Below, in pieces: positions 1 to 64,000 of a stretch of 64,000 nt of DNA (position 1 is its first letter; the number at the start of each line of letters is the position of its first letter). This stretch comes from Ferrimonas futtsuensis DSM 18154 (GTDB lineage: Bacteria > Pseudomonadota > Gammaproteobacteria > Enterobacterales > Shewanellaceae). Under the pieces are notes generated by a model. The model was not told the DNA's origin. It did no database searches and saw nothing but the letters and a program-made list of their open reading frames with translations. The position numbers and the translations under genes are program-made. The stretch covers positions 191,461-255,460 of the forward strand of contig NZ_KE383896.1 in the NCBI RefSeq assembly GCF_000422645.1, in the 5' to 3' direction.

Positions 1-145
1 CGCGGGCCTGAACTGGGAACAGGTGGAGAAAGAGTATCTGCAGGCGGCCCTGGAGCGAACCAGTGGCAATCGTACCGAAGCGGCCAGGCTGCTGGGACTC
101 GGGTACAAAGCGTTCCTCTACCGTTCAGAGAAGCACGGGTTGTAG
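1..145 (+). CDS. Sigma-54-dependent response regulator, C-terminal fragment (partial)
   Basis: Only the last 47 codons are inside the window; the reading frame is open from base 2 to a TAG at 143-145. The peptide is a Fis-type helix-turn-helix: the segment SGNRTEAARLLGLGYKAFLY has the spacing and the conserved N-x-T-x-A-A-x-L-L-G pattern of the DNA-binding domain that ends NtrC-family activators. The receiver and AAA+ domains would lie upstream of the window, so the target genes and signal cannot be told. A lone Fis-like protein is possible but less likely, because the short tail after the recognition helix is typical of NtrC-type proteins. Confidence 0.75.
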   Translation, partial: AGLNWEQVEKEYLQAALERTSGNRTEAARLLGLGYKAFLYRSEKHGL

Positions 146-169
146 AGGCAGCTGACCAACAGTTTTGGC

Positions 170-412
170 TCACAGCCCCTTATGAGAAAACAGCATCGCC
201 TGGTCGGCGGCGAACCCCACCTTAATCTGAGTGTGGTCGCCGCCCCAGATGCAGGTTTCGGTGCCCAGGGAGCCGCTGCAGCGGTCCGCCCTTCCCAGCA
301 CCGCCTCCACCTCGGCACGGGACATCCCCAGCTCCAGTTTGTCGTAATTTTGCTGATTCACCTTGCTGCACCCTGCCAGCAACAGCAGCGTCACCCACAG
401 CAATCGTTTCAT
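170..412 (-). CDS. Small BamE/DUF3862-like lipoprotein
   Basis: An 80-residue predicted outer- or inner-membrane lipoprotein. The N-terminus is a short basic, hydrophobic leader ending in the lipobox LLAGC (Cys15). The mature part contains the pattern Y-x-K-L-x-x-G-M-S-x-x-E-V-x-x-x-L-G, the helical repeat seen in BamE/SmpA and DUF3862 proteins. Two further cysteines (in RCSGS and ETCIWG) could form a disulfide. The start at 412 is preferred over a longer frame beginning at 472 because it sits 5-9 bases after a GGAGAGAG-type ribosome-binding site and gives a proper signal peptide. It converges on the upstream regulator. Function is unknown beyond the fold class. Confidence 0.7.
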   Translation of the reverse strand: MKRLLWVTLLLLAGCSKVNQQNYDKLELGMSRAEVEAVLGRADRCSGSLGTETCIWGGDHTQIKVGFAADQAMLFSHKGL

Positions 413-615
413 CGCTCTCTCCCCGAACCAGTTGTTACAGAAAGTAAACCAGAAGTTAAGGCGTGATTTCAAATCGCGGCATGACTAACGAATCACCTTT
501 TAAGCCCCACTGATCGTGATGGAGTTCAACTATTTTGACGGAAGTTTTGTATAACCTTGCCGACTAGCCGATAGAGCTAAAACAAACCTAATAAAAACTC
601 TTTACAGGGGAACGC

Positions 616-2625
616 ATGGACTTCCGCAACTGGACCCTAGGCCGCCAGATAGGTGTATCCGCGCTGCTTCTTAGCATCCTGACCTACACCATCACCGGTT
701 TCTTCGGTTACCGTGTAGCCGCCGACAGCCTCACCGAAACCCTCCAGGAGTCCGAATCGGTGATGGCCGATACCCTGGCGGACACCCTGGATCTTCAGTA
801 TCAGCTCCTTATCAAGCAGGTACGCACCAACGCCGACCTGTTCGACAAGATGTTCTCCACTGACTTCACCCTGATGGACAAGCGCGTCAACATCGCCGGG
901 GCCAATGCCCCCGGGTTGAAAAACGGCCGCCGCCTGCTCAACAGCGCCATCGCTCAGGTAGACAGGTTCGCCAACATGACCGGCGGAACGGCGACGGTGT
1001 TTGTTAAGGATGGCGATGACTTTACCCGTATCTCCTCCTCCCTGCGCAAGAAGAACGGCGACCGGGCCACCGGTACCCAACTGGGTCAGAGTCACCCCGC
1101 CTACGCCATCCTCCAGGCAGGCCAGACCTACGAGGGCTACGCCAACCTGTTCGGCAAGCGCTACATCACCAGTTACCGCCCCATCAAGGATAAGCAGAAC
1201 CGGGTGATCGGCATTCTCTACATCGGTCAGGATGTCAGCGAGATGATGCAGGAGATGGGCAAAGCCCTGGCCAACATCCAGCTCGGTGAAACCGGTTATG
1301 TCTCCCTGGTTCGCTACGAGGATGGCGTCTTCCTCTATCACCCGCGGCTGACAGGCGATAAGGCATCCAACTTCAAGGATGACAATGGCCAGCCCATCTA
1401 CCAGGACGCCCTGTCCGATCGGGTCAAGCACCACTTTGAGTTCATGCAGGATGGCAAGCTTTGGGTCTCCATGACCCAACCCGTTCCCAGCGCCGGCTGG
1501 ATGGTGGTCATGCAGGTGCCTGAAGAGGAGCTGAGCCACGCCCTCAAACCCCTGGCCCGCACCAACATCGGCCTCTCCATCCTGGGAATTCTGGTGATCA
1601 CCGTGCTGCTCTGGGTGATGCTGAACCAGCGGCTCAAGCCCCTCACCGCCCTGTGCACCCAGGTGGAAGCGATCGGTCACGGTGACCTGACCGCCCAACT
1701 CACCACCTCGGGCGGCAACAGCCAGAACGAGGTGCACCGCATCACCGACAGCGTCGCCGAGATGACCCACAGCCTCAAGGAACTGATCGCCACCCTGCAG
1801 GGGTCCACCTCCCAGCTTGAACAGGCGGCCAGCGAGATGCAGACCGTCGCTCAGGTCAACGGCAGCGGCGCGGCCCAGATGATGCAGCAAACCGATCAGA
1901 TCGCCGCCGCCGTCGAGGAGCTCACCACCTCGGTGCAAGAGGTGGCCCAGCACGCCACAGGGTCCGCCGAACAGGCGGAAGCGGTCGACACCGCCGCCAA
2001 GGACGGTGATCGGCAGGTGGACGATGTGATTGAGCAGATGCGTGCCCTGGGGGACGCCCTGGAAAACGGCAACCAGGCGATCCACCGGGTGGAAGAGGGC
2101 AGCCACGCCATCACCCGGGTGATCCAGGTGATCAATGAAATTGCCGAGCAGACCAACCTGCTGGCCCTCAACGCGGCCATCGAAGCGGCCCGGGCGGGCG
2201 AACAGGGCCGAGGCTTCGCCGTTGTGGCCGATGAGGTTCGCACCCTGGCTCAGCGCACCCAGAACTCCATCAGCGAGATCACCGGCACCATTGAGCAACT
2301 GCAGCAACGTACCCAGGAAGCGGTGAATCAGATGCAGGAGAGTAAGAAGCTCGGTGTGGCATCTTCTGAGCTGAGTGTTCAGGCTGGCGAAGCCCTGACC
2401 GACATCTCCCACAGCGTAACCGACCTGTCTCAGAACGCCACCTCCATCGCCACTGCGACCGAACAGCAGGGGTCCGTGGCCTCGGAGATCGCCCGCAACA
2501 TCAGCGGCATCACCGAACTGGCCCGGGAGTCTGAGCAAACCGCAGGACAGACCGTGGACGCCGCCGAGCAGCTGACCGCCCTGGCGGGGGACATCCGCGG
2601 CCATCTGGCCCACTTCAAGTCCTAA
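616..2625 (+). CDS. Methyl-accepting chemotaxis protein with Cache sensor
   Basis: A 669-residue transmembrane chemoreceptor. A membrane helix near residues 12-32 is followed by a large periplasmic region (about 33-310) that matches the Cache_3-Cache_2 type: it has the [18 protein letters not shown] and GILYIGQDV elements of that sensor. A second membrane helix lies near 318-338, then a HAMP segment, and the cytoplasmic four-helix signalling rod. The signalling tip is clear ([20 protein letters not shown], then [18 protein letters not shown]). There is no C-terminal CheR-binding pentapeptide; the protein ends in HLAHFKS. The ligand is unknown; Cache_3-Cache_2 receptors often bind organic acids. 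The AGGGGAACGC ribosome-binding site precedes ATG 616. The gene is monocistronic and followed at once by a terminator. Confidence 0.95.
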
Positions 2626-2645
2626 GCGGACTTCCCCAAACCCAT

Positions 2646-2670
2646 AAAGGGCGCCATGGGCGCCCTTTTC
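2646..2670 (+). terminator. Rho-independent terminator after the chemoreceptor gene
   Basis: Stem AAAGGGCGCC, loop ATG, stem GGCGCCCTTT followed by T-rich sequence, 20 bases after the stop codon of the chemoreceptor. From here to 2867 I see no gene. Confidence 0.85.
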
Positions 2671-2869
2671 TTTTGCCGGCGGGCTCATGGCCGAAGCTCC
2701 TGCCCCCAGACGCACCGTCTGCCCCCCTGCCCCTAGCGATCTCCCGTACCGCTCCGGAGGACGACGCCGCTTCCCCATGGTCCTCCCCGCCAGAGACACC
2801 ATACTCGGCCACCGGTAGCCAGTTTAGCCCGGGCACCTGAGCGGCCCTAAGGCCCGCCAATAAACCAAA

Positions 2870-2895
2870 AAAAGAGGCGCTGATGCGCCTCTTCT
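2870..2895 (-). terminator. Terminator of the cydABX operon
   Basis: Stem AGAGGCGC / GCGCCTCT with a TGAT loop. Read on the minus strand the stem is followed by a run of seven T, 35-55 bases past the cydX stop. It closes the cytochrome bd operon. Confidence 0.85.
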
Positions 2896-2928
2896 TTCGG
2901 GGCTTCCCGGAGGAAGCTTGGAGCAAGC

Positions 2929-3048
2929 TTACTTCTGCTCGCGTTCGGCCTTGGCGGCCATCTCTTCAGAGTGCTCGTACCACAGGGCATTGATGATGCC
3001 GAATGCACAGGCCAGCAGCACTCCGAGAATCCAGGTGAAATACCACAT
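2929..3048 (-). CDS. cydX: Cytochrome bd oxidase small subunit CydX
   Basis: A 39-residue single-span membrane protein (MWYFTWILGVLLACAFGIIN and a charged tail ending AEREQK). The W-Y-F-x-W-I-L-G-x-x-L-A-C motif is diagnostic for CydX/YbgT, the accessory subunit needed for stable heme d/b595 assembly of the CydAB quinol oxidase in the inner membrane. It starts 12 bases after cydB, with GGAGCC as ribosome-binding site. Confidence 0.93.
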   Translation of the reverse strand: MWYFTWILGVLLACAFGIINALWYEHSEEMAAKAEREQK

Positions 3049-3060
3049 ATTGTCGGCTCC

Positions 3061-4200
3061 TTAGTACAGAGAGTGCTTGTTGTTCTCGATAAATTCGCTG
3101 TTGAGGCGACCAAACATCTTGATGTAGCTCCAGGTGGTGTAACCCAGAATCAGCGGCACGAAGATGCAGGCCACGGCGAACATGATGGTCAGGGTCATCT
3201 CAGAACTGGTGGCATCCCACATGGTCAGTGAGTGGCTTGGGTTCAGAGAGGACGGCATCACGAACGGGAACAGGGACACTGCCGCGGTGGCAATGATCGC
3301 CACCTGGTTCAGTGAACTGGTCACGAAGGCCAGGCCGTTGCGGTTTGCCATGGTCATCACTGCGGTTGCCAGGGGCATCAGCACCGCCAGCAGGGGCAGG
3401 ATGTAGAGCACAGGCATGGCGTTGTAGTTGTTGAACCAGGCGCCAGACGCAATCTCAACGGTCTTCAGCGTCGGATTGGACGGACCATTGTGATCCAGGG
3501 CGGAGGTCACCACGAAACCATCGATACCTGTGTACAGCCAGGCACCGGCCACCACGAACAGGGCCGCGCACAGCACACCTACCCACTGAGTGATCTTGCG
3601 TACACGCTGGTACAACTCGGCATCGGTCTTCATGCCCAGCCAGGTGCACCCCTGCAGGATGAAGGCGGTCACACACAGCAGGCCAACCACCAGGGCGAAG
3701 GGGTTGAGCAGGCCGAAGAAGCTGCCACGGTAGAACACACGCAGGTACTCATCGTATTCGAAGGGTACCCCCTGCAGCAGGTTACCGAAGGCGACGCCGA
3801 TGATCAGCGGCGGAACCACACCACCGATGAACAGGCACCAGTCCCAGGTGTTGCGCCAGCGGGGATCTTCAATCTTAGAGCGGTAGTCAAACCCGATAGG
3901 ACGGAAGAACAGGGCGAACAGCACCAGCACCATGGCGATGTAGAAGCCGGAGAAGGCTGCCGCATACACCAGGGGCCAGGCGGCGAACAGGGCTCCGCCG
4001 GCGGTCAGCAGCCATACCTGGTTGCCGTCCCAGTGAGGGGCGATGGAATTGATCATCACCCGACGTTCGTTGTCGTTTTTGCCCACGAAGGGCAACAGGG
4101 CACCCACACCCATGTCAAAACCATCGGTGACCGCGAAGCCGATCATCAGCACGACGACCAACAGCCACCAGATAGCGCGTAGAGTTTCGTAATCAAGCAT
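3061..4200 (-). CDS. cydB: Cytochrome bd ubiquinol oxidase subunit II
   Basis: 379 residues, the usual length for CydB, with about eight hydrophobic membrane helices. The N-terminus [20 protein letters not shown] and the segment [20 protein letters not shown] are conserved family signatures. With CydA it forms the high-affinity quinol:O2 oxidoreductase that reduces oxygen to water and generates proton motive force without pumping. The ATG overlaps the end of cydA by 8 bases, so the two are translationally coupled; cydX follows. High-affinity bd oxidases serve respiration at low oxygen, which fits the hydrogenase and Hcp genes in this window. Confidence 0.97.
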
Positions 4201-5833
4201 GGCTAGCAGCCTCCTTGGCTTCTTCGCGGGCCTTGCGGGCCTTGGACAGTTTCGCCAGCAGACGAGCGTCTTCGGCAGCGTTTTCGGCAGACTCGAAGTG
4301 GTAGCGGCCAGTCTTCATGCTGCTGGGGCCCAGTCGGGCGAAGCGGAACATCAGGAACATCTCCACCACCAGGGCCACGGTGTAGAAACCACAGATGGCG
4401 ACAATGGAAAAGATCAGATCACCGGTACTCAGGCTGGAGGTGGACATGGCGGTAGGCAGAATCTCCGCGATGGTCCAGGGCTGACGGCCATACTCGGCCA
4501 CGAACCAGCCACACTGAATGGCGATCCAGGGGAAAGGCAGGATGAAGATCGCCGCCTTCAACAGCCAGGGCTTATCCATCACCTGTTGCTTGGCACTCTG
4601 AAGGAAGGAGAGGCCAATAACCAGCAGCATCACCATGCCCAGGCCCACCATCACACGGAAGGTCCAGAACAGCGGGCCAACATTGGGAATGGAGTCCTCA
4701 ACCGCCGCTTTGATTTGTGCCTCACTGGCCTGGTCGACATCGTCCAGGTAACGCTTCAGCAGGAAGCCATAGCCCAGGTCCACCTTGCGCTCCTGGAACT
4801 CGGCAACCTCGGCTTCGGTGGCAGAGCCATCACGAACCTTCTGCAGCAGGGTGTAGGCCACCATGCCGTTACGGATGCGGGCTTCATGCTCCACCTTGAT
4901 GTCCTTGATGCCCATCACCTGCTCGTCCAGAGAACGGGTGGCAATGATGCCCATCACATAGGGGATCTTGACCGCGAAGTTGGTCTCCATGTTTTCACTG
5001 TCTGGAATACCAAAGGCGGTGAAGGAGGCGGGAGCCGGATGGGTATCCCATTCCGCTTCCACGGCCGCCAGTTTCACCTTTTGAACGTCACCCATTTCGT
5101 AGCCGGACTCATCACCGAGAACGATGACGGACAGGATGGAGGCCATACCGAAGGCGGACGCCACATAGAAAGAGCGCTTGGCAAAGGCGATGTCTCGGCC
5201 CTTCAGCAGATAGTAGGCGCTGATGGCCAGAACAAAAACGGAGCCGGTCACGTAACCGGAGGCCACGGTGTGCACAAACTTAACCTGAGCAACGGGGTTG
5301 AACAGCACGTCTGCGAAGCTGGCCATCTCCATGCGCATGGTGACGTAGTTGAACTCGGCACCCACAGGGTGCTGCATCCAGCCGTTGGCCACCAGAATCC
5401 ACAGGGCGGACATGTTGGAGCCCAAGGCCACCAGCCAGGTCACCGCCAGGTGCTGACGCTTGGAGAGACGATCCCAGCCGAAGAAGAACAGGCCAATCAG
5501 AGTCGATTCAAGGAAGAAAGCCATCAGGGCTTCGATGGCCAATGGCGCCCCGAAGATGTCCCCGACGTAATGGGAGTAGTAGGCCCAGTTGGTTCCGAAC
5601 TGGAACTCCATGGTGATACCAGTGGTAACACCCAGGGCGAAGTTAATGGCAAAGAGTTTACCCCAGAACTTGGTCATGTCCTTGTAAACCTGCTTATCGG
5701 TCATCACATACAGTGACTCCATGATCGCAAGCAGGAACGCCATGCCCAGGGTGAGGGGTACAAACAGGAAGTGATACATCGCGGTCAGTGCAAACTGCAA
5801 TCGCGATAGATCCACTACTTCATCGACAATCAT
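4193..5833 (-). CDS. cydA: Cytochrome bd ubiquinol oxidase subunit I
   Basis: 546 residues; carries the hemes b558, b595 and d and the quinol site. His21 in the segment [16 protein letters not shown] corresponds to the heme b595 ligand of the family, and [12 protein letters not shown] is the conserved C-terminal signature. The quinol loop (roughly residues 255-385) is long, so this is the E. coli-like long-Q-loop class. The start at 5833 is chosen over an in-frame ATG 69 bases upstream because GGAGAC lies just before it and [14 protein letters not shown] aligns with CydA N-termini. First gene of cydABX; a hairpin with 7-base GC arms at 5933-5956 lies in the likely leader. Confidence 0.97.
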
Positions 5834-6598
5834 TGGTGTCTCCTTACGCCTGCCGTGCCGCCATTGCTGGCAACGTGATTCAGGAAAAATTATTGGGAGC
5901 AATACAACAAATAAAGTGCTGAGTTCGGCTTACCCGGGGGACACGGCTGCCCCGGGACATTGTGGGCCTCCCGCAACAGACGCTTACTCTCATTCGCCTC
6001 TGCTGGTTCGTCGGCCGGTCCGGCTCCGCCGGACACTCACAACATTTCGTTAACTCAACACTTTCGATTAGCGAACCTCTGTTTGTTCCCCCGCACCGGA
6101 GAACAAAGAGAGATTGCGCTGCTATTTCCGCTAATTTTATATCATTCCCCCTGCGGCACCCTCAATCCCTGCCAGAATCTCCTGATCACTTTTGAGAGGT
6201 GACTCACAAATATCAAGACTTAATAAAAAAGCCTTGCAGAACAGTTAAATGTTAAGAGTTTGGGAATGACTTATATTCAGCTTTAACCATCCTCGATTTA
6301 TTGGCAAACACGGTTCGACAAATTGACAATATTTGTATGGCAACAATCAACGCAATGAAAAAAATTCAGTTGTTAAAAGCCTTTGTATTCAACAACTGCG
6401 AGCCATCAACCCTCATTAAGCCGCCTGAATGAAACCTGAATAATAAATTAGATAAACTAATGCGATAAAAGAGTTTTTCTCGTTTGTCGAATATCCAACT
6501 TTCAGCCTACTATATCCACGAAAACGGCATTCCAAATATCGGAAATATGACGTTTTAAATATGGAATTGTCCCAAATCTCAGTTTTTCGGAGGTACTC
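5834..6598. other. Gene-poor region between cydA and a small ORF
   Basis: About 765 bases without a convincing gene. It must hold the cydABX promoter on the minus strand. Visible structures are a GC hairpin CCCGGGG/CCCCGGG (5933-5956), a second hairpin GTCCGGC/GCCGGAC (6018-6034), and, in the AT-rich part, an exact inverted repeat CAGTTGTT / AACAACTG (6367-6374 and 6391-6398, 16-base spacer) that could be an operator or part of the leader of the small ORF that follows. Two overlapping open frames of about 80 codons near 5960-6200 have no ribosome-binding site and unnatural composition. Confidence 0.5.
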
Positions 6599-6676
6599 AT
6601 GAGTCTGTTTCTGAAGCGCATGGCCAAGCTCTACCAACGTAGCTTCGTTGAGCTTTATCAGCTTCGGGTAATGTGA
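6599..6676 (+). CDS. Candidate 25-residue small protein
   Basis: ATG 6599 is preceded by CGGAGG at a spacing of five bases, one of the better ribosome-binding sites in the window, inside an otherwise AT-rich leader. The peptide MSLFLKRMAKLYQRSFVELY plus QLRVM is basic and amphipathic, with a possible helix; it has no signal peptide. A GC hairpin (6687-6702) and a strong terminator (6747-6775) follow on the same strand, and no gene lies downstream, so this looks like a complete small transcription unit. I do not recognise a family. Alternatives are a leader peptide or a small RNA with an incidental ORF. Confidence 0.5.
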   Translation: MSLFLKRMAKLYQRSFVELYQLRVM

Positions 6677-6746
6677 ACACCCTGGTCGCCGCTTTTGCGG
6701 CGGCCCAAGCGTCACCCTTCTTTGCATTAGCTTGATTGCATAGCTT

Positions 6747-6775
6747 GGCCGCCCTCCCAGGGCGGCCCTTTTTTT
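6747..6775 (+). terminator. Strong terminator of the small transcription unit
   Basis: Stem GGCCGCCCT, loop CCC, stem AGGGCGGCC, then C and seven T. A second GC hairpin (CGCCGC/GCGGCG, 6687-6702) without a T-run lies between it and the small ORF. Confidence 0.85.
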
Positions 6776-6872
6776 ACCTGCCCCGGCTGCTCCAGAGTGA
6801 CCCTCTGCTTACGCCCCCTCCTTGATCCCAGACAACAAAGCCAGGTAAGGCGATTCAGCCTGAGAAGAAAGT

Positions 6873-6900
6873 ATAAAAAAGCCCGGCATAAAGCCGGGCT
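6873..6900 (-). terminator. Terminator of purL
   Basis: Stem AGCCCGGC / GCCGGGCT with a five-base loop; on the minus strand it is followed by six T. It begins 19 bases past the purL stop. Confidence 0.85.
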
Positions 6901-6918
6901 TGATAACCTCAGTTCAGC

Positions 6919-9900
6919 TTAGTCCAGGGCAACCCTGGCATTGCGGAACATCCGCATCCAGGGGCTGTCCTCACCCCACTCATCGGGGTGCCAGGAGTTG
7001 GCCACGGTGCGGAAAACCCGCTCAGGGTGAGGCATCATGATGGTCACCCGCCCATCGGTAGTGGTCAGGCCGGTGATCCCCGCCGGAGAGCCGTTGGGGT
7101 TGGCCGGATAGGCGGTGGCGATCTGCCCCTGATGATTCAGGTAGCGCAGCGCCACAGTGCCTGAAGCATCGGCCGCATGAAACGCCTGCTGGTTGGCGAA
7201 CTCCGCCCGTCCTTCACCGTGGGAGACGGCAATGGGCATGCGCGAGCCGGCCATGCCATTGAAGAACAGACTGGGACTCTCCTGAACCTCCACCAGGGAG
7301 AAACGGGCCTCGAAACGCTCGGAGCGGTTACGCACGAAGTGAGGCCAGTGATCGGAGCCTGGAATGATGCTCTTGAGGTTGGAGAGCATCTGGCAGCCGT
7401 TACACACCCCAAGGGCCAAGCTGTCGCTGCGTTCGAAGAAGCGCTGAAACTGCTCCCGGGCACGGGCGTTAAACAGGATGGACTTGGCCCAGCCTTCACC
7501 GGCCCCCAGCACGTCCCCGTAGGAGAAGCCGCCACAGGCCACCAGCCCCTGGAACTGCTCCAGGGTCAGGCGCCCCTCGAGGATGTCACTCATGTGCACA
7601 TCCACAGCGTCAAACCCGGCGCGGTCGAAGGCAGCCGCCATCTCTACGTGGGAGTTGACCCCCTGCTCGCGCAGAATCGCCATCTTGGGGGCATTGCCCT
7701 TGAGGATAGCGGGCGCAGCCACATCCTCGGCAGGATCGAAGCTGAGAGCGACGGACAGGCCAGGGTCCTCGGCATTGAGCTTGGCCTGATGCTCCTCTTC
7801 AGCACACTGGGGGTTGTCACGCATCGACTGCATGCGGAAGGTGGTTTCTGCCCAGACGCCGCGCAGCTCGGTGCGGCTCTCATCCAGCAGGGAGTGTTCA
7901 CCGCGACGAACAATCAGGCGCTCGCCGTCGTTGACCGAGCCAATCACATGGCTGCACCCGGCCAGGCCATGATCCGCCAGCACCGACTGCACCTGAGCCA
8001 GGCGATCGTCTGCCACCTGAACCACGGCCCCCAGCTCTTCGTTGAACAGTGCCGCCAGATCATCAGCGGCCAGGGGGCTCAGGTCCACCTCCAGACCCGC
8101 TTTACCGGCAAAGGCCATCTCCGCCAGGGTGACGAACAGGCCGCCATCGCCCTTATCGTGGTAGGCGATCAGTGCCCTGTCGGCAATCAACGCCTGGATG
8201 GCGTTGAAAAAGCCCTTGAGCAACTCGGGCTGGTCCACATCCGGCGCCTGGTTACCCAGCTGGTTATAGACCTGAGCCAGGGCAGAACCGCCCAGGCGTT
8301 GTTGGCCATCGCCCAGGTCGATGTACAGCAGTTTGCTGTCGCCCTTGTCCAGGCGCAGCTGAGGAGTCAGGGTGTCGCGCACATCCTCGACCCGGCCAAA
8401 GGCGGTGATCACCAGCGACAGCGGCGAGGTCACGCTCTTGCGCTCTCCCTGGTCTTCCCAGGCGGTCTTCATGGACATGGAGTCCTTGCCCACCGGGATG
8501 GTCAGACCCAGGGCGGGACACAGCTCCTCACCCACCGCCTTCACCGCCTCGTAGAGGCCGGCGTCCTCACCCGGGTGACCGGCAGCAGCCATCCAGTTGG
8601 CGGAGAGCTTGATGTGCGCCAGGGAGCCGATGTGGGCACTGGCGATGTTGGTCAGGGACTCACCCACCGCCATACGAGCCGAGGCCCCGTAGTTGATCAG
8701 CGCCAGGGGCGTCCGCTCGCCCATGGACATCGCCTCGCCATGGTAGCTGTCCAGGGTGGCGGCGGTGACCGCACAGTTGGCGACAGGCACCTGCCAGGGA
8801 CCCACCATCTGATCCCGGGCCACCAGGCCGGTCACCGAGCGATCGCCGATGGTGATCAGGAAGGTCTTCTCCGCTACGGCAGGCAGACGCAGCACCCGGC
8901 GCACCGCATCCTTGAGATCCATGGCGCTGGTATTGAGATCCGGGGCAGCGCACTGGGCAGAACTGACCTCACGATGCATCTTGGGCGCCTTGCCCAGCAG
9001 CACCTCCATGGGCATGTCGATGGGGGTGTTGTCGAAATGGCTGTCTTCCAGCACCAGCTGCAGCTCTTCGGTGGCTTCACCGATCACCGCGTAGGGCGCG
9101 CGCTCACGGCGGCAAATGGCGTCAAATCTGTCCAGATCCTCGGCGGCCACCGCCATCACGTAACGCTCCTGAGATTCGTTACACCAGATCTCCAGGGGGG
9201 ACATGCCGGGCTCGTCGTTGGGCACCTCCCGCAGGCGGAAGCGGCCGCCTCGGCCACCGTCGTCCACCAGCTCCGGCATGGCGTTGGAAAGACCACCGGC
9301 GCCCACGTCGTGGATAAAGGCGATGGGGTTGTCGTCACCCAGCTGCCAGCAGCGATCAATCACCTCTTGGCAGCGACGCTCAATCTCCGGGTTCTCGCGC
9401 TGCACCGAGGCAAAGTCCAGATCTTCGGAGGACTGGCCGGAGGCCATGGAGGAGGCGGCGCCGCCCCCCAGGCCGATGTTCATCGCCGGTCCACCGAGGA
9501 CGATCAACTTGGCGCCTACCGGGATCTCCCCCTTCTGCACGTGATCCTCGCGGATGTTACCCAGACCGCCGGCGAGCATGATCGGCTTGTGGTAACCGCG
9601 AACCTCGGTGCCGTTGAAGCTGGTCACCTCCTGCTCATAGGTACGGAAGTACCCCAGCAGGGCGGGACGGCCAAACTCGTTGTTGAAGGCGGCACCACCG
9701 AGCGGCCCCTCCATCATAATCTCCAGGGGAGTCACGATGCGATCGGGCTTGCCATAGGGCCGCTCCCAGGGCTGCTCGAAGCCGGGGATGTTCAGGTTGG
9801 AGACGGTAAAACCGGTCAGGCCCGCCTTGGGCTTGGAACCCCGACCTGTGGCACCTTCGTCACGGATCTCCCCACCAGAGCCGGTTGCGGCTCCCGGATA

Positions 9901-10812
9901 GGGACTGATGGCGGTGGGGTGGTTGTGAGTCTCCACCTTCATCAGAATATGTACCGGCTCCTGATGGTAGCGGTAGCTGCCGGTGTCATCGGGGAAGAAG
10001 CGGCCCGCTTCCGATCCCACCATCACTGCGGCGTTGTCCTTATAGGCGGACAGGACGTTTTCCGGGTTCTGCTCGAAGGTGTTCTTGATCATCTTGAACA
10101 GAGACTTGGGCTGAACCTCACCGTCGATGGTCCAGTCCGCATTGAAAATCTTATGGCGACAGTGCTCGGAGTTTGCCTGGGCAAACATATAGAGCTCGAT
10201 GTCGTTGGGGTTACGCCCCAGGCGGGTGAAGTTCTCCACCAGGTAATCGATCTCATCCTCCGCCAGGGCCAGGCCCATGCTGACGTTGGCCTGAGCCAGG
10301 GCGTCTCTGCCCCCGCCGAGAACGTCCACGGACGTCAGCTGCGCTGGCTCGGCGCTGACAAACAGGGCGTCGGCAGCCTCAAAGCTGTCCAGCACCGCTT
10401 CCACCATGCGGTCATGAATAAGGTTGAGCAGTTGTTTCTGCTGCTCGCCATCGAGCTCCCCCTCGAGGGTCAGGTACCAGGCAACACCCCGCTCCAGACG
10501 CTTTACCGCATCCAGGCCACAGTTGTGGGCGATGTCGGTGGCTTTGGAGGACCAGGGGGAGATGGTGCCGGGTCTGGGGATCACCAGGAACAGTTTGCCT
10601 TGGGGCTCGTGCTGTTCCAGCCGAGGTCCATAGGTTAATATCTGTTCAAGGTGTTGAGTTTGCTCAGAATTGAGCGGCGAGGCGAGGTGGGCAAAGTGGC
10701 AGTATTCCGCATAGAGATCGGACACGGGAAGTTTCGCGTTCTGGCAAGCCGATAGCAGCTTGTGGACCCGAAACGCGGACAGCGCCGGCGCGCCGCGGAG
10801 GATCTTAATCAC
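6919..10812 (-). CDS. purL: Phosphoribosylformylglycinamidine synthase
   Basis: 1297 residues, the single-chain FGAR amidotransferase of gammaproteobacteria (E. coli PurL is 1295). It converts FGAR, glutamine and ATP to FGAM in step four of purine synthesis. The N-terminal domain begins [19 protein letters not shown] and includes [20 protein letters not shown]; the two AIR-synthase-like halves follow, and the glutaminase domain is C-terminal with its nucleophile in LGVCNGCQM and the His-Glu pair in MPHPERVFR. All catalytic parts are present. It is divergent from mltF across 139 bases. I could not find a convincing PurR operator in that interval. Confidence 0.98.
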
Positions 10813-10951
10813 GGTATTTTTTACCTTATATAGTTTTGTGTAGGGCTCAATACCGGGAGCGAAATCCGAACCGGATCACAATTCCCGGCATTAAAGGTGG
10901 CGACATTATAGTGGAAAGGTCGGTCGCAAAACAGTCTACAATGAGCGGAAG

Positions 10952-12367
10952 ATGACGAAGAATTCAGATGGATGCATAACGATGAGGGGTTTACTGGCTG
11001 TATCGCTGCTGACCCTGGCCGGATGCCTTCCGCTGGAGTATCAGCAGCCTCAGCGAGCCGAGCCCGAACCTGACCGACCCCTGAGGGTCGGCACCCTGTA
11101 TGGGCCCACCACCTATGTGGTGGGCGCTGCGGGTGCCCAGGGACTGGATTACGAACTGGCCCAGGGCTTCGCCCTGCATCTGGGTCAGGAGTTGGAGGTC
11201 ACCCCCTACTCGTCGCTGCCTGAGATGTTTAATGACATGAGCCAGGGCAAACTGGATCTCATCGCCTCCAGCCTCACCGACACCCACCTCAACCGCAGTT
11301 TCTGGCGTTTCGGCCCCCCCATCTACCGCACCAAGGTGCAACTGGTCTATCGCAGGGGGCAGCCCAAGCCCGACTCACTGGCCCAGCTTACTGACCCTCT
11401 GATGGTGATGGCCGGTTCCAACCACGCAGAGATACTGGCCGCCGAACAGCAGCGAAACCAACCCGGGCTGCAGTGGCAGGAGACCACCGAGTATGCCGCC
11501 CACGAACTGCTCTCCATGGTGGCCTCCGGCGAGCTGGCCTACACCCTGTCCGACACCAAGACCCTGGCAGCCAGCCGGCGACTGCACCCGGAACTGGCCG
11601 CTGCCTTCAGCCTGGGGATCGAGCAGGAGGTCGGCTGGGCCCTGCCGGAGGAGCACAGCCACCAACTCCTGTCCGAACTGCTGGACTACTGGGATAAACT
11701 GAAACAGGCCGGCACCCTGAAACAGCTGGAAGAGAAGTATTTCGGCCATATGGAACGGTTCGACTATGTCGATACCCGCGCCTTCATCCGGGCGGTGGAG
11801 ACCCGGTTGCCCAAGTACGAGCCCTGGTTCAAGGAGTACGCCGGAATCCTGGACTGGCGACAGCTGGCTGCCGTCGCCTATCAGGAGTCCCACTGGAACC
11901 CCAAGGCGCGCTCCCCCACTGGGGTTCGGGGATTGATGATGCTGACCCAGTCCACCGCCAAACGGGTTGGGGTCAGGGACAGGCTCAACCCTGAGCAGAG
12001 CATACGCGGCGGCAGCGACTACCTGCACGATCTGATCAAACGACTGCCCGCCTCCATCCCTGAGCCTGAACGGCTGTGGTTTGCCCTGGCCTCGTACAAC
12101 ATCGGCCTGGGCCATGTGGAGGATGCCCGGGTGATCGCCCAGCGTCATGGCCTCAACCCCAGCAGCTGGGCAGACGTCAAATCTGTCCTGCCCAAGCTGA
12201 CCCAAAAACGCCACTACCAGCGCACCCGCTACGGCTTTGCACAGGGTGGGGTCGCTGCCCACTATGTGGACAACATCAAGCGTTACTATGACACCCTGGT
12301 GCTGCTGGAAACCCATATGCCCCCCTCAACGGGAGCCCCCCTGGATCTGGCCAAGAATCGCGAGTGA
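10952..12367 (+). CDS. mltF: Membrane-bound lytic murein transglycosylase F
   Basis: An outer-membrane lipoprotein that cleaves peptidoglycan to 1,6-anhydromuropeptides. It has an N-terminal solute-binding-protein-like domain (about residues 42-270, including LRVGTLYGPTTY) and a C-terminal SLT domain with catalytic Glu312 in AYQESHWNPKARSPTGVRGL and the ASYNIGLGHVEDA motif. The lipobox LTLAGC follows a hydrophobic stretch. Two starts are possible: ATG 10952, or ATG 10982, which leaves the lipobox Cys at residue 15; neither has a strong ribosome-binding site and I lean to 10982 on signal-peptide grounds. The neighbours purL and tadA are the usual ones for mltF in this group. Confidence 0.95.
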   Translation: MTKNSDGCITMRGLLAVSLLTLAGCLPLEYQQPQRAEPEPDRPLRVGTLYGPTTYVVGAAGAQGLDYELAQGFALHLGQELEVTPYSSLPEMFNDMSQGKLDLIASSLTDTHLNRSFWRFGPPIYRTKVQLVYRRGQPKPDSLAQLTDPLMVMAGSNHAEILAAEQQRNQPGLQWQETTEYAAHELLSMVASGELAYTLSDTKTLAASRRLHPELAAAFSLGIEQEVGWALPEEHSHQLLSELLDYWDKLKQAGTLKQLEEKYFGHMERFDYVDTRAFIRAVETRLPKYEPWFKEYAGILDWRQLAAVAYQESHWNPKARSPTGVRGLMMLTQSTAKRVGVRDRLNPEQSIRGGSDYLHDLIKRLPASIPEPERLWFALASYNIGLGHVEDARVIAQRHGLNPSSWADVKSVLPKLTQKRHYQRTRYGFAQGGVAAHYVDNIKRYYDTLVLLETHMPPSTGAPLDLAKNRE

Positions 12368-12474
12368 TCTGGCTCAGCTTTCACCACGTTCACCAAAATA
12401 TTTCTGTTAATGGCCCAGCTTTTCCAGGCGCCAGGGGTTGAAATTGCCAAGAGTCATAGCTATCTCTTATATCA

Positions 12475-12508
12475 GGGGACAAATCAAAGGTTTGTCCCTT
12501 GGTTTTTA
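12475..12508 (+). terminator. Probable terminator downstream of mltF
   Basis: Inverted repeat GGGACAAA / TTTGTCCC with a seven-base loop, followed by TTGGTTTTT, about 110 bases after the mltF stop. The rest of 12368-12668 holds no gene that I can support; its last 130 bases should contain the promoter of the small ORF at 12669. Confidence 0.65.
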
Positions 12509-12668
12509 GGGGCATAGATGCCGCCATCCCAAATTTAGTTTAAACAGTGAACGAGATCGGGCGCCTTTGGGAACAAAAGTCGCAACAAAAGCTCAAAACC
12601 GATGTCATCGAACTGCAAACAGATGAGGATAGGGTCCAAATAGAGAAAACAGTAAGGAGGAGAGAGGA

Positions 12669-13534
<866 letters not shown>

Positions 13535-14341
13535 ATGTCCCGCATAGAGCCAGAGGATAAGGCAACCTCTTCGGGGGTCGCAGAGGTGCTCAGTTCTCCC
13601 CTCTCTGCCCATTGGAAAAGAGCGAAATCCGGATTTCTTTACCTAATCGCCCTGATGATTGGCTTCGGTAACTGGAACGATACCAAAGAACTGTCCTACA
13701 CCATCTTCCAGGGTATCCAGGCAAATTTCACCCATCACGTCGAAGAGCGGCTCCTGAATAAGATCGATGTCGGAAACTATCTTGCCTACGTGGAGCAGGA
13801 CCTCGGCTTCCCACAAGTCGTAAAACGCTCCCGGACCAAGGATGGGTTGGAGTTCCGCTACTACAAGAAAAATAAGTTCCTACTTACCCTATTGGTTAAA
13901 GGAGGGAGAATCAGCGGATACCTGGTACAAACATTGGATTATCAGGGGCTGTACAGTCAGCTATCAGCGTTCTCACCTGCCATCCCCTTCAGTGACAAAC
14001 AGTTGAACCTGGATAGCTATACCCACTCCTTCTCCCAATCAGACAAGTTTCAGCTTGATGACTTCAATCTGGTCTACTACATGGAACCTCACCCCCTTGG
14101 CGCCAAAGGCATGTATACCACGCTCTACTTAGGCACTGTGGAGTACGGTGTTGCCCCAGGTAGTCTGGTTGAACGAGTTAGAGAAATCGCTGAGAAGCAG
14201 GTCCACGGCGAGGCGTCCACCCAACAAATCAACCACCTCCGAGACCAGTTAAAGCCCAACATGTACGGGATAGGTGAAGGCGAGGAAGAGGTGATGGCCG
14301 AAGCTTTGCTGACCCGATACGAATACAACACCTATTTCTAA
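13535..14341 (+). CDS. ETEC_3214-domain membrane-anchored protein
   Basis: 268 residues. A single hydrophobic helix near residues 31-47 (FLYLIALMIGFG) follows a short cytoplasmic N-terminus and anchors a roughly 220-residue periplasmic domain with alternating Tyr/Phe-rich strands (LEFRYYKKNKFLLTLLVKGG; YSQLSAFSPAIPFSDKQLNLD). I associate it with the uncharacterised ETEC_3214 family; that assignment is from memory of the pattern and is moderate. AAAGGA lies about ten bases before the ATG. It is the first of five genes read in one direction with gaps of 12-26 bases. The following genes encode exported lipoproteins and a muramidase, so a role in an envelope complex is inferred. Confidence 0.6.
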   Translation: MSRIEPEDKATSSGVAEVLSSPLSAHWKRAKSGFLYLIALMIGFGNWNDTKELSYTIFQGIQANFTHHVEERLLNKIDVGNYLAYVEQDLGFPQVVKRSRTKDGLEFRYYKKNKFLLTLLVKGGRISGYLVQTLDYQGLYSQLSAFSPAIPFSDKQLNLDSYTHSFSQSDKFQLDDFNLVYYMEPHPLGAKGMYTTLYLGTVEYGVAPGSLVERVREIAEKQVHGEASTQQINHLRDQLKPNMYGIGEGEEEVMAEALLTRYEYNTYF

Positions 14342-14355
14342 GCTGGAGCATTTCA

Positions 14356-15288
14356 ATGCCTATACGGATTACCACCTTTTTGCTGATCCTGACCGCCACC
14401 GCCTGTCGGGCTACCCCGCCCTCCTGGTACCTAGAACCCCCAAAAGACTCTGCCGATTACATCTATGGTGTCGGCGCTGGCATAAATCAGCAGGGCGCTC
14501 GCCACCAAGCACTAATGGATGTCACCAGTCGTCTTCAGGTCAAGGTTCAAGGAAGCCTTCACACTCAAACCCAGGTCATCAACGGGGCTGTAGCCAGCAG
14601 TGCCAACCAGCAGGTAAGAAGCGAAAGCTCAAGGCTAACCTTAACCAACTACGAACTGTATGATTCCGCACACAAAGACGGCACACACTATCAGCTGATT
14701 CGAGTTCAACGCGCAGCCTTGCTACAGGGGCTCAAGCAACAACTCACCCAAAAGTTGCTGGAGTTCGGCCGCTTGAGGACTCAACAAGCCTCTCCCCTAT
14801 TGGAACTGAAGGCACTGCTGGCACATGAACAGGATGCAACTTCAGCACGAAGCCTGATAGCCATTCTCCAGCAACAAAAACAGAGCCTCCCCGCCCTTGA
14901 TGATCTGCGCTGGTATGAACAACGCCTATTGGCGTCGAAAAACCACAGGGTGATCGCAATTGAGCTGGAGCAGGCCACTGAGCAAACCCATGAGTTCCTG
15001 AACCAATGGCTCAGCAATGCGGGTTTTCAGAGTTCGGGTCCCTCCCCTCTAGCCACGCTTAGATTCACCATACAACCTCAACCTGTACGAGAACTCTTTG
15101 GACAATTCCACGTCAGTGTGAAGGGCAAGTTCATTGTTGAAGATCAGGGAAAGGTTCTAAATGTAAAACGGCTGTCTGCGACCGGTGTCTCCTCTCTTAG
15201 CGGAGAGCAGGCAAAAGCGGTTGCAGAACGGCAAATGCTGAACCAGATCGCCGAAGAAGATATCTGGAAGCTTTTACTTTCAATATAA
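14356..15288 (+). CDS. LPP20-family (FlgP-like) predicted lipoprotein
   Basis: 310 residues. The signal sequence ends in LTATAC, a weak but acceptable lipobox (Cys17), followed by the LPP20 signature PPSWYLEPPKD and YIYGVGAG. The first 125 residues form the LPP20 domain (A-x-x-D-V-x-x-R-L-x-V-x-V-x-G). The rest is a helical stretch (about 130-200) and a second alpha/beta part. LPP20 proteins include FlgP, which builds outer-membrane rings around the flagellar motor in Vibrio and Campylobacter. There are no flagellar genes here. It lies 14 bases after the ETEC_3214-type gene. Confidence 0.75.
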   Translation: MPIRITTFLLILTATACRATPPSWYLEPPKDSADYIYGVGAGINQQGARHQALMDVTSRLQVKVQGSLHTQTQVINGAVASSANQQVRSESSRLTLTNYELYDSAHKDGTHYQLIRVQRAALLQGLKQQLTQKLLEFGRLRTQQASPLLELKALLAHEQDATSARSLIAILQQQKQSLPALDDLRWYEQRLLASKNHRVIAIELEQATEQTHEFLNQWLSNAGFQSSGPSPLATLRFTIQPQPVRELFGQFHVSVKGKFIVEDQGKVLNVKRLSATGVSSLSGEQAKAVAERQMLNQIAEEDIWKLLLSI

Positions 15289-15314
15289 ATGATGATGATA
15301 CAAGGAGAGTTATT

Positions 15315-16340
15315 ATGACCAGCAGGAAACCAAAGCTCACCACTGCCGTAATTGGGGCATTGATAATGACAGGCTGTGTTTCAACTGGCCCAAAAAGGGA
15401 GGTTATTACTTCACTTCCCAATATTCCCATCCAGGATACTGAATATATGCCAGCAAAGCTGCTGGATTCCAGTCAAAAGAAAGTCATTGTCATGCCTACC
15501 AAAGTCTCTGCAACTGGCGTGAACCAGGCAGCCATTCAGAGCCAGATCCAAGGACAAATCGAAAATTCTCTGGCTGGCGCAGGAATCTTTGCTGTGGATC
15601 GGGAATCGGCCAAGACACTAAAAGAAGAGCTACTTTTGGCCGAAACCACCGGAAAACTCAACTACGATGGCCCTCATGTTGCAGATTTCGCCATCTTCAG
15701 TACAGTCACTACGGCCAGTATCAGCACCAAACAGACTGATGGCGGAACAGATCTACTCACAGGAAAAGAAACCGGCCCGAAATGTGTTTACAACAGCAAA
15801 GTCTCCGGCCAGCTCCGCATCCTGTCCATTCCAGAATTAAATCAGGTAAACACAGCGGAAATGAAAGGCACCGATTCCAGTGTCGAAGCCTTTTATGGTC
15901 ATTGCTCTTTGACCAAGTCTAAGCACAGCGCCCTGCTCTCCAATGCCTCGGGCGACGCCGTAGAACACGCACAGACGGAAATTCGTAACTCTCTGGCCCC
16001 TATGGGCTATGTTATCGAGCGTCGCGGCAATCAATACGACAACGTATTCCGTGTCTCTCTTGGAGCTGCGAGAGGAGCCAAAGAGGGTGATTCAGTCGAA
16101 ATTAAACGTAAAAAAATCACCGCGTTGGGCAATGGAGAATCCATTACTGAGTTCGAAACCATTGCTCACGGTAAATTTACGGGCGCTATAGAACCGATGT
16201 TTTCCTGGATCGTACTTAATAAAAAAGAACAGCTGGAAATTATCCGTCGTGGAGACTTAGTGAAGCTCAAACATGAAGACAACATATTTGAGATGGCCGA
16301 CAAGGGCACCAAAGATCTGCGTGAAATGTTTAACCTCTAA
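15315..16340 (+). CDS. CsgG/FlgO-like outer-membrane lipoprotein
   Basis: 341 residues with lipobox IMTGC (Cys21). The mature N-terminal half starts a strand KKVIVMPTKV followed by an amphipathic helix and GAGIFAVDRESAKTLKEEL, the arrangement of the TolB-N/CsgG/FlgO-type nucleotide-binding-like fold found in secretion and ring lipoproteins. The C-terminal part (about 235-341) is beta-rich with GAARGAKEGDSVEIKRKK, resembling the C-terminal domain of FlgT-like proteins. Function is not known. Good ribosome-binding site (AAGGAGAG). Placed between two LPP20 genes, it probably co-assembles with their products at the outer membrane; this is inference. Confidence 0.6.
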   Translation: MTSRKPKLTTAVIGALIMTGCVSTGPKREVITSLPNIPIQDTEYMPAKLLDSSQKKVIVMPTKVSATGVNQAAIQSQIQGQIENSLAGAGIFAVDRESAKTLKEELLLAETTGKLNYDGPHVADFAIFSTVTTASISTKQTDGGTDLLTGKETGPKCVYNSKVSGQLRILSIPELNQVNTAEMKGTDSSVEAFYGHCSLTKSKHSALLSNASGDAVEHAQTEIRNSLAPMGYVIERRGNQYDNVFRVSLGAARGAKEGDSVEIKRKKITALGNGESITEFETIAHGKFTGAIEPMFSWIVLNKKEQLEIIRRGDLVKLKHEDNIFEMADKGTKDLREMFNL

Positions 16341-16352
16341 GAGAGCGAAACT

Positions 16353-16925
16353 ATGAAGAAATTTTTACCTGTAATAGCGATTACTCTGGTAACTGGCTGC
16401 TCATCCACACCGGAACCCATCACCATGGCATGCACCTTCCCGGACTCACCCGAGGTGGAAGCCCCCACGTGGGTGTGTGATGAAGGCATAGACAACTACG
16501 CCCTGACCGCCGTGGGTTACGCAAATAAGTCTGCCGCCGGTGTCGGCTTTATGAAGGATGTCGCCAGTTCCGAAGCACGGGTTCAACTGGCCAAGACCTT
16601 CCAGTCCAACATCTCAGCCAAGCTGAATGACGCTGTAGTCGCCAATAATGTCGATGCCAGTGGCGAGGTCAAGCAGCTCATCGAAAAGGCGGCTTCCAGC
16701 ATCACTCAGCAGACCCTGTCCGGCGCCCGCATCATTAAGTCTCGAACTAGCCCTAGCGGCGCCCTATATGTCTTGGTAGGCATGAGTAATGCCGACTATC
16801 AACGGACCATGCGCACCGCTCTGGAAGCCAGTAAAGATCGAGATGCCGAGCTTTGGCAAAGGTTCAAGGAGGAAAAGGCAGATAAGGTGCTCAATGCCCT
16901 ACTGGTCAACACAACTGCCCTTTAA
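16353..16925 (+). CDS. LPP20-family lipoprotein (second copy)
   Basis: 190 residues. Clear lipobox LVTGC (Cys16) after MKKFLPVIAIT. The LPP20 core follows: PTWVCDEG, YALTAVGYANKSAAG, and an A-x-x-E-A-R-V-Q-L-A-K helix, then a long central helix and a final strand SGALYVLVGMSN. Two extra cysteines (TMACTF and WVCDEG) could pair. It is shorter than the first LPP20 protein of the operon and lacks its C-terminal extension. The stop lies 17 bases before the transglycosylase gene. Confidence 0.8.
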   Translation: MKKFLPVIAITLVTGCSSTPEPITMACTFPDSPEVEAPTWVCDEGIDNYALTAVGYANKSAAGVGFMKDVASSEARVQLAKTFQSNISAKLNDAVVANNVDASGEVKQLIEKAASSITQQTLSGARIIKSRTSPSGALYVLVGMSNADYQRTMRTALEASKDRDAELWQRFKEEKADKVLNALLVNTTAL

Positions 16926-16942
16926 TTTCTTAGGAGAAACTC

Positions 16943-18241
16943 ATGAAGAGAAGCAACACGGCTGCCAGCAGTACCCTGCTGGTAGCAGTGTTGCTTGTGG
17001 GTCCGGCGCCAGCCTCTCAGGAACTGGCGGAGTTTGAGGCCTTCAAGCAACAGACTATGTCGGAGTTTGAACAATACAAAGCTGATTATCTTGATCAATT
17101 TGATCAGCATCGTCAGGAATTGATGAAACTCTGGGGTCGGCCATTGCAAAGTGATGCCGACACCTACGTCAACTACAGCAATGACCTCACTCAACGCACT
17201 GTCGTGGATTTCTCCAACGATACCATCGAGATCAGTGTCATCCATGAACCTGGCTCTGCTCCCCCGCTGGACCAGGCAGTCGCCCGCCTTCAGCAAATCT
17301 CGACCCCCGAAAACCAGATGCCAGAACAAGCAGAGGCTCCTTTGGTGCGACTGTCAGTTTCGGCAGAAGAATATCTGAAACCGGTTACTCCTGAACACTC
17401 ATCACTATCCTATAGTGCTCAGGCAGAAAAGGAGCAAGAGAAGCTCATCAGCCAGCAACATCAGCAGGCGCTGGTAGCCATAGAAAAAAGGGCGGATCTG
17501 GCCATTATCAGTGGCTCAGACGAAGCCAAAGTGGAATCGCAACTGGACAGGGAGAGGAAAAGGATAAAAGCCCATGAAATGGAGCGCCTGGCCCGCCTCA
17601 AGGCACAATACAGTCAGCAAATGCGTCACGATCCGAGCTCAAAGGTCGTCACCACCTACAAGGTCACCCTCCCTAATAAGCAGATAGCCAGTAAGGCCAA
17701 ACCCTATCTGGCCTCAGTCAAATCAGAGTCAGAACGATGGCACGTTGCACCAGAGCTTATCTTCGCCATCATGAAAGCGGAAAGCAGCTTTAACCCAAGG
17801 GCGAAATCTCATATCCCTGCTTTTGGTCTAATGCAAATTGTACCGTCGAGCGCGGGAAAAGACGTCAACGACAAACTGCTGAGTCGTCACGGCAAGCCCA
17901 GTGAATATCAGTTGTTCCAGCCTTCTGAGAACATTCAGTATGGCACAGCCTATCTGCACCTGTTGTACGACAAATACCTTGCTAGAATAGAAGATCCTAA
18001 GGCCAGACTGTACTGCACCATAGCCGCTTATAATACCGGCCCAGGAAACGTGGCCAGGGCTTTCAACCCCGATCGAAGCCGAAACATCCTTAAAGCTGCA
18101 CCCATCATCAATCAATTGTCATCAGTGGAGGTATTCGACCGACTAAAGGGCTTCCTGCCCTATGATGAAACTAAGGTTTACCTGGACAGAGTCGTCGACT
18201 ACCACGAAGAATTTGCCACACTTAAAGGTGAGATCTTATAG
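16943..18241 (+). CDS. MltC-like lytic murein transglycosylase
   Basis: 432 residues. Residues 1-25 are a type I signal peptide (APAS cut before Q) with no lipobox Cys, unlike canonical MltC, so the enzyme should be free in the periplasm. Residues about 27-100 match the MltC N-terminal domain (DTYVNYSNDLTQRTVVDF). A charged helical insert (about 155-230) follows, then the SLT domain with catalytic Glu280 in IMKAESSFNP, then AFGLMQIVP and IAAYNTGPGNVARAF. It would cut glycan strands, possibly to open the wall for the complex encoded by the preceding four genes. Last gene of the operon; a hairpin (18248-18270) lies after it. Confidence 0.88.
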   Translation: MKRSNTAASSTLLVAVLLVGPAPASQELAEFEAFKQQTMSEFEQYKADYLDQFDQHRQELMKLWGRPLQSDADTYVNYSNDLTQRTVVDFSNDTIEISVIHEPGSAPPLDQAVARLQQISTPENQMPEQAEAPLVRLSVSAEEYLKPVTPEHSSLSYSAQAEKEQEKLISQQHQQALVAIEKRADLAIISGSDEAKVESQLDRERKRIKAHEMERLARLKAQYSQQMRHDPSSKVVTTYKVTLPNKQIASKAKPYLASVKSESERWHVAPELIFAIMKAESSFNPRAKSHIPAFGLMQIVPSSAGKDVNDKLLSRHGKPSEYQLFQPSENIQYGTAYLHLLYDKYLARIEDPKARLYCTIAAYNTGPGNVARAFNPDRSRNILKAAPIINQLSSVEVFDRLKGFLPYDETKVYLDRVVDYHEEFATLKGEIL

Positions 18242-18256
18242 CCCCTAGGCAGCCCC

Positions 18257-18622
18257 TCAGGCGGGCTGCCACAGCTCCACCTTGTTACCCTCGGGATCGA
18301 CAAACCAGCCAAACTGCCCATAGGACTCCTTGACGACCTCACCCACCAGGGTCGCCCCACCGGCTTCCACCTGAGCCAGGGCTGCGGGCAGATCATCCAC
18401 CACCAGGTTGAACATGAAGGGGCGATCCGATGGCTGGAAGTACTCGGTATCGTCACCGAACGGGCACCATACCGTCAGGCCATTCTGTGGCATGCTGGCT
18501 GGTGAAAAATCGGCACCGTACTCGCCCACCTCCATCCCCAGATGATCCCGGTACCACTGTCCCAACAGCTTGGGGTTCTGACTCTTGAAGAAGATCCCCC
18601 CCACTCCCATTACCTTCGCCAT
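18257..18622 (-). CDS. VOC (glyoxalase/bleomycin-resistance) family protein
   Basis: 121 residues with the paired beta-alpha-beta-beta-beta modules of the vicinal-oxygen-chelate fold: GIFFKSQNPKLLGQWYRDHL in the first half and FNLVVDDLPAALAQVEAGG, then FVDPEGNKVELWQP in the second. Glu in VELWQ and the early His/Gln positions are candidate metal ligands. The substrate is unknown. The start at 18622 follows AGGAG; an in-frame start 18 bases earlier would overlap the ABC permease gene. It lies just downstream of the ABC permease, in the same direction, and may be co-transcribed. Confidence 0.85.
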   Translation of the reverse strand: MAKVMGVGGIFFKSQNPKLLGQWYRDHLGMEVGEYGADFSPASMPQNGLTVWCPFGDDTEYFQPSDRPFMFNLVVDDLPAALAQVEAGGATLVGEVVKESYGQFGWFVDPEGNKVELWQPA

Positions 18623-18630
18623 AGACTCTC

Positions 18631-19614
18631 CTAGTTCCAACGAAAAAGTCGTGCGCCAACGAATATCGCCACGGCCGATATCACGATCAGAGCCAGCCAG
18701 TGTGGCAGCAATCCGCCGATCCCAACTCCGTCAATAATAATGGCACGGCTGGCGGCATTGAGGTGGGAGAGCGGCAGCAGGCTGGCCAGGGACTGAATCC
18801 AGGGCGCGGTGCCCTCCAGGGAGAACCACACCCCGGACAGGAACATCATCGGCCAGGCGATCAGGTTCAGCACCCCGTTGCCAAACTCCTCTGAACGGGT
18901 TCGACAGGCCACCAGCAATCCGATGCTGACCAGGGAGAGTGCCCCCAATAGGGCGGTCACAAACAACAGAATCAGGCTGCCATTGATGGGAATGGAGAAC
19001 ATCAGGGTGCAGGCAACAAACACCAGGGTGGCGGTGGCCATCATCAGCAGCAATCGGCTGCAGATCTGAGACAGAATGAAGATCCAGGGCTTCATCGGCG
19101 TCGCCTGATAGCGTTTAAGTACGCCATTCTTTCGGTATCTGACGATGACATAGCCCACCCCATACAAGCCGGAAAACATCATGTTCATGCCGATGACCCC
19201 AGGCATCAGCCAGTCGATGTAGCGCACCGCCTCCCCCTGAACCTGGGTCGCCGGCAGCTCCCCCACCTCCGCCTTGAGAATCCGCTCCGCCAGATAGCCC
19301 TTCATGGAGTCCGGGTTCACCACGTACCCCTGCTCGATCAGCAGCAAATCCAGCTGATGACGTCCCACCTTGGTCCGGGCCAGCGTTTCATCCTCGTAGG
19401 GGATCAGTTGCAGATAACGGGTCTGTTTCAGGGTGTCCAGATAGGCTGGCTGCCCCACCACCCCCAACTTGTACTCAGGTTTGTCGGTATCGGAAAAGGC
19501 GATGCCGAAACCGACGATCAGCATCAGGGGAAACATCAGACTCCAACCCAGGGCGGACCTGTCCCGGACAAACTCCAGGTTACGGGCATGGATCAGTGCC
19601 AGCAGACTGCGCAT
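18631..19614 (-). CDS. ABC-2 type transporter permease
   Basis: 327 residues. One N-terminal membrane helix (about 22-42), a periplasmic domain of about 130 residues, then five helices; PGVIGMNMMFSGLYGVGYVIVRYR and the ending LNAASRAIIIDGVG are typical of the YhhJ/YadH-like ABC-2 exporters. It forms the membrane part of an exporter with the ATPase encoded two bases upstream. GAGGAG precedes ATG 19614. The cargo (drug, lipid or other) cannot be inferred from this sequence. Confidence 0.9.
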   Translation of the reverse strand: MRSLLALIHARNLEFVRDRSALGWSLMFPLMLIVGFGIAFSDTDKPEYKLGVVGQPAYLDTLKQTRYLQLIPYEDETLARTKVGRHQLDLLLIEQGYVVNPDSMKGYLAERILKAEVGELPATQVQGEAVRYIDWLMPGVIGMNMMFSGLYGVGYVIVRYRKNGVLKRYQATPMKPWIFILSQICSRLLLMMATATLVFVACTLMFSIPINGSLILLFVTALLGALSLVSIGLLVACRTRSEEFGNGVLNLIAWPMMFLSGVWFSLEGTAPWIQSLASLLPLSHLNAASRAIIIDGVGIGGLLPHWLALIVISAVAIFVGARLFRWN

Positions 19615-19616
19615 GG

Positions 19617-20543
19617 TCAGCTCCTCAATTGATGTCCGGTGAGTTTCAGGAAAAGGTCTTCCAGGTTGGGGCGGCGAATGTTGAGGCCGGTAATGTCGAC
19701 ATTGCGGCGTTGCAACTCACTGAGCACCTGATTGACATCATCGGTGTGATACTCCTGGCGACCGTTGCGCTTGAGCCAGGGCTTGGCCCAGCTCTCCCCC
19801 AGTTGCAACTCGGCAGGCAGGCTCAGCAAACGGGCACAAAACTCCTGCTCAATCAGCCTCAGGGGCGTATCCTCACGCAGTACCCGGCCATGGTCCATGA
19901 TGGCGATGCGATCGCACAACTGCTCCGCCTCGTCCATGTAATGGGTGGTCAGCAGTATGGTGGTTCCCGTGTCCCTGACCGTGCGGATCAGCGACCAGAA
20001 ATTGTGCCTGGCCTGAGGATCCAGGCCGGTGGTGGGCTCGTCCAGGAACAGCAGCCGAGGCCGGTTGATCAGCGCCAGGGCGAGCAGCAATCGCTGCCGC
20101 TGCCCTCCGGACAAGGTCTGGTGGCGCTGCTCAAGAAGCTCCTCCAGCCGGCAGACCCGAACCAGGTCCTCCCGTTCCCAGGTGGTGTGATAGAGGCTGG
20201 CAAACAGGGTCAGGCAGTCGCTGACGGACAGGTGCTCCGGCAATGCCGTCGCCTGGAACTGGATGCCGATCTGCTGACGGTAGTCCCCCTTCAGGGGCTC
20301 GCCATCGAACAGGATTTCACCGGATGTCGGCGGTAAAATGCCCTCCAGCATCTCCAAAGTGGTGGATTTCCCCGCACCGTTTGGACCCAGAAGACCGAAA
20401 CACTCCCCCTCCCCCAGCGCCAAGCTCAGGCGGTCCACGGCGGTGAGATCGCCAAATCGTTTCACTAAATTTCGAGCTTGCAGCAAATTTGGTGGGTTTT
20501 GTGCCCTGGTTCTCTCCTGCACAAGCCACTCCTTGACTTCCAT
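19617..20543 (-). CDS. ABC transporter ATP-binding protein
   Basis: 308 residues from the chosen start. Walker A GPNGAGKST, signature LSGGQRQRL, Walker B LLFLDEPTTGLDPQ and the H-loop TTHYMDEAE are intact, as in the CcmA/YadG class of ABC-2 exporter ATPases. A long C-terminal part (about 215-308) is present, as usual for these. The start at 20543 (MEVKEWLVQERTRA) follows AGGGAA; the frame stays open 57 codons upstream, but that stretch crosses a terminator and repeats and is not protein-like. Confidence 0.93.
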   Translation of the reverse strand: MEVKEWLVQERTRAQNPPNLLQARNLVKRFGDLTAVDRLSLALGEGECFGLLGPNGAGKSTTLEMLEGILPPTSGEILFDGEPLKGDYRQQIGIQFQATALPEHLSVSDCLTLFASLYHTTWEREDLVRVCRLEELLEQRHQTLSGGQRQRLLLALALINRPRLLFLDEPTTGLDPQARHNFWSLIRTVRDTGTTILLTTHYMDEAEQLCDRIAIMDHGRVLREDTPLRLIEQEFCARLLSLPAELQLGESWAKPWLKRNGRQEYHTDDVNQVLSELQRRNVDITGLNIRRPNLEDLFLKLTGHQLRS

Positions 20544-20645
20544 TTTCCCTAGAGCATTAAATGCAGAAAAACGGCTGGCTTGCAATGAACCCTTTGGGGG
20601 CCTTTGTGGGCATGTAAGATGAAGACAGGCCGTATCGCTCCAACG

Positions 20646-20728
20646 TGAGCCAAACCTGTGTGCTGACCCGGCCTTGCCGGGCTGATAGAAAAAAGGCTCA
20701 TCAAAATGAGCCAAACGTGTGTGCTAAC
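20646..20728. repeat. Pair of 22-base direct repeats
   Basis: TGAGCCAAACCTGTGTGCTGAC (split here as TGAGCCAAAC + CTGTGTGCTGAC) at 20646-20667 recurs at 20707-20728 with two mismatches, 61 bases apart. The copies flank a terminator hairpin. They could be operator sites for a regulator of the ABC exporter or the remnant of a small local duplication. Confidence 0.55.
20690..20712 (-). terminator. Terminator for the lutABC transcript
   Basis: Stem GGCTCAT / ATGAGCC with a CAAA loop; on the minus strand it is followed by six T. It lies about 180 bases after the lutC stop and before the ABC ATPase gene. Confidence 0.75.
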
Positions 20729-20892
20729 TACACGTAAAGATGGATGACCGGGAATCGTTCCCCCTTGTGTGCGGGGGAGTCGTCCCACAGAGCCAGGGAT
20801 GGAGACTCTGCATCGGGAGGCGGGGGCTGTGGCCCCCGCCCCGGTGCGTTTTTACACACCGGCGCATCCTGTCGAACCCGGTCAACGACCCC

Positions 20893-21465
20893 TTAGTCCA
20901 GCATGTATACGGTCATGGAGCAGGCGCCGTGGGCACCGATAACCAGGGCCTGTTCGATATCGGCGGTCTTGGAAGGACCGGCGATGAAGGCACCATGCTG
21001 ACCAGACTCCAGCTTCACGTTCTTAACCACTTCATGCATGTTGGCAACCAGGGTGTCCGCCTTAACCACTACCGCCAGGTTCTCGGTAATGTAGGGCAGC
21101 ACACGGTGGCCGCTGGCAGTTTCGCGAACAAACACTGCACCATTTTCAGCCACCGCCGCTTCGGCATTCACCAGAGCCAAGTCCAGATCCTGCAGGGTGT
21201 GAGGCTTGGCATCCAGTTCACGGTTGCCGTTCAGACCTTCAACACGACAAACCACGGACTGACCGTCGGCCATCGCCTTGTCCAGGTGCGCCTGTACTTC
21301 ACTCAGCTCCTTAACGCGAACCAGAGTGCCACCGACCTTGGCCAGGTTGGCTTCATACTGGCCCATCAGGTCTTCGTTGTTGGGCTCGATGGTGATCGAA
21401 GGCATGGGGGCATCGGGCAGGTTGCACTTATCCAATGCGGCAAAAATTGCGTCACGGCTAGACAT
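20893..21465 (-). CDS. lutC: Lactate utilisation protein C (LUD domain)
   Basis: 190 residues, LutC/YkgG family. It is the third component of the iron-sulfur L-lactate oxidation system LutABC. The LUD-fold signature is visible: RVEGLNGNRELDAKPHTL, ENGAVFVRET, and the C-terminal GAFIAGPSKTADIEQALVIGAHGACSMTVYML. The start at 21465 follows CCGGGAGAAC and overlaps the lutB stop by one base; the longer frame to 21495 would extend into lutB. Last gene of the operon. Confidence 0.92.
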   Translation of the reverse strand: MSSRDAIFAALDKCNLPDAPMPSITIEPNNEDLMGQYEANLAKVGGTLVRVKELSEVQAHLDKAMADGQSVVCRVEGLNGNRELDAKPHTLQDLDLALVNAEAAVAENGAVFVRETASGHRVLPYITENLAVVVKADTLVANMHEVVKNVKLESGQHGAFIAGPSKTADIEQALVIGAHGACSMTVYMLD

Positions 21466-22850
21466 TATTTGTTCTCCCGGTTTTTCTTGAACCACGCTTC
21501 GAAGGAGCCGGTCTTAGGTGCTTTAGGCAGTTCACGGTGTTTGGTCCAATCCATACCGAAAGGCTTCATCAGAGCATCTGGCAGGATACGCAGGGCGGTA
21601 CGGGCGCTGGCCATACCCAGGTTCAGCATGGTTTCGTTGGCCATGAACTTACCGACCCAAGGCATGTAGCCAGACTTACCGTAAGGCAGTTTGCCCTGCT
21701 CGGAGTGGATGCGACGCCACTTGAAGATGATCTTGTCCAGAGGCACCTTGGTGGGGCACACCTGAGTACAGGAACCACACAGGGAACAGGCCCAGGCCAG
21801 GGAGTGAGTTTCGTCATCACCGGCGCTTACTGCGATACCGATGGGGCCAGGGATCAGCGCGTTGTAGCTGAAGCCGCTGGAACGACGGTATACCGGGCAG
21901 GTGTTCAGACAGCCACCACAGCGGATACACTTGTAGGCTTCCGCCAGCAGCTCGTCCTGGAACAGTTTGGTGCGACCGTTGTCCACCAGTACCACGTGCA
22001 TCTCACCGCCCTCTTTAGGGCCCTTGTAGAAGGTGGTGTAGGAGGTGATGGGCTGGCCGGTGGCGTTACGGGCCAGGGTACGGGACAGCACGCTGGCCGC
22101 ATCCATGTTGGGGACGATCTTGTCGATGCCCATGCAGTGGATCTGAACCTTAGGCAGGTTCACACCCATGTCTGCGTTACCTTCGTTGGTGGCGATGGCA
22201 ACGGCACCTTCGCTGGCGACCGCCATGTTCACACCAGTCAGACCGGCATCGGCTTCCAGGAATTTCTGGCGCAGGTGAGCACGAGCTTGCTTGGTCAGGT
22301 AGGTCGGGCAGGACGCGCCCTTCTCTGAACCAATCTTGCGGTGGAACAGCTCGCCAACCTCCTCCTTCTTCAGGTGGATGGCCGGTACCACGATGTGGCT
22401 GGGTGGCTGCTCGTTCAGCTGGATGATGCGCTCACCCAGGTCGGTATCAATAACATCGATGCCGCGCTCGATCAGGTAAGGGTTCAGGTGACACTCCTCA
22501 GTCAGCATGGACTTGGACTTCACCAGATTCTTAACATTGTGCTTGGCCAGGATGCTGTGCACAATTTCGTTGTGCTCTTTGGCGTCTTTCGCCCAGTGCA
22601 CCACGATGCCGTTCTTCTTACAGTTGGCCTCAAACTCGGTCAGGTAGTGCTTGAGGTTGGCCAGAGTGTGCAGCTTGTATTCAGAGCCCAGCTGCTTGAG
22701 ATCTTCCCACTCAGGCTGGGAGTCTGCGGCCAGGTCACGCTTGTGACGCAGGTTCCACAGAGCCTTGTCGTGCCAATTTACGCGGTCTACGTCGCGGTTA
22801 AACTTCTCAGCCGCACTGGCATGAGACTCGATTCCACCAATCAGTGCCAT
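21465..22850 (-). CDS. lutB: Lactate utilisation protein B (LUD domain plus two 4Fe-4S clusters)
   Basis: 461 residues, LutB/YkgF. The N-terminal two thirds form the LUD domain (VKSKSMLTEECHLNPYL; GVNMAVASEGAVAIATNEGN). The C-terminal third has two ferredoxin cluster motifs, CIRCGGCLNTCPVYRR and CSLCGSCTQVCPTKVP. It passes electrons from L-lactate oxidation to LutA/quinone. A GGAGCGACGATC ribosome-binding site precedes the ATG, and the gene sits between lutA (12-base gap) and lutC. Confidence 0.95.
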   Translation of the reverse strand: MALIGGIESHASAAEKFNRDVDRVNWHDKALWNLRHKRDLAADSQPEWEDLKQLGSEYKLHTLANLKHYLTEFEANCKKNGIVVHWAKDAKEHNEIVHSILAKHNVKNLVKSKSMLTEECHLNPYLIERGIDVIDTDLGERIIQLNEQPPSHIVVPAIHLKKEEVGELFHRKIGSEKGASCPTYLTKQARAHLRQKFLEADAGLTGVNMAVASEGAVAIATNEGNADMGVNLPKVQIHCMGIDKIVPNMDAASVLSRTLARNATGQPITSYTTFYKGPKEGGEMHVVLVDNGRTKLFQDELLAEAYKCIRCGGCLNTCPVYRRSSGFSYNALIPGPIGIAVSAGDDETHSLAWACSLCGSCTQVCPTKVPLDKIIFKWRRIHSEQGKLPYGKSGYMPWVGKFMANETMLNLGMASARTALRILPDALMKPFGMDWTKHRELPKAPKTGSFEAWFKKNRENK

Positions 22851-22862
22851 GATCGTCGCTCC

Positions 22863-23609
22863 TTACAGTGCTTGGTTGAGCAGTTCTGCGATGTGCAGAG
22901 TTTCCACGGGGTGCCCCTCGCGACGGATAACGCCGTCCAGGTGCAAAAGACAGGATGGGTCGAAGCCCACCACATAGCGGGCGCCGGTGTTGGCGTGCGC
23001 CTGTGCCTTGTCTTTACCCATTTTGCCGGACACTGCGCCTTCATCGAGGGCGAAGGTACCGCCGAAGCCACAACATTCGTCCTGACGCTCTGGGTAGACA
23101 ATGTCGATGCCTTCGATGCGGGACAGCAGGGCTTCCACCTTGTTGTAACGACCGCTGCCCTTGATCTCAGAGGGCGTGGCCAGATCCAGCATACGGATGC
23201 CGTGACAGGACATCTGCAGGCTGATCTTGTGGTTAAAGGGCTTGTTGAAGCGCTCCAGGCCGTGGATGTCGTGCAGAAATTCGGTCAGCTCTTTCAGCTT
23301 GCCGATCACAGCGGTAGCTTCCGGGCTGCAGTCGAACTCGTGGAAGTTCTCTTTGGCGGCGATCATGCAGGAGGCCGCTGGACATACGATGTAATCGCAG
23401 TCGATGCCTTTGAAGGCGTTCAGCAGTTTCAGCGTGGTTTTTTTCGCATCCTCGAAGCAACCGGAGTTGGTCATAGGTTGGCCGCAGCAGGTCTGCCCCT
23501 CGGGGAGGATGACCTGATGCCCCAGCTTCTCAAGAAGCTCTACCGTGGCGATGCCCACATTAGGTTGCATGTGGTTCACCAGGCAAGGGATGAACAAGGC
23601 GATTTTCAT
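22863..23609 (-). CDS. lutA: Lactate utilisation protein A (CCG domain)
   Basis: 248 residues, LutA/YkgE, with two cysteine-rich CCG domains: CCGQPMTNSGC in the first and CCGFGGTFALDEG in the second, which in the family bind iron-sulfur clusters or heterodisulfide-like partners. Together with LutB and LutC it oxidises L-lactate to pyruvate. The start follows GGAGAATATA. First gene of lutABC. No lactate permease gene is present beside it in this window. Confidence 0.95.
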   Translation of the reverse strand: MKIALFIPCLVNHMQPNVGIATVELLEKLGHQVILPEGQTCCGQPMTNSGCFEDAKKTTLKLLNAFKGIDCDYIVCPAASCMIAAKENFHEFDCSPEATAVIGKLKELTEFLHDIHGLERFNKPFNHKISLQMSCHGIRMLDLATPSEIKGSGRYNKVEALLSRIEGIDIVYPERQDECCGFGGTFALDEGAVSGKMGKDKAQAHANTGARYVVGFDPSCLLHLDGVIRREGHPVETLHIAELLNQAL

Positions 23610-24208
23610 TATATTCTCCGCTGTGTGTGTGTCGGCAGTTTTGGCGGAGTCTAAAGGTGGCCCCCAGGACAGACTGTGACCCAGGTATCACTTATTGCCG
23701 GGCTGAATTTGGTTAAATTTATGTAAAATCAGGTTCACAATTATGAAAGAAACCACAAAATGCAACATTTAACGATCACTTAAAGCCACATTTAATTACA
23801 CAGATTTAACCAAAGGAAAATTGGTTTGACCAAGCGCCCGCCTCATTTCACCTAAACCCAACCACGCAATAACAAGCTCGCAACCCGGCATCGACCATTT
23901 TTCGCTCGACAGTGCGATCGCGATCACACAATAATAGCAGATGAACGATTGGATTTACCGAAGCTCATTTGACGCAGATTCTTGTCGGGTCATTTTGTCC
24001 CACGGGCGATTCGACAGGCTTTTTTTGCGTGCTTTTAGGTGAGTCCAAAGGGGGCGAAGCCGGCCAAACATCAGCCATTGAGTGCGAAAATTCAGCCCTT
24101 CCGGAGCACAAAAAAAGCCTCCACTTGGGAGGCTTGTTGATCAGGTCATGCACAGCACCACTTAAGCGTAGTGAGTGACCGCCTAAACCATCTTGGACTG
24201 CGCCGTGA
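23610..24208. other. Intergenic region with lut promoter and hcr terminator
   Basis: About 600 bases. The part near lutA is AT-rich and should hold its minus-strand promoter; I recognise no certain operator. The far end holds the hcr terminator (24109-24135). Short open frames in 23965-24180 on both strands lack ribosome-binding sites and I do not call them. Confidence 0.5.
24109..24135 (-). terminator. Terminator of hcr
   Basis: Stem AAGCCTCC / GGAGGCTT; on the minus strand followed by a T-run (the complement of the A-run at 24110-24116). It starts about 74 bases past the hcr stop. Confidence 0.8.
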
Positions 24209-25201
24209 CTATGGCAGGGTCACCTGCATGTCACCGGTCACCTTGGAGGTGCAGGCCAGGAAATAGCCCTCCTCCAGTTCCTGTGGCGTCAGTGGTCCCA
24301 CAGAGGTACGTTCCAGCTTGTCCCCTTCGCCCTTGCACTTGCAACTGCCACAGACACCGGCACGACAGGCGGCAAAGATCGGCAGACCGACCGCCTCCAG
24401 AGCCTCCAGAACCGTCTGGGAGCCGTCGATGCTTACGGCCTTGTCGGCCACAGTCAACGTGTGCCCAGCGCCCTCTGAGGCCGATTCAGGCCCGTTGTCG
24501 CCGGATATCGGGGCAAAGGCCTCATGAAAGACCTTGCTGGCGTCCACACCCAGGGCATCAAACCACTCATGCGCCGCTTCCATATAGCCTTGGGGCCCAC
24601 ACATCAGGATGGTGCGATCCCGGATGTCGGTGGCCAGGGACAGCAGCATACGAGCGTCCAGCATGCCGTTATGCTGGCCGGACTCCGCACCCTGGGACAC
24701 CACCCAGCAAAGCTTGAGGTTGGCGTGATCCCGGGCCAGCTGCTCCAGTTGCTCGGGGAAGATACGATCCGCCGGTGTACGGGCACTGTGGACAAAGATG
24801 ATGTCCGCCTCGGGATCCGCCAGCAGGCGGGCCCTGAGCATGGCGTAAACCGGAGTAATACCGCAGCCGGCGCTGAGCATCAGCAGTTTGCCATCGGCGG
24901 CGTGCTGGAAGTGGAACTCTCCTCCTGCCGCCAGGGTGGCAAAGTTGTCCCCCACCTTGGCATTGTCTGCCAGGTGGTTGGACACCAGCCCCCCGCCGAC
25001 CCGCTTGATGGTCAGGGCATAGCGGCTGTCACCCGGAATGGAGGCCAGGCTGTAGCAACGGCTGTGGCTCTGGCCGTCGATCTCCACCTGCAGAGGCAGA
25101 AATTGGCCAGGGATGAAATCGATGGGCTGGTCCGACTCGAACAGGTAGGTGTTCACGTCGTGGGTTTCCGCCCGAATCTCTGTGCAGGTCAGCTGCATCA
25201 A
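24209..25201 (-). CDS. hcr: NADH oxidoreductase Hcr (Hcp reductase)
   Basis: 330 residues. A ferredoxin-NADP reductase-like FAD domain (SRCYSLASIPGD), an NAD domain (LMLSAGCGITPVYAMLRA, LMCGPQGYME) and a C-terminal plant-type [2Fe-2S] ferredoxin (CRAGVCGSCKCKGEG, then LACTS) in the order of Hcr. It passes electrons from NADH to the hybrid cluster protein. The gene follows hcp at 60 bases, with an intervening hairpin that may lower its expression relative to hcp. Confidence 0.94.
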   Translation of the reverse strand: MMQLTCTEIRAETHDVNTYLFESDQPIDFIPGQFLPLQVEIDGQSHSRCYSLASIPGDSRYALTIKRVGGGLVSNHLADNAKVGDNFATLAAGGEFHFQHAADGKLLMLSAGCGITPVYAMLRARLLADPEADIIFVHSARTPADRIFPEQLEQLARDHANLKLCWVVSQGAESGQHNGMLDARMLLSLATDIRDRTILMCGPQGYMEAAHEWFDALGVDASKVFHEAFAPISGDNGPESASEGAGHTLTVADKAVSIDGSQTVLEALEAVGLPIFAACRAGVCGSCKCKGEGDKLERTSVGPLTPQELEEGYFLACTSKVTGDMQVTLP

Positions 25202-25221
25202 TACCTCTCCTGTAGGAAGAA

Positions 25222-25247
25222 AAGGGGAGCCATGCTCCCCTTTTGTC
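25222..25247 (-). terminator. Hairpin between hcp and hcr
   Basis: Inverted repeat AAAAGGGGAGC / GCTCCCCTTTT. On the minus strand four T follow. It could act as a partial terminator or an mRNA-stabilising element between the two genes. Confidence 0.6.
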
Positions 25248-25261
25248 TCTGGTCTTGGGGA

Positions 25262-26923
25262 TTAACCCAGGATGTCGGCCATATCCTGCTCCACTGTGGT
25301 GGTCAGGCGCAAGCCGGTCTGCTCATGCAGGTGGTTGATCAGGTTGGGGGTCAGGAAGCCGGGTACGGTCGGACCGACGCGGATATCCTTGATGCCCAGA
25401 GCCAGCAGGGTCAGCAGGATGGCAATCGCCTTCTGCTCAAACCAGGACAGAATCAGGGACAGAGGCAGATCGTTGACACCGCACTCGAAGGTCTCGGCCA
25501 GAGCCAGAGCCAGCTGAATGGCAGAGTAAGCATCGTTACACTGACCCACATCCAGCAGACGGGGAATGCCGTTGATGTCGCCGAACTCCAGGTCGTTGAA
25601 CTTGAACTTGCCGCAAGCCAGGGTCAGCAGCAGGGTGTCCTGAGGGGCCGCCTTGGTGAATTCGGTGAAGTAGTTACGCTCCTGCTTGTCGCCGTCACAG
25701 CCACCGACCAGGAAGAAGTGACGGATGTTGCCAGCCTTCACCTGCTCAATCACTGCCGGAGCCGCGGCCATCAGGGCGTTGCGGGCAAAACCGGTCATGG
25801 TGTAATGAGGGATCTCGTCATACTTGAAACCTTCACACTCCAGCGCCTTCTCGATGACGGCGCTGTAATCGTCACCAGTGTGGTGCACCACGCCCGGCCA
25901 GCCCACGATGTTACGGGTAAACAGACGGTCGGCGTAGGAACCCGGGTTGGGATCGATCAGACAGTTGGAGGTCATCACGATGGCACCGGGGAAGTTGGCA
26001 AACTCTTTCTGCTGGTTCTGCCAGGCGCTGCCGTAGTTACCGACCAGGTGCGGGTACTTGCCACCCAGCTCGGGGTAGGCCATGGCTGGCAGCATCTCAC
26101 CGTGGGTGTAGACGTTGATGCCTTTGTCCTTGGTCTGCTCCAGGATGTGTTGCAAGTCGATCAGGTCGTGGCCGGACACCAGAATCGCCTTACCGGCCAC
26201 CGGCTTCATGTTCACCTTGGTCGGAACCGGATGACCAAAGGCCTCGGTTTCGCCGGCGTCCAGCATCTCCATCACTTTGTAGTTCAGGTGGCCACAGGCC
26301 ATGGCCAGCTCCAGCAGCTCGTTCAGATCGCTGGGATCTTCACCCAGGCGGGCCATGATGCGGTGGAACTCAGCGTATACCGCTTCATCCTGCTTCTTCA
26401 GGATGCGGGCGTGCTCCATGTAAGCCGCCACACCCTTGAGACCATACAGCACCAGCAGGCGCAGGCCGACGATGTCCTCGCCCACGTCGTTCAGACCACG
26501 GTTGACCGCGGTGGCTGGTGCCTGGCTCAGCATGGCAACCTTCTCGGCGGAAATCTCAAACTGACCGGCGCCGGCCAGAACCTTGGGTTCAACACCCTGA
26601 ACGGTGCAGGCAGCTTCATAAGCCGCCTTCAGGCGCGCCTTGGTGTCTATCGCCTTGGCGGTGTACTCGATCAGGCGGCTCTCATCGAAGTTCACGTTAG
26701 TCAGGGTAGAAAAGAAAGCCTGGGGAATGTACGCGTCTGCATCGGCATCCACCACACCCACTTCGCGGGCGGCGTTGGCGTAGGCGCTGACGCCCTGCAG
26801 CATGTACACCAGCACATCCTGGAGATCGGAGATCTCTGCAGTCTTGCCGCACATGCCCATGGCGTACTGACAACCGTTACCCACTGGGGTCTGCATGGTT
26901 TGCTCACATTGAATACAAAACAC
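25262..26923 (-). CDS. hcp: Hydroxylamine reductase / hybrid cluster protein
   Basis: 553 residues, starting with GTG 26923 (AAAGGAGCG upstream). The N-terminal cysteines are spaced C-x2-C-x11-C-x6-C (Cys3, 6, 18, 25), the class II pattern of facultative anaerobes such as E. coli, which here holds a [2Fe-2S] cluster. Hybrid-cluster ligands are in [31 protein letters not shown] and [12 protein letters not shown]. Hcp reduces NO (high affinity) and hydroxylamine, protecting against nitrosative stress in anaerobic growth. An FNR-type dyad at 27030-27043 lies about 110 bases upstream. Confidence 0.96.
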
Positions 26924-27014
26924 GGTGGCGCTCCTTTAAAGTTATATCTGTTATGCATGTTTTAGTGGGGCCAGCTTAAAATATCCCCGAAACTCAATAA
27001 AGGCATTTTTGATG

Positions 27015-27043
27015 CAACTTTGCATTGCCTTGACGGGGATCAA
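27015..27043 (-). promoter_or_regulatory. FNR-like dyad (and adjacent inverted repeat) upstream of hcp
   Basis: TTGAC-GGGG-ATCAA at 27030-27043 matches the FNR consensus TTGAT-N4-ATCAA at nine of ten positions. Immediately beside it, ATGCA-ACTT-TGCAT (27012-27025) is a perfect short inverted repeat resembling part of an NsrR operator. Both sit between hcp and the divergent peptidase gene. FNR and NsrR control of hcp is known in enterobacteria; its operation here is inference. Confidence 0.55.
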
Positions 27044-27171
27044 ATTTATTCCCCTCTATGAGAATTCGAATTTCAGTTTTTTCAGCAATTTCGATTCAGT
27101 TGACTTAGAACAACTGAATTCCGATCCTTCCTTTTTAAGTTGACACCCTGACCCGCTCCCCAAGGAAGACC

Positions 27172-28965
27172 ATGAAGCACCTGCTCGCCGCCGCCCTGTT
27201 GCCGATGACAGCATTTGGCCACTATCTCAACGATCCCATCCTGCCCCCTCAACAACCCTGGCAAGGGGCCAGTGAACAGCTGCAACTGCCAGCCTCCAAC
27301 CCTCACGCCACCCCGGGTGAGCGCAGCGGCCTGACCCAGAGTCCGGACTACCGTGAAACGGTTGCCTGGCTCGACGACCTGATTGGCCGCTCCTCCAAAC
27401 TCAGCAAGGTCAGCCTGGGCACTTCCCCCCAGGGCCGGGAGATCTGGATGGTGGTTGCCGCCGGTGACGGCGCGGCCACGCCGGAGGAACTTAAGGCGAA
27501 CGGCCACCCCACCCTGCTGGTGCAGGCGGGGATCCACGCCGGAGAGATCGATGGCAAGGAAGCGGGCATGATGCTGCTTCGGGATATGGCCCTGGGAGAA
27601 AAAAGCGCCCTGCTCGACGGCGTCAACCTGCTGTTCGTGCCCATTTTCAATGTGGATGGTCATGAGCGGCGCGGCCCCTACAATCGAGTGAACCAGAGGG
27701 GCCCCGAGGTGATGGGCTGGAGAACCACCGCCACCAACCTCAACTTAAACCGCGACTACGCCAAGGCGGACGCCCCGGAGATGCAGGCGATGATCTCTGC
27801 CCTCAATCGGTGGGATCCCCTCCTCTATATAGATGTGCACGTCACCGACGGCATCGACTATCAATACGACGTCACCTACGGCTACAACCTGGCGGTGGGA
27901 CACAGCCCCGCCACCCATCAATGGCTGGAGAACAGCTACCGCCCCTCGGTCGATCTCACTTTGAGCCGGGCCGGGCACACCCCGGGGCCTCTGGTGTTCG
28001 CCATGGACAACACCAACATGGCCAAGGGGCTGAGCCTGTGGAACCCCTCCCCTCGTTACTCCAACGGCTATGGCGACGTGCGCCACCTGCCCACCATTCT
28101 CATCGAGAACCACAGCCTCAAACCCTTCCGTCAGAGGGTGCTGGGGACCTATGTCATGCTGGAGCATACGCTGACGCTGCTGGCGGATAAGGGCGAAGGG
28201 CTACGCCAGGCGGTGGCGCAGGACCGGGCCCGCCGCCCGGATCCGGTGATCCTCACCTGGGAGAGCGAACGCCAGCCCCGGGGATGGGACTTCAAGGGGA
28301 TCGGTTACACCGCAGAAATCAGCGAAGTGAGCGGCGCCCAGGTGATTCGCTGGAACGGCCAACCCAAGCTCTACCCCAATCTGCCGGTCACCGGACGCAC
28401 CCGCCCCGGAATCCACCGGGCCCGGCCTGCGGCCTACTATATTCCCCCCCAATGGCAGCAGGTGGTGGAGAGGTTGCAGCTGCACGGCATCCACATGAGC
28501 CAGCTGTCAGAGCCGGTCACTCAGGCGTTGAGCTCCTACCGCCTGCAACATCAGTTTGCCGAGAAGGACTATGAAGGGCGTCAGCGGGTGTCGGTCACCG
28601 CCACCGAACACTTCGGCCGCCACACCCTGCCCAAGGGCACCTGGCGGGTCAGCACGGATCAGCCGTTGGGGGCACTGGCGATCCAGCTGCTGGAACCTGA
28701 GGCGCCAGACTCGCTGCTTCAGTGGGGATTGTTCAATCCCATTTTCACCCGTACCGAATATATCGAGGACTACGCCATAGAGCCCATGGCGCAGAAGATG
28801 CTCGACAGTGATCCGGCTCTAAAAAAGGTGTTTGCTAAAAAACTGGCTGAAGATCCCAGTTTTGCAAATAACCCTCAGGCCCGGCTCCGCTGGCTTTATG
28901 AGAATAGTTCCTATTACGATGCAAAATACCGGCAATACCCGGTATTACGAAAAATGAATCCGTAA
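27172..28965 (+). CDS. Exported M14-family zinc carboxypeptidase
   Basis: 597 residues with a short signal peptide (MKHLLAAALLPMTAFG). The M14 zinc site is visible: the H-x-x-E in AGIHAGEIDGKE and the later His in YIDVHVTDG; NVDGHER and NLNRDYAK are conserved neighbours. The catalytic domain spans about 55-340; the C-terminal 250 residues form an additional beta-rich region. It probably removes C-terminal residues from extracellular or periplasmic peptides. AAGGAAG precedes ATG 27172. It is divergent from hcp and has its own terminator. Confidence 0.9.
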   Translation: MKHLLAAALLPMTAFGHYLNDPILPPQQPWQGASEQLQLPASNPHATPGERSGLTQSPDYRETVAWLDDLIGRSSKLSKVSLGTSPQGREIWMVVAAGDGAATPEELKANGHPTLLVQAGIHAGEIDGKEAGMMLLRDMALGEKSALLDGVNLLFVPIFNVDGHERRGPYNRVNQRGPEVMGWRTTATNLNLNRDYAKADAPEMQAMISALNRWDPLLYIDVHVTDGIDYQYDVTYGYNLAVGHSPATHQWLENSYRPSVDLTLSRAGHTPGPLVFAMDNTNMAKGLSLWNPSPRYSNGYGDVRHLPTILIENHSLKPFRQRVLGTYVMLEHTLTLLADKGEGLRQAVAQDRARRPDPVILTWESERQPRGWDFKGIGYTAEISEVSGAQVIRWNGQPKLYPNLPVTGRTRPGIHRARPAAYYIPPQWQQVVERLQLHGIHMSQLSEPVTQALSSYRLQHQFAEKDYEGRQRVSVTATEHFGRHTLPKGTWRVSTDQPLGALAIQLLEPEAPDSLLQWGLFNPIFTRTEYIEDYAIEPMAQKMLDSDPALKKVFAKKLAEDPSFANNPQARLRWLYENSSYYDAKYRQYPVLRKMNP

Positions 28966-28987
28966 TACTTAGTGATAAACTTTTTCG

Positions 28988-29021
28988 AGAGCCAATGATT
29001 AATTTTAATTGGCTCTTTTTT
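28988..29021 (+). terminator. Terminator of the M14 peptidase gene
   Basis: Stem GAGCCAAT / ATTGGCTC separated by an AT-rich loop and followed by six or more T, 24 bases after the stop codon. Confidence 0.85.
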
Positions 29022-29106
29022 CCAGAATTCAAAGGAATAAAAAACGTGAGACTAAAAAAGATTGAGAAATATCAAAAAAGGATAAAAGTCTCCAAAAGTG
29101 ACCCAT

Positions 29107-29122
29107 AGTGACAGCGGTCACA
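29107..29122 (+). promoter_or_regulatory. CRP-like site upstream of the hydrogenase operon
   Basis: AGTGA-CAGCGG-TCACA matches TGTGA-N6-TCACA at nine of ten core positions. It lies about 310 bases before the small-subunit start codon in an AT-rich 450-base intergenic region (28966-29416) that otherwise holds no gene. Confidence 0.5.
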
Positions 29123-29272
29123 GACAAAATGTCGCACATATTGATCCGCGAAACAGCCAATTTCAGATGTAGAAAGATACAGCTTGCCCAAGGTCTGCTA
29201 ACAAATTTCTTTCACTTTCAACCCCAAAAATAAGACAAAAAATATGGTTCAAGCCAAAGTTACCAAAAAACC

Positions 29273-29286
29273 ATGATTTAGATCAC
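29273..29286 (+). promoter_or_regulatory. FNR-like dyad upstream of the hydrogenase operon
   Basis: ATGAT-TTAG-ATCAC keeps the TGAT-N4-ATCA core of the FNR consensus. A second, weaker dyad TTGAT-CTCG-GTCAT is at 29334-29347. Together they suggest anaerobic activation of the hydrogenase genes, as known for several gamma-proteobacterial uptake hydrogenases; this is inference. Confidence 0.45.
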
Positions 29287-29416
29287 GACAACAGGTCGTT
29301 AACAGCAAGGGTTGTGGATATATGTCACCAATATTGATCTCGGTCATTATGTCCAACATCGAATTCCATACACTTTCCATGGCAATCCCGTGTACCCAAT
29401 GCAAGGATTAAAAAAT

Positions 29417-30556
29417 ATGGGACAGTACGACGCTTTATTCTCGCGGGGAAAAAAGCGACTTTCCGAGTTGAAAAAGATCAACGCGGTTAAGTCCACTCCG
29501 CTGATGCAACGCCTCGAGAGCCAGGGCATCTCCCGTCGGGAGTTCATGACCTGGTCCGCACAGGTAACCGCTATGCTTTCTCTGCCACTCTCCTTCAGCC
29601 CCCTGGTGGCCGAAGCGGCAGAGGTCGCCGATCGTGTGCCGCTGATCTGGCTGCACATGGCCGAATGTACCGGTTGTTCCGAATCCCTGATTCGCTGTGA
29701 CACCCCCTCCATCGACAGTGTCCTCTTCGACCACATCTCTGTGGAATACCATGAGACCCTGATGGCCGCCGCCGGCTGGCAGGCTGAAGAGAACCTGGAG
29801 CACGCACTGGAAGCCTACAAAGGCGGCTATGTGCTGGCTGTAGAGGGCGCCATCCCCACCGCCGACAATGGTCACTACCTGACCGTAGGCTGTAAGGGCC
29901 ACACCGGTACCGAAATCATCCACCACGCAGCCGAAGGCGCCGCCGCCATCGTCTCCGTGGGTACCTGTGCCGCCTTCGGTGGTGTTCAGGCCGCTGCGCC
30001 AAACCCAACCGACGCCAAGGGCGTTGACCAGGTTGTTCACAAGCCCGTTGTGAACCTGGGTGGCTGTCCCCCAAGTGAGAAGAACATCGTGGGTACCCTG
30101 ATGTACTTCGTCATGTTCGGCAAACTGCCTCCAATGGACATGTACGGTCGTCCCAAGTGGGCTTACGGCGCGCGTGTTCACGACAACTGTGAGCGCCGCG
30201 GTCGTTTCGACGCCGGTGAGTTCGTCGAGAAGTTCGGTGATGAAGGTGCCAAAGAGGGTTACTGCCTGTACAAGGTTGGTTGTAAGGGTCCTTATACCTA
30301 CAACAACTGCCCCACCGAGCGCTTTAACCACCACACCAGCTGGCCCGTGCTGGCCGGTCACGGCTGTATCGGTTGTTCCGAGCCCAACTTCTGGGACGCC
30401 ATGGCCGATTTCGAAAAACCCCTGGGTCGCCGCGATATCCACAGCCTGGATAAGACCGCTGACTTTATCGGCACCGCCATCCTTGGCCTGTCGGTAGTAG
30501 GTCTCGGTGCCCACGCCGTCGCCGGTGTGTTTGCCAAAGATGTGGAGGATAAGTGA
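29417..30556 (+). CDS. hyaA: [NiFe] hydrogenase small subunit (Tat-exported)
   Basis: 379 residues. The Tat signal SRREFMTW lies about 40 residues in, followed by a hydrophobic stretch and AEAA. Iron-sulfur ligands are in ECTGCSES, GTCAAFGG, GGCPPSEKN, HDNCERR, LYKVGCKGP and HGCIGCSEP; a C-terminal membrane anchor (FIGTAILGLSVVGLGAHAVAGV) ends the protein. The proximal-cluster region has Gly where oxygen-tolerant enzymes carry extra Cys, pointing to a standard oxygen-sensitive uptake hydrogenase. The start at 29417 is preferred over an upstream in-frame ATG (29312), because AAGGA precedes it. The symbol is by operon position; hydA or hoxK are synonyms. Confidence 0.94.
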   Translation: MGQYDALFSRGKKRLSELKKINAVKSTPLMQRLESQGISRREFMTWSAQVTAMLSLPLSFSPLVAEAAEVADRVPLIWLHMAECTGCSESLIRCDTPSIDSVLFDHISVEYHETLMAAAGWQAEENLEHALEAYKGGYVLAVEGAIPTADNGHYLTVGCKGHTGTEIIHHAAEGAAAIVSVGTCAAFGGVQAAAPNPTDAKGVDQVVHKPVVNLGGCPPSEKNIVGTLMYFVMFGKLPPMDMYGRPKWAYGARVHDNCERRGRFDAGEFVEKFGDEGAKEGYCLYKVGCKGPYTYNNCPTERFNHHTSWPVLAGHGCIGCSEPNFWDAMADFEKPLGRRDIHSLDKTADFIGTAILGLSVVGLGAHAVAGVFAKDVEDK

Positions 30557-32259
30557 TGAGCAAACGTGTTGTAGTCGATCCAATCACCCGGATTGAAGGT
30601 CACCTTCGTGTCGAGGTTGAGGTCGATGAAAATAATGTCATCACCAAAGCCTGGTCCGGCTCCACCCTGTGGCGCGGCATCGAAACCATCCTGAAGGGCC
30701 GTAGCCCTATGGATGCGGGTCTGCTGGTTCAGCGTATCTGTGGTGTATGTACCTACTCCCACTACCGCTGCTCCATCGAAGCGGTAGAAGACGCTCTGGA
30801 CCTGAAGATTCCTGAGAACGCCAAGCTGCTGCGCAGCCTGATGCAGTCCTCCCTGTACATGCATGACCACGTGGTTCATTTCTACCACCTGCATGCCCTG
30901 GACTGGGTAGACATCGTCTCCGCTCTGAGCGCCGATCCGGCCAAGGCCGCTCAGGTTGCCATGAAGTACAGCGCCACCCCAATCGCCGCTGGCGAAGGTG
31001 AACTGCGCGCCGTACAGGAGCGGGTACAGGGTCTGGTTAACACCGGTAAGCTGGGGCCATTCGCCAACGCTTACTGGGGCAACGGCACCTACAAGTTCTC
31101 TCCCGAGCAGAACCTGATCGCCGTATCCCACTACCTGAAGGCCCTGGAAGTTCAGCGTAAAGCTGCCGAGATGCTGGCCATCTTCGGTGGTAAGCAGCCT
31201 CACCCACAATCCCTGGTTGTTGGTGGCGTAAGCTGTGTTCGCGACATGCTGTCCCCAGCCCGTCTGCAAGAGTGGAAGCAGAAGCACGCCGAAGTGAACG
31301 ACTTCATCAACCGTGCCTACCTGCCTGACGTACTGATGGCTGCCGAAGCCTACAAAGAAGAGCCCTCCGTACTGGGTGGCGTGGGCGTGAAGAACTTCAT
31401 GGCCGCCGAAGACTTCTACCTGGGCAACGGCGAGTACCTGTTCCAGCAGGGCGTGATCATGAATGGCGACCTGGCCAATGTTCAGGACGTTGATCTGACC
31501 CTGATCGAAGAGGACGTGACTCACTCCTGGTACCAGGACGGCGCGGCCCGTCACCCCTATGATGGTGTGACCGAGCCTAACTACACCGGCCTGATCGAGC
31601 GTGACACCGTTTACGGTAAGCTGCCGACCTTCGACAACGAAGGCAAGTACTCCTGGGTTAAGTCTCCTCGTTACGCTGGTGAGCCCATCGAAGTGGGTCC
31701 CCTGTCCAGCCTGCTGGTCGCCTACGCCCGCGGAAACAAGCAGGTGGTTGGCGCCGTTAACGGTCTGCTGGAAGCCACTGGCCTGCCTGTTGAAGCTCTG
31801 TTCACCACTCTGGGCCGTACCGCGTCCCGTCTGGTACAGACCATGCTGGTTGCCGAGAACAGCCTGAAGACCTTCGATGCCCTGGTGAACAACATCCTTG
31901 TTGATGAGTCCACCTACATCGAGCCGGTTATCGATCCCAACAAAGAGTACAAGGGTGTGGGTGTGATTGAAGCACCTCGCGGCCTGCTCAGCCACTGGAT
32001 CCGCATCAAGGGTGGCAAGATCGAGAACTACCAAGCCGTGGTACCCACCACCTGGAACTCCGGTCCTGTGGACGCCAACGGCAAGGTTGGTCCTTTCGAG
32101 GAATCCCTGGTTGGCATGAAGCTGGAAGATCCTACCAAGCCTCTGGAGATCATCCGCGTCATCCACTCCTTCGACCCCTGTATGGCCTGTGCCGTACACG
32201 TGATGGATTACAAAGGCCAGGATCTGGGGCAGTTCCAAGTAGCACCCAACGCCTGCTAA
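30556..32259 (+). CDS. hyaB: [NiFe] hydrogenase large subunit
   Basis: 567 residues. It carries the NiFe(CN)2CO centre; Ni/Fe ligands are in RICGVC (Cys62, Cys65) and DPCMACAVH near the C-terminus. The 19-residue tail after that His is the peptide removed by the maturation protease encoded two genes downstream. VDPITRIEGHLR is the conserved N-terminal motif. The ATG overlaps the TGA of hyaA, with GGAGG eight bases before it. It is carried across the inner membrane as a folded complex with the Tat-tagged small subunit. Confidence 0.96.
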   Translation: MSKRVVVDPITRIEGHLRVEVEVDENNVITKAWSGSTLWRGIETILKGRSPMDAGLLVQRICGVCTYSHYRCSIEAVEDALDLKIPENAKLLRSLMQSSLYMHDHVVHFYHLHALDWVDIVSALSADPAKAAQVAMKYSATPIAAGEGELRAVQERVQGLVNTGKLGPFANAYWGNGTYKFSPEQNLIAVSHYLKALEVQRKAAEMLAIFGGKQPHPQSLVVGGVSCVRDMLSPARLQEWKQKHAEVNDFINRAYLPDVLMAAEAYKEEPSVLGGVGVKNFMAAEDFYLGNGEYLFQQGVIMNGDLANVQDVDLTLIEEDVTHSWYQDGAARHPYDGVTEPNYTGLIERDTVYGKLPTFDNEGKYSWVKSPRYAGEPIEVGPLSSLLVAYARGNKQVVGAVNGLLEATGLPVEALFTTLGRTASRLVQTMLVAENSLKTFDALVNNILVDESTYIEPVIDPNKEYKGVGVIEAPRGLLSHWIRIKGGKIENYQAVVPTTWNSGPVDANGKVGPFEESLVGMKLEDPTKPLEIIRVIHSFDPCMACAVHVMDYKGQDLGQFQVAPNAC

Positions 32260-32268
32260 GGAGGAGCT

Positions 32269-32940
32269 ATGTCTAACAAGGTTCCACATTCAAGAGATTA
32301 CATCTTCACGCCGGTGATCCGTATCTGCCATTGGCTGCGTGCGCTCTCCATCGTGTTGCTGGTAATCTCCGGGTTCTACATCTCCTGGCCCTTTTTGGTC
32401 CAGTACGGTGGACCCGACAACCTGATGCAAGGCTGGGTGCGCTTCGGCCACCTGGTTGCAGGTTTCCTGCTTGTGGCGATCACCATCATTCGCGCCTATC
32501 TTTACTTCTTCAGTAAGAGTGATATTGAGCGGCGTTCATTCCGTGATGTGATCAGTCCCAAGAAATGGATTGAGAACCTGATGGCCTACGGTTACATGGG
32601 CAACATGCACAAGTCCGGTGTCTACGGACCGCTGCAGTACATGACCTACTTCGCACTGACCATGGTTATCGTGGTGATGTGTGTTACCGGTCTGATCCTG
32701 CACGCCCATGTGTATCACGAAGGACTGGGGGGTGCCTTTATGCCCATCGCCGAAGCCCTGATTCCGATGTTCGGAACCCTGGCCTTTGTGCGAGAGCTGC
32801 ACCACTTCCTGACCTGGGTATTTGTCATCTTCATGGTTATCCATGTATACATGGCTGTGTTCAGTGGCATCCGCTTTAAGCACAACTCTGTGGATTCCAT
32901 TGTGTCCGGTTATGACTACCACCCAATGAAGCACAAGTAA
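32269..32940 (+). CDS. hyaC: Ni/Fe-hydrogenase b-type cytochrome subunit
   Basis: 223 residues, four or more membrane helices. It is the diheme cytochrome b that anchors the hydrogenase and passes electrons to quinone. Typical elements: TPVIRICHWLRALSIVLLVISG near the N-terminus, FGHLVAGFLL, and VRELHHFLTWVFVIFMVIHVYMA near the C-terminus, holding the heme His residues. AAGGAGGAGC makes a strong ribosome-binding site nine bases after the hyaB stop. Confidence 0.95.
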   Translation: MSNKVPHSRDYIFTPVIRICHWLRALSIVLLVISGFYISWPFLVQYGGPDNLMQGWVRFGHLVAGFLLVAITIIRAYLYFFSKSDIERRSFRDVISPKKWIENLMAYGYMGNMHKSGVYGPLQYMTYFALTMVIVVMCVTGLILHAHVYHEGLGGAFMPIAEALIPMFGTLAFVRELHHFLTWVFVIFMVIHVYMAVFSGIRFKHNSVDSIVSGYDYHPMKHK

Positions 32941-32945
32941 TCGAT

Positions 32946-33482
32946 ATGCCAGAAAAAATCCTCATTCTGGGGATTGGCAATGTACTGTACGCCGATGAAG
33001 GCATCGGCGTACATTTTGCCAACTACTTCCAGAAAGCGTACAAATTCGAGGGGCAACCTCAGTTGGAATTCATGGACGGCGGCACTCTGGCCAACGCATT
33101 GATTCCTCTGATTGCCCCTTATGACCATCTGGTGGTGGTCGACACCATCAACTCCGCGAACGCCAACTTCGGCGACGTCTTCTTTTTCAATTTTGACCGG
33201 GCCCCCGCCGAGGTGGACTGGCAAGGCAGCGCCCACGAAGTGGAGATGCTGCAAACCCTGAACATGATGGACATGGTGGGCGATCGGCCCGAGACCTATG
33301 TCCTGGGTGTGGTACCCACTGTCCTGGAATCCATGAGCTTTGAGCTCACCGACCAGGTCAAAGGCGCCGTGCCTACCATGGAGAAAGCCCTGGTTGGTCA
33401 TCTGGAGACCCTGGGGATCCGCGCCACCAAGGTGAAGGATCTCGACATCCAGGCCCTGGCCCACCAATCCTGCGACACCTAA
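32946..33482 (+). CDS. hyaD: Hydrogenase maturation endopeptidase
   Basis: 178 residues, HyaD/HybD/HydD family of nickel-dependent proteases (peptidase A31). It cuts the C-terminal extension of the large subunit after nickel insertion. The GIGNVLYADEGIGVH motif contains the Glu/Asp metal ligand, FMDGGTLANALIP and VDTINSA hold the second Asp, and SAHEVEMLQ the His. Six bases after hyaC. Probably specific for the large subunit of this operon. Confidence 0.94.
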   Translation: MPEKILILGIGNVLYADEGIGVHFANYFQKAYKFEGQPQLEFMDGGTLANALIPLIAPYDHLVVVDTINSANANFGDVFFFNFDRAPAEVDWQGSAHEVEMLQTLNMMDMVGDRPETYVLGVVPTVLESMSFELTDQVKGAVPTMEKALVGHLETLGIRATKVKDLDIQALAHQSCDT

Positions 33483-33493
33483 GGACCCCAGCC

Positions 33494-35170
33494 ATGAAGC
33501 TGAAGTTTAACTTCCACTGCGACCGTCCGGTCCCCTACTACGCTCATCGCTGCAACCAGCTGCTGACCCACCCCCAGGTACTCACCACAGGCAAAACCGA
33601 CAACACCTACTTCTTCATCGCCGAAGGCGATCAGGAGCAACTGTCGGAGCTGGCTGAACAGGTGGGTCAGGAGTGGTCTCTCTCCTGCTGGCTGGAGCGC
33701 AGTGAACTGCTCCCTGTTGAGGAGCTCGAGGGTGACGAACACGCCCTGGCCCATGGTCCGGTTCACAACCCCTACTGTGGCTATTGCCGTGATCACCTGC
33801 AGACCTGCCACCACTGTGGCAGCGAGGCTCAGCCCAGCCTGGACAGCGACCAGTTGCAGCAGGCCGTAGACACCTTCCTGGCAAAAGGTCAGTGCACCCT
33901 GGCCACCGGCAGTGGCCTGCGCCGCTTCCGCCGCCTCGGCAACATCCAGCCCAAACAGCTGATGTTCTGTCGTGCCGAAGCCCTGAACACCGCCCTGCAC
34001 CTCTCCAATCAGGGCGTGCGCCTGCTGAGCAGCCTGGAAAAGCCCATGCTGCAGCTGCTGCCCAAGGCGGAGTTTGCCAAGGCCAACACCCTGGCGCACA
34101 TCACCTACCTGTGCCACCTGGCCGACGACAGGATCTCTCTGCGACTGGCTCAGAAGCTGGCCGACGCCGGTGTGGAGCTGGTGGCCGTCGAGGAGGTGGA
34201 GCCAGCCCCCAAACTGGTGCTCACCTTCCTGGAGGAGAAGCCCCTGGCCCTGAGCCACCGCACCCAGCCGGGCGACATCGCCTGCCCTGAAGCCCCCCTG
34301 TGGGACGACGCGGTGATCGGTGGCTATCGCGCCGAAGTGAACGACGGCAAACTGCTCCTGAGCGAAGATGGTCGTCAGAACATCAATGATCGCTGGGCCG
34401 CCGCCTGTGCCCATCACGGCGCCACCCTGTTTGCCCCCAGGGGCAGCACCACGGCCACCCTCTACCTCAGTGGCAACCGCCCCTCAGGCCTGATCCATCA
34501 GGATGACCAGGGCGAGTACCAGTGGCTGGTGAAACTGCCTGAGAAGTGGATTGCACCGAATCAGATCCTCAACGCCATCGCCGAAAGCGCCGAGACCGGC
34601 GAACGTCTGGTCGCCCGCTTCCGCGAGCTCCACCCAGAGCGTGCCGCCACCCTGGACGCCATGAGCGACACCCCCATCAGCGGCAACCTGTCCAGCGTGA
34701 TGGCCCTGATTGCCTGGCTGCTGCAGGTGGCCGAACCCGGTGACGATCGCCTGACCGCCGCCCGCAAGTTCACCGCCCTGGCCCTGGGCCACGACGGCAA
34801 GAACAGCCCCCGCATCGACTTCAAGCTCAAGCGCGACGACGATGAGGTGCTGACGGTGCAGCCCCACAAGGCACTGCAAGCCGCCCTGAGCTACGCCATG
34901 GCGGATGAGAACAGCATCCAGGCCACCTGCTACGGCCTGGTGGACTCCTTCGCCGACTTCGTTGCCAACTGGGTGGAACAGCTGGACGCGGATGTGGGCA
35001 TCGATCAGTTGGCCCTGGCCGGGGATGAGTTTGCTTCTCCGGCGCTGATGGACCGCATCCATCGCCGCCTGGGCAACAACTTCCACCTGATGTGGCCCGA
35101 AGCGCTGGACTTTGACGGCTCCAACCTGGCGGCCGGTGGTCTGTTCCTCAAGCGCAGGAAGCGTGCATGA
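33494..35170 (+). CDS. hydE: HydE-like hydrogenase accessory protein (HypF-related)
   Basis: 558 residues, between the protease and hypF, and overlapping the hypF start by four bases. The N-terminal part is unusual; a paired-cysteine cluster (PYCGYCRDHLQTCHHCGS, about 95-113) looks like a zinc ribbon. The middle and C-terminal parts have HypF-like features (LYLSGNRPSGLIHQDDQGE; SGNLSSVMALIAWLL; DGSNLAAGGLFLKRR), but the acylphosphatase domain is absent. I relate it to HydE of Wolinella and Helicobacter hydrogenase operons on gene order and this partial resemblance. The role in maturation is unproven; an alternative is an operon-specific chaperone. Confidence 0.6.
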   Translation: MKLKFNFHCDRPVPYYAHRCNQLLTHPQVLTTGKTDNTYFFIAEGDQEQLSELAEQVGQEWSLSCWLERSELLPVEELEGDEHALAHGPVHNPYCGYCRDHLQTCHHCGSEAQPSLDSDQLQQAVDTFLAKGQCTLATGSGLRRFRRLGNIQPKQLMFCRAEALNTALHLSNQGVRLLSSLEKPMLQLLPKAEFAKANTLAHITYLCHLADDRISLRLAQKLADAGVELVAVEEVEPAPKLVLTFLEEKPLALSHRTQPGDIACPEAPLWDDAVIGGYRAEVNDGKLLLSEDGRQNINDRWAAACAHHGATLFAPRGSTTATLYLSGNRPSGLIHQDDQGEYQWLVKLPEKWIAPNQILNAIAESAETGERLVARFRELHPERAATLDAMSDTPISGNLSSVMALIAWLLQVAEPGDDRLTAARKFTALALGHDGKNSPRIDFKLKRDDDEVLTVQPHKALQAALSYAMADENSIQATCYGLVDSFADFVANWVEQLDADVGIDQLALAGDEFASPALMDRIHRRLGNNFHLMWPEALDFDGSNLAAGGLFLKRRKRA

Positions 35171-37443
35171 GTCTGAGGCGCCAGCACTACCAGATCCTTG
35201 GTACGGTACAAGGGGTCGGTTTCCGGCCCTTTGTCTACCGCCACGCCACAGAAAATGCTCTGACCGGCAATGTCCTCAATGACGCCAACGGCGTTGCCAT
35301 CGAGGTGCAGGGCACTGCGGCCCAGCTGGCCGCGTTTGAAGACGCCATGCGCCACCAACTCCCGCCTCTGGCCAAGGTCGATCACCTGTCCCTCGAGGAT
35401 CATCCGATCAACCCGGATGAGGCGGAGTTCATTATTCTGGAAAGCAGCGGCAAGCAAGATGCCCAGGTGGCCCTGGCCACCGATAAGGCCAGTTGCGACG
35501 ACTGTCTCAACGACATCCGCGACCCGAACAGCCGCTACTTCAACTACCCCTTCACCAACTGCACCAATTGCGGTCCCAGGTACACCATCATCCGCGACCT
35601 GCCCTACGACAGGCCCAACACGGCCATGGCAGGCTTTAAGATGTGCCCCGAGTGTGCCAAGGAGTACAAGGACCCCCTCAATCGTCGCTACCACGCTCAG
35701 CCGGTGAGCTGTCCCCACTGTGGGCCTCAGCTGACCTGGCGCAAGGCCAGTGGTCAGCCATTGACGGTCACCGATCCCCTGGCGCACTGCTGCAGCCAGT
35801 TGGCCAAAGGCAAGATCATTGCCATCAAGGGACTGGGAGGCTATCACCTGATGTGCGACGCCACCAGTGACCTGGCGGTAGACACATTGCGGCGACGCAA
35901 ACGGCGCCCCGCCAAACCCCTGGCGGTGATGGTCAAAGACCGCGCCACCGCCGAGACCCTGGTCAAGGGCACCCGCGAGGAGTGGGACACCCTCTGCTCC
36001 CAGGAGCGCCCCATTACCCTGATGCGCACCCTGGGCAACAACACGTTGGCCCCGTCGGTGGCGCCGGGCATTGATCGCCTGGGACTGTTCCTGCCCTACA
36101 CCCCCATCCATCAGCTGCTGCTCGAGCGGCTGGATCGGCCCCTGGTGGCCACCAGTGCCAACCTCTCCGGCGAGCCGGTGATCACCGAGCTGAGTCAGTT
36201 GGTGGACAAACTGGGCCACGTGGTGGATGGCATCCTGGATCACGACCGACCCATTCTCAACGCCTGCGACGACTCCGTGGTTCAGGTGGTTGGCGGGCAG
36301 ACCCAGTGGTGGCGCCTGGCCCGCGGGGTGGCGCCACAGACCGAACGGCTGGACACCGAAGCTCAGTGTACCACCCTGGCAGTAGGCGCCCAGCAGAAGA
36401 ACCGCCTGGCCCTGGCCTTCGGCCAGCGAGCGATCACCAGCCCCCACATCGGCGACCTGGATAACCTGGCCACCGAGGGCTATTTCGAGCACACCCTGGC
36501 CCAGTTGCAGCGCATCTATGACCTCAAGGTGGAGCGACTGGTCACCGACCTGCACCCCGGCTATGGCTCCAGCCAGTGGGCCCAGAATCTGGCCCAGCGC
36601 CAGGAACTGCCCCTGCTGCAGGTGCAGCACCACCACGCCCACATTCTGGCGGTGATGGCAGAGCACAAACGCACCGACAAGGTCCTGGGTTTTGCTTTCG
36701 ACGGCACCGGCCTGGGCGACGACGGGCAGATGTGGGGTGGCGAGGTGATGCTGGCAGACACTCAGGGCTACACCCGGTTGCACTACGTCAAACCCTTCCG
36801 CCTGATCGGCGGGGAACAGGCGATCAAGTATCCGGTGCGGGTGGCCCTCTCCCTGATGTTCCAGCACTACTCCCTGGAGGAGGTGCAGGCCAGCGGCTGG
36901 CCTCAGAAGTTCGGCATCAAGGATATGGCCCTGAAGAATATGCACCTGATGTGGCAGCGGGGAATCAATGCCCCCTACTCCAGCTCCATGGGTCGGTTGT
37001 TCGACGCCGTGGCCTGCTTCCTGCAGCTGTGCCGCGAGACCGACTTTGACGGTCAGGCCGGAATGCTGCTGGAAGCGGCTGCCGAGCAATGCCAGGACAG
37101 CGAGGTCAACCTGCTGAGCCTGCCCGCCAGCATCGGCCCCATTATCGATACCGCCCCTCTGGTGCATCAGATGATGACCCTGGGACACAGCAAGCTGGAC
37201 ACCGCCACCTGGGCCCGAGCCTTCATCAACGCCGTCGCCCAGATGATGGTCAGCCTGATGGAACGCTACCCGGACTACCCCCTGGTGCTCAGTGGCGGGG
37301 TGATGATGAACCGCTGCCTGCTGGAGCGGCTGCAGGCGATCATGGGCGAACACCAGACTCGCTGGCTCTGGCCAGAGCGCACCGCCGTCAATGACGGCAG
37401 CATCGCTCAGGGTCAGCTTTGGTATGCGCTAAACCAGGAGTAA
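35167..37443 (+). CDS. hypF: Carbamoyltransferase HypF
   Basis: 758 residues, the full family length. Domains in order: acylphosphatase (GTVQGVGFRPFVYRHA, residues 12-27), two zinc fingers (CDDCLNDI, NCTNCGPRY; CPECAKEY, SCPHCGP), a YrdC-like adenylation domain (IKGLGGYHLMCDA; PLVATSANLSGEP) and a Kae1-like domain (VQHHHAHILAVMAEH; GFAFDGTGLGDDG; LSGGVMMN). It forms the carbamoyl-AMP intermediate and carbamoylates HypE for cyanide-ligand synthesis. Confidence 0.97.
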   Translation: MSLRRQHYQILGTVQGVGFRPFVYRHATENALTGNVLNDANGVAIEVQGTAAQLAAFEDAMRHQLPPLAKVDHLSLEDHPINPDEAEFIILESSGKQDAQVALATDKASCDDCLNDIRDPNSRYFNYPFTNCTNCGPRYTIIRDLPYDRPNTAMAGFKMCPECAKEYKDPLNRRYHAQPVSCPHCGPQLTWRKASGQPLTVTDPLAHCCSQLAKGKIIAIKGLGGYHLMCDATSDLAVDTLRRRKRRPAKPLAVMVKDRATAETLVKGTREEWDTLCSQERPITLMRTLGNNTLAPSVAPGIDRLGLFLPYTPIHQLLLERLDRPLVATSANLSGEPVITELSQLVDKLGHVVDGILDHDRPILNACDDSVVQVVGGQTQWWRLARGVAPQTERLDTEAQCTTLAVGAQQKNRLALAFGQRAITSPHIGDLDNLATEGYFEHTLAQLQRIYDLKVERLVTDLHPGYGSSQWAQNLAQRQELPLLQVQHHHAHILAVMAEHKRTDKVLGFAFDGTGLGDDGQMWGGEVMLADTQGYTRLHYVKPFRLIGGEQAIKYPVRVALSLMFQHYSLEEVQASGWPQKFGIKDMALKNMHLMWQRGINAPYSSSMGRLFDAVACFLQLCRETDFDGQAGMLLEAAAEQCQDSEVNLLSLPASIGPIIDTAPLVHQMMTLGHSKLDTATWARAFINAVAQMMVSLMERYPDYPLVLSGGVMMNRCLLERLQAIMGEHQTRWLWPERTAVNDGSIAQGQLWYALNQE

Positions 37444-37450
37444 CTTCCCC

Positions 37451-37472
37451 GGAGGGCCGGTTTCGGCCCTCC
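37451..37472 (+). terminator. Hairpin after hypF
   Basis: GGAGGGCC / GGCCCTCC with a six-base loop, ten bases past the hypF stop and without a T-run. The 149-base gap before hypC also holds the repeat CATGAC...GTCATG (about 37518-37544). The gap suggests that hypCDE has a separate promoter or processing site. Confidence 0.5.
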
Positions 37473-37592
37473 GACTACCCAAAACTACGACACCCACCAC
37501 AGGTTAAATGCCACTAACATGACCCAGGTCACGAAAGTCATGGGGGTGTTGTCGAATAATGTTCGAAATGTAAACAAGGGACCAATCAGACC

Positions 37593-37835
37593 ATGTGTTT
37601 ATCCATCCCCTCTCAGGTGGTAGAACTGCACCCTGAAGACACCACCGCCACCGTCGATACCATGGGCGTGACCCGCCGGGTGAGTACCCACCTGATCAGC
37701 GAGCCCCTGAACGTGGGCGACTACGTGCTGATCCACGTCGGCTTCGCCATGAACAAGATCGACGAAGAAGCGGCCAAGGAGAGCCTCGAGCTCTACAAAG
37801 AGATTGTCGAAAAGATGGAGGCGGAAAATGTCTGA
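37593..37835 (+). CDS. hypC: Hydrogenase maturation chaperone HypC
   Basis: 80 residues. MCLSIPSQVVEL is the family N-terminus; Cys2 is the residue that contacts HypD and the large-subunit precursor. VDTMGVTRRVSTHLI and GDYVLIHVGFAMNKIDE are conserved. It carries the Fe(CN)2CO unit with HypD. The 3' end overlaps hypD by eight bases. Confidence 0.96.
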   Translation: MCLSIPSQVVELHPEDTTATVDTMGVTRRVSTHLISEPLNVGDYVLIHVGFAMNKIDEEAAKESLELYKEIVEKMEAENV

Positions 37836-38955
37836 TCTGGCCCTGAAGGATCTCTATCAGGGATTTCGGGATCCGGAGACCATCAAGGCGCTGCTGAAGC
37901 AGATCGCCGACAAGGCCCCCGGCCTGAAAGAGCCCCTGAGGATCATGGAGGTGTGCGGCGGTCACACCCACAGCATCATGAAATACGGCATTCACCAGGC
38001 GCTGCCAGAGAACATTGAGTTTATCCACGGCCCCGGCTGCCCGGTGTGCGTCATGCCCAAAGAGCGCATCGATCAGGCCATTGCCCTGGCCCAGATGCCC
38101 GACGTCATCCTGGCCACTCTGGGCGACATGATCCGGGTACCTGGCTCCAAGTCCACCCTGGCCCAGGCCCGTGCCCAGGGCGCCGATGTGCGCCCCCTGT
38201 ACGACCCCATGGACGCGGTGAAACTGGCCCAGGAGAACCCGGATAAGACGGTGATCTACTTCGCCATTGGCTTCGAGACCACCACTCCCATGACCGCAGT
38301 AGTGGTGCAGATGGCTGACCAGTTGGGGTTGCCCAACCTGCTGCTGCACGTTAACCATGTGCTGGTTCCGCCGGCCGTGCACGCAGTAATGGCCGACGGC
38401 CAGGCCAAGGTCAACGCCTTTATCGGCCCCTCCCACGTCAGCGTGATCACCGGCGCCAAGATCTACCAGCCCATTGTCGACGCCTACAACACCCCAGTGG
38501 TGGTCTCTGGCTTCGAGCCGGTGGACGTGCTGGAGTCGGTACTGATGCTGGTGGAGCAGAAACTGGCGGGCAAGGCGGAGCTGGAGATTCAGTACAGCCG
38601 CGCCGTCACCCTGGATGGCAACACCGGCGCCCAGGCCCTGGTGGACAAATACCTGGCGGTGCGCCCCCAGTTCCGCTGGCGTGGTCTGGGCTACATCCCA
38701 GACTCCTCCCTGGGACTGTCACCCGACTACCCGCACCTCAACGCCGAGCTCAAGTTCAAGGACCAGTTGCCCAGCGAGGAGCTGGACGACCACAAGGCCT
38801 GCATGTGCGGCAACATTCTCAAAGGGCTGGCCAAACCCACCGACTGCAAGGTGTTCGGTCGGGGCTGCACTCCCCAGACCCCCATGGGCAGCTGCATGGT
38901 CAGCTCAGAGGGCGCCTGTCACGCCCACTTTAAGTACGGAGAAGTGATTCTATGA
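37828..38955 (+). CDS. hypD: Hydrogenase maturation protein HypD
   Basis: 375 residues from ATG 37828 (GGAGGCGG upstream). Conserved segments: MEVCGGHTHSIMKYGI with Cys43, IHGPGCPVCVMP, FAIGFETTTPMTA, and a C-terminal [4Fe-4S] set (CMCGNILKG; DCKVFGRGCTPQTPMGSCM). HypD is the scaffold where the iron receives CN and CO. The start inside hypC indicates translational coupling. Confidence 0.96.
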   Translation: MSDLALKDLYQGFRDPETIKALLKQIADKAPGLKEPLRIMEVCGGHTHSIMKYGIHQALPENIEFIHGPGCPVCVMPKERIDQAIALAQMPDVILATLGDMIRVPGSKSTLAQARAQGADVRPLYDPMDAVKLAQENPDKTVIYFAIGFETTTPMTAVVVQMADQLGLPNLLLHVNHVLVPPAVHAVMADGQAKVNAFIGPSHVSVITGAKIYQPIVDAYNTPVVVSGFEPVDVLESVLMLVEQKLAGKAELEIQYSRAVTLDGNTGAQALVDKYLAVRPQFRWRGLGYIPDSSLGLSPDYPHLNAELKFKDQLPSEELDDHKACMCGNILKGLAKPTDCKVFGRGCTPQTPMGSCMVSSEGACHAHFKYGEVIL

Positions 38956-39959
38956 CCGCCACCGACAACAAACGCCGCATTCAACTGAGCCATGGTGGCG
39001 GTGGCGTGGAGATGAACGAGCTGATCCGCAAGTTGTTTTTCAAGTATTTCAGCAATGAAATCCTGATTCGGGACGAAGACGCCGCCCGGCTGGATCTGCA
39101 GGGTCCCCTGGCCTTCACCACCGACAGCTTCACCGTCAGTCCCCGCCAGTTCAAGGGAGGCGACCTGGGTAAGATCGCCGTGGCCGGCACGGTCAACGAC
39201 CTGGCCATGGCCGGCGCCATTCCCCAGTACCTGAGCTGCGGCTTCATCATCGAGGAGGGCCTGACCTTCGCCGAGCTGGAGTCCCTGGTGAAATCCATGT
39301 CCGAGGAGCTGGAGAAGAGCGGTGCCCGCATCGTCTGCGGCGACACCAAGGTGGTGCCCAAAGGCGCCGCCGACGGCATCTTTATCAACACTTCAGGTGT
39401 GGGCCAATGCATCGCCAACCCCTCATGGAAGAATCTGGAGGTGGGTGACCGCATCCTGGTTTCCCGGGACGTTGGCCGCCATGGCGCCTGCATCCTGGCC
39501 AGCCGCGAGGGGATGACCCTGGAGGGGGACCTGGCCTCGGACTGCGCCACCCTGTGGGATGACGTCAAGCGACTGCTGGATGCAGGCATCGAGGTGCGCG
39601 CCATGCGAGACGCCACCCGCGGCGGCTTGGCCGCCGTGCTCAACGAGTGGGCCGCCAGCCGCGAACTGGGGATCCAAGTCGAGCAGGAGCAGGTGCCCAT
39701 CGCCGACGAGGTGCAGGGTCTGTGTGAGCTGTTCGGCTTCGAACCCATGGAACTGGCCAACGAAGGCACCTTCGTTCTCGGCGTTCCCGCAGACCAGGCG
39801 GAGCAGGCTCTGGCTCTGTTAAAGCAGGGACAGGAGAGCGCCGCCATCATCGGCACCGTGGTGCAGCAGCACGTGGGCAAGGTGGTCCTCACCTCCCCCT
39901 GGGGCAGCCAGCGCTACCTGGAACTGCCCAAAGGGGAGCTGCTGCCGCGCATCTGCTAA
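38952..39959 (+). CDS. hypE: Hydrogenase maturation protein HypE
   Basis: 335 residues, PurM-like fold. It dehydrates the thiocarboxamide formed on its C-terminal Cys to thiocyanate, the cyanide donor. The protein ends in LPRIC, the exact functional C-terminus, and IQLSHGGGGVEMNELI and FTTDSFTVSP are conserved. It overlaps hypD by four bases. End of the hydrogenase maturation cluster; a terminator follows. Confidence 0.97.
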   Translation: MTATDNKRRIQLSHGGGGVEMNELIRKLFFKYFSNEILIRDEDAARLDLQGPLAFTTDSFTVSPRQFKGGDLGKIAVAGTVNDLAMAGAIPQYLSCGFIIEEGLTFAELESLVKSMSEELEKSGARIVCGDTKVVPKGAADGIFINTSGVGQCIANPSWKNLEVGDRILVSRDVGRHGACILASREGMTLEGDLASDCATLWDDVKRLLDAGIEVRAMRDATRGGLAAVLNEWAASRELGIQVEQEQVPIADEVQGLCELFGFEPMELANEGTFVLGVPADQAEQALALLKQGQESAAIIGTVVQQHVGKVVLTSPWGSQRYLELPKGELLPRIC

Positions 39960-39977
39960 GGCCAGCTTTCCGGATTC

Positions 39978-40001
39978 AAAGGGCGCCGAGGCGCCCTTTT
40001 T
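39978..40001 (+). terminator. Terminator of the hyp operon
   Basis: GGGCGCC-GA-GGCGCCC followed by five T, 20 bases after the hypE stop. Confidence 0.85.
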
Positions 40002-40076
40002 GCTGTCTGAGTCCCTGACAGAACCACTTTGCCGCTGATATAATTCCGCCTTAACTCTCCTGAAGGACATATCTGA

Positions 40077-40670
40077 ATGAGCATTGAAAACACTCTGATG
40101 CAGCGTGGCGACTCCAAGTGCGAGTTGTGTGGTAGTAACGATCAGCTGAGCGTGTATGACGTGCCACCGGTAGAGAAGAGCACCGAAGAGAAAGCGGTGC
40201 TGGCCTGTGTTAAGTGCCAGGGCGAACTGCCCGACGACGCCCAGCTGGACGCCAACCACTGGCGCTGCCTCAACGACGCCATGTGGAGCCAGGTGCCCGC
40301 AGTACAGGTGGTGGCTTACCGCATGCTGCACCGCCTGACCAAGCAGGGCGAGACCTGGGCCCAGGATCTGCTGGACATGATCTACATGGAAGAGGATGTG
40401 AAGGCCTGGGCCGACGCCGGCCTGCCCGAAGAAGCGGATCCCGACGCCATCGTCCACAAGGACAGCAACGGCGACGTGCTGCTGGCCGGTGACACCGTCC
40501 ACCTGATCAAGGACCTGGTGGTCAAGGGCGGCAACTTTACCGCCAAGCGCGGCACCCCGGTGCGCAACATCGGCCTGACCAACAACCCCGAGCACATCGA
40601 GGGCCGGGTCAACGGTCAGCGCATCGTCATCCTCACCCAGTACGTGAAGAAATCCAAGCAGGGCGAGTAA
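40077..40670 (+). CDS. PhnA/YjdM-family zinc-ribbon protein
   Basis: 197 residues. A zinc-ribbon near the N-terminus (KCELCGSN, then ACVKCQGEL) is followed by a helical middle and the C-terminal PhnA domain (DSNGDVLLAGDTVHLIKDL; GTPVRNIGLTNNPEHIEGR; RIVILTQYVKKS). The family is widespread and named from the phosphonate operon, but no phosphonate genes are present and the true function is not established. Convergent with guaA, with a shared terminator. Confidence 0.9.
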   Translation: MSIENTLMQRGDSKCELCGSNDQLSVYDVPPVEKSTEEKAVLACVKCQGELPDDAQLDANHWRCLNDAMWSQVPAVQVVAYRMLHRLTKQGETWAQDLLDMIYMEEDVKAWADAGLPEEADPDAIVHKDSNGDVLLAGDTVHLIKDLVVKGGNFTAKRGTPVRNIGLTNNPEHIEGRVNGQRIVILTQYVKKSKQGE

Positions 40671-40689
40671 TCTCCCGCTTCAACAGACA

Positions 40690-40717
40690 AAAAAGGCGGC
40701 CAATTGGCCGCCTTTTT
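40690..40717. terminator. Bidirectional terminator between phnA-like gene and guaA
   Basis: Palindrome GGCGGCCAATTGGCCGCC with A-run on the left and T-run on the right, so that it can serve both converging genes. Confidence 0.9.
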
Positions 40718-40734
40718 CAGTCAGGTCGAGGGGA

Positions 40735-42309
40735 TCACTCCCACTCGATGGTGGCCGGCGGCTTACCGGAGATGTCGTACACCACCCGGGAGATGCCGTC
40801 GATCTCGTTGATGATGCGGTTGGACACCTTGCCCAGGAAGTCGTAGGGCAGGTGGGCCCAGTGGGCGGTCATGAAGTCGATGGTCTCCACCGCACGCAGG
40901 GACACCACCCAGTCGTACTTGCGGCCATCGCCCATCACGCCGACGGAACGCACCGGCAGGAACACGGTGAACGCCTGGGACACCTTGTTGTACAGGTCCG
41001 CCTTGTGCAGCTCCTCGATGAAGATGGCGTCAGCACGGCGCAGCAGATCGCAGTACTCCTTCTTCACCTCGCCCAGCACCCGCACACCCAGACCCGGACC
41101 CGGGAAGGGGTGACGGTAGAGCATGTTGTAGGGCAGGCCCAGCTCCAGGCCAATCTTACGCACCTCATCCTTGAACAGCTCGGTCAGGGGTTCCACCAGA
41201 CCCAGCTCCATGTCCTCGGGCAGGCCGCCCACGTTGTGGTGGGACTTGATCACATGGGCCTTGCCGGTGGCGGCGCCGGCGGACTCGATGACGTCAGGGT
41301 AGATGGTGCCCTGGGCCAGCCACTTCACGCCCTGGATCTTGGCCGCTTCCTCGTCGAACAGCTCCACAAAGGTGTGGCCGATGATCTTACGCTTGGCTTC
41401 GGGATCCGCTTCCCCCTTGAGGGCGTCCAGGAAACGCTGCTCGGCGTCGACGCGGACGATGTTCAGGCCGAAGTGGTCGCCAAACATCTCCATCACCTGG
41501 TCACCTTCGTCCAGACGCAGCAGGCCGTTGTCGACGAACACACAGGTCAGCTGTTCGCCGATGGCACGGTGCAGCAGCATGGCCACCACCGAGGAGTCCA
41601 CGCCGCCAGACAAGCCCAGGATCACCTTGTCAGTGCCCACCTTCTCCTTGATGCGCTCGATGGCGTCGTCGATGATGGCGGCGGAGGTCCACTTGGCCTC
41701 ACAGCCACAGATGTTCAGCACGAAGTGCTCCAGCATCCGCTTGCCCTGCTTGGAGTGGGTCACCTCGGGGTGGAACTGCACGCCGTAGAAGTGACGGGAC
41801 TCGTCGGCCATGGCCGCGTAGGGGCAGGTCTCGGTCTCGGCCACCTTGGTGAAGCCTTCGGGGATGGCGGTGACCTTGTCACCGTGGCTCATCCACACAT
41901 CCAGCAGCGCCTTGCCGTCGTGGTCGATGGCGTCTTCGATGTTCTCAAACAGCTGGGTGGCTTCCAGGACGGTCACCTGGGCGTAGCCAAACTCACGCTT
42001 GTCGGAGCAGGACACCTTGCCGCCCAGTTGCTCGGCCATGGTCTGCATGCCGTAGCAGACGCCCAGCACAGGTACGCCGGCACTGAACACATATTCGGGA
42101 GCGCGGGGGGAGTTGTCTGCGGCCACAGACTCGGGGCCGCCGGAGAGAATGATGCCGGTGGGGGCAAATTCGCGAATCTTCTGTTCGGGAACATCCCAGC
42201 CCCACAGTTCACAGTAGACGCCGATCTCACGGATGCGGCGGGCGATCAGCTGGGTGTACTGGGAACCAAAATCCAGGATAAGGATACGATGGTCGTGGAT
42301 GTTGCTCAT
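40735..42309 (-). CDS. guaA: GMP synthase (glutamine-hydrolysing)
   Basis: 524 residues. Glutaminase domain with [12 protein letters not shown] (nucleophile Cys) and the His-Glu pair in [13 protein letters not shown] pyrophosphatase P-loop [16 protein letters not shown]-terminal dimerisation domain with [17 protein letters not shown] and ending in PATIEWE. It converts XMP to GMP. The gene follows guaB in the usual order, with a 125-base intergenic segment that contains a hairpin. Confidence 0.98.
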
Positions 42310-42401
42310 CTTATTCGGGTCTCATTATTGTGATGGTTGGGTACGAGGGCGAACTCTTGCCCTGCGGCCTATGGGCCTGTCGTTGTTCTTTACCTGGCTA
42401 G

Positions 42402-42430
42402 AAGAAAGGGGGCAGACCTGCCCCCTTTTC
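42402..42430 (-). terminator. Hairpin between guaB and guaA
   Basis: AAAGGGGGCA / TGCCCCCTTT with a GACC loop, directly after guaB on the minus strand and followed by TTTCTTC. It could be a partial terminator, so guaA may be expressed less than guaB or from its own promoter. Confidence 0.6.
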
Positions 42431-42434
42431 AGCC

Positions 42435-43907
<1,473 letters not shown>

Positions 43908-44028
43908 TCACCGGTAGGGTTTATGGGTGTAGTAAAATATTGCCGGGGAATTATAGGGATCCGGGCTTGCCACTTCAATCATTTCTTGTTACTAATTTCA
44001 GATCATTTCATGAACCCCGGTTCTCCCC

Positions 44029-45369
44029 TTGTCAAATCAGGTCCTTACCGTCTCCGCCCTCAACCGTCAGCTTAAGGCCACCTTGGAGCAGCAATGGGGA
44101 CGAGTCTGGCTCACCGGCGAGATCTCCAACCTGGCCACCCCCTCCTCCGGCCACTGGTATTTCACCCTGAAAGATGAGCGCAGCCAGCTGCGCTGCGCCA
44201 TGTTCCGCGGCCGCAACACCAGGGTGACCTTCCGGCCCAGGGACGGCATGCAGGTGCTGGTGCGGGCCCAGGTGACCCTGTATGAGCCCAGGGGCGACAT
44301 GCAGCTGCTGGTGGACAGCATGCAGCCGGCGGGAGACGGATTGCTGAAACAGCAGTTCGAAGAACTGAAGATGCGACTGGCCGCCGAGGGCCTGTTTGCC
44401 TCCACCGTCAAGCAGCCCCTGCCGGATCCCATCGGCACGCTGGGAATCATCACCAGCCCCAGCGGCGCAGCCATCCACGATGTGCTGTCGGTACTCAAGC
44501 GGCGCAACCCGGCCCTCAAGGTGATCCTCTATCCTACCCAGGTCCAGGGCCGTGAGGCGATCCCCAGTCTGTGTCGCGCCATTGAGGTGGCCAATGAGCG
44601 GGATGAGGTGGACTGTCTGCTGTTGACCCGCGGCGGCGGCTCGCTGGAAGATCTCTGGTGCTTCAACGAAGAGGCGGTAGCCAGGGCAGTATTCGCCTCA
44701 AGGCTGCCCGTCGTCTCCGCCGTGGGGCACGAGGTGGATGTCACCATCTCCGATTTTGTGGCGGATCTGCGCGCCCCTACCCCCTCGGCAGCCGCGGAGA
44801 TGCTCTCCGGGGATCAGCGCCATCAGCGTCAGGCGATCGCCAATCTGCAGCATCGACTCAGCCACGCCATCGGCCGAACCCTGCAACAACAGCGCAGCCG
44901 CCTCTCCCTGCTGGACTCGCGGCTGGCGGCGGCTCACCCCAGCCGGCAACTGGCCACTCTCAGCCAGCGGCTGGATGAACAGCAGCTCAGGCTGACTCAC
45001 GCCATGAGCCAGACACTGGCCGGGGACAGCCGACGCCTGGATAACCTGGCCACCCGATTGGAGGCCTGGCAACCCGAGCGTCAGGTTCGCCAGCGCCAGC
45101 AGCAACTGACCAGCCTGTCAGACCGGCTGCAGCGCGGCATCAACGCGATGACAGAGCGCAAAAACCAGCAACTGGCTGCCCAGGCCCAGGCCCTCAATGC
45201 CATCAGTCCGCTGGCGGTACTGGGACGAGGCTATGCCATCTTGCAGGATGAGTCCGGCAAGGCGCTCACCGACGCCCGCCAGGTGCAGACAGGGGACAGC
45301 CTGAACGCCCGGTTGCACCAGGGTGAGCTCAGCCTCAGGGTGGAAAGCACCACCCCCTCCACTGACTGA
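44029..45369 (+). CDS. xseA: Exodeoxyribonuclease VII large subunit (TTG start)
   Basis: 446 residues. The OB-fold N-terminal domain (VWLTGEISNLATPSSGHWYFTLKD) and catalytic domain (GIITSPSGAAIHDVL; LLTRGGGSLEDLWCFNEE; VSAVGHEVDVTISDFVADLRAPTPSAAAE) are intact, with the coiled-coil region behind. It degrades single-stranded DNA with XseB. The only in-frame start that keeps the family N-terminus is TTG 44029: an in-frame TGA lies at 44011-44013, and the first downstream ATG is well inside the OB fold. No strong ribosome-binding site is seen. Confidence 0.95.
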   Translation: MSNQVLTVSALNRQLKATLEQQWGRVWLTGEISNLATPSSGHWYFTLKDERSQLRCAMFRGRNTRVTFRPRDGMQVLVRAQVTLYEPRGDMQLLVDSMQPAGDGLLKQQFEELKMRLAAEGLFASTVKQPLPDPIGTLGIITSPSGAAIHDVLSVLKRRNPALKVILYPTQVQGREAIPSLCRAIEVANERDEVDCLLLTRGGGSLEDLWCFNEEAVARAVFASRLPVVSAVGHEVDVTISDFVADLRAPTPSAAAEMLSGDQRHQRQAIANLQHRLSHAIGRTLQQQRSRLSLLDSRLAAAHPSRQLATLSQRLDEQQLRLTHAMSQTLAGDSRRLDNLATRLEAWQPERQVRQRQQQLTSLSDRLQRGINAMTERKNQQLAAQAQALNAISPLAVLGRGYAILQDESGKALTDARQVQTGDSLNARLHQGELSLRVESTTPSTD

Positions 45370-45375
45370 CGTCTC

Positions 45376-45846
45376 CTACCTGTCGGTCACCTCCAGCCAG
45401 TAGGCGGGCAGCTTGAGTCCGGGCTTGGCCCGCTGGCCTGCCGTGACGGTGGCCCCAATCCAGATCTCCTCCCCCTCCCGGCCCGGGTTTTCCAGGTTGG
45501 TCACCGGAAAGCGTTTATAGGTGCGGTCGCGATAGCGCACCTTGAAGCCACGCAGATTGACCTTGGCCTCATTGCCCAGGTTGACGATGTCTATGCTGAT
45601 GGGCCTTTTGCTGTTGGAGGTGATGCGATACTTGGCCTGATGATAGTAGCTGTCCAGCAGCGCCACATTGGTGGACCCTCCCAGCCCCCCCTTCCAGGTC
45701 ACCACCACCCGGCTGGCCTTGTGACTGTTCTTGATGGCGGTGGGATAGGTGAGGCTCTGAAGCTCGGTCAGCCACACCCTGGCCTGCGTCTGAAAAGGGA
45801 GCAGCAACAGCAGTGGTGCCAGCAATGATTTACATAAGGGTCTCAT
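45376..45846 (-). CDS. Exported protein of the pilus cluster, unrecognised
   Basis: 156 residues, with a signal peptide (LLAPLLLLLPFQTQA, cut before RVWLTEL). The mature part is all-beta in appearance (RVVVTWKGGLGG; YRITSNSKRPISIDIVNLG; VRYRDRTYKRFPVTNL) and ends in a strand pattern ATVTAGQRAKPGLKLPAYWLEV that resembles the end of DUF4402 pilins. It is divergent from the pilin gene and only seven bases from the xseA end. A minor or tip subunit, or an unrelated exported beta protein, are possible. I do not recognise the family. Confidence 0.6.
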   Translation of the reverse strand: MRPLCKSLLAPLLLLLPFQTQARVWLTELQSLTYPTAIKNSHKASRVVVTWKGGLGGSTNVALLDSYYHQAKYRITSNSKRPISIDIVNLGNEAKVNLRGFKVRYRDRTYKRFPVTNLENPGREGEEIWIGATVTAGQRAKPGLKLPAYWLEVTDR

Positions 45847-46038
45847 TTTATTTCTATTATCCGACCAAGTTGCTATGGAATTCGAATCTTAATTTTGTTA
45901 TCAATTTGATTCAAGATGTTTCAACTTGTTAAGCATCTGCCTTCCACAGGGAGGTGGGGGATAATTATAAGCTCGAGGTCGAGCCCATAACGGAGGGGCT
46001 CAGGGGCAATACGCAAAGCACTTTGGGAAAGACCATAA

Positions 46039-46497
46039 ATGAAAAAAATTGCCATTATCTCTGTACTGGCTGCAGGCGTCTCTACCCTGGCCGTGGCCCA
46101 GGAATTTACTGCCACCTTCAATCTGATCCAACCTGTCGACATCGCCGAAACCACTCAGCTGGACTTCGGCAACGTTAAGCTGGGCAGCAACATCACCTGC
46201 ACCCTGGCTCCGGCTGACGGCGCCGCCACCGGTGATGCCTGTCTCAGCAGCAATGGCACCGCCGGTGCGTTCACCATCTCCGGTGACGCCAACCGTACTG
46301 TGGCAGTCACCCTCAACAACGGCAGCGGCAGCGGCGTCACCTTCGCCCCGGCAGCCAGCCAGAGTTTCGACTCTGCCGTTGCCCTGGATGATCAAGGAAA
46401 ACTGACCTTCAACCTCGGCGGCACCCTGACCGTCACCGACACCGCCAGCGCCGGGGCCGGCAGCGTCAACTACACCATCGACGTGGCTTACCAGTAA
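46039..46497 (+). CDS. DUF4402-type pilin subunit
   Basis: 152 residues: signal peptide MKKIAIISVLAAGVSTLAVA, then a 130-residue mature protein of the DUF4402 fold (TTQLDFGNVKLGS near the start; NLGGTLTVTDTASAGAGSVNYTIDVAY at the end, given in part as GGTLTVTDTASAGAG). One cysteine pair (ITCTLAP, GDACLSS) would form a disulfide. It is low in aromatic residues, and probably the major fibre subunit handled by the following chaperone and usher. 180 bases of AT-rich promoter region precede it. Confidence 0.8.
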   Translation: MKKIAIISVLAAGVSTLAVAQEFTATFNLIQPVDIAETTQLDFGNVKLGSNITCTLAPADGAATGDACLSSNGTAGAFTISGDANRTVAVTLNNGSGSGVTFAPAASQSFDSAVALDDQGKLTFNLGGTLTVTDTASAGAGSVNYTIDVAYQ

Positions 46498-46610
46498 GCC
46501 GTTTCCCCAAACCATAACCATAGCCGCCGGCCCCCCCGAGGATGCACGGCAGACCCACTGCGGGCAGAAGTGGACCTTCTGCCCCGTTTTCGGGTCTTAG
46601 GGAGAACGCC

Positions 46611-47375
46611 ATGAAGTTACTGGCAACACTGATTCTGAGTCTGTGGCCGTTGCTGGCCCAGGCCAACCTGCTGATTTCCCCCCAACGTCTCTATTTCGAG
46701 CCGGGTCAGCGCAGCGACGCCCTGATCCTGAAAAACATCTCCGACAGCCTGCAGAAGTTTGATATTCGCTTCCAGGAGATGGCCATGAGCCCAGAAGGCA
46801 AATTGCTGCCCTTGCCTGACACCCCCTACAGCCTGGCCAGCATGGTTCGCTACTCTCCCAGGCGAGTCACCCTGGAGCCCGGCGCCAGCCAGACCATCAG
46901 GATGGCCCTGAGGATGAGAGGTGATCTTGAGGAGGGGGAGTATCGCAGCCACTTGGTGATTCGGCAGATTCCCACCCAGCAGCAGGCCGATCAATCTCAG
47001 GGAGGCGACAACCTGGCCCTGCAGATTCGGCCCATGCTCTCCATGTCGATCCCGGTGATTGCCCGCAAGGGAGCCCCCGACTCGTCACTGGCCATCGAGG
47101 CCGCCGAGATCCACCCCCACCATGTCCAGGTCACGGTCAGCGCTTCGGGAAACCGATCGGTGTATGGGGATCTGGAGCTGGTGCAACAGCAATCCGGACA
47201 AGCCACACGCCTGGGCACGCTCCGAGGCGTCGCCCTCTACCCTGAAGTTGACCGGCTGACGTTCAAGGTGCCATTGAACCGGCCCATCCAGAGCGATGCG
47301 CCCATCGAGATCCTCTACCGGGAGGATCCCCGCTACGGCAGTGAACGAGAGGTGCACCTGCAGCTTCGGCCCTGA
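46611..47375 (+). CDS. Periplasmic pilus-assembly chaperone
   Basis: 254 residues from ATG 46611 (AGGGAGAACGCC upstream). Signal peptide MKLLATLILSLWPLLAQA, then an Ig-like N-terminal domain with the motif ISPQRLYFEPGQRSDALILKN and GASQTIRMALR, and a second domain starting near residue 145. The pattern is that of PapD-like chaperones, but the length and the N-terminus fit the non-classical (alternate or archaic) type. The stop overlaps the usher start (TGATG). Confidence 0.78.
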   Translation: MKLLATLILSLWPLLAQANLLISPQRLYFEPGQRSDALILKNISDSLQKFDIRFQEMAMSPEGKLLPLPDTPYSLASMVRYSPRRVTLEPGASQTIRMALRMRGDLEEGEYRSHLVIRQIPTQQQADQSQGGDNLALQIRPMLSMSIPVIARKGAPDSSLAIEAAEIHPHHVQVTVSASGNRSVYGDLELVQQQSGQATRLGTLRGVALYPEVDRLTFKVPLNRPIQSDAPIEILYREDPRYGSEREVHLQLRP

Positions 47376-49879
47376 TGCGTCTTGTCCTGCTACTGGTGCT
47401 GCTGACTGCCCTGCCCCACAAGGCGGCCCATGCCGATGCGGCGGAGGCTACGCCGCTGGTGCTGCAGCTGATCTACCGGGGAGAGTTGCTCTCCGAAGAT
47501 CTGCTGGCCTACGAGTCCGAAGGCCGCCTCTATCTGCCGCTGCAGCAGTTGGCCGACCTGCTGCTGATGCCGCTGCTGGTGGACGTGGAGCATGGCCGGG
47601 CCGAAGGCAGCCTCAGCATCCCGGCGGACCGGTTTCGCCTGGAGAATCGACAGCTGCTCCGCTCTGGCTACCCCAAAGTCAGCCTGACCGGGCTGATCAA
47701 TGATGGCTGGGATCTTTTCCTGCCTGCGGATCAGCTGGCACCTCTGTGGCGGCTGACTCTAACCTTCTCCGCCCGCAACCAGACCCTGCGCCTCTCTGCT
47801 GATGAACTGCTGCCCCTGGACAAGGTGTGGCAACGGCAGCAGCGACTGGCCCTTCTGCAACAGCAGCAGGCTCGCAGCGGCGCCGGTCAACCTGTGTATA
47901 CCAGTCGCTACGCCCTGATGGGAGACCCGGCCCTGCACAACCAGCTGAGCCTTATCCGCAGCAACGGCGACACACAGGGCAGTCTGCTGCTCGATGGCGT
48001 CAGTGACCTGGCTCACCATCAGGCACAATTCAATTTACAGCTGGATGATCAGACACGGAGGCTGAGAGCCTCGGTTCAGCGCCATTGGGATCTGCCCTGG
48101 CTGAGTCAGTATCGGCTGGGCTCGATCACTGGGCCCAATGCCCCTCTGGTAAGCCGCGGCGAACTGGGGTGGGGGGCGGATCTGCGCCAGGGGGAGAGCC
48201 TGCAATCGGATCAATTCATTACCACGGTGCTGGAGGGGCCAGCCCCCCCAGACTGGGATGCCGAGCTCTATCGGGAAGGGGATCTGATCGACGCCCAGCG
48301 TATCGGCTCCGACGGCCGCTACCGATTCGACAATGTGGCCCTCTATCTGGGGCAGAATCGGTTTCGTATCCTGCTCTACGGCCCCAATGGCGAGGAACGT
48401 CAGGTAAGCCTCTCTCATCCCCTGAACGGCAGCCAGCTGGCGCCTGGGAGCAGTGGCACCCGGCTGACCGCACTGACCTGGGAGCGAGGCGGTGGCAGCG
48501 AGGCACAATTGGAGTGGGGCTACGGCCTGTCAGACGCCCTGAGCCTGCAACTGGGCCACCACTACCTGCAAGCACCGGATCTGGTGACAGACCACTACTC
48601 CAGCCTGGCCCTGGTGGGCCGGCTCGGGGGCGTTCTCACCCAGGTGCGCGGCATCAAGCAGTGGCAGGGAGGCCAGGCACTGGCGCTGGCCCTGCAAGGA
48701 GACGCTGGAGGGTGGCAATGGCAACTGAGCGGCGCCCACTATCACGACTACCTCAGCGCCGCCCATCGGCAGCGGCAACTGCGCCATCAATGGCTGCTGC
48801 GTGCCAGTGGCCGCCTGTGGGATCTTGGCTGGCGGTTTGAGGCGGGCACCGACACCCTGAGCGATGATGACCAGCACCTGGCCTCACTGACCCTCAATGG
48901 CCAGTGGCGGCAGAGCAGCTGGAGCCATGCCCTGACCTGGCGCGGTTCAGGTGAACACAGCCTGAAGCAGCAACTGGCCCTCTCCGGTCGTGTGGAGCAG
49001 GGGCGGGTGCGGGGCTACGCCGACCTGCAATGGCAGCCGAGCGCCCGCCTGCAGCGGCTGGGGGTCAACCTCAACTACCCGCTGGACCGGCACCTCGGCG
49101 GTCAGAGTGAACTGGTTCTGCTGCCCAGGCAGCCCCAGCAGTGGCAGTTCAATCAGAACCTCAACCTCAGCCTTGACTCACTGCTTGTCAGCCTGGGGGT
49201 CAGTGTCTCCGGCGATCAGGATTACCAGGCCCGGCTGGAACTGTCCCATGGCCTGCTGTGGGACAGGCAGGAGGACACCTTGCACTGGTATGCAGACGAT
49301 CCCACCCGCGAGGGAGACCTCGCCCTCAGTGTCTTCTGGGACCGCAACGGCAACGGTCACCGTGAACCGGGCGAACCACCGCTGGACGGCGTCCGCTTTC
49401 GCTGCACCGGCCGCAGCGACGGGGGACGTACCGACAGGCGGGGGCAGCTGCTGCTGGCGGGACTGCCCGCCGACAGCGACCTGGTGCTGCAGCTGGACGA
49501 GTCCAGCCTGGCCGATCCCTTTATGCTCTCCCCCTTCACCCAAAGGCATCTTCGACTTCACGCCGGCCACATCGAACGGCTGAATGTCCCGATGGTGATG
49601 GGCAGCGAGGTGGAGGGTGAAGTGATGCTGAGCCTGCCCGATCAGGACGACCGGCCCGCCGCCGGGCTGGCCGTCAGCCTGGAGAACACAGACGGCATCA
49701 CCGTGGCTCAGACCCGGGTGGACTACGATGGTCTGTTCCTGTTGCAGGGGATACGGCCGGGCCAATACCGGTTGAAGATTCAGCAGCGCCTCTACCCCAT
49801 CGACCTGTCACCCGACGGGGAGATCCTCAATCTTGGCCGCCTCTACCTGCCACAGAAGTCACAGATTCAACCTGAATAA
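47375..49879 (+). CDS. Non-classical usher / outer-membrane pilus assembly protein
   Basis: 834 residues with signal peptide (ALPHKAAHA). The first 120 residues form an N-terminal domain with a LPLQQLADLL motif; a central part of about 480 residues has the alternating short strands of a beta-barrel (Trp-Gln rich: GWQWQLSGAHYHDYL, SSWSHALTWRG), with a plug-like inserted domain near 290-345 (DAELYREGDLIDAQRIGSDG). Residues about 648-720 hold FWDRNGNGHREPGEPPLDGV, a calcium-binding SdrD-type repeat, and a carboxypeptidase-regulatory-like domain lies at the end. These features fit the alternate chaperone-usher class. The classical PapC signatures are not seen. Confidence 0.72.
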   Translation: MRLVLLLVLLTALPHKAAHADAAEATPLVLQLIYRGELLSEDLLAYESEGRLYLPLQQLADLLLMPLLVDVEHGRAEGSLSIPADRFRLENRQLLRSGYPKVSLTGLINDGWDLFLPADQLAPLWRLTLTFSARNQTLRLSADELLPLDKVWQRQQRLALLQQQQARSGAGQPVYTSRYALMGDPALHNQLSLIRSNGDTQGSLLLDGVSDLAHHQAQFNLQLDDQTRRLRASVQRHWDLPWLSQYRLGSITGPNAPLVSRGELGWGADLRQGESLQSDQFITTVLEGPAPPDWDAELYREGDLIDAQRIGSDGRYRFDNVALYLGQNRFRILLYGPNGEERQVSLSHPLNGSQLAPGSSGTRLTALTWERGGGSEAQLEWGYGLSDALSLQLGHHYLQAPDLVTDHYSSLALVGRLGGVLTQVRGIKQWQGGQALALALQGDAGGWQWQLSGAHYHDYLSAAHRQRQLRHQWLLRASGRLWDLGWRFEAGTDTLSDDDQHLASLTLNGQWRQSSWSHALTWRGSGEHSLKQQLALSGRVEQGRVRGYADLQWQPSARLQRLGVNLNYPLDRHLGGQSELVLLPRQPQQWQFNQNLNLSLDSLLVSLGVSVSGDQDYQARLELSHGLLWDRQEDTLHWYADDPTREGDLALSVFWDRNGNGHREPGEPPLDGVRFRCTGRSDGGRTDRRGQLLLAGLPADSDLVLQLDESSLADPFMLSPFTQRHLRLHAGHIERLNVPMVMGSEVEGEVMLSLPDQDDRPAAGLAVSLENTDGITVAQTRVDYDGLFLLQGIRPGQYRLKIQQRLYPIDLSPDGEILNLGRLYLPQKSQIQPE

Positions 49880-49938
49880 AAGCGCAGTTTTTCAAAGAGA
49901 TCTACACTGAATTTGAGGATATGGACCCCGGAGGTCGC

Positions 49939-50166
49939 GTGCTCAAGTTCATCATCATCGGTTCTCTGACCTTCTCGGCCCAGTTCAACCTGGTCCCCGC
50001 CGAGGCGTTGCCTCGGGTGCTGGACCAACTGTCTGCCCCGAAGTGCAACCGCGCCGACGTCCAGCTTCAGTGGCAACGACCCTCCGCGGAACAGCGGCGC
50101 CCCCCTGACCAGACCGCGCCCTCGCAAGCCGACCCGGCCCCCAGGTTGGTGCTGCACTTCCTCTGA
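49939..50166 (+). CDS. Candidate small exported protein of the pilus cluster
   Basis: 75 residues from GTG 49939, four bases after GGAGG; an ATG start at 49921 is also possible. A hydrophobic leader (LKFIIIGSLTFSAQF) is followed by a single Cys and a Pro/Gln/Arg-rich tail. It begins 59 bases after the usher stop in the same direction. The family is not recognised. It could be a minor component of the fibre machinery or a non-coding frame; I favour a real gene because of the ribosome-binding site. Confidence 0.5.
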   Translation: MLKFIIIGSLTFSAQFNLVPAEALPRVLDQLSAPKCNRADVQLQWQRPSAEQRRPPDQTAPSQADPAPRLVLHFL

Positions 50167-50174
50167 CACCAACC

Positions 50175-50205
50175 CAAAAAAAAGGCCCCCGATTGGGAGC
50201 CTCTT
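50175..50205 (-). terminator. Terminator of der
   Basis: Stem GGCTCCC / GGGGGCC (minus strand) with loop AATC, followed by eight T; it lies immediately past the der stop. It may also serve the converging pilus cluster. Confidence 0.85.
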
Positions 50206-50211
50206 CTGCCA

Positions 50212-51702
50212 TCAGCGGCGATTCTTCAGGTGGCCCAGCACCCGCCTGCGCTGCTTAAGGTCATCACCACTCAAGCGCTTGCGACGGTTGTCGAAGGGGT
50301 TCTCCCCCTCCTGGAATTGGATGCGGATTGGGCTGCCCATGATCTTCAGCGACTTACGATAGTAGTTCATCAGATAGCGCTTGTAGGAGTCCGGCAGGTT
50401 CTTCACCTGATTGCCGTGCACCACCACGATGGGTGGGTTGTAGCCGCCCGGATGGGCGTACTTCAGCTTGATGCGGCGGCCATGGGACATGGGGGGCTGG
50501 TGATCGTCCACCGCCATCTTCATGATCTTGGTCAGCAGCGAGGTGCTGTGACGCTGGGTGGCACTGGCATAGGCCTCCTGAACGGATTCAAACAGGTGAC
50601 CCACACCGGTACCGTGCAGGGCGGAGATAAAGTGCACCCGGGCGAAGTCGATGAAGCCCAGGCGACGATCCAGCTCCCGCTTAATGTCCTCTTTGACCTC
50701 GTTGGAGAGGCCATCCCATTTGTTCACCGCCAGCACCAGGGCACGACCGGCATTGAGCACGAAGCCCAGCAGGGAGAGATCCTGATCGGAGATCCCCTCG
50801 CGGGCATCGATGGTCAGCAGCACCACGTTGGCCTCTTCGATGGCCTTCAGGGTCTTGATGACGGAGAACTTCTCCACCGTCTCGTGAACCTTGCCACGAC
50901 GGCGCACTCCGGCGGTGTCGATCAGCACATAGTCACGACCGTCACGCTCCATGGGGATGAACACCGAATCCCGGGTGGTGCCGGGCATGTCGTACACCAC
51001 CACCCGCTCCTCACCCAGGATGCGGTTGGTCAGGGTGGATTTACCCACGTTGGGGCGGCCGACGATGGCCAGTTTGATCGGCTGATCCTGCAGACGCTTG
51101 GCCTCGGCCTCGGCGTCCTCTTCGGTCAGGGTCTGCTGTTCGGCGGACTCGTCGAAGAACGCCTCTTCGCCGTCGTCCTCATCACCTTCGCTCTGGTCGC
51201 CGGCAAACTGCTCGACAAAGGGCTCCAGGGCTCGGTAGATCAGGGCACTGATGCCGCGGTTCTGGGCGGCGGCGATCTGATGGATCTCACCCAGCCCCAG
51301 GGAGTAGAACTCACCGCAGGCGGAGTCGGCATCGATGCCGTCGGTCTTGTTGGCCACCAGGAACACCGGCTTCTCGTTGCTGCGCAGGTGCTGGGCGATC
51401 GCCTCATCGGCCACGGTCAGTCCGGCCCGGGCATCCACCAGGAACAGCACCACATCCGCTTCCTCGATGGCCGCCAGGGACTGCTCGGCCATCTTGGTCT
51501 CGATCCCCTCTTCGGTGCCATCGATACCGCCGGTATCCACAACGATAAACTCATGCTCACCCACATTGGAGCGACCGTACTTGCGGTCCCGGGTGAGACC
51601 GGGGAAGTCCGCCACCAGGGCATCCCGGGTTCGGGTAAGGCGGTTAAACAGGGTCGATTTGCCCACATTCGGACGCCCGACCAGGGCTACCACTGGCATC
51701 AT
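50212..51702 (-). CDS. der: Ribosome assembly GTPase Der (EngA)
   Basis: 496 residues. Two GTPase domains in tandem, each with GRPNVGKST (near residues 8-16 and 215-223), D-x-x-G and NKxD motifs, an acidic linker ([19 protein letters not shown]) and a KH-like C-terminal domain ending in LGHLKNRR. It is needed for 50S subunit maturation. The start at ATG 51702 (MMPVVALVG) gives the usual N-terminus; an in-frame extension to 51723 is unlikely. Confidence 0.97.
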
Positions 51703-51721
51703 GGAGAACAACCTCTCAAAC

Positions 51722-51747
51722 AAAAAACGCCCCCAGGATTGGGGGCG
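51722..51747 (-). terminator. Terminator of bamB
   Basis: Stem CGCCCCC / GGGGGCG followed on the minus strand by six T, between bamB and der, so der probably also has its own promoter. Confidence 0.8.
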
Positions 51748-51765
51748 CAGTATTTTAGCAGTGCC

Positions 51766-52962
51766 TTAGCCTATTGTCACCACGGCGATGCGACCACTTC
51801 GTGTCTGCAGGAATACCTTGTTTCCTTCGACCCTCGGCTGGCTGTAGAGGCCGGAGCCATCAATCTGGCGTCGTCCCACCAGTTTACCGGTTTCACGATC
51901 GAGGATATGCAGGTAGCCTTCGAAGTCCCCCACCAGCAGGTAGTCACCCAGCACGGCGGGGCCGGTGACCAGTCGGCCGGTCAGTTCGGAGTTGGCCCAA
52001 GTCTCCAGACCATTGAGACGATTCACCGAGTAGATGGTGCCGTCACTGTCGGTCAGGTAGAGATCGTTCCCCTCCAGATCCATCGGAGTGTAGCTGGAGT
52101 ATTGACGCTTCCACTTGATCTGGCCGGAGCGCACCTCGACCGCCGCCAGATTGCCGTTAAAGGCACTTGCATACAGGGTGGTGCCCAACACCAGGGGTTT
52201 GGCGTCGGAGTCCACCATGCGATCCAGCTCATTGGAGCCTGAGGCTTCCGCCAGCTTGGCTTCCCAGATGGGCGCACCCTGCTGGGCGAAGATCGCCGCC
52301 AGCTTACCGTCGGCGGTGCCGACAAAGGCGGCGCCCTGGGTGGTGGCGGCGGCACTGGTGCCACGCAGCACCAGAGAAGGCAGAGTCAGTTCATAGGTCC
52401 ACAGCTCTTCACCGGTCTCCACATCGAATGCCTGTACCTTGCCGGCACCGGTGTTGACCACCACCTTGGCATCCACCACGGTCGGATCAGACAGCAGCTC
52501 ACCCCGGGTCACGGCCTGCCACAGCACCTCGCCGCTGTTCTGGTCCAGAGCGAACAGAACACCGTTTTCACTGCCGACAAACACCTTGTCGAAGCCGCTG
52601 CTCAGACCGGCGGAGAGACGGGCACCGTTGTTTTTCTTCAGGGCACCGGTGGCAAAGACGCGGCGCAGGTTTTGCTGCCACAGCTCTTTACCGTTCTCCT
52701 GATCAAAGGCGGTGATCAGACCGAAGCGCTCTGCCACGAACACCTTGCCATAGGCCACTTCAGGAGACAGGCTGGACCAATACTCACCAATGCCGTCGCC
52801 GGCGCCGGTATCCCAAACCACTGTGGTGGCCACGCTGGAGTCAAGCTCCGGCAGCGGCGAAATCTCCACTTTGGCATCGTCATCACTGGAGGCACAGCCC
52901 ATCAGAGCCAGGACCATCAGTCCGGCCAGCCATCCTTTTCCTGCCTTCACCATCCGCGCCAT
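51766..52962 (-). CDS. bamB: Outer-membrane assembly lipoprotein BamB
   Basis: 398 residues. Lipobox ALMGC (Cys23) after a hydrophobic leader; the mature protein is an eight-bladed PQQ-type propeller (repeats such as GKVFVAERFGLITAFDQENGKELW, given in part as LITAFDQENGKELW; GLETWANSELTGR). It is a component of the BAM complex for outer-membrane protein insertion. The gap to yfgM is two bases. The start could also be Met4. Confidence 0.95.
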   Translation of the reverse strand: MARMVKAGKGWLAGLMVLALMGCASSDDDAKVEISPLPELDSSVATTVVWDTGAGDGIGEYWSSLSPEVAYGKVFVAERFGLITAFDQENGKELWQQNLRRVFATGALKKNNGARLSAGLSSGFDKVFVGSENGVLFALDQNSGEVLWQAVTRGELLSDPTVVDAKVVVNTGAGKVQAFDVETGEELWTYELTLPSLVLRGTSAAATTQGAAFVGTADGKLAAIFAQQGAPIWEAKLAEASGSNELDRMVDSDAKPLVLGTTLYASAFNGNLAAVEVRSGQIKWKRQYSSYTPMDLEGNDLYLTDSDGTIYSVNRLNGLETWANSELTGRLVTGPAVLGDYLLVGDFEGYLHILDRETGKLVGRRQIDGSGLYSQPRVEGNKVFLQTRSGRIAVVTIG

Positions 52963-52964
52963 CC

Positions 52965-53573
52965 TCAGTTTGCCAGGTCGTCGAGCTTCATCTGCAGCGC
53001 TGGGCTGCGGCTGCCGGCGGTCAGGGCCGCCTGATAAGCATCGCGGGCCCCCTGCAGGTCACCCTTCTGCTTCAGCAGGTCACCCTTGAGCTCATCACGC
53101 TGACCGGCAAAGGCTTCACCGGTGATGGCGTTCAGAGTAGCCAGAGCCTCATCGCTCTTGCCTAAAGCCAGTTGCACCCGGGCCAGACGCAGGTCCACCA
53201 GGGGCTTGATGTCGGCATCGATGCCGGCAGCCACATCGGTCAGACGCTGCTCGGCCTGAGTCAGGTCACCGGCGTCGGCGGCAGCTTTGGCCAGCATCAG
53301 CGAGGCCAGATCCGCGTAGGCAGAATCACCATGGCTCAGCTTCAGCTCATCCACGGCGGCAGCCAGGGTGTCTCGAGCACCGGCTTTCTCCACGGCGGCA
53401 TCAAAAGCGGCAGAAGCGGCTTCCTCCTGGCCTATCTGGTACTCCTGGTAGGTGTTCCAGCCGAACAGGGCAGCCAGACCAATGGCGGCGCCGCCGATGA
53501 TGGAGTTACCATACTCCTTCCAAAACGACTTAATCGCTTCTACCTGTTGTTCTTCGGTGCTGTAGATTTCCAC
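52965..53573 (-). CDS. yfgM: Ancillary SecYEG translocon subunit (YfgM family)
   Basis: 202 residues. An N-terminal cytoplasmic tail (YSTEEQQVEAIKSFWKEYG), a membrane helix (SIIGGAAIGLAALFGW) and a periplasmic TPR domain are as in YfgM, which links the translocon with periplasmic chaperones. It sits in the conserved position between hisS and bamB. Confidence 0.93.
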   Translation of the reverse strand: MEIYSTEEQQVEAIKSFWKEYGNSIIGGAAIGLAALFGWNTYQEYQIGQEEAASAAFDAAVEKAGARDTLAAAVDELKLSHGDSAYADLASLMLAKAAADAGDLTQAEQRLTDVAAGIDADIKPLVDLRLARVQLALGKSDEALATLNAITGEAFAGQRDELKGDLLKQKGDLQGARDAYQAALTAGSRSPALQMKLDDLAN

Positions 53574-53586
53574 TTGGTCAGTCCCC

Positions 53587-54864
<1,278 letters not shown>

Positions 54865-54884
54865 GTTGCTCTCTTTCTAAATAT

Positions 54885-54940
54885 AAAAAGACCCCGCGTC
54901 CCATCGGGCGCGCCCGATTACGGGGCGCCCTATGAGTCAC
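54885..54940 (-). terminator. Palindromic hairpin between ispG and hisS
   Basis: A perfect 16-base palindrome ATCGGGCGCGCCCGAT (54903-54918) followed on the minus strand by GGGACGCGGGGTC and five T. It could be a partial terminator or an attenuator between the two genes. Confidence 0.5.
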
Positions 54941-54950
54941 ACAGGGGTGA

Positions 54951-56066
54951 TTACTCTTTGACTTCCTTGACCGCGATCTGCTGCTCTTTGATGGCAGCCT
55001 GCTTGCGGATTCGCTCCTCCAGCAGTTCCACCAGCTGATCGTTGTCCAGGCGCTCTTTCTGGCGTTCACCGCCGAGATAGAAGCCACTCTTTCTGTTGCT
55101 GCCCGCCAGCCCCAGGTCCGACACCAGGGCTTCACCCGGGCCATTGACCACACAGCCGATGATGGACACATCCAGGGCGGTGGTCACATCTTCCAGACGT
55201 TGCTCCAGGGCATTGACGGTGCCGATGACGTCGAACTCCTGACGGGAGCAGGAGGGGCATGCGATAAAATTGATGCCGCGGGAGCGGATGCGCAGACTCT
55301 TGAGGATATCAAAGCCCACCTTCACCTCCTCCACGGGATCCGCCGCCAGGGAAACCCTCAGGGTGTCGCCGATCCCTTCATTCAGCAACAGTCCCAGGCC
55401 GATGGCGGATTTTACCGCGCCGGCGCGCTGACCCCCGGCCTCGGTGATCCCCAGGTGGATCGGCTGTTCGATGGCGTCTGACAGCAAGCGGTAGGCGTCC
55501 ACGGCCAGGAAGACATCGGAGGCCTTCACGCTGACCTTGAAGTTGTGAAAGTCCAAATCCTGCAAGATTTTGACGTGACGCATGGCCGACTCCACCAGTG
55601 CGGCAGGCGTCGGTTCACCGTATTTCTCCTGGATATCGCGTTCCAGGGAACCGGCGTTAACACCGATACGGATGGGAATATTTCGCTCGCGAGCGGCGTC
55701 CACCACCGCCCTGATGCGCTCTTCGTTGCCGATGTTACCCGGATTGATCCTCAGGCAGTCGGCGCCATACTCCGCCACCTTTAAGGCGATGCGGTAATCA
55801 AAATGGATGTCCGCCACCAGAGGGATGGTGGTCTGTTGCTTGATCAGCTTAAACGACTCCGCCGCCTCCATGGTGGGTACAGATACCCGGACGATGTCGG
55901 CGCCGGCACGCTCGATGGCCTGAATCTGTGCCACGGTGGCGTCCACATCTGTGGTGCGGGTGTTGGTCATCGACTGCACCGAGATGGGGGCTCCGCCACC
56001 CACGGGCACATTGCCCACCATGACCTGGCGGGTGGGGCGACGCTTAATGGGAGATTCGTGTTGCAT
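54951..56066 (-). CDS. ispG: 4-hydroxy-3-methylbut-2-enyl diphosphate synthase
   Basis: 371 residues, the penultimate enzyme of the MEP isoprenoid pathway (MEcPP to HMBPP). The [4Fe-4S] ligands are in [10 protein letters not shown] and [30 protein letters not shown] is the conserved N-terminal strand. Eight bases after rodZ. Confidence 0.97.
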
Positions 56067-56074
56067 GAGACACC

Positions 56075-57025
56075 TTAATTGGCCAGAGTGATTACCGCGA
56101 CCCGTCCTGGGCGGTAACCGGACATATCAATGGGATTGCCGTTAAAGCTCAGGGACACCACTTCCGGCGCCCCAACACGCAGTTTCATGGGAGCCTTGCC
56201 CTCCAGGGCAGTTTGGTAACCGTTGCGCTTGAGCCCCTCCATCAGGGTATTGCCGTCCGCATCCTTGAGCAGCATCCAGCAATCGCCGGCCAGAGTCAGG
56301 CTGACCTTATCCAGGGCGACCAGGGGCGCTTCATCGGTCACCTCGTCTGCCTCGGCCGCTTGAGTGGCATCAGGCTGCTGAACGACTTGGGCATCGACCG
56401 GATCGGGCTGAGCCATATCGGAGTGCATAGGCAGCTCCCCTTGGGCATCCGCCTCGCCGGCCTCCGGCGAAGCGTCCAGAGTCTGCGCCAAGGTCTGCGG
56501 GTCAACCCGCTCCCGGGGCTGGGGGACCAGCTCCGCGGCACTGCGACGCTCAGGCTCACTGCTGACAATGGAGGGAAGGGAGATGTCGCTGCTGGTTTCC
56601 AGCAGGGATTGGGGTTTGGAGACCCACCACCACACCAGCAAGCCAACCAGAGCCAGAACGATGACCCAGGTCAGCAGCATCCAGCGGCTGTCTCGCTGCT
56701 GCTTGGAAGTGCGACGGGAGAAGCTCTGCATATTGGTTTCGGCCTGAGAGTGAGGCAGCGCCGACAGGGCCAGGGCGATCTGTTTTTCACTGACGCCCAC
56801 CAGCCGGGCGTAGTTGCGCACATAGCCGCGAAGATAGGTGGTGGTGGTACCGGACTCGTAGTCGTCGTTCTCGATCCCCTCAACCACGGAGCGGCGCAGG
56901 CTGAGACGCTGAGCCACCTGTTGGGTGGTCAGGCCGCTGGCCTCCCTGGCGGCCCGCAACAGGGGCCCTGGGGTGATCACCGTAGTTTCTTCTTGTTGTT
57001 CTTGGTGTTGTTGATTGTCATTCAT
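56075..57025 (-). CDS. rodZ: Cytoskeleton protein RodZ
   Basis: 316 residues. N-terminal Cro-like HTH ([21 protein letters not shown], residues about 32-52), one membrane helix ([20 protein letters not shown], about 114-133), a Pro/Gln/Ala/Asp-rich periplasmic linker and the C-terminal DUF4115 beta domain ([19 protein letters not shown]). It links MreB to the rod-shape machinery. The start overlaps the pilF stop by four bases. Confidence 0.95.
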
Positions 57026-57795
57026 TGATAATTCTTTGCCCGGTATGCCTTAGCTTGTTCCGAATCTGGGTATTTCACCAGCAGCTGGGCGCCAAATTGT
57101 CTGGCCGCCTGCCACTGCTGCGCCCGGCGCTCAATCTCCACTCCCAACCAAAGGGAGGGTGCCGTGGCGACCGCTGTCCCATGAAATTGGGACAGAGCAC
57201 TCCTGGCTTGGGGATAATCCTGCAGGCGAAACGCCAATTCTGCCAGTTCCAGCCATAAGCCGATACGACCAGGATCATACTTTAATGCCGAATGAAAGTA
57301 TTGAACCGCCAGGGGTTCACGACCCACTTTCAGGGCACACCGCGCCAGATTTTCAAAGCTGCTTCCCTGTTTCGCGTACCCGGGCGAAGCGATGGCAGCC
57401 AGTAACTGCTCTTCGGAGGCGTCAAACTCCAGCCGTCGGCAGAGAAACACCCCGTAGTTGTTATGTACATCGGCACTGTCGGGGTGCAACTTGAGCAGGT
57501 GCTCATAGGTCTCCCTGGCCGCAGGGAGATCGCCCACCTGTTCATAGTAATAAGCCAGGGTCAGGTGCGCCTGCACCGAACCACCATCGTGCTCCAGTGC
57601 CCGCTCCAGGTTTCGCCTGGCCGCTTCCATTTCGCCTCGTTCCAGGTAGCCCACTGCCAGTGCAACCCGTTCCCGGGCTGCTGACGCTGCGTCCAGGCTG
57701 CGGTCACCGTCGGCAACCTCTCTGCCGTCCAGAGTGGTCTGGGTGACGCAGGCAGTTAACAGGGCAACACATCCCAGGGCGATCCATGCCTTCAT
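57022..57795 (-). CDS. pilF: Type IV pilus biogenesis lipoprotein PilF/PilW
   Basis: 257 residues. Lipobox LLTAC (Cys16), then TPR repeats (AVGYLERGEMEAARRNLERAL; LTLAYYYEQVGDLPAARETYEHLL; NNYGVFLCRRLEFDASEEQLL, given in part). PilF is the pilotin for the PilQ secretin. No other pil genes are present here, as is normal for this locus. Confidence 0.92.
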   Translation of the reverse strand: MKAWIALGCVALLTACVTQTTLDGREVADGDRSLDAASAARERVALAVGYLERGEMEAARRNLERALEHDGGSVQAHLTLAYYYEQVGDLPAARETYEHLLKLHPDSADVHNNYGVFLCRRLEFDASEEQLLAAIASPGYAKQGSSFENLARCALKVGREPLAVQYFHSALKYDPGRIGLWLELAELAFRLQDYPQARSALSQFHGTAVATAPSLWLGVEIERRAQQWQAARQFGAQLLVKYPDSEQAKAYRAKNYQ

Positions 57796-57824
57796 GCCAA
57801 CACCTTGTCAGCTTGAGTAGTGTA

Positions 57825-58943
57825 TTAGCTCATTTTTACCGAAATTTGTTCACCATGCATGCGTTTTTTCAGCATCCGCTTGGTGCGGTCCCGAACGTCA
57901 CCCACCAACTGGCCGCAGGCCGCGTCGATGTCGTCGCCCCGGGTCTTACGTACAATAACGGTATACCCCTTCTCCATCAATACCTTAGAAAAGCGGTCAA
58001 TTCGAGAATTGGAGCTCTTACCATAAGGGCTGCCAGGGAAGGGATTGAAAGGGATCAAATTGATCTTACAAGGGGTATCCTTCAGCAATTCCGCCAGCTC
58101 GCGGGCCTGGTCCATGGAATCGTTGATGTGGTCCAGCATCACGTACTCAATGGTCACCCGCCCTTTATTGGCAAAAGATTTGCCCAGGTAACCGCGAACC
58201 GACTCCAGGAAGGTGGCGATGTTGTACTTCTTGTTGACCGGCACCAGCTCATCCCGCAGCTTGTCGTTGGGGGCGTGCAGACTGATGGCCAGGGCCACAT
58301 CAATCTGGTCACCCAGCTTGTCCAGGGCAGGCACCACACCCGAAGTGGAGATGGTTACCCGACGCTTGGAGAGGCCGAAACCGTAGTCGTCCAGCATGAT
58401 GTCCATGGCGGGCACCACATTGGTCATGTTCAGCAGCGGCTCGCCCATACCCATCATCACCACGTTGGAGATGGGGCGATCCTGACTTTTCCCGGAAAGG
58501 CCCAGGTAGGTCGCCACCCGCCACACCTGGCCGATGATCTCGGCCACGGTCAGGTTTCGGTTGAACCCCTGCTGGGCGGTAGAGCAAAAGCTGCACTCCA
58601 GGGCACAGCCCACCTGAGAGGAGACACACAGGGTCGCCCGGTCATCCTCTGGGATGTACACGGTCTCCACCTCCTGGCCATTGCCGACGTCGATGGCGAA
58701 CTTGATGGTGCCATCTGAGGAGTGCTGACTGTCGGCAATCTCCGGCGCCTGGATCACGGCCATCTCTGTCAACTTGGCACGCAGAGCCTTGTTGAAGTTG
58801 GTCATCTCATCGAAGTTGTCCTGGCCGAAGTGATAGATCCACTTCATCATCTGATCGGCGCGAAACGGCTTTTCGCCCAGTTCGGCAAAAAACTCACGCA
58901 TCGCCTGACGATTCAGGTTTAAAAGGTTGACCTTGTCAGTCAT
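57825..58943 (-). CDS. rlmN: Dual-specificity 23S rRNA/tRNA adenine-C2 methyltransferase
   Basis: 372 residues, radical SAM enzyme. C-x3-C-x2-C cluster in [20 protein letters not shown] further conserved Cys (the S-methyl acceptor) is in the C-terminal [19 protein letters not shown]. It makes m2A2503 in 23S rRNA and m2A37 in some tRNAs. First gene of the minus-strand block after a 156-base promoter region. Confidence 0.97.
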
Positions 58944-59099
58944 CTCAGTGCTCCTCGACTCCAGCCCGGAAAATGGCGCGCAATTGTACAGGCTAATCCC
59001 CCCGAAAGTCCACCATGACGGGGTTTAGAGGAGTTCAGCCGGTATCCAGCCATATCATGATACACTGGAGCTCATTACGACTGTTTCTAACCTGACTCA

Positions 59100-60155
59100 A
59101 TGATACTGTTAGTTAGCTATATTCTTGCCGCCATTGGCGTTTCTTTTGTCTGCAGCGTCTTCGAAGCGGCCCTGCTCAGTGTGACACCCAGCTATATTGC
59201 CAACCTGAAAAAGAGCAATCCCAAGGCGGCCGCCCGCCTGGAAAAACAGAAAGAGGACGTCGAAGCACCGCTGGTGGCGATCCTTACTCTCAATACCATA
59301 GCCCATACAGCGGGCGCTGCCGGTGCCGGTGCACAGGCAGCCAAGGTATTTGGTGACGAGCTCCTGGGTCTGTTCTCCGCAGTGCTGACCCTGGCGATTC
59401 TGTTCTTCTCCGAGATCATCCCCAAGACCCTGGGCGCCAACTACTGGCGCTCCCTGGCTCCGCCAGTGTCCCTGGCACTCAACTGGATGGTGACTCTGAC
59501 CAAACCCCTGGTGTGGCTCTCCCTCAAGGTGACCCGACTGATGGGCAAAGGGGAACAAGGGCAGTACATCCGTGCCGAGATGTCTGCCATGGCGGACATT
59601 GGCCATCAATCCGGCGAGCTGGAGGAGAAGGAGTCCAACATTCTCAAGCAGCTGCTCAGTGCCCGGGAGGTTCCGGTGACCGCGGTGATGACCCCCAGGA
59701 CCGTCATCCATGCGGTCAGCCAGCATATGAGCCTGGCCGATTTTGTCCGCGAACAGTCCGAGGCGCGCTTTACCCGGATTCCGGTGCACGACGAAGAGCG
59801 GGATGACATTGTCGGTTATGTTCACCGCAACGAGGTGATGCTGGCTGAACGAAGCAACCCGGACAAACCTTTGCGTGCCCTCAAGCGACCTATTCTGGCC
59901 CTGCCGGAAGGCACCAAGCTAATGGCGGTGTTTGAACAGCTGCTCAAGCGGCGGGTGCAGATCGCCATCGTGGTGGACGAGTACGGCAGCGTCCTGGGTC
60001 TGGTGACCATGGAGGACATCATCGAATCGCTGCTGGGGCTGGAGATTGTTGAATTCAGCGATCCTGCCGCCGACATGCAGGACGTGGCGCGCAAGCTGTG
60101 GGAGCAGCGCAAGAAACAGCGGGGCATTACCCTCAGCGACAACGACTCCGCCTGA
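59100..60155 (+). CDS. CNNM/DUF21 domain plus CBS membrane protein
   Basis: 351 residues. The N-terminal DUF21 domain (about 1-180) has three or four membrane helices (ILAAIGVSFVCSVFEAALLSVTP; FFSEIIPKTLGANYW), then two CBS domains (MTPRTVIHAVSQ; VDEYGSVLGLVTMEDIIESLLG). Unlike many relatives it lacks the C-terminal CorC_HlyC domain. The family includes Mg or Co efflux proteins, but for this single protein the substrate is not known. It is divergent from rlmN and convergent with ndk. Confidence 0.88.
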   Translation: MILLVSYILAAIGVSFVCSVFEAALLSVTPSYIANLKKSNPKAAARLEKQKEDVEAPLVAILTLNTIAHTAGAAGAGAQAAKVFGDELLGLFSAVLTLAILFFSEIIPKTLGANYWRSLAPPVSLALNWMVTLTKPLVWLSLKVTRLMGKGEQGQYIRAEMSAMADIGHQSGELEEKESNILKQLLSAREVPVTAVMTPRTVIHAVSQHMSLADFVREQSEARFTRIPVHDEERDDIVGYVHRNEVMLAERSNPDKPLRALKRPILALPEGTKLMAVFEQLLKRRVQIAIVVDEYGSVLGLVTMEDIIESLLGLEIVEFSDPAADMQDVARKLWEQRKKQRGITLSDNDSA

Positions 60156-60180
60156 CACCCCCGCCCAGAAATCACCACAC

Positions 60181-60210
60181 AAAAAAAGCGCCCCAGGGGC
60201 GCTTTTTTTA
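60181..60210. terminator. Bidirectional terminator between the CBS protein gene and ndk
   Basis: AAGCGCCCC-A-GGGGCGCTT with A-run left and T-run right, so it can end both genes. Confidence 0.9.
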
Positions 60211-60224
60211 TCTCTGCCTGACTC

Positions 60225-60656
60225 TTAGCGAGTGCGTGGGCAGATCTCTTCCTGAGTGAAGAAATAACCAATTTCGCGCTCGGCGGAAGCCAGTGCATCG
60301 GAGCCGTGTACGGCATTCTCATCGATGGAGTTGGCGAAATCGCTGCGCAGAGTACCGCGAGCGGCATCGGCAGGGTTGGTGGCACCCATGATTTCACGGT
60401 TGGCCAGTACGGCGTTCTCACCTTCCAGAACCTGGACCATGATGGGTCCGGAAGTCATGAAGTCTACCAGGGCACCGAAGAAGGGACGCTCCTTGTGCTC
60501 AGCGTAGAAACCTTCGGCTTGCTCGCGGCTCAGGTGAACCATCTTGGAAGCCACGATCTTCAGGCCAGCATTTTCGAAACGGCCATAGATGGCGCCGATC
60601 AGGTTCTTGGCAACAGCGTCAGGCTTAACGATGGAAAAAGTGCGTTCAATCGCCAT
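60225..60656 (-). CDS. ndk: Nucleoside diphosphate kinase
   Basis: 143 residues, the family length. The phosphorylated His is in [20 protein letters not shown], and [21 protein letters not shown] is the standard N-terminus (given in part: [12 protein letters not shown]). It equilibrates NDP and NTP pools. The start at 60656 follows GGAGAG; an extension to 60668 is not supported. Confidence 0.97.
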
Positions 60657-60773
60657 TTTTCTCTCCATATTTAGGGTCGGTGTGTTGTTTGGCGCGGATT
60701 ATAAGGCAAAACCACCCAAAGATCCCTACTTAAATCACGTTCAGGATCATTGCGAGCGGCTTGGCGATCACGA

Positions 60774-61328
60774 TTAGCGCAAATATTTGACACCGATCCA
60801 CATGCAGTGCTCGTCACAGCGACGCCTCATGCGACTGACAAAGCCGAGGCCGTTACCAATCTCGATGGCTTCGTCCAGGGAGGCGTTAGAGTCTGGATGG
60901 GATTGTGGAAGGGCAAGGAGGAGGCGACCGCATTTGTCCAGCAGGCGCCAGGAGAACTGAATCTCTCTGGCCAGGTCACTGCCCGACTCGGTCATGGCCC
61001 CCAACCAGATCACCGCCTGATAGGCGACGTGCTTGACGGCCGGCCCTCGAACTTGAATAGAAACACTTGGAAGATCAGCATATTGCTGCTTTAACATGGC
61101 GGAGTTCATGACGTGATCCGTCAGTATGTCAATGGCCCCGGCTTCGCCAACCTGCTTTGCCAGTACCCGGACAAACCCCTCTTCACACGGGGAGATCACC
61201 AGCACACGCTCACCGCGCTTCAGTGCCAACTTCCTTAGGATAAATTTGTACTTCCACTCAGGAAACGCGTCATTCGAACCGTCTGAATGACAAACAAAAG
61301 AGTGAGTTTTGCGGACTTCTTGTTGCAT
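60774..61328 (-). CDS. Uncharacterised protein with methyltransferase-like fold
   Basis: 184 residues from ATG 61328 (GGCGGA upstream; a longer in-frame start at 61364 has no site). The part KRGERVLVISPCEEGFVRVLA and the following AGAIDILTD resemble motif I and II of a Rossmann methyltransferase, but the glycine-rich loop D/E-x-G-x-G is not intact. C-terminal Cys residues (RRRCDEHCMWIG) are unusual. It stands alone between ndk and hypB. I do not recognise it; it may be a diverged, possibly catalytically inactive relative. Confidence 0.65.
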   Translation of the reverse strand: MQQEVRKTHSFVCHSDGSNDAFPEWKYKFILRKLALKRGERVLVISPCEEGFVRVLAKQVGEAGAIDILTDHVMNSAMLKQQYADLPSVSIQVRGPAVKHVAYQAVIWLGAMTESGSDLAREIQFSWRLLDKCGRLLLALPQSHPDSNASLDEAIEIGNGLGFVSRMRRRCDEHCMWIGVKYLR

Positions 61329-61527
61329 TGTTATTTCCGCCCCAATTATTTTTGGTTTGAGCAATTTATCGCCACTCAGCCCCGACAGCCTGGTCAGCGA
61401 TTACACAACATACTTCCTTGCTGGCTAAAAAAACAACCTTTTTTTGCCCTCAATGAGACATAGCGGCAGTTTTGATTAGCTTGTTAAATGAACTGACGCA
61501 GATTTCGCATCCAAGTCCCTAAAAACC

Positions 61528-61553
61528 AAAAAGCCGGCTCAATCGAGCCGGCT
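61528..61553 (-). terminator. Terminator of hypAB
   Basis: GCCGGCTC / GAGCCGGC with AATC loop; on the minus strand followed by five T, about 14 bases past the hypB stop. Confidence 0.88.
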
Positions 61554-61566
61554 TAACCTTAGGGGT

Positions 61567-62673
61567 TTAACGCTGCTTTTGCAGCCAGTCGATCCACTCA
61601 TCCATCCCCTCACCTGTGGTGGCCGAGGTGCAGATCACCTGGATATCCGGGTTGACCTTGCGAGCATTGTCGATGCAGGCCTGAACATCGAAGTTCAGGT
61701 GGGGCAGCAGATCCACCTTGTTCACCAGCATCAGGTTGGACGCGGCAAACATGTCAGGGTATTTAAGCGGCTTATCTTCCCCTTCGGTGACGGACAGAAT
61801 GGCCACCTTATGACGTTCACCCAGATCGAATCCGGCAGGACACACCAGGTTACCCACGTTCTCGATGATCACCAGTTCGTCCTTGTCCAGATCCAGCCGG
61901 TCACAGGCAGAACCGATCATGGCGGCGTCCAGGTGACAGCCCTTGCCGGTGTTCACCTGGATGGCACGGACACCGGTCTCACGGATGCGGTCCGCGTCGT
62001 TGGCGGTCTCCTGATCCCCCTCGATAACCACCACCTTGTCATCGGCCAGGCGACGACAGGTTTCGGTCAGCAGGGTGGTCTTACCGGAGCCTGGGCTCGA
62101 CACCAGGTTGACCACCAGTTGGTTCGCCTGATGGAAGCGCTTGCGGTTGTCGGCGGCGATGGCGTCATTCTTGCCCAGGATATCCTGTTCGATCTGTACC
62201 ATCCGCGCCTGGGACATACCGGGCGCATGAGCATGGGCCGGTCCCTGACCATAGTGGAGGTTGTCACCCTGATGTGCCGGAGCAAAAGCCTCGGCCTTGT
62301 CATCGTGATGATGGTCATGTTCATGAGAATGACCATGGTCGTGGCTATGATCGTGACCGTGGCTATGACCATGCTGATGGGCCGCCTCACCATGAATATG
62401 GTAGTGATAATGATGCTCTACATTACCCTGATGGTGATAGTGGTGGTGGATGATGGTCGGCTCGACAGTGGCATGATGAGCATGGCCGTGGTGATGATCA
62501 TGAGCATGACTGTGGTCATGGCTATGGCCGTGGTCATGGCCGTGGTCATGGCTGTGGCCGTGGCTGTGGTCATGGCTGTGGCCGTGATCATGATGATGGT
62601 GGTGACCGTGGTCATGGCTATGACCCTGTTCGATCTTTACATTGCCTTCGGCACAGCCGCATACGGTACACAT
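61567..62673 (-). CDS. hypB: Hydrogenase nickel incorporation GTPase HypB with large His-rich tract
   Basis: 368 residues from ATG 62673. The N-terminal CTVCGC motif (residues 2-7) is the high-affinity Ni site of E. coli-type HypB. From about residue 18 to 125 lies a tract of more than 50 His mixed with Asp, Gly and Ser, far longer than in most HypB, and it can store or buffer nickel and zinc. The G-domain has [26 protein letters not shown], and [10 protein letters not shown]. It loads nickel into the hydrogenase large subunit with HypA. The gene starts two bases after hypA. Confidence 0.95.
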
Positions 62674-62675
62674 GG

Positions 62676-63017
62676 TTACTCTACCTCTAATGATTTGACT
62701 CGCATCTGGGTGCCTCCCACTACCTGCAGCGAGTATCCGCTGCATTTGGGACAGGGCTGCCCACGCCGTGACAGGGGAACCTCCACGGCACAATCGAAAC
62801 AGTAGGCGGTGCCGGGCACCGACTCGATGGAAAGGCTGCACCCTTCGGCCAGGGTCTCCCTGGTGATCACATCAAAGCTGAACTCCAGCGCCTCCAGCTC
62901 CACCCCGGCCAGTTCCCCAACCTCGAGGCAGACCTCTTTCACCTTGGTGAACTGCTGCTTCTGGGCCTCGCTCTCCAGGATTTGTACTATCCCTTCGGCC
63001 AGTGACATCTCGTGCAT
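62676..63017 (-). CDS. hypA: Hydrogenase nickel incorporation protein HypA
   Basis: 113 residues from ATG 63017. [15 protein letters not shown] holds the Ni ligand His2; the C-terminal zinc ribbon has Cys pairs in [10 protein letters not shown] and PCPKCSGY. It delivers nickel with HypB. The upstream in-frame extension to 63092 has no ribosome-binding site. Confidence 0.95.
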
Positions 63018-63191
63018 CTTGCCTTCCCGCTCTAGGCCTTTCGGGCCTGTTACTGGTAACTGGCTGCCCCTGTGGCAACCTTGTCGCTCCATGTTACTCA
63101 GGGACCCCGGGTCGAAACATTGTCCTTTGTCATAAAAATTGAAAAAAGGTCATAACATCGCTGTTACCCGCCAGCCCTGAGTTTTGCCCAT

Positions 63192-63216
63192 AAAAAAAGC
63201 GGAGCTGATGCTCCGC
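63192..63216 (-). terminator. Terminator of the isc-fdx-iscX transcript
   Basis: GCGGAGC / GCTCCGC with TGAT loop and, on the minus strand, seven T; about 20 bases past the iscX stop. Confidence 0.88.
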
Positions 63217-63235
63217 CTTCTCTGTTCAGTCTGGC

Positions 63236-63436
63236 TTATTCGGCCTCGTCTATCCAGGCCTGCTGAATCGCTTCCAGGATACGCTCATTACAGTGATCGG
63301 GGTCGTCATTGAACCCCTCCAGATCCATCACCCACTGGCGCAGCTCGGTGAAGCGCAGCTGCGTAGGATCCACATCGGGCTTCTGCTCGCTCAGCTCGAT
63401 GGCGATATCCTGCACGTCTACCCACTTCAGTTCCAT
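63236..63436 (-). CDS. iscX: Iron-sulfur cluster assembly protein IscX
   Basis: 66 residues, acidic. MELKWVDVQDIAIELSE and DPTQLRFTELRQWVMDLEGF are conserved (given in part). It binds IscS and iron and regulates cluster assembly. It follows fdx as last gene of the isc operon. Confidence 0.95.
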   Translation of the reverse strand: MELKWVDVQDIAIELSEQKPDVDPTQLRFTELRQWVMDLEGFNDDPDHCNERILEAIQQAWIDEAE

Positions 63437-63454
63437 GCTTACCTCCTAACGAGA

Positions 63455-63793
63455 CTAGTGGTGTTCACTCACCTGATTGATGGTGTATCTGGGGATGTCC
63501 ACCACCAGATCCTCATCTTCGACCTTGGCCTGACAAGAGAGACGGGATTCCGGCTCCAGACCCCAAGCCTTATCCAGCATGTCATCTTCCAGTTCGTCGC
63601 TCTCCTCCAGAGAGTCGAAGCCTTCGCGAACCACCACGTGACAGGTGGTGCAGGCGCAGGACTTCTCGCAGGCATGCTCAATGATGATGCCATTGCGCAG
63701 GGCGACGTCCAGAATGGTCTCCCCCTGCTCGGCTTGGGTTTCCAGACCTTCAGGGCAGTGCTCTTCACTGGGCAGAAAAATAATCTTTGGCAT
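63455..63793 (-). CDS. fdx: ISC-type 2Fe-2S ferredoxin
   Basis: 112 residues, adrenodoxin-type. Cluster ligands C-x5-C-x2-C in ACEKSCACTTCHVV (Cys42, 48, 51) and a fourth in RLSCQAK (Cys87). It supplies electrons to IscU-based cluster assembly. Between hscA (8-base gap) and iscX. Confidence 0.96.
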   Translation of the reverse strand: MPKIIFLPSEEHCPEGLETQAEQGETILDVALRNGIIIEHACEKSCACTTCHVVVREGFDSLEESDELEDDMLDKAWGLEPESRLSCQAKVEDEDLVVDIPRYTINQVSEHH

Positions 63794-63801
63794 AGCTAAC
63801 C

Positions 63802-64000
63802 TTATACGTTATCAACCGATTGTCCCGACAGCGCCCGACGAATGGACAGGTCCATCCGGCGCGCGGCAAACTCGGCACTGGCCTTATCCAGGGCCTCGAT
63901 GGCGTCCTTGATGACCTGACCATCGCTGCCTTCACACAACTGTTTCAGCGCCACCATCCGGTCACGCAATACCTGCTGCTGCTCAGGGCGCAGCAGTTCA
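63802..64000 (-). CDS. hscA: Fe-S cluster chaperone HscA, C-terminal fragment (partial)
   Basis: The last 65 codons on the minus strand: [20 protein letters not shown] ... [20 protein letters not shown], ending in SVDNV and TAA. This is the C-terminal helical lid of the Hsp70-type HscA; the ATPase part lies beyond the window. Identification rests on the FAARRMD-x-S-I-x-x-A-L-x-G-x-x-V-D pattern and position before fdx. Confidence 0.9.

Follow-up and report, generated by a model that had tools for sequence, protein, structure and literature searches.

The window analysed here is a 64,000-nucleotide stretch of Ferrimonas futtsuensis DSM 18154. At positions 13535-18241 it holds five same-strand open reading frames of 268, 310, 341, 190 and 432 residues, separated by 14, 26, 12 and 17 bp. 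We call the products, in order, protein 1 (the ETEC_3214 protein), LPA (protein 2), CSG (protein 3), LPB (protein 4) and SLT or the transglycosylase (protein 5). The features are:

13293-18256, no strand: inserted cassette, 4,964 bp here and 57 bp in the relative G011
13304-13534, forward: AT-rich upstream region (33% GC), presumed operon promoter
13535-14341, forward: ETEC_3214-domain protein, 268 aa (NF043066 match)
14356-15288, forward: LPA, larger LPP20 protein, 310 aa (Pfam LPP20, 36.1 bits)
15315-16340, forward: CSG, FlgT-like lipoprotein that lacks the FlgT N-domain, 341 aa (profile comparison)
16353-16925, forward: LPB, small LPP20 lipoprotein, 190 aa (Pfam LPP20, 28.6 bits)
16943-18241, forward: lytic transglycosylase, presumably soluble and periplasmic, 432 aa (SLT, 95.9 bits)

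The original prediction was of a tightly spaced five-gene operon in which every product carries an export or membrane signal. With gaps of only 12-26 bp the spacing is as described, and a signal was found by eye on all five proteins. CSG and LPB have a lipobox, the transglycosylase has a signal peptide with no lipobox, and protein 1 has an N-terminal transmembrane helix. LPA is probably an outer-membrane lipoprotein, with a weaker lipobox in the window protein (alanine at -3). Compared with G012, the nearest of the carriers examined within the genus, all five genes show changes concentrated at third codon positions and a dN/dS of about 0.03-0.13. The genes are real and under purifying selection. 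The third-position bias and low dN/dS, together with the recurrence of the set in several families, indicate that it is more than a chance arrangement; a frame artefact is excluded by the codon-position pattern. The upstream region contains one sigma-70-like site (13459-13488), in a region where the count of promoter-like matches was not above that of shuffled sequences. The operon lies among mltF-like, tadA, glyoxalase and ABC transporter genes, and the predicted absence of flagellar, curli and secretion genes held for open reading frames of at least 80 aa around 10952-20714, nine of which were searched against protein families.

Protein 1 belongs, as predicted, to the ETEC_3214 family, scoring 163.3 bits against NF043066 (cut-off 35). 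A short N-terminus is followed by one transmembrane helix, placed by eye at about residues 33-53, and then by the domain, which appears to have a BamE-like stretch at about residues 67-113. In hhalign the BamE and ETEC families aligned over 46 columns with a probability of 59.6, while shuffled controls gave 2.4 or less. Pfam BamE matched three of 27 ETEC family members, the window protein not among them (best E 8.3e-5), and CAP_assoc_N likewise matched three of 27 (best 4e-4). ETEC_3214 of enterotoxigenic E. coli is in the same NCBIfam domain family. In strain H10407 its gene sits among island genes and, unlike the window gene, has no LPP20 or SLT partners within the annotated 25 kb around it. 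The sections of PMC5554520 available to us report that it is activated by CfaD and describe its function as unknown.

All hhalign values used here were obtained after signal peptides had been trimmed and length outliers removed, which reduced, for example, LpoB from 29 to 27 rows, FlgP from 14 to 10, LPA from 28 to 27 and LPB from 28 to 25. With signal peptides left in place many matches ran through the lipobox region, and those values were set aside. Among the controls, 228 shuffled-column comparisons reached at most 2.4, and nine unrelated families against seven queries at most 0.8.

Both LPP20 assignments of the original prediction hold, with LPA at 36.1 and LPB at 28.6 against a Pfam cut-off of 25.9. 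LPA has an N-terminal LPP20 domain (residues 22-117) plus a C-terminal part. The LPA and LPB models match each other's members, and each reading frame was assigned to the better model. The LPA family profile finds 4kzs, named as an LPP20 lipofamily protein (E 8.8e-22), and the LPB profile finds 5ok8, an LPP20 lipoprotein (E 7e-8). We take 4kzs to be Helicobacter pylori HP1454, and the two structures together are presumably the HP1454/HP1456 pair. The H. pylori HP1454-HP1456 (Lpp20) operon likewise encodes a larger LPP20 protein together with a smaller one, and it is not known to include a transglycosylase or an ETEC_3214 gene. Protein 5ok8 is named Lpp20 in the part of PMC12222027 available. 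According to the available sections of PMC11756786, HP1454 and HP1456 belong to the same operon, each interacted with FlgP in two-hybrid tests, and interaction with FapH is also reported; deleting HP1456 left the motor and motility unaltered, no interaction between the two LPP20 proteins themselves was seen by two-hybrid, and the paper calls HP1454 a secreted protein. These last three observations mean that LPP20 kinship is not proof of a ring. The similarity of FlgP to LPA is modest in hhalign (probability 40.1), and that to LPB was gone after signal-peptide trimming (1.7).

Protein 3 had been predicted to be CsgG/TolB-N-like. This label is not borne out, as the protein has no family match in Pfam or NCBIfam searches, Pfam CsgG included, and the pair of curli CsgG and CSG falls outside the best 40 hhalign pairs. 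By profile comparison it instead resembles flagellar FlgT. The FlgT and CSG families align over 258 columns with a probability of 81.4, against 0.8 or less in the 63 comparisons with unrelated real families. Two CSG orthologues, L049 and L053, match the FlgT HMM with whole-sequence E-values of 2.4e-5 and 2.4e-4 and best-domain values of 6.4e-4 and 2.7e-3, and a related variant in G259 and G312 carries a Pfam FlgT_N domain above cut-off. The Pfam FlgT models matched none of the 13 members scanned (CSG and 12 aligned relatives), so the kinship rests on profiles. Vibrio-type FlgT unites an N, a middle and a C-terminal domain in a single chain, whereas CSG lacks the N-domain; its family aligns to FlgT columns 149-433, the part behind that domain, with a region resembling the FlgT C-terminus at about residues 240-318. 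The predicted kinship with the FlgO, FlgP and FlgT outer-ring proteins gains support at the sequence level; the CsgG likeness does not.

The transglycosylase was predicted to be MltC-like, which describes its catalytic domain but not the whole protein. The SLT family profile finds the MltC structures 9vi7 (E 5.9e-74) and 4c5f (E 3.9e-71), and catalytic-domain matches of 7e-70 or better cover at most profile positions 228-426. A long and distinct N-terminal part precedes this domain and is weakly MltC-like (20.5 against a cut-off of 22.6 for the MltC N-domain). The NCBIfam MltC equivalog gave 168.8 bits against a cut-off of 375, and membership of MltC itself is not supported. An MltC-style lipobox is absent from the window protein by eye, and a pattern search found a lipobox-like motif in one of 29 family members. 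E280 and S281 are invariant in 24 of 24 sequences, and Glu280 (17780-17782) is presumably the catalytic residue.

The gene for protein 1 is found in 28 of 394 genomes of the order. SLT, LPA and LPB all lie within 7 kb of it in 24 of the 28 carriers, in variable order, forming 12 gene patterns, some of which are distinguished solely by strand or because LPA is doubled or split. In this count SLT-family matches weaker than 1e-90 were dropped because they are the neighbouring mltF-like gene. Three high-GC loci (G004, G007, G013), where genes lie opposite longer antisense reading frames, were read by strand. Two carriers have SLT and both LPP20 genes elsewhere in the genome, and in two others (G547 and G247) the ETEC_3214 gene is alone. 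Smaller sets also occur: ETEC_3214, LPB and SLT only in G004 and G013, ETEC_3214 and SLT only in G111, and SLT, LPB and LPA without ETEC_3214 in G329 and G406. CSG is present in 13 of the 28 carriers, and the reverse search found it near full length in 14 of 394 genomes, 13 of these at the ETEC_3214 locus. The families co-occur far beyond close relatives, and the original prediction withstands the refuting check that it had set itself on this point; the complete five are not present everywhere. Linkage across carriers rules out chance co-location.

The five-gene set is a mobile unit that is exchanged horizontally. Aligned with G011 by blastn, the window has flanks 89.8% and 88.1% identical and no matching cassette between them, and the GC content of the set is the lowest in the window. 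Several versions of the set occupy one genomic place within the genus. The empty site in G011 and the block replacement rule out purely vertical inheritance. The usual core is the ETEC_3214 gene, the transglycosylase and the small LPP20 protein LPB, and the remaining genes change together, as one block. Between loci L009 and L069 the core proteins are 80-83% identical and LPA 22%, with DNA similarity starting 26 bp before LPB. Type III loci have a different protein in the position of the type I CSG, and in one version the remaining block is replaced by a caspase-bearing one; all three type IV loci encode a protein with a caspase domain in which GHG and DSC motifs are conserved. In our tree, branches were long for three rows and composition was unusual in four. 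Plasmid searches with protein 1 found two Pseudoalteromonas records and those with protein 5 seven, of which only those two Pseudoalteromonas ones had at least 80% query cover; the search with protein 3 found no match.

Like the Vibrio-type FlgO/FlgP/FlgT rings, the window set has LPP20 proteins and, by eye, lipoprotein signals. Unlike them it has no flagellar neighbours, comes with linked transglycosylase and ETEC_3214 genes, and coexists with the genome's own FlgO/FlgP/FlgT-type set. That separate flagellar-type set lies on contig C19, where Pfam identifies FlgO and FlgT and we take the adjoining LPP20 protein for FlgP. In the part of PMC12222027 available, one fold is common to FlgP, Lpp20 and FlgT, two of which, FlgP and FlgT, form rings. 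Our own structure predictions, which used two-sequence alignments only, had a mean pLDDT of 33 for protein 3 and 36 for protein 1, and the models were discarded.

From the gene set, its linkage and mobility, the block replacement and the family kinships, our preferred but tentative reading, to which we give somewhat less than an even chance, is that the set encodes a mobile, modular, non-flagellar trans-envelope assembly with exchangeable parts. LPA, LPB and CSG would be transported to the periplasmic side of the outer membrane, where they may oligomerise into a ring or collar in the manner of flagellar FlgP and FlgT. The dedicated transglycosylase would open the peptidoglycan locally or keep such a gap open. 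The ETEC_3214 protein, anchored in the inner membrane, may span this gap through its periplasmic domain, which seems partly BamE-like, and so link that membrane with the outer-membrane components. ETEC_3214, transglycosylase and LPB form a nearly constant core, and LPA and the FlgT-, CsgG- or other-type proteins are swapped as a block. The assembly may bring the cell some benefit. Block replacement around a constant core is what would be expected if the block were the outer or recognising part. A literature search for an account of this gene set found none among the matches listed (in part the best 15 of 521), full texts aside.

A doubtful alternative is that the set regulates peptidoglycan remodelling and forms no ring: outer-membrane lipoproteins would reach through the wall as LpoB does and activate or inhibit the transglycosylase at sites where the envelope has to be cut, with the ETEC_3214 protein as the inner-membrane counterpart. 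Few partners are as constant as the transglycosylase, and in G045 and G210 Pfam LpoB matches sit some 1.4 kb away from LPA-like ones. A short lipoprotein that looks like LpoB by eye adjoins LPA, LPB and SLT in G406, and a type II-like lipoprotein of G259 matches the LpoB HMM (1e-5). LpoB also aligns with FlgO (89.5) and FlgT (82.9) in hhalign. However, CSG itself is FlgT-like, its pairing with LpoB is outside the best 40 after signal-peptide trimming, the genome has its own LpoB elsewhere, and block replacement and mobility are not easily accounted for by a regulator alone. Block replacement, the several versions at one place and the minority presence (28 of 394) would suit a guard of the envelope against phages or neighbouring cells, whose exchangeable outer block senses or blocks the attacker and whose effector is the transglycosylase; in one version this role would fall to an exported caspase, as the type IV protein might be. 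We consider this rather unlikely. PADLOC gave one weak match for the five window proteins (RmrT, E 0.021) and, of ten variant-locus proteins, matched the caspase alone; known defence genes were not noticed by eye beside the loci, and we know of no toxic activity for parts of the set.

A curli-type conduit for export or secretion, with the lipoproteins as a CsgG-like outer-membrane pore, is improbable. The type III protein L055 exceeds the Pfam CsgG cut-off (32.1 against 20.8), and two Pseudoalteromonas counterparts are annotated as CsgG/HfaB. The L055 match, however, is limited to positions 52-155 of the 210 in the profile, the window's CSG shows no such affinity to CsgG/HfaB lipoproteins, and no substrate or chaperone gene was recognised by eye among the reading frames listed beside the window operon. 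It is very improbable that the set is a flagellar accessory, encoded apart from the flagellar genes, which reinforces or shields the part of the outer membrane that surrounds the flagellum. The interaction of the H. pylori LPP20 proteins with FlgP and FapH (PMC11756786, in the sections available) would fit, but the patchy distribution and whole-block replacement are unlike a motor part, and both the separate set on C19 and the island setting of the H10407 gene argue against it.

Beyond the trans-envelope assembly that we prefer for this set, we can only speculate, and think it quite unlikely, that there is a hitherto unrecognised class of mobile modular envelope machines in which a wall-cutting and inner-membrane core combines with exchangeable outer-membrane modules (FlgT-like, CsgG-like, multi-lipoprotein or caspase-bearing), recognises an outside target, for instance a phage or a neighbour, and responds by acting on the bearer's own wall, the flagellar outer rings being one domesticated branch.

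The locus provides a defined, cloneable set in which proteins of the flagellar-ring type occur away from flagella with a dedicated wall-cutting enzyme. ETEC_3214, whose function PMC5554520 calls unknown, gains a genomic context from it. Natural block replacement shows which parts must cooperate and which are replaceable, and the origin and other roles of FlgP/FlgT-type rings thus become testable in a small system.

The five plus-strand ORFs at 13535-18241 are separated by gaps of 12-26 bp. Protein 1 is an ETEC_3214-domain protein (NCBIfam model NF043066), proteins 2 and 4 (LPA and LPB, the larger and the smaller) pass the Pfam cut-off for LPP20, and protein 5 has the Pfam SLT domain of a transglycosylase. 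Family searches of Pfam and NCBIfam gave no match for protein 3, labelled CSG, whose closest named match, in Ferrimonas sediminicola, is 96% identical. All five genes are under purifying selection, as judged against G012, a carrier from the same genus.

At this place the window has 4,964 bp where a relative, G011, has 57 bp, and the flanks are 88-90% identical in DNA. The operon has a GC content of 50.3%, against 58.8% for the window, and fills the two lowest-GC of its 32 bins of 2 kb. Fourteen genomes of the genus were compared at the place beside tadA: three have the window-type set there (G000, G005, G012), one has a larger version (G007) and two have a version of three genes, ETEC-LPB-SLT (G004, G013). 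In the other eight, the window ETEC_3214, LPA and SLT proteins found no match within about 1.5 kb beside tadA, except an mltF-like gene; a glyoxalase gene follows tadA in three of them (G011, G008, G002), and G001, without the set here, carries a larger version elsewhere in its genome. A second transglycosylase gene near the operon (10952-12367), mltF-like with solute-binding and SLT domains, is host backbone, as the empty-site relative has this gene as well.

Within the order, 28 of 394 genomes carry a match to NF043066; in the class it was found in two of 143 genomes, and the six positives among 388 genomes sampled from the phylum all belong to that same order. Gene surroundings were inspected for all 28 order carriers. 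The families do co-occur: SLT, LPA and LPB all lie within 7 kb of ETEC_3214 in 24 carriers, and CSG does in 13. In two others (G259, G312; the split variant) LPB, SLT and LPA are grouped together, away from ETEC_3214. The last two (G547, G247) have a lone ETEC_3214 in the stretch read, and LPA had no match genome-wide at E 1e-6 (at most five candidates scored). Beyond the lone gene there are 12 gene patterns, and what separates some of them is only strand, or an LPA that is doubled or split.

Reverse searches were made with CSG and with LPA. CSG matched in 19/394 genomes, 14 near full length and five as short partial matches; 13 of the 14 sit at an ETEC_3214 locus, the exception being G329, which has SLT, LPB, CSG and LPA without ETEC_3214. 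G406 likewise has SLT, LPB and LPA without it. LPA matched in 51/394 genomes at E 1e-6 or better; tightening the limit to 1e-40 leaves 21, of which 20 are ETEC_3214 carriers, so weaker LPA-like proteins are common beyond the system. In G111, a genome from outside the order, the transglycosylase alone adjoins ETEC_3214.

Several single loci deserve mention. Of 5426 complete E. coli genomes, 231 contain a gene related to the ETEC_3214 gene of G547; the one in H10407 (L244:11986-12723) has IS66 elements, autotransporter remnants and a GTPase gene around it, and no LPP20 or SLT partner is annotated in that locus. LPA is split into two adjacent ORFs in L048:11730-12724 and L068:525-1504, possibly through decay or sequencing error. 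The public annotation of an LPA-type protein (L015:8084-8917) as a TonB-dependent receptor looks wrong.

The genes filling the rest of the locus define four types, which are working names.

Locus types, with their share of the 28 carriers
Type I: with CSG; 13/28
Type II: three additional proteins (about 230, 375 and 450 aa); 5/28
Type III: CsgG-like protein, about 360 aa long (one was family-tested); 3/28, plus two Pseudoalteromonas plasmid records
Type IV: caspase-domain protein plus another of about 220 aa; 3/28

On a tree of the core (ETEC_3214, SLT, LPB; 31 loci) the type labels need 7 changes, where the minimum possible is 4 and shuffled labels average 14.8. The sharpest case of replacement comes from two loci of one genus, L009 of type I and L069 of type II. 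Their DNA is 73.7% identical over a stretch that starts 26 bp ahead of LPB and runs through SLT, ETEC_3214 and the next downstream gene, and the LPA-side block has no DNA match; protein identity is 80-83% for the core and 22% for LPA. The wider neighbourhood is common to both but rearranged, a 5.4-kb stretch lying upstream of the operon in L009 and downstream in L069. The block has therefore been replaced relative to the core, either through local exchange or through a rearrangement that ends at LPB.

The type IV caspase-domain protein (L060:4111-5991, L062:13598-15535, L067:4415-6220) adjoins LPA, LPB, SLT and ETEC_3214 in all three loci, conserves GHG and DSC motifs in each and, by eye, is exported; in L060 it is recognised both by Pfam Peptidase_C14 and by PADLOC's caspase model. 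Type II-like lipoprotein blocks with LPA, grouped by eye and family alignment, occur at L125:3672-9886, L126:4469-10121 and L128:3622-9877 with no transglycosylase or ETEC_3214 nearby, so this block also exists alone. L124:8165-11598 and L129:7242-10280 hold an LPA-like protein, a short lipoprotein and a 411-431-aa protein (LpoB and TPR labels assigned by eye), again with neither transglycosylase nor ETEC_3214 near the LPA-like protein; an LPB-like gene is also present in the L124 group. In G045 and G210, Pfam LpoB matches lie near LPA-like matches.

Family profiles matched solved structures for LPA (4kzs, E 8.8e-22), LPB (5ok8, E 7e-8) and the transglycosylase (MltC, E 5.9e-74, limited to its C-terminal part); CSG and ETEC_3214 had no convincing match there. 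In profile-profile comparisons, run after removal of signal peptides, controls reached at most 2.4 in 228 shuffled comparisons and 0.8 in 63 against unrelated families. FlgT gave a probability of 81.4 with CSG (258 columns), 72.6 with the type II 375-aa protein and 20.6 with LPA; FlgP scored 40.1 with LPA and 1.7 with LPB; BamE scored 59.6 with ETEC_3214 (46 columns). FlgO scored 1.7 with CSG, and curli CsgG with CSG was absent from the best 40 pairs. A FlgT HMM was built from 30 of the order's proteins that match FlgT_M. At a cut-off of E 0.01 it hit only two CSG proteins among the ORFs of the first set of loci, with E-values of 2.4e-5 and 2.4e-4 for the whole sequence and of 6.4e-4 and 2.7e-3 for the best domain; most of the similarity lay in the C-terminal part, and the window's own CSG was not matched. 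The HMM matched the split variant's 514- and 528-aa proteins at about 1e-9 through the N-domain, and FlgT_N passes the Pfam cut-off in both.

The original idea is upheld as regards its list of parts and their co-occurrence, and not yet as regards the structure. The best account of the set, held tentatively and at slightly less than even confidence, is a ring or collar with a wall opening and an inner-membrane anchor. The LPP20 and FlgT-like lipoproteins would form the ring or collar beneath the outer membrane, the transglycosylase would keep a local opening in the wall, and the anchor would reach the ring through that opening. According to PMC12222027, FlgP, Lpp20 and FlgT have an SHS2-like fold in common, and ring formation in this family accompanies an insertion after its helix. 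There are two main cautions. PMC11756786 describes a normal motor in H. pylori without HP1456 and no interaction between HP1454 and HP1456, so LPP20 kinship is no proof of a ring. The other is the existence of reduced loci and of loci without ETEC_3214.

No description of the gene set as a whole was found in the literature searched. Its component families are already known and, as the ring itself is inferred, the set is not filed as categorically new; it would belong among the outer-membrane lipoprotein rings. Its combination, mobility and block replacement are new as far as the literature search reaches.
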